Positions 1 to 23,500 of a DNA stretch of 23,500 bases are shown piece after piece. Under the pieces are notes generated by a model. It worked only from the letters and a program-made list of their open reading frames with translations, ran no database searches and was not told the DNA's origin. Each line of letters opens with the position of its first letter. Positions within the stretch are counted from its first letter, which is position 1. Origin of the DNA: a virus; the IMG/VR virus record IMGVR_UViG_3300030098_000628, positions 1-23,500 of that record. One strand, given 5' to 3'. The translations under genes were made by a program, and so were the position numbers.

Positions 1-1
1 T

Positions 2-1381
2 CTAATGACAAATTTCATCTCCCGCACTGGGCGGGTTCAAAACTGGATTGATAATCCTGAAGGTCGTCTGCCCGTATCATGTACTGTCTTTGTTGTAGAA
101 GACTCTATGGAGGGTAAGGATGGAATCGAAGCAAGCTGGCGATATGTCAGCCATGGACTCCGCTATGGAGCAGGAGTTGCGGTCCATTTATCTAAGCTCA
201 GACCCAATGGAAGTGAAAACGGAAAGGGTCTTACAGCTTCTGGACCAGTATCATTCGCAAAAATCTACTCACAATTAAATGAAACACTTAGAAGAGGCGG
301 TACCTACAAAAATGGGGCCGTTGTTTGTCATCTTGACATTGACCACCCCGATATTCTTGAGTTCGTGCGGGCTGATCGGACTTCCCTTGCCTGGATTAAA
401 AGATGCGTCGACCTTACAGAAGAAAATTGGTTCAACGCCGGATCTGAAGTTAGAGACTCCATCCTTCACGGGATCAAGTCAGGAGACATCTGGCTCAACA
501 AAATAAAACACGATAAAAATGGGGAACGTATCTATGGAAACGTCTGTCTTGAGGTATATTTGCCAACACGAGGAACGTGCCTCCTCCAGCACGTCAATCT
601 CGGTGCCACTACAATCGCCGACATACAAACGGCTATCAGTCAGGGTATGTCCGAGTTGTGCAATCTTCATAGCAGAACAGGCGTTGGAGGGACTGGAGAG
701 TACCTTCCAAGTGAAACGGACAGGCAGGTCGGACTTGGATTCCTTGGACTCGCGAATCTCTTACGGAGGTACGGAGTAACCTACAAGGAATTTGGATATG
801 CTCTCGAATCCGTAAATGATGGAAACCTTGATCCGAAGAATACAGCAGAAGAAATTGCCGTCGCGTTTAAGCGTGGCATTTATTCAGGTGAGCTTGTTGC
901 ACGCGCCCATAATATGGTTCGAGCCTACGCTATTGCTCCTACTGCTAGTTGCTCTTATAGAAGCAAGGATTTAGATGGGTATACATGTACCCCAGAAATT
1001 GCACCACCTATAGCTAGAACAGTTGATAGAGATTCTGGTACGTTTGGTGTACAAACTTATGAATATGGCGATGTAGAGATCGCTAGTGAAGTTGGTTGGG
1101 ATGCTTATAAGAAGGTCGCCGACGAACTAATGAAAATGTTAGATATAACAGGACTTCTTCACGGATACTCATTCAACTCATGGAGTGATGTAGTAACCTA
1201 CGACAATGCGTTCGTGCAAGAGTGGTTGAATTCACCCCAAACCTCCTTATACTATAGCCTTCAAGTAATGGGAGACGTTCAGGACAAGAGCGATGCGTAT
1301 GCAGCATTAAAAGATACCGACGTTGATGAATACTTGGAGGGGATTTTAAATGAACCCCTTACATGTGATTGTCAAGAATGA
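2..1381 (+). CDS. nrdA: Ribonucleotide reductase large (alpha) subunit, class I, 5'-partial
   Basis: Reduces ribonucleotides to deoxyribonucleotides for phage DNA synthesis. Numbering from the first ATG (position 5), the visible active-site residues are C26 (PVSC; E. coli C225), N179/C181/E183 (NVCLE; E. coli N437/C439/E441) and C192 before NLG (E. coli C462). A PTAS loop lies at 312-315, the tyrosine pair Y416-Y417 matches E. coli Y730/Y731, and a redox CDC pair sits at 454-456. The tyrosine pair, C-terminal cysteines and an adjacent nrdB show class I. Related cyanophage enzymes were once annotated as class II. The frame is open to the window edge, and only 25 residues precede the first active-site cysteine, so the gene probably begins upstream, although ATG at 5 cannot be excluded. 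The stop overlaps the nrdB start (ATGA). By hand count 721-780 is about 55% G+C, richer than the tail genes. Confidence 0.93.
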   Translation, partial: LMTNFISRTGRVQNWIDNPEGRLPVSCTVFVVEDSMEGKDGIEASWRYVSHGLRYGAGVAVHLSKLRPNGSENGKGLTASGPVSFAKIYSQLNETLRRGGTYKNGAVVCHLDIDHPDILEFVRADRTSLAWIKRCVDLTEENWFNAGSEVRDSILHGIKSGDIWLNKIKHDKNGERIYGNVCLEVYLPTRGTCLLQHVNLGATTIADIQTAISQGMSELCNLHSRTGVGGTGEYLPSETDRQVGLGFLGLANLLRRYGVTYKEFGYALESVNDGNLDPKNTAEEIAVAFKRGIYSGELVARAHNMVRAYAIAPTASCSYRSKDLDGYTCTPEIAPPIARTVDRDSGTFGVQTYEYGDVEIASEVGWDAYKKVADELMKMLDITGLLHGYSFNSWSDVVTYDNAFVQEWLNSPQTSLYYSLQVMGDVQDKSDAYAALKDTDVDEYLEGILNEPLTCDCQE

Positions 1382-2103
1382 TGAGAAAAACACCATACGA
1401 GAAATTAATCGAAAGGCGCCGTACTTGGACGCCTGTAAAAACAACCGCTGGAGAATTAAAACATGGAGCGGAAGAAACCATCTACCGTGCTCTTGCAATA
1501 CGTCATATGGAGCTACCAGTGGGTGCCTTTATTGAGGACGCCCTTGAAAAGAATGTTCCCGACCACGCTAGAGACTTACTTAGACTTAACGTAAAAGATG
1601 AGGAAAAACATGACCTTGCTCTGGGATACATTGCTGAAGCTATTGGGACTGACCCAGAAGCCGAAGCCGAAGCTCTCAGGTTGCGCCAAGCGTGGGAACT
1701 ACATCCCGACCACACAATTACTAAAGCGTTGGTAGCGGAACGTGCAATATTTTTCGTACTTCTTCCCTTCTTTCGTTATAACGGCGATAGTGGTCTTAGG
1801 ACTGTCAGCGCCGACATCAGTAGAGACGAACAAATACACGTGGCCACTAATAGCCTTGTATGTCGTGAGCTGGGCTTATCTGCTAGTAATAGTTTGGACA
1901 AGCTTAGGAAGGCCACCATTAACTGGATTCTTCAACCTCTAGGTAATTGTACCTACGATAGATATTTAGACAAAAAATTCTGGCTGGATTCGAGTGATAA
2001 TTTAATGTATCAAGGCAAGGCACCTGAATTAGTTGCCACCAAATCCGCTCGGATGCCAGCTTTCTTTGAACATAGTAATGCAAACCTCCCACAATATGCT
2101 TGA
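1378..2103 (+). CDS. nrdB: Ribonucleotide reductase small (beta) subunit, class I, without canonical radical tyrosine
   Basis: Ferritin-like subunit that should hold the dimetal cofactor and start radical transfer to NrdA. ATG at 1378 overlaps the nrdA stop; an in-frame TTG at 1369 is less likely. Length is 241 residues, against about 375 in E. coli. The metal-ligand pattern is complete: E45, E75xxH78, E121 and E151xxH154, with spacings close to those in E. coli R2. The radical tyrosine normally lies four residues after the first ligand histidine (E. coli H118/Y122). Here that position is L82, and the nearest tyrosine is Y84. A metal-based oxidant or another radical site is therefore inferred. 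A penultimate tyrosine (QYA end) could act in the alpha-beta transfer path. The family is recognised by the ExxH motifs and by position after nrdA. Confidence 0.88.
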   Translation: MMRKTPYEKLIERRRTWTPVKTTAGELKHGAEETIYRALAIRHMELPVGAFIEDALEKNVPDHARDLLRLNVKDEEKHDLALGYIAEAIGTDPEAEAEALRLRQAWELHPDHTITKALVAERAIFFVLLPFFRYNGDSGLRTVSADISRDEQIHVATNSLVCRELGLSASNSLDKLRKATINWILQPLGNCTYDRYLDKKFWLDSSDNLMYQGKAPELVATKSARMPAFFEHSNANLPQYA

Positions 2104-2263
2104 GGCTGTACTTGGCCCTCGCGTAGATGATAAGATCCTTCAAGAGTTGGAGAAGAATTTTCCTCTCGTCAACCCACACCCTAAAGAAGAGATCACAAGT
2201 ATAATGTACAAAGCTGGTCAACGTTCAGTTGTTGACTGGCTAATCAAACGCCTAGAGGAATAG
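2078..2263 (+). CDS. Small conserved hypothetical protein following nrdB
   Basis: A protein of 61 residues (start 2078) or 55 residues (ATG at 2096, overlapping the end of nrdB). Neither ATG has a clear Shine-Dalgarno sequence, so the start is uncertain and translation may be coupled to nrdB. The C-terminal part looks helical and carries a YKAGQRSVVDWL stretch that I associate with small proteins of marine podoviruses, but I cannot name a function. No signal peptide, membrane segment or metal motif is visible. Its frame holds across the nrdB stop, and the next gene follows after 3 nt with its Shine-Dalgarno inside this gene, which supports a real coding unit. Confidence 0.6.
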   Translation: MQTSHNMLEAVLGPRVDDKILQELEKNFPLVNPHPKEEITSIMYKAGQRSVVDWLIKRLEE

Positions 2264-2266
2264 AGT

Positions 2267-3109
2267 ATGGCTAAATGGGATGACTTCTATAAACCTGATA
2301 AGTACAAAGAATACTATGACTTGTCAGGTGAACAAACAGCTTGGGCTGAAAGTCAATTTGATATGAAGTCCGATGAAGGACGCCAAGCTTATGAAGAAAT
2401 AGAAACCAAATTCATTGATGAATTGTATGGTACTGAAGGTGCTGAATGGTCTACTGAAAACAGAAGTGAAGGAGAATTTTGGCAACGAGAAGAGTTTGAT
2501 TCTACCTGGGGTATGGATCTTAGACGTACAATGTTAGATGAAGATGGTGGTGAAATAACTTCCAGTCATCCTCAATACTACGAACATCTAACTAGAGGTG
2601 AAGTAGATTGGGCGTCCTATGAAAATGATTCTAAATATGTTTCTGCTTTTAAAGAGATTGGTGAAAGTGTTTATCAATTAACTGATGATGATTACTCTGA
2701 TGCTGAGAAAGTATCTTGGGTTAGAGAAGCAAACCAATCCATTACCGCTACTGAAGGTGATGGAGAGGAAGACAAATGGAAGACTGAATGGGAAGGTAAG
2801 TACGATCCTGATAAAATAACTAAAAAAGAAATAGGTAAATATCACGATGGTTCTCCTAAGTACGATTTATATATCGACGGTGAAAGACAACAAACCTTAC
2901 AAGATCTTTTCAACTCTGGTGAAGGTCGTCTCCCAGTTAACTCACCAGGAGAACACACTAAAAGAAAAGATAAGCGTGTGATAGGTCGACCTAATATACC
3001 TGGTGTCTCCTGGTCAAATGGAACACCAAGATTAACTAACCCAGTTCAACGTAGGATACCTAAGAATGCTAGTAATTTAGTCCAAAAGAATACAGGAGGT
3101 AAAGAGTAA
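2267..3109 (+). CDS. Uncharacterised protein, acidic and Trp-rich N-terminus with basic C-terminus
   Basis: 280 residues, starting at an ATG with a good ribosome binding site (AGAGGA at 2253-2258). The N-terminal two thirds are rich in Asp, Glu, Tyr and Trp. The last 80 or so residues are basic and rich in Pro, Gly and Asn. No signal peptide, transmembrane helix or enzyme motif is seen. It lies between the RNR module and the portal gene, and its stop overlaps the next ATG (TAATG), so it is probably expressed with the virion genes. A virion-associated or assembly role is an inference from position only. Confidence 0.75.
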   Translation: MAKWDDFYKPDKYKEYYDLSGEQTAWAESQFDMKSDEGRQAYEEIETKFIDELYGTEGAEWSTENRSEGEFWQREEFDSTWGMDLRRTMLDEDGGEITSSHPQYYEHLTRGEVDWASYENDSKYVSAFKEIGESVYQLTDDDYSDAEKVSWVREANQSITATEGDGEEDKWKTEWEGKYDPDKITKKEIGKYHDGSPKYDLYIDGERQQTLQDLFNSGEGRLPVNSPGEHTKRKDKRVIGRPNIPGVSWSNGTPRLTNPVQRRIPKNASNLVQKNTGGKE

Positions 3110-3945
3110 TGGCAGTTGATCTTAGCTTTGGTGCCAGTGGAGATTGGTTTGGTCATAGAGATTACACTGGAAACTTAAAAAAAATATGGGATGCTAATGA
3201 CCCAGGTGTTGATAGGCAGAAAAAATTAATGGCCGAAAGGCAGAAGATATTAAGCTGGATGAAAGACCCTGCTAACCAATCAAAGATTAGAGAACATAAT
3301 CAATTAGGTGTAGATCCTAGAGATGATGGAAGTGGTGGATTAGGTCACAGAATAGCTTCTGGGGATTTCTCTAAAAGATTCATGGGAACAAACATGGATA
3401 TAAATCCTGAGACAGGCGCTGCCTATTCAGAGGCCAGTAAAAATTACTTTGGTCATGCTGACCTAATGCACTCTAGAGCATCTGGACATTCATGGACTGA
3501 CATCCTTGGACACTTAGATGCTAATAAAGGTGATCTTAGAATGAGGAATGTCCCAGGTGGTGGTGGTTTATATGATGAAGTTAAAACTCAAGCTAACTTT
3601 GAAAAACAAACAGGCGATTGGATCAGTGCTTTAGGTAACCTTAAAGATGATTTTGGTTCTGCTATACAAGGACAAACCGAAGCATTTAATACTGGAATGG
3701 GTGGTGTAAGTGATGCTATAAAATCACAAACTGAATCCCACGAAAAGTATAGAGCTGATGAGATGTCATGGAGAAGACGAGCTGAACAAATGCAGATGAT
3801 GCAAATGGAAGAGGCACGTAGACAATCCAAAGCTAAACCTATTGTCCAAGTATTACCAGGTGCTTCAGCATTTGGCGGCGGTGGTGGAGGTACAGGAGCC
3901 TTTGCCAGAAAGAAAAAACAAACAACTGGACTTAATATATCATGA
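3109..3945 (+). CDS. Uncharacterised protein upstream of portal, possible gp7.3-like tail assembly protein
   Basis: 278 residues with a strong ribosome binding site (AGGAGGT about 10 nt upstream of the ATG). Residues 1-150 are Gly-, His- and Asp-rich. Residues 170-235 look helical and contain a Met/Gln-rich stretch (EQMQMMQMEEARR). The tail has six consecutive glycines and then a basic end, FARKKKQTTGLNIS. T7 gp7.3, encoded immediately before the portal, also has a basic Ser/Gly-rich C-terminus that ends in a GGGINI-type sequence. Position and end motif therefore suggest a gp7.3-type tail assembly or virion protein, but the rest of the protein is much longer than T7 gp7.3 and not recognisably similar. 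The stop overlaps the portal start (ATGA). Confidence 0.72.
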   Translation: MAVDLSFGASGDWFGHRDYTGNLKKIWDANDPGVDRQKKLMAERQKILSWMKDPANQSKIREHNQLGVDPRDDGSGGLGHRIASGDFSKRFMGTNMDINPETGAAYSEASKNYFGHADLMHSRASGHSWTDILGHLDANKGDLRMRNVPGGGGLYDEVKTQANFEKQTGDWISALGNLKDDFGSAIQGQTEAFNTGMGGVSDAIKSQTESHEKYRADEMSWRRRAEQMQMMQMEEARRQSKAKPIVQVLPGASAFGGGGGGTGAFARKKKQTTGLNIS

Positions 3946-5540
3946 CAGCCAAGAAAAGGTATGACGCACTCACAGGATTTCGTTCTGAGTATTTAAATCA
4001 AGCGGATGTATCGGCACGGCTAACACTCCCCTATTTAATCAGAGATGAGGAACAGTTTAGAGGAGCAACACGGGACTTGAAAACTCCGTGGCAATCAATC
4101 GGCGCCAAAGCTGTAGTTACCTTAGCTTCGAAGCTCATGCTTGCATTGCTACCTGCACAGACAAGTTTCTTCAAACTTCAAGTAGATGATTCACAGTTAG
4201 GTGAAGTACCTCCTGAAGTTAAGACTGAATTAGATTTATCCTTTGCAAAGATAGAGCGCACTATCATGGATGCTATCGCAGCTTCCGATGACCGTGTAGT
4301 AATACACCAAGCACTTAAGCATTTGGTAGTATCAGGTAACGCTCTAATCTTTATGGGTAAGGATGGGTTAAAGCTGTACCCGTTGAACCGTTTTGTTGTA
4401 GATCGAGATGGTAACGGAAATGTAATTGAGATCGTAACCAAAGAAAAAATTGCCAAAAAATTATTGAAGGATTCATTACCAGACATTTATCAAGAGATGA
4501 AAGGTATTGATCCCGATGAAGATAGAGAAGATTGTGATGTCTTTACTCATGTGAAGAGAGATGGCAATCGTTTTATTTGGCATCAAGAAGTTTTTGATAA
4601 AATCATTCCTAACTCTAGAGGTAAAGCACCATTAGATACTACTCCTTGGCTTCATCTTAGATTTAATACTGTAGATGGAGAAGCCTATGGGCGGGGTAGA
4701 GTAGAGGAATTTGTAGGAGATCTAAAAAGTCTTGAGGCATTGTCTCAGGCACTCGTAGAAGGATCTGCAGCGGCAGCTAAAGTTGTCTTTGTAGTATCAC
4801 CATCAAGCACTACTAAACCACAGACCTTAGCGTCTGCTGGTAACGGTGCTATCGTCCAAGGACGTCCAGATGATATAGGTGTAATTCAAGTAGGTAAAAC
4901 TGCTGACTTTGCTACTGCCTATAACATGGTTCAACAGTTAGAGCGTAGATTATCAGAAGCCTTTCTTATACTTACGGTACGCCAAAGTGAAAGGACAACA
5001 GCTGAGGAAGTACGCATGACACAAATGGAACTAGAGCAACAGCTTGGAGGTTTATTCTCCTTACTCACTGTTGATTTCTTAGTACCATATTTAAATAGAA
5101 AGCTATCGGTATTCCAAAAAACTGGACAGATACCTAAGTTACCAGACAAGGTAGTTAAACCTACCATAGTAGCTGGTGTTAATGCATTAGGTAGAGGTCA
5201 AGATAGAGAAGCGTTGGGTTCATTCCTAACTACTATCTCTCAAACAATGGGACCAGAAGCTACACAACAATTCATTAACCCTGAAGAAGTTATCAAACGT
5301 CTAGCTGCAGCTCAAGGTATTGATGTACTTAATCTTGTAAGATCTATGCAAGAAATACAACAAGAACAACAGCAAGCACAGCAACAACAGATGGCTTTAG
5401 AACAAGGTAAGGTTGATGCACAAATGGCATCAGCTCCAATGAATGATCCAAGTAAAAATCCACAATTAGCGGAGGAACTCGGTGGACAAACAGGCAACGC
5501 AAATGAAGCCGTCGCGCCCGCAACGAGCGAAGCGATCTAA
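3942..5540 (+). CDS. Portal protein (head-tail connector, T7 gp8-like)
   Basis: 532 residues, almost the length of T7 gp8 (536). The portal forms the dodecameric ring at the capsid vertex through which DNA is packaged and ejected. The family match rests on the N-terminal LTLPYLIRDE and TPWQSIGAKAV segments, the ALLPAQTSFFKL segment, the TVRQSERTTAEEVRM region near residue 350, and a Gln-rich C-terminal helix (EIQQEQQQAQQQQ). It is followed at once by the scaffold gene, as in T7. Start ATG overlaps the previous stop (ATGA). Confidence 0.95.
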   Translation: MTAKKRYDALTGFRSEYLNQADVSARLTLPYLIRDEEQFRGATRDLKTPWQSIGAKAVVTLASKLMLALLPAQTSFFKLQVDDSQLGEVPPEVKTELDLSFAKIERTIMDAIAASDDRVVIHQALKHLVVSGNALIFMGKDGLKLYPLNRFVVDRDGNGNVIEIVTKEKIAKKLLKDSLPDIYQEMKGIDPDEDREDCDVFTHVKRDGNRFIWHQEVFDKIIPNSRGKAPLDTTPWLHLRFNTVDGEAYGRGRVEEFVGDLKSLEALSQALVEGSAAAAKVVFVVSPSSTTKPQTLASAGNGAIVQGRPDDIGVIQVGKTADFATAYNMVQQLERRLSEAFLILTVRQSERTTAEEVRMTQMELEQQLGGLFSLLTVDFLVPYLNRKLSVFQKTGQIPKLPDKVVKPTIVAGVNALGRGQDREALGSFLTTISQTMGPEATQQFINPEEVIKRLAAAQGIDVLNLVRSMQEIQQEQQQAQQQQMALEQGKVDAQMASAPMNDPSKNPQLAEELGGQTGNANEAVAPATSEAI

Positions 5541-5730
5541 AAAAGTCCAACCACCCTTGAGTGCATCTGATAAGGAACTCTTTGAAGAGAAGCCTAATAA
5601 ATATGCTCCGAAGATGAAGGTTGGCAAACCAACAATTAGCGCACCTGGTACAAACAAGGTGACAACTGTTGGCTTAGGAAATTTAAAAGTAATTACTATC
5701 GATGGCAGAAGCACAAACACTGACGTATAA
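5482..5730 (+). CDS. Small basic protein overlapping portal and scaffold genes
   Basis: 82 residues from GTG at 5482, which has a good ribosome binding site (GGAGGA at 5471-5476), or 75 residues from ATG at 5503. The 5' end overlaps the portal gene by nearly 60 nt and the 3' end overlaps the scaffold gene by 29 nt, both in other frames. The N-terminus is strongly basic (RPQRAKRSKK). The rest is Pro-, Gly- and Lys-rich and ends in a hydrophobic LGNLKVITID segment. Only the middle (about 160 nt) is free of overlap; without this gene that gap would be noncoding, which is unlikely here. Function unknown; position suggests a head or packaging accessory role. Confidence 0.62.
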   Translation: MDKQATQMKPSRPQRAKRSKKVQPPLSASDKELFEEKPNKYAPKMKVGKPTISAPGTNKVTTVGLGNLKVITIDGRSTNTDV

Positions 5731-6481
5731 TCCTAACGAGCAAGTTGAAGGCGAGCTAACAACTGAGGAAAAAGAATCCCTTGAAGTTGGTGAAAAATTA
5801 GCTGAAGCTCAAGGTGAACTTCTTGCTGGTAAATTCAAAGACGCGGAGGAACTTGAAAAAGGATACATTGAACTCCAAAAGAAACTTGGCTCTAAGGAGG
5901 AGACTCCTGAAGAGGGAGTCACTGAGACCAAAGATGAAAAAGTAGAAGAGAAAGAAGAGGAGAAAGTTGATGTAGCTTTCTTAGATAAACTTTGGGAAGA
6001 ATCTCAAAGCGAATTTTCTAAAGAAACACTTGAACAGTTGAAAGGTATGAAGCCTGAAGACGTAGCTCAAATGTATTTAGACTTTCGTTCAGAGAATAAA
6101 CCACAAGAGAAGTCTACTTTTACAGAAGACAATGTAAAAGATCTTAAAAATATAGCAGGTGGTGAAGAAGGTTACAATGAAATGATGGGATGGGCTAAAA
6201 CTAATTTACAGAAAGCCGAAGTCGATATGTATGATCAAGTCATGGATAGAGGCGACCCACTTGCAGCATTCTTTGCAGTACAAGCTTTAGCATATAGATT
6301 TAATGATGCTAAAGGTGTAGACGGACAAATGTTACAAGGTAAAGCACCTGTTGAAAAGGGTGACACCTTCCGTAGTCAGGCGGAAGTTGTTCGCGCTATG
6401 AGCGACCCTAAATATGATTCTGACCCTGCATATCGTCAGGATATATACGATAAATTAGAACGTTCTAACATTAATTTTTAA
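5702..6481 (+). CDS. Capsid assembly scaffolding protein (T7 gp9-like)
   Basis: 259 residues, highly acidic, with long Glu/Lys-rich helical stretches (about residues 20-110) typical of scaffolding proteins. It should direct procapsid assembly of the major capsid protein and be released before maturation. The C-terminal part (FRSQAEVVRAMSDP and AYRQDIYDKLE) matches the capsid-binding end I associate with T7-like scaffolds. It lies between portal and capsid genes as in T7, although here the photosynthesis cassette separates it from the capsid gene. No clear ribosome binding site, so coupling to the overlapping upstream gene is likely. Confidence 0.92.
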   Translation: MAEAQTLTYNPNEQVEGELTTEEKESLEVGEKLAEAQGELLAGKFKDAEELEKGYIELQKKLGSKEETPEEGVTETKDEKVEEKEEEKVDVAFLDKLWEESQSEFSKETLEQLKGMKPEDVAQMYLDFRSENKPQEKSTFTEDNVKDLKNIAGGEEGYNEMMGWAKTNLQKAEVDMYDQVMDRGDPLAAFFAVQALAYRFNDAKGVDGQMLQGKAPVEKGDTFRSQAEVVRAMSDPKYDSDPAYRQDIYDKLERSNINF

Positions 6482-6483
6482 TC

Positions 6484-6702
6484 ATGGGATTAGGATACGA
6501 CCCTAACAATGCTAGAATAACTGGCTCAGGGTTCACAGTTAAATACGCAGTGAAGACTTCAGGTGATCCTGGTTTCCTTCCTGCTTACGCCCAGACATCA
6601 GGCGGAGCCGCTGCTGATACTACAACTGCACTAGCAGTTAAAGCAGATCGGTTAAGAATGTGTCAAGTAATTGCACCTGAATATGTGGAGAGTGACGTCT
6701 AA
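6484..6702 (+). CDS. Small conserved hypothetical protein
   Basis: 72 residues, starting 2 nt after the scaffold stop and sharing the A of its stop with the next ATG (TAATG). Gly-, Ala- and Thr-rich with no membrane segment or known motif. The tight packing between scaffold and psbA supports expression. Function unknown; it may be a minor structural protein. Confidence 0.65.
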   Translation: MGLGYDPNNARITGSGFTVKYAVKTSGDPGFLPAYAQTSGGAAADTTTALAVKADRLRMCQVIAPEYVESDV

Positions 6703-6800
6703 TGCCACAAGGTAAAGGTACATATGGGTCTCAAAAAGGTAGACCCCCTAAGAAAGGTACTAAAGGTACTACTAAAAAAACATCTAAAATCAAATACTAA
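6702..6800 (+). CDS. 32-residue Lys/Gly-rich basic mini-protein
   Basis: Reads [19 protein letters not shown] and then continues with Lys/Thr repeats to a KIKY end. Both ends overlap neighbours by one base (TAATG with the preceding gene and TAATG with psbA), the typical spacing of translationally coupled genes, and there is no unexplained gap. The high positive charge suggests nucleic-acid or virion binding. The opening [15 protein letters not shown] resembles short basic proteins encoded near capsid genes in other marine phages, though I cannot name a family. Too short to be certain. Confidence 0.6.
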
Positions 6801-7873
6801 TGAGTACAGCCACACTAACTAGACAATCTAATTGGAATAGTTTCTGCGACTGGGTAACAAGTACCAATAACCGCCTCTACGTGGGGTGGTTTGGTATACT
6901 CATGATACCATGTCTACTTACAGCAACTACCGCATTCATAATCGCCTTCATAGGCGCACCTCCCGTCGACATTGACGGTATCAGAGAGCCAGTTTCAGGC
7001 TCATTATTATATGGAAACAACATTATATCTGGAGCGATTGTACCAAGTAGTAACGCTATTGGTCTCCATTTCTACCCGATTTGGGAAGCTGCTACACTGG
7101 ATGAATGGCTCTACAATGGAGGACCATACCAACTCATTGTCTTCCACTTCCTTATTGGCATCGCAGCTTACATGGGACGCCAATGGGAACTTAGTTATAG
7201 ATTAGGCGCTAGACCTTGGATTCCAATTGCGTATTCAGCACCAGTATCAGCAGCCTTTGCAGTATTCCTCGTATATCCGTTCGGACAAGGAAGCTTCTCT
7301 GACGGTATGCCGTTGGGGATCTCAGGGACGTTCAACTTTATGTTTGTCTTTCAGGCAGAACATAATATCCTCATGCATCCTTTCCATATGTTGGGTGTTG
7401 CGGGGGTATTTGGTGGAGCTTTGTTCTCTGCTATGCACGGCTCGTTGGTCACCAGTTCAATCATTAAAGAAACTACCGAAGTAGAGTCACAAAATTATGG
7501 CTACAAATTCGGTCAAGAGGAAGAGACGTATAACATTGTCGCGGCTCATGGTTACTTTGGCAGACTCATATTCCAATATGCTTCTTTCAATAATAGCCGT
7601 AGTTTACATTTCTTCTTGGCTGTTTGGCCCGTCGTGGGCATATGGCTCACCTCTATGGGAGTCTCCACTATGGCATTTAATCTTAACGGCTTTAACTTTA
7701 ACCAATCAATTGTTGACTCAACAGGAAGAGTTGTCCCTACCTGGGCTGACGTCCTGAACAGAGCTAACCTTGGCTTTGAAGTTATGCATGAAAGAAATGC
7801 TCATAATTTTCCACTCGACTTAGCTGCTACTAATGTCACAGAAGTAGCTTTAACAGCACCTTCAATAGGTTAA
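6800..7873 (+). CDS. psbA: Photosystem II D1 protein
   Basis: 357 residues, a full-length D1 core subunit that replaces photodamaged host D1 in the thylakoid membrane during infection. All key residues are present with a uniform -2 offset from standard numbering, caused by a shorter N-terminus: Tyr-Z at Y159, Mn-cluster ligands D168, E187, H330, E331, H335, D340 and A342, P680 ligand H196, iron ligands H213 and H270, and QB-site F253 and S262. Q128 corresponds to the Gln130 form. The C-terminal extension after A342 (15 residues) would be removed by the CtpA protease. No intron interrupts the frame. The start is fused to the previous stop. Local G+C is about 50% (7381-7440), higher than the tail genes and in line with a host-derived gene. 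Confidence 0.99.
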
Positions 7874-7879
7874 ATAACC

Positions 7880-7908
7880 GTGGCGACCTGACCGATCATC
7901 CTCGCCAC
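7880..7908 (+). other. Hairpin after psbA
   Basis: GTGGCGA (7880-7886) is the perfect complement of TCGCCAC (7902-7908) with a 15-nt loop, 6 nt after the psbA stop. No T-tract follows, so it is not a standard intrinsic terminator. An mRNA 3'-end stabiliser or RNase processing site between psbA and hli is possible. Confidence 0.5.
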
Positions 7909-7929
7909 AGTACATCTACTTATTGAACA

Positions 7930-8115
7930 ATGACAACAACAACAGAACAAGGAGGAAGATACAATAGGTTCCCTAATGAGCCTAAAGTAGAAATCCTAGA
8001 TGTTAACTGGGCTGAGAATGCAGAGCGAGTAAATGGCTGGTCAGCTATGCTGGGAGTCATCGCTGCTATCGGAGCTTACGCAACTACAGGACAAATCATT
8101 CCTGGCTTATTCTAA
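7930..8115 (+). CDS. hli: High-light-inducible protein (Hli/Scp family)
   Basis: 61 residues with one predicted membrane helix (about 35-55) and the family signature AERVNGWSAMLG followed by GAYATTGQIIPG. Hli proteins bind chlorophyll and carotenoid and protect photosystem II assembly and D1 turnover from excess light. The Glu and Asn of the ExxNxR motif are present, but the Arg position is Trp. The gene starts 56 nt after psbA; the two functions complement each other. The ATG has no Shine-Dalgarno; the AAGGAGGA at 7949-7956 lies inside the gene and has no in-frame ATG after it. Confidence 0.95.
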   Translation: MTTTTEQGGRYNRFPNEPKVEILDVNWAENAERVNGWSAMLGVIAAIGAYATTGQIIPGLF

Positions 8116-8121
8116 ACACCA

Positions 8122-8178
8122 CGTCCGTTCATCCTTCGGGACGCATGAAACCTAGGCATGGAACGGGGTCTAGGTACT
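8122..8178 (+). promoter_or_regulatory. Pseudoknotted leader RNA, probable glutamine-II (Downstream-peptide) riboswitch
   Basis: The sequence between hli and the next short gene folds as a classic H-type pseudoknot. Stem A pairs CCGTTC (8125-8130) with GAACGG (8161-8166). Stem B pairs ACCTAG (8150-8155) with CTAGGT (8170-8175), and the 3' strand of stem A lies in the loop of stem B. Between them is a CC-TTCG-GG hairpin (8133-8140) followed by GACGCATGAA. The glutamine-II riboswitch of marine cyanobacteria is known as three stacked helices with a central pseudoknot, and lies just upstream of short reading frames. Here a 33-codon gene begins 16 nt after stem B, with its ribosome binding site (AGAGGA, 8179-8184) almost touching the pseudoknot. 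Translational control is inferred. The family assignment is from memory and pattern. Confidence 0.72.
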
Positions 8179-8190
8179 AGAGGATTTACT

Positions 8191-8292
8191 ATGTCACAAG
8201 TAGAACTCCGTGCTCGTGTTAAAGAGCAAGAGGATTTTCAAAAGACAATGAAACTCAAGTATCGTGGTGTACCTTACATCAAAACAAAGTAA
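8191..8292 (+). CDS. 33-residue peptide with YRGVPY motif (DUF4278/PirA-like), downstream of riboswitch
   Basis: Starts at ATG 8191 with a good ribosome binding site (AGAGGA, 6 nt spacing). The charged N-terminal half looks helical (VELRARVKEQEDFQ). The C-terminal part reads MKLKYRGVPYIKTK, which resembles the MKLxYRGxxY core of the cyanobacterial DUF4278 family. To my recollection that family includes PirA, a small protein that binds the nitrogen regulator PII and affects arginine synthesis. Placement after a glutamine-riboswitch-like leader supports a nitrogen-linked role. The peptide is much shorter than a full DUF4278 protein, so the match covers only about a dozen residues and the function is inferred. 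Confidence 0.66.
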   Translation: MSQVELRARVKEQEDFQKTMKLKYRGVPYIKTK

Positions 8293-8298
8293 AAACAA

Positions 8299-8667
8299 AT
8301 GAAATTAGCACTTGCCGCACTGGCTGCAACAGCACTAGCGACACCTGCATCAGCTGGTGTTTATGTAAACGTGGAAGCAAACTCCGCGCTAACTGGATCG
8401 GATTACACCAGCACCACTACCGACGTTCATGTTGGATATGAAGGTGGTAACGACACAGCATCATTCTATGTACAAGGCGGTCCAGCCGTCGTGTCTGTAG
8501 ATGGAGCTGATGAGGCAGACACCAGAATATCTGGTAAAGTTGGTGGTTCCGTAGCTGCTACCGATAAGGTAGATATCTATGGTGAAGTCGCTGTACTAAC
8601 AGCTGACTCAGATACAGACGATGACAACGCTTGGGGTACCAAGGTTGGAATCAAATATACCTTCTAA
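8299..8667 (+). CDS. Exported small outer-membrane-like beta-barrel protein
   Basis: 122 residues with a clear signal peptide: MK, then an Ala/Leu-rich core, then the cleavage motif ASA before G20. The mature part (about 103 residues) alternates polar and hydrophobic residues in several strands (VYVNVEAN, DVHVGYEG, ASFYVQGG, KVDIYGEVAV, TKVGIKYTF), separated by acidic Asp/Thr/Gly loops. It ends in an aromatic Phe, the usual C-terminal signal for outer-membrane barrel insertion. This suggests a small porin-like or OmpA/OmpX-like barrel in the host outer membrane. It sits with psbA, hli and the riboswitch peptide, so it is probably a host-modulation gene, perhaps altering the cell surface against superinfection or changing permeability. 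No Shine-Dalgarno is visible. Confidence 0.75.
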   Translation: MKLALAALAATALATPASAGVYVNVEANSALTGSDYTSTTTDVHVGYEGGNDTASFYVQGGPAVVSVDGADEADTRISGKVGGSVAATDKVDIYGEVAVLTADSDTDDDNAWGTKVGIKYTF

Positions 8668-8741
8668 TGGTATAGGGTGGGGAGCACCTCAGAGTCGGAC
8701 TCCCTACTCATTGGCATTGGCCCGTACGCGGATACCCTTTG
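8668..8741 (+). ncRNA. Structured noncoding element before the capsid gene, unassigned
   Basis: No reading frame is supported here. GGTAT (8669-8673) can pair with ATACC (8732-8736), closing a domain that holds a 10-bp stem (8675-8684 with 8700-8709, including two G-T pairs, 15-nt loop) and a short GGC/GCC hairpin (8713-8715 with 8720-8722). The domain would form a branched RNA in the leader or the preceding transcript's 3' end. I do not recognise the family. It could be a regulatory leader, a processing site or a small RNA. Confidence 0.45.
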
Positions 8742-8780
8742 CCGTCTAGACGGTGGGATAGACCACAAATTTTTTTTTTA
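8742..8780 (+). terminator. Possible terminator: palindrome and hairpin with ten-T tract
   Basis: A 12-nt palindrome CCGTCTAGACGG (8742-8753) overlaps a GTGG/CCAC hairpin (8753-8756 with 8763-8766), then AAA and ten T residues (8770-8779). An alternative pairing joins GTCTA (8744-8748) with TAGAC (8759-8763). The stems nearest the T-tract are short, so efficiency is doubtful. It would end transcripts of the psbA-to-barrel-protein cassette before the capsid gene. Confidence 0.45.
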
Positions 8781-8783
8781 ATT

Positions 8784-8795
8784 TCAATCGATTGA
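8784..8795. repeat. 12-bp perfect palindrome upstream of capsid gene
   Basis: TCAATCGATTGA is fully self-complementary and lies between the T-tract and the capsid start. It could be an operator-like protein site or part of the capsid leader; GAGAG (8794-8798) and CTCTC (8818-8822) flank the rest of the leader. A role is not shown by the sequence. Confidence 0.35.
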
Positions 8796-8828
8796 GAGCA
8801 CGTTAACCTATACACTACTCTCTAAGTA

Positions 8829-9842
8829 ATGGCTAATACAGTTGTTTCTAGTATTGGTACCATTAACAATACCGCGACCACCCCGTTGGCGCTAGGTACT
8901 GCATATGATACCAAGTACGCAACCTATCTGAAGCTGTTCTCAGGCGAACTATTTAAAGCTTATGAGTCAGCTACAGTAGCAAAAGGAACTGTACAATCCC
9001 GTCAACTAAAGAACGGAAAAAGTTTACAGTTCATATTCACAGGTCGTATGACCGCAGATTATCATGAGCCAGGGACACCAATCCTGGGTTCAGGTGATCC
9101 TCCAGTAGCAGAGAAGACCATCGTATGCGACGACCTTCTCATTAGTTCTGCATTCGTATATGATTTAGATGAGACACTTGCTCATTATTCCCTTAGATCA
9201 GAGATCTCCAAGAAGATTGGACACGCTCTAGCTGAGGCATATGATAAGAAGATCTTCAGAACAATTGCACTATCTGCACGTTCTGCTCATCCAATCACAG
9301 CTGCTCCTGGTCCTGAGCCAGGTGGTTCCATAATCCAAATTGGATCTGGTAACCAGTATGATGCTCAGAAATTAGTAGACGCTTTCTTTGAAGCTGCTGC
9401 TATCCTTGATGAAAAGAACCTACCTAAGACAGGACGTACTGCCGTACTAAACCCACGTCAATACTACGCTCTAATCTCTCAGGTTGATTCAAATATTCTT
9501 AACAGAGACTTTGGTAACAGCCAAGGTAACTTGAACTCAGGTGAAGGACTTGTATCTATTGCAGGTATCAACATCCAACGTTCTAACAACCTACCTTTCC
9601 AAGCTGGTACTATAGCCGCTGTAGATGGTGAGAACAATACCTATTCTGGTGCATTCGCAAACCACGCTGGTCTTATCTATCAGAAGGACGCTGCTGGTGT
9701 TGTAGAAGCAATCGGTCCTCAAGTACAAACAACCGGAGCTGACATTAAAACAATGTATCAAGGCGACTTGATCGTTGGACGTCTAGCAATGGGTGCTGGT
9801 ACTCTAAACCCTGCTGCTGCAATTGAAATCCAAACCGCTTAA
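8829..9842 (+). CDS. Major capsid protein (T7 gp10-like, HK97 fold)
   Basis: 337 residues, close to T7 gp10A (345). It forms the icosahedral shell. The family is recognised from the N-terminal part (LFSGELFKAYE, GTVQSRQLKNGKSLQF, TGRMTADYHEPGTPI), the DDLLISSAFVYDLDE segment, and the conserved C-terminal region with GLIYQKDAAGVV and YQGDLIVGRLAMGAG. It follows a 161-bp structured leader and is followed by two small genes and a strong terminator, as in the high-expression capsid unit of T7. The ATG lacks a typical Shine-Dalgarno sequence. Confidence 0.96.
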   Translation: MANTVVSSIGTINNTATTPLALGTAYDTKYATYLKLFSGELFKAYESATVAKGTVQSRQLKNGKSLQFIFTGRMTADYHEPGTPILGSGDPPVAEKTIVCDDLLISSAFVYDLDETLAHYSLRSEISKKIGHALAEAYDKKIFRTIALSARSAHPITAAPGPEPGGSIIQIGSGNQYDAQKLVDAFFEAAAILDEKNLPKTGRTAVLNPRQYYALISQVDSNILNRDFGNSQGNLNSGEGLVSIAGINIQRSNNLPFQAGTIAAVDGENNTYSGAFANHAGLIYQKDAAGVVEAIGPQVQTTGADIKTMYQGDLIVGRLAMGAGTLNPAAAIEIQTA

Positions 9843-9853
9843 GGGGAGGTAAC

Positions 9854-10234
9854 ATGCCAAGAGCACATCCAATCACTGGTATTAGAGGTCTTACATCTAA
9901 GACTTACTTTAACCAGCCCCCAGTTGAATGGGGTAGAGCTGATGGTTCTGTTGCAACAATTGCTTTGGGTTCTGAAACTGGTGACAATGGCACTGGTGGA
10001 GGTACTGATGGTACTGTTGACAATAAAGCAACCACAACAGATGGTGGCGGTACAGGTCTCAAGGTAGACCTTACCGTCTCTAGTAACGTAGTTACAGCTA
10101 TTGCAGTTGATGCTGCAGCCGCCGCTGATGGTGATGGTTATCGTATTGGCGATAAGGTCACTATAGCTACAGGCGATTCAGGCACTAACACAGCTGTTGT
10201 TGGCTACGTTTCTTCACTAGAATATGAAAACTGA
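9854..10234 (+). CDS. Small structural protein, possible capsid decoration protein
   Basis: 126 residues with a strong ribosome binding site (GGGGAGG at 9842-9848). After a 30-residue N-terminus there is a Gly/Thr/Asp-rich linker (about residues 42-65). A beta-rich C-terminal domain follows, with LTVSSNVVTAIAV and DGYRIGDKVTI. Segments of the type xVxSGxVTxVxVxxxGxGYxxGDxVTI recur in virion proteins of marine phages. Together with its place between the capsid gene and the terminator, this suggests a head-surface or head-completion protein made in large amounts. The exact role is inferred. Confidence 0.7.
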   Translation: MPRAHPITGIRGLTSKTYFNQPPVEWGRADGSVATIALGSETGDNGTGGGTDGTVDNKATTTDGGGTGLKVDLTVSSNVVTAIAVDAAAAADGDGYRIGDKVTIATGDSGTNTAVVGYVSSLEYEN

Positions 10235-10245
10235 GGTAACATTAA

Positions 10246-10596
10246 ATGACAAATCTTAGCGTACTAGCTCAGGGTAATACAGACGCCACACCTAATGAAG
10301 GTCAAGGCGTTGCTGGTCCCCTAGCAGCTGGTATCAACGCTGATTCTGATAAGATTATGTTACCTTTGGCTACTGTAACCGGAACACTTGCAGCTAATAA
10401 TAAGTATGCAACTAACGGTACAGCTAATCTAAAAGGTAGCGCAATCAGACATTCAGTGGCGAAAACAAAGAGCGGTACAACCGCTGCTTCTGAAGTATAT
10501 TCAGAAACTCTTTGCTTCCGTACTGCTTATGCAGGACAAGAAGCTGATAGCCCAGCTATCAATGAGGCATCAGGCGACGCTAACCGCGCAGCCTAA
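10246..10596 (+). CDS. Small structural protein after the capsid gene
   Basis: 116 residues, ribosome binding site GAGG 9 nt before the ATG. Rich in Ala, Thr, Asn and Gly with no Trp. No signal peptide or enzyme motif is seen. It is the last gene before the strong terminator at 10602, so it shares the capsid transcript. A virion component, such as a minor head protein, is likely from context only. Confidence 0.68.
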   Translation: MTNLSVLAQGNTDATPNEGQGVAGPLAAGINADSDKIMLPLATVTGTLAANNKYATNGTANLKGSAIRHSVAKTKSGTTAASEVYSETLCFRTAYAGQEADSPAINEASGDANRAA

Positions 10597-10601
10597 ACAC
10601 G

Positions 10602-10625
10602 GGGGACTTCGGTCCCCTTTTTTTT
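10602..10625 (+). terminator. Strong intrinsic terminator after capsid unit
   Basis: Perfect 6-bp stem GGGGAC (10602-10607) and GTCCCC (10612-10617) closed by a TTCG tetraloop, then eight T residues. It lies 5 nt after the last capsid-unit stop and 17 nt before the gp11 start. This is the same place as the partially effective terminator after gene 10 in T7, which lowers expression of tail genes relative to capsid. Confidence 0.95.
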
Positions 10626-10642
10626 ATTCATATAAATTAACT

Positions 10643-11269
10643 ATGGCTTTCCCTACCACTAACGCTGCTCAGGAACTACCAGCAGTCAATGAGATATTGG
10701 CGTCTGTTGGTCAGGCACCTGTAACAACACTAGATCAAACCAACCCAGACGTTGCGATTGCATATGATACATTACTTAATGTGTCTCGTGAAGTACAGGC
10801 TGAAGGCTGGACGTTTAATACTGAAGAGTATTATCCGATGACACCAGATGCAAATGGTGAAATAATAATAGCAAATAATATATTACAAATAGATTTACAT
10901 GATGAAAAGGATAACTCCTATGAATCAGTTAGAAGAGATGGTAAGTTATATGAGAAGATAAACCATACCTATGATTGGACTACCTTAACTGGTTGGGATA
11001 CAGTACGTTGTGATATAGTATGGTTCTTTGATTGGGTTGATCTACCTAGACCTATGCAAGATTATATTGTAGCTAAAGCAGCCGCTGTTGTCTCTAGTAG
11101 AATAGTTGGAGATCCACAACAGTATAGAATATTGCAACAGAAAGAGTTTGACAATAGAGCTAGAGCTTTAGAATACGAGTGCAATCAAGGTGACTATACC
11201 TTCTTTGGACATAAACGTGGAGAAAAGGTATATGATTCTTACAAACCTTATCAAGCATTGTATCGCTAA
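10643..11269 (+). CDS. Tail tubular protein A (T7 gp11-like adaptor)
   Basis: 208 residues from ATG 10643 (T7 gp11 has 196). An in-frame codon at 10529 would place the start before the terminator and inside the preceding gene, so it is rejected. The protein forms the adaptor ring that joins portal to nozzle. Family features are the opening AVNEILASVGQAPVTTLD, the SREVQAEGWTFNTE segment, the DLPRPMQDYIVAKAA segment and the Arg-rich helix with QKEFDNRARALEYE. The stop overlaps the gp12 start (TAATG). Confidence 0.95.
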   Translation: MAFPTTNAAQELPAVNEILASVGQAPVTTLDQTNPDVAIAYDTLLNVSREVQAEGWTFNTEEYYPMTPDANGEIIIANNILQIDLHDEKDNSYESVRRDGKLYEKINHTYDWTTLTGWDTVRCDIVWFFDWVDLPRPMQDYIVAKAAAVVSSRIVGDPQQYRILQQKEFDNRARALEYECNQGDYTFFGHKRGEKVYDSYKPYQALYR

Positions 11270-14082
11270 TGGCAAGTATAACCCAAACAATTCCAAACTT
11301 TTTAGGTGGTGTATCTAACCAACCTGACGATAAGAAACTACCAGGTCAAGTTAAAGAAGCTTTAAATGCATACCCTGACCCTACGTTTGGGTTACAGAAA
11401 AGACCTGGTTTGAAATTCCTTAAAGAGCTAACTGATGGTAGTTCAGCTTTTGACAATAACGATTTAGATACTGCTAAATGGTTTTTTTATAACAGAGATT
11501 CTGATGAAAAATATATAGGCTGTGTAGTAGGTGCAAGTAGTAGTCCTTATGGTGAGATACATATATGGAATACTACTGACCTTGTTAAATGTACAGTTAA
11601 TTATCATAGTGCTGCTAGAGCTTATTTAGATGCTGTAAATGCTTCTGATTATGATGTATTAACTATAAGAGATACCAGTATTATTACCAATAAAACTAAA
11701 ACTATAACAACAGTAGCAGGTGACTCATTTACTGCAGGTACAACTGGCACTGTAAAAATGCAGTTGGTTGAGTATAGTCAGAAATACACTGTAACTGTTA
11801 ATGGTACTGATTATGTAGTATCTAATAAAGCTGGTGATACACCATCTGGTGACGCTGATACTACTACATTCCTTAATGCTAAAGATATTTTAACAGCATT
11901 AAAGAACCTGATAGATGCTGCTAGTATATCTAATTTAAATACATTAGTCATCGGTTCTACATTAGAGTTATGGAGTACTGGAGCTGCCTTCACTTTATCA
12001 GCCTTTGGTGGTAGAAGTGGTGACGCTTTAACTTCTTATCAAGATGAAGTGGATTCAACTTCTGATCTAGCAACAGCTTCTAAACATGATAGAATAGTTA
12101 CAGTTAAAAATACATCTAATACAAATGATACTTATTACGCTAAATTTATAGCTGATGAAACTAGTGGAAGTGCTCCTTATTTTGGATCAGGACATTGGGA
12201 AGAAACCCTTAAACCTGGTGAAACTAAAGGTGTAACAGAATCTACAATGCCTCATCATTTATACAGTACTGCTAAGAATGTCTTTTCATTTAGTGCTATT
12301 AATGGTTTAGAACATGGTGGTGGAGCTGGTGCCGCAGGTTCATTAGCATCTCGTAAATGGGAAGAGCGTAAGGTAGGTGATGATACTACTAACGAAGATC
12401 CTTCATTTGTAGGTACCACTATACAGCAAGCTTTCTTTTACAATAATAGATTAGGATTCTTAACAGAAGATAATGTATCTATGAGTAAATCTGGTAAACA
12501 TTATGACTTCTATATGACTTCAGCTCAAACATCTACAGATGCTGATCCTATAGATGTTAATTGTTCTAGTACCAGACCTGCTAATTTACATGCTGTTATA
12601 CCATCAGCAGGTGGTTTAATGTTATTTAGTGAAGATCAACAGTTTATGATGTTCTCTGCTGACGGTAACCTTAAACCTACTACAGCATTGATTAGAACAT
12701 TGTCGAACTATAAAATGGATACTCAAATAGATCCTATCGACATTGGTACTCATATTAATTTTGTTAGTAAAACACATAGCACAGCAGGATTTACAAGGAT
12801 ATTCTCATTAGCTCCTGCAGGTGCTGGTCAAGCTCCTCAAGTTGTAGATATAGGTCGTGTAGTAGCTGAATATGTACCAGTCACAATTGATAGTATGATG
12901 GCTAGTACACAGAATAGTTTTATAACTATGTACGGTAAAACTTCTGATAAGGCTTACTTCTTTAGAACTTATAGTGATGGAGAAAAAGACTTAATTCAAA
13001 CATGGTTCAGCTGGCAGTTACCAGGTAACATACATTATCTAACAACTGATTCAGATACACTATATGGTATTATTAAGACTGGATCTGGTGGAACAGCTAG
13101 GTATAATCTAGTTAGTGCTACACTTACTCAAACACCTGAAGAGACAATTATAGTAACAGCAGAAGGACAACAGGTAAATCCCCATATGGATTTCTATACA
13201 GCTGCTACTAATGGTTTATCAGGAGGATCTGAAAAGAAAGTTGTCTATGATTCAACTAATGATTTTTCAAAATGTTATATACCTTTTGAAGATGTTACAA
13301 CGTTAACCCCTGTTATTGTTATTGCTGGTAATGCTACTTCTAATTTCTCTGGTACTACTGAGTCTGGTTTTACAATTACGCCCACAAGAGCTTCGGATGG
13401 TGATGGTACCTATTTCAAAGTACCGTCGAAAGACTTATCTGGACAAGCGGCGAATGTATATGTAGGATATAAATATAATTATGATATAACTTTACCTAAA
13501 ATATACTTCAGACCTGAACCTAATAGAACTGATTATACAGCTAATCTTACTGTAGCTAGGTGTAAATTTTCTATAGGTCAGTCTAGTGTAGTAGGTTTTA
13601 AATTACAAAGAAAAGGAGTACAAGCTGCTACACAATCCTTTACAGGAGATGGTAGTACTACAGCTTTCTCACCTGATTTTACTGTTAAAGATAAAGCAGA
13701 TGTAATAGTTAAAAAGAACGGTGCTAAACAATTATTAACTACAGATTATACAATAGCAGATCATGCAACTAACCCAGATCAAATTACCGTTACTTTTAAT
13801 ACAGCACCCGCAGCTGCTAGTACTGCAGCTAATGTTACTACACCAGCTGATTCGATAGAAATATATGTAGATAATTGGTATACATTATCACCAACACAAG
13901 AGGCAAACTATTACTTAGGTGATGATGTACCTCTTGAAACACAGAATGTATTTACTGTACCTATACATCAGAAATCAGACAACTATACCCTAAGAGTCTT
14001 TAGTGACTCACCTTTCCCTGTATCTTTAACTTCAATGGCATGGGAAGGTAATTATTCACCCCGCTATTATAGACGAACATGA
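11269..14082 (+). CDS. Tail tubular protein B (T7 gp12-like nozzle) with inserted module
   Basis: 937 residues, longer than T7 gp12 (794). It forms the tail nozzle. Recognised from the opening TQTIPNFLGGVSNQPD and RPGLKFL, the central FFYNNRLGFLTEDNVSMS and LMLFSEDQQFMM segments, and the end VSLTSMAWEGNYSPRYYRR. Residues about 790-869 hold a segment (SFTGDGSTTAFSPDF ... LLTTDYTI ... VTFNTAP ... IEIYVDN) that matches the N-terminal module of the tail fibre encoded at 22198, and the normal gp12 end resumes after it. The insertion explains part of the extra length. Codons strongly favour A and T at third positions; 12421-12480 is about 27% G+C by hand count. Confidence 0.94.
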   Translation: MASITQTIPNFLGGVSNQPDDKKLPGQVKEALNAYPDPTFGLQKRPGLKFLKELTDGSSAFDNNDLDTAKWFFYNRDSDEKYIGCVVGASSSPYGEIHIWNTTDLVKCTVNYHSAARAYLDAVNASDYDVLTIRDTSIITNKTKTITTVAGDSFTAGTTGTVKMQLVEYSQKYTVTVNGTDYVVSNKAGDTPSGDADTTTFLNAKDILTALKNLIDAASISNLNTLVIGSTLELWSTGAAFTLSAFGGRSGDALTSYQDEVDSTSDLATASKHDRIVTVKNTSNTNDTYYAKFIADETSGSAPYFGSGHWEETLKPGETKGVTESTMPHHLYSTAKNVFSFSAINGLEHGGGAGAAGSLASRKWEERKVGDDTTNEDPSFVGTTIQQAFFYNNRLGFLTEDNVSMSKSGKHYDFYMTSAQTSTDADPIDVNCSSTRPANLHAVIPSAGGLMLFSEDQQFMMFSADGNLKPTTALIRTLSNYKMDTQIDPIDIGTHINFVSKTHSTAGFTRIFSLAPAGAGQAPQVVDIGRVVAEYVPVTIDSMMASTQNSFITMYGKTSDKAYFFRTYSDGEKDLIQTWFSWQLPGNIHYLTTDSDTLYGIIKTGSGGTARYNLVSATLTQTPEETIIVTAEGQQVNPHMDFYTAATNGLSGGSEKKVVYDSTNDFSKCYIPFEDVTTLTPVIVIAGNATSNFSGTTESGFTITPTRASDGDGTYFKVPSKDLSGQAANVYVGYKYNYDITLPKIYFRPEPNRTDYTANLTVARCKFSIGQSSVVGFKLQRKGVQAATQSFTGDGSTTAFSPDFTVKDKADVIVKKNGAKQLLTTDYTIADHATNPDQITVTFNTAPAAASTAANVTTPADSIEIYVDNWYTLSPTQEANYYLGDDVPLETQNVFTVPIHQKSDNYTLRVFSDSPFPVSLTSMAWEGNYSPRYYRRT

Positions 14083-14531
14083 CAACACCGAAAGAACGTA
14101 AGGTTTATGAGCTTGGAACACGAGCTATTATAAAAGAAGCTGCAGGTGATAATCCATTTGCAGCTAATTATTTATGGAGATTAGCTTGTATTTCTAGAAC
14201 TGTAGATGATATCTATGATGCAGATCAAGAGGTATCACGTGAACAGTTATTAGAACTTACAGAGTGGTTTTTCGTGGAGCTTCCATTTAACCCGTTCTTT
14301 CGTGAATATAGAGATACATTAGAATCACAACATCTTGCTATGTGGAATGCATGGATGGCTGCTAACACATGGGAGAAAGGAGATAATACTGATCAAATTT
14401 ATGGTCATGTTTGGAGGGATACACATCATGAAGTCTTTGCTATAGTAGCTATGCTTACACAAGGACCAGCAAAGATGAGAGAAGTATCCTCTAAAATCCG
14501 TACACTATTTAAAAAAGAACTTGGAGATTAA
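14079..14531 (+). CDS. Conserved hypothetical protein at the gp13 position
   Basis: 150 residues, start overlapping the gp12 stop (ATGA). Mostly helical, with an EWFFVELPFNPFFREYRDTL segment and a NAWMAANTWEKG segment. It occupies the place of T7 gp13 (138 residues), a small protein needed for assembly of the internal core, but I see no convincing sequence match. Similar-sized proteins are common at this site in T7-like cyanophages. A role in virion assembly is inferred from position and length. Confidence 0.72.
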   Translation: MTTPKERKVYELGTRAIIKEAAGDNPFAANYLWRLACISRTVDDIYDADQEVSREQLLELTEWFFVELPFNPFFREYRDTLESQHLAMWNAWMAANTWEKGDNTDQIYGHVWRDTHHEVFAIVAMLTQGPAKMREVSSKIRTLFKKELGD

Positions 14532-14536
14532 AAATT

Positions 14537-15781
14537 ATGAGCGGAGGTGGCGGCGGTAACAGTCATAGTATTCAAAAACAATATGAATACGATATAGCTA
14601 AATGGAAGTTTAATTGGCAAGAAATGCAGGATAGTTATGAGCATAAAAAAGATGCTTATGATATCCAGATTTGGAATCAAAATCAAAACTTAGATTTCAA
14701 AGAGCAGATGGCTACTGACGAATGGAATCATAAACTTGCAATGCGGGATTTTGATTACAATAATCAGATTGCAGCCTATAATGCTAGTATTGAATCTTAT
14801 GAAAAACAATTAGACTTTAATAATTTAGCTCACGAAATAACCGCTAATGATAACACTAGAAAATTCAATGAACGATTAACTTCAATTGGATTTCAAAATG
14901 AAGAACTCTTTGTTAAATTAAATAATTCTGTAGAAGATTTTGGTTTAACTGCTAAAGAGTTATCTAATGCTAAGAAAGCTAAAGAAGCTGAAATAGGAGC
15001 GAAAGCCCAACAGATGGGTCTTAAAGCTTTACAACAAACTGGTGCAGTTGCTAATTTAGGTCAAGCTGGACGTAGTGCTAGAAAGAATATGCAATCAATA
15101 ATGGCTGCTTTTGGACAACAACAGGCACTATTGACTGATACATTAGAAAGAGAAGGTGCTAGCATGGGACTAGCTTGGGATAAACAGAATGCTCAATTAG
15201 GTAGAGTACTTGATTCAACTGAGTTAGGTCAACGTCAATTACAAGAGTCCATGAAAAGTGCTAATGCACAATGGGAATCTGATCAACAACATGCAGCATT
15301 ACAAAAGTATTCAGCTGATATTAATGCTGAGGCTGCTATTGCACCTGAACCTCAACTACCACCATTATCACCAGCTCCACTTAAATATCCTAGACCTAAG
15401 TCACTTGCACCACAACAACCTCCTAGTTGGGAACAGTACGAAAGTATTAAACCTATTAAAGGAGCTGTATCTAAACCTAGTGCATTACAGAAAGCTGCAG
15501 GTATCATTGGTACGGTAGCTAGTGTTGCTAGTCTGTTTTCAGGATCTGATGATAGATTAAAATATGATATAACACGTGTAGGTACTTCACCAAAAGGTAT
15601 ACCTAAATACACATTTAGATATAGAGCAGACGGTAAACATGGTCCTAAGTATATAGGAACATCTGCTCAAGATTTAATCTCAATGGGTCGTGAAGATGCC
15701 GTTGGACAAAAAGAAAAAGACGGGTTCTATTATGTTGACTACAGTAAGCTGGACGTCAAGATGGAAGTCGTTACAACCTAA
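14537..15781 (+). CDS. Internal virion protein (T7 gp14-like) with C-terminal S74-type segment
   Basis: 414 residues, about twice T7 gp14 (196). Starts with a Gly-rich MSGGGGGN, followed by long helices (about 10-265), a Pro-rich linker (about 272-300), a short hydrophobic stretch (GIIGTVASVASLF) and a C-terminal segment from residue 337. That segment begins SDDRLKYDI and continues with YTFRYRADG, YIGTSAQDL and FYYVDYSKLD. This is the pattern of the Peptidase_S74 intramolecular chaperone family, in which the Ser of SDxRLK marks the autocleavage site and the Lys assists. The N-terminal part should be the core/ejection protein that enters the host membrane. Whether the C-terminal segment cleaves or only helps folding is unknown. 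Confidence 0.8.
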   Translation: MSGGGGGNSHSIQKQYEYDIAKWKFNWQEMQDSYEHKKDAYDIQIWNQNQNLDFKEQMATDEWNHKLAMRDFDYNNQIAAYNASIESYEKQLDFNNLAHEITANDNTRKFNERLTSIGFQNEELFVKLNNSVEDFGLTAKELSNAKKAKEAEIGAKAQQMGLKALQQTGAVANLGQAGRSARKNMQSIMAAFGQQQALLTDTLEREGASMGLAWDKQNAQLGRVLDSTELGQRQLQESMKSANAQWESDQQHAALQKYSADINAEAAIAPEPQLPPLSPAPLKYPRPKSLAPQQPPSWEQYESIKPIKGAVSKPSALQKAAGIIGTVASVASLFSGSDDRLKYDITRVGTSPKGIPKYTFRYRADGKHGPKYIGTSAQDLISMGREDAVGQKEKDGFYYVDYSKLDVKMEVVTT

Positions 15782-15791
15782 TTAATTAACA

Positions 15792-18338
15792 ATGTCTCTA
15801 TACCAAGGGTACGCCCAACAAAGAGGCTTCAGTGCTAATCGTGTTGATATACCAGATCCTGCTGAAAAGATTCGTAAGCAGGGTCTACAACAGCTTAGTT
15901 ATATGCAAGATGAGCTTGATGCTAAAAACAAACAAGCTTTAGATTTAGCAGAAGTCTTTAATCAAAACATAGAATTAGAGCAAAAACTAAGAACTGATTC
16001 TTTCCAAGATAAGCAGGAATATGGTCGTGTCTTAGCTAGAGGTAAATGGAAGAACTTTGAAACTTCTATTAAAAATGCTAGAGCTAAGGAAGAACAAAAA
16101 AGAAAAGATTGGCAAGCATTATTATCTCTTACTAAATCTGGTGCTCAACTGATTAAACAGTATGACACTAAACGTAAGCAAGATATAGATACATTCGCTG
16201 CTGAGATTTACAGAGATTATGGTATTGGTAAGGAAAAGTTTGATGCTATCAGAAACTGGCAAAAAGGTGTAAGATTAAATGACCAAGGTCTAAATAATCT
16301 TGTACTAGATCTCAAACTAAAAGGCACACCAACTGATGTAATATCTAGAGTAAGAAGTAGCGGTGGTTACATTAATCTAGCAGTAGGTAAATTAGCTGCT
16401 AGACGTAGAGCTATACAACTACAACAATACCTTGCAGAAGAAGCCAATACTGAACTAGATTTACCAGGTTACAAAGGTTTAACACTTAATAATGCTAGAG
16501 GTGCTAATGTAGAAACAGCTCTACAAGAGTTAACATCTAGATTCTTTAAAGATGAAAATGGTGAACAACTGTTCTCATCTAAGATGATGGAATTAGCTAA
16601 TGCTAATAAGTATATTGATGAAGCTAAGATAACTTGGCGTAGGAGAGATACAGAACGTACTAATAAAGAGGAAAAGAAATATGAACATAGGAATGTAAAA
16701 ACCTTAATTCAAGATTTCATAGGTCCAGATGATGAAGGTAAATTAAGAGGTGCAGCAGGTATACCAATGCTTGTTGAGCACTTGGCTGGCGGTAAACATG
16801 CACAAGGACGTACTAGAGCACAGAAGTATAGAATAGCTAAATCTCAAGTACATGCAGGTTTATTAGAACTTATAGAAGATGGTACTGTTAAATGGGATCA
16901 AATTAAAGGATTAGAAACATTAGATGTAGATCATTCTAGTTCTAAAGAAAAGCAACCTTGGATTAAACTGAATGCTAGACAATGGAAAGAATTAGAAGAA
17001 GCTGGTAGAAAAAGACAAAAGCATGATGATGCGTCTATTACTTTAAGAGATGAGGGTATAAGAAGAGAAGGTAGGGAGTTCTATGAGAACATGATTAAAC
17101 TGAATGAGGATTATGATGGTGCTATTCCTGATTCAGTTCTAAAAACAATGTTAGCCTATGGTACAGATAGAGGTCATCATTTTGCTGCGGGTACTCAATA
17201 CCTCGCAAAAGTACAAGCTAGTGGTCTTACTACTATCAATGATAAAGTAGGTACTAAAGCTTTACTTGCTAAATCTGAACGTGGTGAAATCATAACAGAA
17301 AATGATATTAATGCTTGGAATCTTAGTAAAGGTGTAAAAGCACAAGTTCAAGCACAAGTTCGTAAATACAATACCTGGCTACCACAGGAAGGTAAAGACG
17401 GTACTAAAGAAAGACTTAACTTTAGAATTGAAACTAAATTAAATCAAAAAATTAAAAAGAAAGAGTCTTGGCATGAAAGTGTAACTTGGAATGATACTAG
17501 AATCAAAGCTAACCAAGATGCTGCTAGGTACTATAGATCTTCTAGAGAAACTGGTGCTTCTCATGAAAAGGCATATGAATATGCTAGAGATATGATCACC
17601 AAAGATCTTGAAACTGGTGGTCCAGAAGGTTATTATGAGAAAGTATCTATAGGTGGTAGACACGAATTTAAAGGTGCTTTAGCTAAAGATGTAGATGAAA
17701 TAGTTGTTAACCGTCAAGAGATATTAGATGAGTTAACTGCTAATCCAGATCTTATTTATAGTAAGAAATACATACCAACACAAGAGCTTAAAATGCTTTC
17801 AGGTAATGCTAATAAAGGTAACTGGCCTGAGATGCATAACACAGCTATGTTGATTCAATCTATAACTAAAGGTAGAGTACAAGCTGTTGATGTTATTAAC
17901 GCTGGTTTACAACAAGTTATAAATGAAGAAACTACAGCTAGTGGTGCTTCTAGTACTCAACTATTACCTGAAGCATATGTTAAAAAGTATAGAGAAGTTA
18001 ATGAGCATATATCACCATTTGCTATGAACTTGTTACAGTCCTATAATTTATGTGATATAAATAAAGCTTGTATGGCTGCACAAGAGGATGGTTCAATTAA
18101 TCAACCTGTTTATACACAACCTATATTGAATAAAGCTAAACCAATAATGAAAGAAGTAGAGGAAACAGGTGGTACACCAGCACAAAACTTTTTCTTAGAA
18201 AGGGTTAGTGATTTATTTAATAATAAAGATGGTAAATTTACTAGTCCATTTAGAATGCATGACCCTGCTTTATTGAACCCAGAAGCTTATAATTGGCTTT
18301 ATAATAACGGTAGGTATCCTCAAGAGGTAACACCATGA
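15792..18338 (+). CDS. Internal core protein (T7 gp15-like)
   Basis: 848 residues (T7 gp15: 747). Almost entirely helical and charged, as in the internal core proteins that are ejected into the cell and build the periplasmic channel with gp14 and gp16. Recognised mainly by position and length between gp14-like and gp16-like genes, and by its N-terminal FSANRVDIPDPAEKIRKQG, typical of cyanophage core proteins. The stop overlaps the next start (ATGA). Confidence 0.85.
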   Translation: MSLYQGYAQQRGFSANRVDIPDPAEKIRKQGLQQLSYMQDELDAKNKQALDLAEVFNQNIELEQKLRTDSFQDKQEYGRVLARGKWKNFETSIKNARAKEEQKRKDWQALLSLTKSGAQLIKQYDTKRKQDIDTFAAEIYRDYGIGKEKFDAIRNWQKGVRLNDQGLNNLVLDLKLKGTPTDVISRVRSSGGYINLAVGKLAARRRAIQLQQYLAEEANTELDLPGYKGLTLNNARGANVETALQELTSRFFKDENGEQLFSSKMMELANANKYIDEAKITWRRRDTERTNKEEKKYEHRNVKTLIQDFIGPDDEGKLRGAAGIPMLVEHLAGGKHAQGRTRAQKYRIAKSQVHAGLLELIEDGTVKWDQIKGLETLDVDHSSSKEKQPWIKLNARQWKELEEAGRKRQKHDDASITLRDEGIRREGREFYENMIKLNEDYDGAIPDSVLKTMLAYGTDRGHHFAAGTQYLAKVQASGLTTINDKVGTKALLAKSERGEIITENDINAWNLSKGVKAQVQAQVRKYNTWLPQEGKDGTKERLNFRIETKLNQKIKKKESWHESVTWNDTRIKANQDAARYYRSSRETGASHEKAYEYARDMITKDLETGGPEGYYEKVSIGGRHEFKGALAKDVDEIVVNRQEILDELTANPDLIYSKKYIPTQELKMLSGNANKGNWPEMHNTAMLIQSITKGRVQAVDVINAGLQQVINEETTASGASSTQLLPEAYVKKYREVNEHISPFAMNLLQSYNLCDINKACMAAQEDGSINQPVYTQPILNKAKPIMKEVEETGGTPAQNFFLERVSDLFNNKDGKFTSPFRMHDPALLNPEAYNWLYNNGRYPQEVTP

Positions 18339-21300
18339 ATGATGAAACTAATTTAAATATGGATGTTACATCTCAACCTGAGTTAGATCCATACCATCAG
18401 GCTCAAGATCAATTCGAACAGCAAAGTGCTGACTTCTATAGAGATCAAGAGGCTGAGGCTATTCAAAATGCAGAGTTAGAAAAGCAAGCAGAAGAAGAAG
18501 AAAAGAGAAATAGAAAGTGGTCTTATAATATACCTGTATTAGGTCAGATAAAAGAAGTAGGAGATCAAGCTGCTTTAGGTGTAGCAGACTTTGCATCTGA
18601 TGCTATTGGTCTTGTACCTTGGCTTAAACCTGTAGATGATTGGTGGGATAACCATTCTCCAAGATCTAAACATCCTGCACATAAGATGATTAGGGATGCA
18701 GCTTCTGTTATTATACCTAGTATGATAGGAGGTGGTGCTGTTGTCGGAGGTCTTAAAGGTGCTACACATGCTGCTAGATTACCTGGTTATGTCAAAACTC
18801 TTGGTAGTGTAGCTGCTTATGCAGGTGTAGATACTAGTGTAGCTATGATTTCATCTCATTCTAAAACAGATGATAACTTAGCAGCTACTTTAGAGAACTG
18901 GTTAGGTGTTGATATACCTTGGGCTACTAGAGATAGTGATAGTCCAGATGTACGTTGGAAAAAGAATGTATTTGAGAATGCATCACTTTCTGGTGCTGTA
19001 GAACTTCTTGGCGCTGCTTTTACATTTGGTAAGAAAGCTAAACTATTTCCAAGGGACCAAGGAGCTGCTGAAGCGATAGCAAAACGTAATAAACAGTTAG
19101 AACTATTCGATGACCCTGTTTCGGCTGCTGTAGAGCCTCGTAGACAAGCTAGAAAGGCTGCACAGAATGATGAGATGATAGATGCTTTAACTCATGATCC
19201 TGAAGGATTAGAATATAATGCATTTGTTAATGATCTCGGACCTGATGATGCTGGTAGAGCAGTAACAGATTTAGAAGCTGACCCACTACAAGCTAAACTA
19301 CACCAGGCACAAATACAAAATAATATAGGTACTAGTCATGGTAGAGCTGCTCCTGTAGCAGACGAACGTTTCCAAAAGAAACTCATGACAGCTTTAAACA
19401 GCAACGAACGTGCTAAACAGTTGGATCAGTTATTCGATTCAATAGCACCTAACTTTGATGCTGTTGTAAGCGATGGCGCTAAACAAGTAAAGATCTCTTC
19501 AGAACAGATGAATAGGTCTGTAGATAACCTGACCTCTGCTATCTATGGTAAAGAGCTTAGTTTCAAAGAGTTTGAGTTTATTGTTGATGATATGAAGTCA
19601 ACAGTTTTCAATTCTAATCAAATTCTAGATGAAGAGAACTGGGTTATAGCCTCTAAAGCATTTAAAAATGCATACGATACGCTCTTTGATCCTAATCAGA
19701 TGAGAGCTTCTGCTATGTTAGCACAGCAAGCAGCGGATACTATAGCTGATACAGCTCATGCTGCTATAATGCTTGGTGATACAGTTGATACTTCCAGACA
19801 ATGGGAGATCATGTTTAAGAAACTGAACCTATTAGGTACTGAAGTAAAAGCTAATGAGTTTATTGTAAGCAAGGCTAAAGAGTATAGAAAATTAAAAGGT
19901 ACTGGTGATGTAGATGGTATAGTCCAATGGATGAATAGACAGTCTAAAGATTTTGATGAATATCTTACAGCTGTTAAACATACTAATGGTCAACTTGAGC
20001 AAGAACTAACACGTATAGCTAAAGAAAACCCACACTGGTTGAAACCTTTTAAAGAAGTCTATGATGCTACTGATGGTAAAGTAGATACACTTGATAAGTT
20101 ACATAAGTTTACAGAGAAACATATTGGTTTCCTTAAGAAAGCTTTCATTGATGGAGACCCTGAAGTACCTAGTGTAATTGTTAGAGGTTTACATGCTGCT
20201 AGAATTAACTCACTATTAAGTGGTCTATCTGCAGGTAGTGCAGCTATAGGTAACTCAGTATTAACTGCTGTTAAACCTCTTGCTACATTAGCAGGTGCTG
20301 CTGTAACTGGTGAAACAGGTGTATGGCAACGTGCTTTATGGACATATGGTGGTATAACAGAGAATATACAAAGAGCTTGGAAGGTAATGCAAAGTGAATG
20401 GAGTCTTGCTAAAAGGAATCCTGAAGCTGCTATGATGCGTGGACGTGCTGACCTTCGTAAAACTCAGATGCATAGAATGGAATACATGGATAGTGTAGCT
20501 GAGGGTTGGAGAGTAGACGGTGAAATAGGTAAAGTTGCTATGTGGAATATAGGCAAAGGTCTTACCTGGTGGAATAAACAGTTCTTTGTTAAGTATGGTA
20601 CCAACGCTTTATATGCTATTGATGGTTTTACCAATTCCTTCATGGCTAGTGGTATGGCTAGAGCTAGAGCATATGATGATCTCTTTGCTAAAACAAATGG
20701 ATCATTTTCTAAAGCTGACTTTAATAAAATGCAACGTGAGTTATATGACCAAGCATTTGATGCTCGTGGTGTATTAACTGATGAAGCTGCTAAACATGCT
20801 TCAAATGAAATAGCACTTAACTTAGATAATGCTGTAGTTAGAAGTTTTGAAAAGTTCTTAGATTATGTACCAGCTGCTAGACCTTTATTCTTATTCCCTA
20901 GAACTGGAGCAAACGCCTTTGAATTAGGTTGGTCCTTTAATCCATTAAGCAATCTTGGACCTGCTATGACAAAAGCACGTAAAGTATTAGGTGCTAAAAC
21001 TGGTCAAGCTAAGTTAGCTGCTTTAGCAGAACATGGTTTAGATACCATGAAAGATGCTGATATGGCATTTGCTACACTTAAGTCTGAGTATATTGGACGT
21101 CAAATTATGGGTAGTTCTATAGTTATGGGCGTTGGTATGATGGCTTTAAATGGTGATATAACTGGTGCTGGTTCTCATGATGCTGCTGAAAAGCGTAGAA
21201 TGTTAGCAGAAGGATGGAAACCATTCTCTATTAAAAATCCAATTACTGGTGAATGGAGAGATTATTCAAGATTTGAACCATTTGCTGGTTTAATGGGACT

Positions 21301-22192
21301 TACAGCTGATATTATATGGCAAGCAAATCGTGTTGATCAATCAATTACTGAAGAAACTCTATTAAAATTAAGTCATGCTATTAGTATGAATATAACTAAT
21401 GAAACATTTATTAGTGGATTCGAACCTTTAGCAGGTCTTATAACTAGAGATCCTAGTGCATGGAATAGATTCTTTGCACAGCAGACTGATATGACAATAC
21501 CTCATGCTGGAGTGAGGAAAATTCTAAATAACATTGTAGCTCCACAACTTAAAGATGTGAAGAATGATTATGGTTCTTACTTAAAGAATGCTAATAAATT
21601 CCTATTCTCTGGTGATGAAGACTTACCAAACATCTTAGATATTTATACTGGTAAACCTATTAAAACTCATCATCCTCTTGTAAGAGCAAGTAATGCTTTC
21701 TTACCTATGTTTAAATCAAATGGAGGTATGGAACCTTGGAGACAATGGCTATTAGCTACAGGTTGGGATGGTGTACAAAGGATAAGAATACATCCAGATA
21801 CAGGATTACCTTTAGAACCTAAAGATAGACAATATGTAAATAATTGGATTGCTAAAAACGCTAACTTAAGTGGACAAATTGAACAGTTAATGACTGAAAA
21901 TGATGGTTACTGGAATAAGTTCCTTAAGGATTATGTTAAAAGAAGAGGATTAAAAAGTCAAGATCAGTACCCAATTAAAGAGACTTTACTTTATAAGAGA
22001 TTAGATCAGATACATGATAGAGCTTTTCAAGGTGCTATGGATGCATTAGATGCTTATAAAGATGAAAACTATAGTACAATTGGTAGAGAAATTAAGAATA
22101 GAAATAGAGAATTAAATCGTGGCGACTTAAAAGGAGCACAAAAAACACAAAAAAACATTCAAAATTTATTACGACAAACCCGTAACAAATAA
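18335..22192 (+). CDS. Large internal core / ejection protein (T7 gp16-like)
   Basis: 1285 residues, similar to T7 gp16 (1318). It should be ejected with the genome and help its entry. Residues 1-60 are acidic and helical. The next segment contains VPWLKPVDDWWDNHSP and a Gly-rich hydrophobic stretch (MIGGGAVVGGLKG). Further hydrophobic segments lie near 645-680 (LSGLSAGSAAIGN) and 920-950 (IMGSSIVMGVGMMAL). The soluble lytic transglycosylase domain found at the N-terminus of T7 gp16 is not visible: no ES...GLMQ-type motif occurs. This agrees with other cyanophage gp16-like proteins. A short Shine-Dalgarno (AGAGGT) precedes the ATG. Confidence 0.87.
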   Translation: MNDETNLNMDVTSQPELDPYHQAQDQFEQQSADFYRDQEAEAIQNAELEKQAEEEEKRNRKWSYNIPVLGQIKEVGDQAALGVADFASDAIGLVPWLKPVDDWWDNHSPRSKHPAHKMIRDAASVIIPSMIGGGAVVGGLKGATHAARLPGYVKTLGSVAAYAGVDTSVAMISSHSKTDDNLAATLENWLGVDIPWATRDSDSPDVRWKKNVFENASLSGAVELLGAAFTFGKKAKLFPRDQGAAEAIAKRNKQLELFDDPVSAAVEPRRQARKAAQNDEMIDALTHDPEGLEYNAFVNDLGPDDAGRAVTDLEADPLQAKLHQAQIQNNIGTSHGRAAPVADERFQKKLMTALNSNERAKQLDQLFDSIAPNFDAVVSDGAKQVKISSEQMNRSVDNLTSAIYGKELSFKEFEFIVDDMKSTVFNSNQILDEENWVIASKAFKNAYDTLFDPNQMRASAMLAQQAADTIADTAHAAIMLGDTVDTSRQWEIMFKKLNLLGTEVKANEFIVSKAKEYRKLKGTGDVDGIVQWMNRQSKDFDEYLTAVKHTNGQLEQELTRIAKENPHWLKPFKEVYDATDGKVDTLDKLHKFTEKHIGFLKKAFIDGDPEVPSVIVRGLHAARINSLLSGLSAGSAAIGNSVLTAVKPLATLAGAAVTGETGVWQRALWTYGGITENIQRAWKVMQSEWSLAKRNPEAAMMRGRADLRKTQMHRMEYMDSVAEGWRVDGEIGKVAMWNIGKGLTWWNKQFFVKYGTNALYAIDGFTNSFMASGMARARAYDDLFAKTNGSFSKADFNKMQRELYDQAFDARGVLTDEAAKHASNEIALNLDNAVVRSFEKFLDYVPAARPLFLFPRTGANAFELGWSFNPLSNLGPAMTKARKVLGAKTGQAKLAALAEHGLDTMKDADMAFATLKSEYIGRQIMGSSIVMGVGMMALNGDITGAGSHDAAEKRRMLAEGWKPFSIKNPITGEWRDYSRFEPFAGLMGLTADIIWQANRVDQSITEETLLKLSHAISMNITNETFISGFEPLAGLITRDPSAWNRFFAQQTDMTIPHAGVRKILNNIVAPQLKDVKNDYGSYLKNANKFLFSGDEDLPNILDIYTGKPIKTHHPLVRASNAFLPMFKSNGGMEPWRQWLLATGWDGVQRIRIHPDTGLPLEPKDRQYVNNWIAKNANLSGQIEQLMTENDGYWNKFLKDYVKRRGLKSQDQYPIKETLLYKRLDQIHDRAFQGAMDALDAYKDENYSTIGREIKNRNRELNRGDLKGAQKTQKNIQNLLRQTRNK

Positions 22193-22197
22193 GCATT

Positions 22198-23500
22198 ATG
22201 GCTACAACTTCAAATTCATATACGGGTAACAACTCCACCACTGATTACTCTTTCACATTTCCATATTTAAAAAGTTCCGACATTAAAGTTAGTGTCGATG
22301 AAGTGGTTCAATCACTTACAACTCATTACACATTACATAATGCAACAACAATTCGTTTTGGCACAGCCCCAGCGACTGGCAAAAAGATAAAGATTTATAG
22401 AGATACAGCCAGCGCTCAGTTGGCTGCTACCTTCTACCCAGGATCAGCTATTAGATCTAGCGATTTAAACGATAACTATACACAGAATTTATATGTTACT
22501 CAAGAAGCTGAAAATGATTCCACTGAGGCTCTTGGTAACTCTAGGGTTCTTGAAAGTGGTGCTTATGTATCTGCTATTACGAAAGCTACAACTGCTGTAA
22601 CTACAGCAAATACAGCTTCTACGAATGCATCGAATGCTGTCAGCACAGCTAATACAGCCAGTTCAACAGCTAGTACAGCCTCAACTAATGCAACTAATGC
22701 TGTAAATACGGCAAATACAGCCTCAACAAACGCAACAAATGCAGTCAATACAGCCAACACAGCAAGTAGCACAGCTACCACAGCCAACACCACAGCAGGA
22801 GCAGCTGACACAAAAGCAGATAATGCTGTCGCGACGGCAAACACAGCTTCGACGAACGCTACGAACGCTGTATCGACAGCCAACACAGCAAGCACAAACG
22901 CCACGAACGCTGTTAGTACAGCTAATACAGCTTCAACTAATGCTACTAACGCGGTAAATACAGCTAATGCTGCTAGTGCTTCTGTGGCTGCAGCTGTACT
23001 ATATACACCGAAATCTAATAAAACAACGCTACAAGCTACAGAACCTACTGAAGATGGGTATTATGAAGTAGCAGACTCAAGTGATTTAGTTAACGGAACC
23101 TGGACTACTAATTCAGTTTCTTATACACTAAGTGGTATACCTAGCACATTCCAAGGAGCTGCAGGATTAACAGTTCGTTTATCTTATACTCACTCCAGTA
23201 AAACATATGCTTACTCTAGTTACTTTGCTAACGATCCAGAAGAAAGGTATATTTCAGATACGAGAACCTTTGGCCCTACAGTAACCTATACAGTTAAGGT
23301 AGCTACAAAGACTTCTCAACATAGATATAATGGTTCAGGTGCGTCTGATGGTTTTACTATAGATGCTCAACAAGCACCGTTCTTGGAACTTAACCCAGGA
23401 ATGACATATAAATTTGATCAAGCAGATAGTTCTAATTCTGGTCACCCACTTGCTTTCTATGAAGTGGCAGATAAATCTACAGGATATACTACAGGGGTAA
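22198..23500 (+). CDS. Tail fibre protein, 3'-partial (runs off the window)
   Basis: About 434 residues are visible and the frame is open to the window end. Residues 7-70 form a beta-rich attachment module (SYTGNNSTTDYSFTF, LTTHYTL, IRFGTAP, IKIYRDT), and DLNDNYTQNLYV follows, as in the virion-binding N-terminus of T7 gp17-type fibres. Residues about 131-263 are an Ala/Thr/Asn/Ser repeat shaft. Beyond it are two beta domains, one around YYEVADSSDLVNGTW and one with PGMTYKFDQADSSNSGHPLAF. The second is a motif I know from marine phage fibre and structural proteins. The host-binding tip lies beyond the window. It follows gp16 directly, as gene 17 does in T7. Confidence 0.9.
   Translation, partial: MATTSNSYTGNNSTTDYSFTFPYLKSSDIKVSVDEVVQSLTTHYTLHNATTIRFGTAPATGKKIKIYRDTASAQLAATFYPGSAIRSSDLNDNYTQNLYVTQEAENDSTEALGNSRVLESGAYVSAITKATTAVTTANTASTNASNAVSTANTASSTASTASTNATNAVNTANTASTNATNAVNTANTASSTATTANTTAGAADTKADNAVATANTASTNATNAVSTANTASTNATNAVSTANTASTNATNAVNTANAASASVAAAVLYTPKSNKTTLQATEPTEDGYYEVADSSDLVNGTWTTNSVSYTLSGIPSTFQGAAGLTVRLSYTHSSKTYAYSSYFANDPEERYISDTRTFGPTVTYTVKVATKTSQHRYNGSGASDGFTIDAQQAPFLELNPGMTYKFDQADSSNSGHPLAFYEVADKSTGYTTGV
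22588..22986 (+). repeat. Ala-spaced heptad repeat in the tail-fibre shaft
   Basis: A 14-residue unit of the form TANTAST-NATNAVS recurs about seven times with some degenerate copies (for example TANTASSTATTAN). Ala occupies positions 2 and 5 of each heptad, giving a tightly packed coiled-coil or fibrous shaft. The 42-nt units differ at many third codon positions. Codon families vary between copies (AAT/AAC, ACA/ACG/ACT, GCT/GCA/GCC) while the protein repeat is kept. Confidence 0.85.

Follow-up and report, generated by a model that had tools for sequence, protein, structure and literature searches.

The DNA analysed here, termed the window, is a virus fragment of 23,500 bases held as an IMG/VR record. 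Two ribonucleotide reductase (RNR) genes open it on the plus strand, coding for a catalytic subunit α (2-1381) and a small ferritin-like subunit β of 241 amino acids (1378-2103), and share four nucleotides (ATGA). The α gene runs off the window at its 5' end, so that the visible α is without its N-terminus. The remainder of the window is the structural region of a T7-like cyanophage, with a head-tail connector (3942-5540), psbA (6800-7873; Photo_RC, PF00124), a high-light-inducible protein gene (hli), the gene of the major head protein (8829-9842) and that of a tail protein (11269-14082). Pfam matches to PF24653 and PF03906 mark a β-barrel protein of the cyanophage outer-membrane-like type and the N-terminal domain of a T7 tail fibre, respectively. 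The order of genes around the RNR, i.e., exonuclease, MazG, α, β, small genes and portal, is that of phages S-CBP1, S-CBP4 and Syn5. Between positions 6800 and 8667, psbA is followed by hli, the Phage_OMP barrel protein and then the capsid; unlike this order, hli lies upstream of psbA in S-CBP1 and S-CBP4. At the right end (22198-23499), the T7-type tail-fibre domain leads into long Ala/Thr/Asn-rich repeats with a match to an alanine zipper.

The α subunit belongs to Pfam family PF02867 and is of the class Ø type. It matches the cryo-EM structure of the S-CBP4 class Ø α (7urg_A) over 450 residues (5-454) at an E-value of 1.8e-221, the next solved RNR reaching just 4e-10. The finger-loop Cys182 (nt 545) sits in the sequence GNVCLEV; its core NVCLE, described as a class Ø-specific motif (PMC9669993), is kept in 138 of the 141 relatives scored. 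An active-site Cys pair (C27 and C193; nt 80 and 578) is present. The tyrosine dyad occupies residues 417/418 when counted from base 2 (nt 1250-1255), and the protein ends on CDCQE with the C-terminal CDC at residues 455-457 (nt 1364-1372). The initial annotation had given the dyad as Y416/Y417 of NrdA, together with the CDC pair, and both statements hold, the former with a count from the ATG at nt 5. Its assignment of the enzyme to class I survives in part: dimetal site, YY dyad and CXC tail are all intact, but the α subunit is that of class Ø, also named Cyano SP, as judged by the 7urg match and NVCLE. A Pfam scan of the visible part of α, cut as it is at the 5' end, returned no ATP-cone.

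Among family models, α scores best with the AdoCbl-dependent one (TIGR02504, E 1.4e-21, versus 1.7e-14 for NrdE_NrdA). One could therefore regard α as essentially class II-like and β as a metal store or oxygen scavenger in place of a radical generator, a reading to which the missing α-binding tail of β (PMC9531940) also lends itself. We consider it highly improbable. The YY dyad is kept in α and stacks on the catalytic Cys in 7urg (PMC9531940), β retains W17, D150 and a terminal Tyr that a ferritin store would not need, and the β gene overlaps the α gene.

Comparison of β with phage protein families gave a match to phrog_6799 ('RNR class Ia beta subunit') at an E-value of 3.7e-130. Matches were found in 56 phage records; for 48 of these, S-CBP1 (78%) and P-SSP7 (74%) among them, the identity is 60-80%. 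Nearly all of these phages infect Synechococcus or Prochlorococcus or are uncultured, with the addition of Microcystis phage Mic1, and the closest relatives, on other contigs, are 94-98% identical. Harrison et al. identified the P-SSP7 protein in 2019, pointed out that the Tyr is missing and proposed 'Cyano SP' as a new subclass (PMC6370689). Burnim et al. described the group in 2022 as 'class Ø', with Phe or Leu at the radical site, a length of ~240 amino acids and a short C-terminus ending just past a Tyr (PMC9531940). Since both studies report the trait, the protein in the window is an ordinary further member of a published family, and its missing Tyr was already published.

At the level of sequence, homology of β to class I R2 proteins was not recovered by Pfam or by hhalign against 13 R2s. 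Pfam and NCBIfam scans of β returned no match, and weak Pfam similarity was likewise reported by the class Ø authors (PMC9531940). The class I R2 family PF00268 was matched by 19 of 70 relatives at E <= 1, with a best value of 1.9e-5. A single-sequence phmmer search of the PDB with β produced spurious matches alone (the sperm protein Izumo and a nitroreductase), which were discarded; a profile of the 70 relatives placed the Chlamydia trachomatis class Ic R2 at the top, at a non-significant E-value of 0.057. Alignment of class Ø profiles with the 13 class I R2s by hhalign gave a spurious, out-of-register match of helix pairs and nothing else. Residue equivalence with E. coli Y122, W48 and Y356 is therefore a predicted one, argued from motif spacing and fold.

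The fold itself is clear. An AlphaFold2 model of β, built from a 70-sequence alignment, reached a pLDDT of 90.1 and a pTM of 0.87, with low confidence in the C-terminal part (block means of 41-54). Each of the 50 Foldseek matches listed for the model is either an R2 subunit or a cyanobacterial aldehyde-deformylating oxygenase, the top one at E 4.6e-4 and probability 1.00. In VIA-align, where chance helical bundles can reach Z values of about 13, ~220 of the 241 residues of the model aligned at Z 18-20 to R2s from many subclasses (best: 2rcc_B, Z 19.9, 218 residues, rmsd 3.0). Aligned with the E. coli holocomplex structures 6w4x and 9db2, the model is matched up to its residue 241, opposite chain residue 357, which would place Y240 on Y356. 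As model confidence is low at the C-terminus, this placement is no more than suggestive.

The two E/D+EXXH motifs of β (E45+E75xxH78 and E121+E151xxH154) supply all six dimetal ligands: E45 (codon at 1510-1512, plus strand), E75, H78, E121, E151 and H154. The first ligand is Glu, as in classes Ic and Id; in classes Ia and Ib it is Asp (PMC6370689). The first EXXH motif and the residue four positions past its His, L82, are encoded at 1600-1623 on the plus strand (codons 75-82). To assess conservation we used 194 related loci, of which 191-192 cover each site. The six ligands, together with W17 and D150, are invariant in these sequences, one H154 being unreadable, and Asp74, preceding the second ligand E75, is invariant in 191. 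W17, D150 and Y240 are the predicted radical-transfer residues. Y240 stands one residue before the end of the protein (Y240-A241-stop) and is kept in 190 of 191 relatives, as would be expected for an inter-subunit relay Tyr. Judged from conservation across the 194 loci, the pattern of residues is not a product of chance. The ligand positions, L82 and the compact length of 241 residues had all been read correctly in the initial annotation.

In an alignment of 13 diverse class I R2s, a Tyr is invariant four residues past the first ligand His. The corresponding residue of β, Leu82, lies on an unbroken helix (62-89) of the AlphaFold2 model, and among the 191 relatives covering this position 188 have Leu and three have Phe. 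The radical Tyr of classes Ia and Ib is thus truly absent. A sequencing or assembly error, or decay of the gene, as the source of Leu82 has next to no chance of being correct: the reading frame is intact, every one of the 191 relatives carries Leu or Phe, and relatives of 94-98% identity occur elsewhere.

A stable radical might instead reside on another Tyr of β that a diiron or dimanganese site has oxidised. Three Tyr columns, Y7, Y84 and Y240, are conserved best, and the candidates, Y84 and Y7, are Tyr in 187 of 191 and 181 of 190 relatives, respectively. Nevertheless, Phe is tolerated at both positions in natural relatives with intact ligands (four of them in the case of Y84). Y84 is moreover at His+6, ~200 degrees round the continuous helix from the face of His+4, and Y7 belongs to an N-terminal helix. 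A radical on either residue is accordingly very unlikely, and Y84, which had been named at the outset as the residue whose placement at the radical site would overturn the Leu82 reading, was rejected as an essential radical site.

The most likely reading, to which we assign a probability of roughly 80%, is that β is the radical-generating subunit in an RNR of class Ø (Cyano SP) from a marine T7-like cyanophage and works with a metal-centred oxidant. The oxidant is most likely held by the metals because Leu82 is unable to carry a radical. O2 or a reduced form of oxygen would activate the dinuclear site formed by E45, E75, H78, E121, E151 and H154, and the oxidising equivalent would stay on the metals, most likely as Mn(IV)/Fe(III) as in class Ic and less likely as Mn2 as in class Id. 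It would then be drawn along D150, W17 and Y240 of β to the α Tyr dyad (418, then 417), which would generate a thiyl radical on Cys182 and permit nucleotide reduction for phage DNA synthesis. What the sequences show is that these residues are present and conserved; the path, the metals and the enzymatic activity are predicted.

Class Ic pairs Phe at the radical site with a Glu first ligand (PMC8463856). The same pairing of a redox-inert His+4 residue with Glu in β argues for a metal-held oxidant and makes Mn/Fe likelier than Mn2. A less probable though serious candidate is an oxidant like that of class Id, an Mn2(III/IV) cluster that superoxide activates. The Glu first ligand is common to classes Ic and Id (PMC6370689, Table 3), and the class Id oxidant is also metal-centred (PMC8463856); yet class Id keeps a second-sphere Tyr, with Cys or Ser before the second ligand, where β has Leu82 and Asp74. 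The initial annotation had grouped Ic and Id together as the enzymes lacking the Tyr. This is right for Ic but not for Id, which retains the Tyr without oxidising it (PMC8463856; PMC6370689), so that Ic alone resembles β at the radical site. The choice between Mn/Fe and Mn2 is not settled by sequence.

Besides the lack of recovered sequence homology to R2s and the low model confidence at the C-terminus, two features count against the preferred reading: the second-sphere Asp74 differs from both the Glu of class Ic and the Cys/Ser of class Id, and β is without the usual C-terminal extension for binding α. That a second-sphere Asp fits neither class had already been remarked for P-SSP7 (PMC6370689). 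Tentatively, class Ø β may use a metal-centred oxidant distinct from those of both Ic and Id; a conceivable example is a minimal β, lacking the α-binding tail, in which Leu82 and Asp74 tune an Mn/Fe or Fe/Fe site. If true, this would represent a sixth route by which aerobic RNRs initiate radical chemistry. As to what drives the cofactor, the initial proposal of iron scarcity in the ocean is unsupported and the literature favours host metal pools: for Cyano SP, dependence on intracellular metal of the host has been argued, with NO resistance as a speculative idea (PMC6370689), and the abundance of the group is reported to follow where marine Synechococcus and Prochlorococcus occur (PMC12918982).

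Burnim et al. ascribed about half of class Ø to marine bacteria (PMC9531940). In the genome collection searched, 17 β loci fell in bacterial or archaeal assemblies (L090-L106), and 14 of these have a T7-like portal gene, similar by descent to that of the window, no more than 10 kb away. Several of the portal-adjacent loci also carry psbA or capsid genes. Of the remaining three, L094 has a phage-type exonuclease, L103 runs off the end of its contig and L101 is of ambiguous origin. The adjacency to T7-like portal genes suggests a phage origin for many 'bacterial' class Ø genes, their contigs having been placed in MAGs or in the genomes of infected single cells, which bears on the claim of class Ø in marine bacteria. 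At L094, a 2OG-Fe(II) oxygenase gene (2897-3460; PF13640, E 1.6e-16) is inserted between the class Ø α and β genes. A formylglycine-generating-enzyme-like gene (6537-7343; FGE-sulfatase, PF03781) lies near the class Ø RNR of L101, whose contig is assigned to Verrucomicrobia.

The two S-CBP4 records in GenBank, as well as that of P-GSP1, have five rather than six A before TTTTGG in the β gene (L082, 6001-6740; L088, 2501-3240; L195, 1495-2207). The lost A shifts the frame, and the annotated coding sequences end at ~193-205 amino acids, short of the conserved C-terminal Tyr; the second S-CBP4 record misses one further A upstream. These deficits are likely homopolymer sequencing errors.

The cofactor of class Ø is an acknowledged open question, which touches on the origin of aerobic ribonucleotide reduction and on how abundant marine phages make DNA. 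A 2026 preprint still lists the group as lacking biochemical characterisation (PMC12918982), and in the open-access literature searched we found no class Ø β biochemistry, metal measurements included. The natural variants (Leu or Phe at 82, Tyr or Phe at 84 and 7) are useful for the choice of constructs.

Among known systems, the S-CBP4 class Ø RNR (Burnim et al. 2022, PMC9531940; 7urg) is matched throughout: NVCLE, the YY dyad and the CXC tail in α, and a downstream β of ~240 amino acids with Phe/Leu at the radical site and a Tyr one residue before its end. Sequence divergence is the sole difference, the β subunits being 74-77% identical. The P-SSP7 Cyano SP RNR (Harrison et al. 2019, PMC6370689) likewise has α upstream of β and no Tyr, and shows the same E,E,H,E,E,H ligands (E42, E71, H74, E117, E147, H150) and second-sphere Asp pair (D70, D146), at 74% identity in β and with a numbering shift of 3-4. 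The class Ic R2 of Chlamydia trachomatis (Mn/Fe) has the fold in common (4d8f_D, Z 18.9), together with an inert His+4 residue (its Phe127) and the Glu first ligand, features seen here as L82 and E45. It differs in its second-sphere Glu (Asp74 here), its length (346 versus 241 amino acids) and its α lineage, and neither the profile search noted above nor a significant PF00268 match of β links the two sequences. With the class Id R2 of Flavobacterium johnsoniae (Mn2), β has in common the Glu first ligand and would also have a metal-centred oxidant, unlike it in carrying L82 and D74 in place of the retained Tyr and the Cys/Ser second sphere. Classes Ia and Ib, with Asp as first ligand and Tyr at His+4, differ at both positions (E45, L82). 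The α/β pair of the window falls into the class Ø/Cyano SP lineage, which stands apart from the class I subclasses defined by biochemistry.
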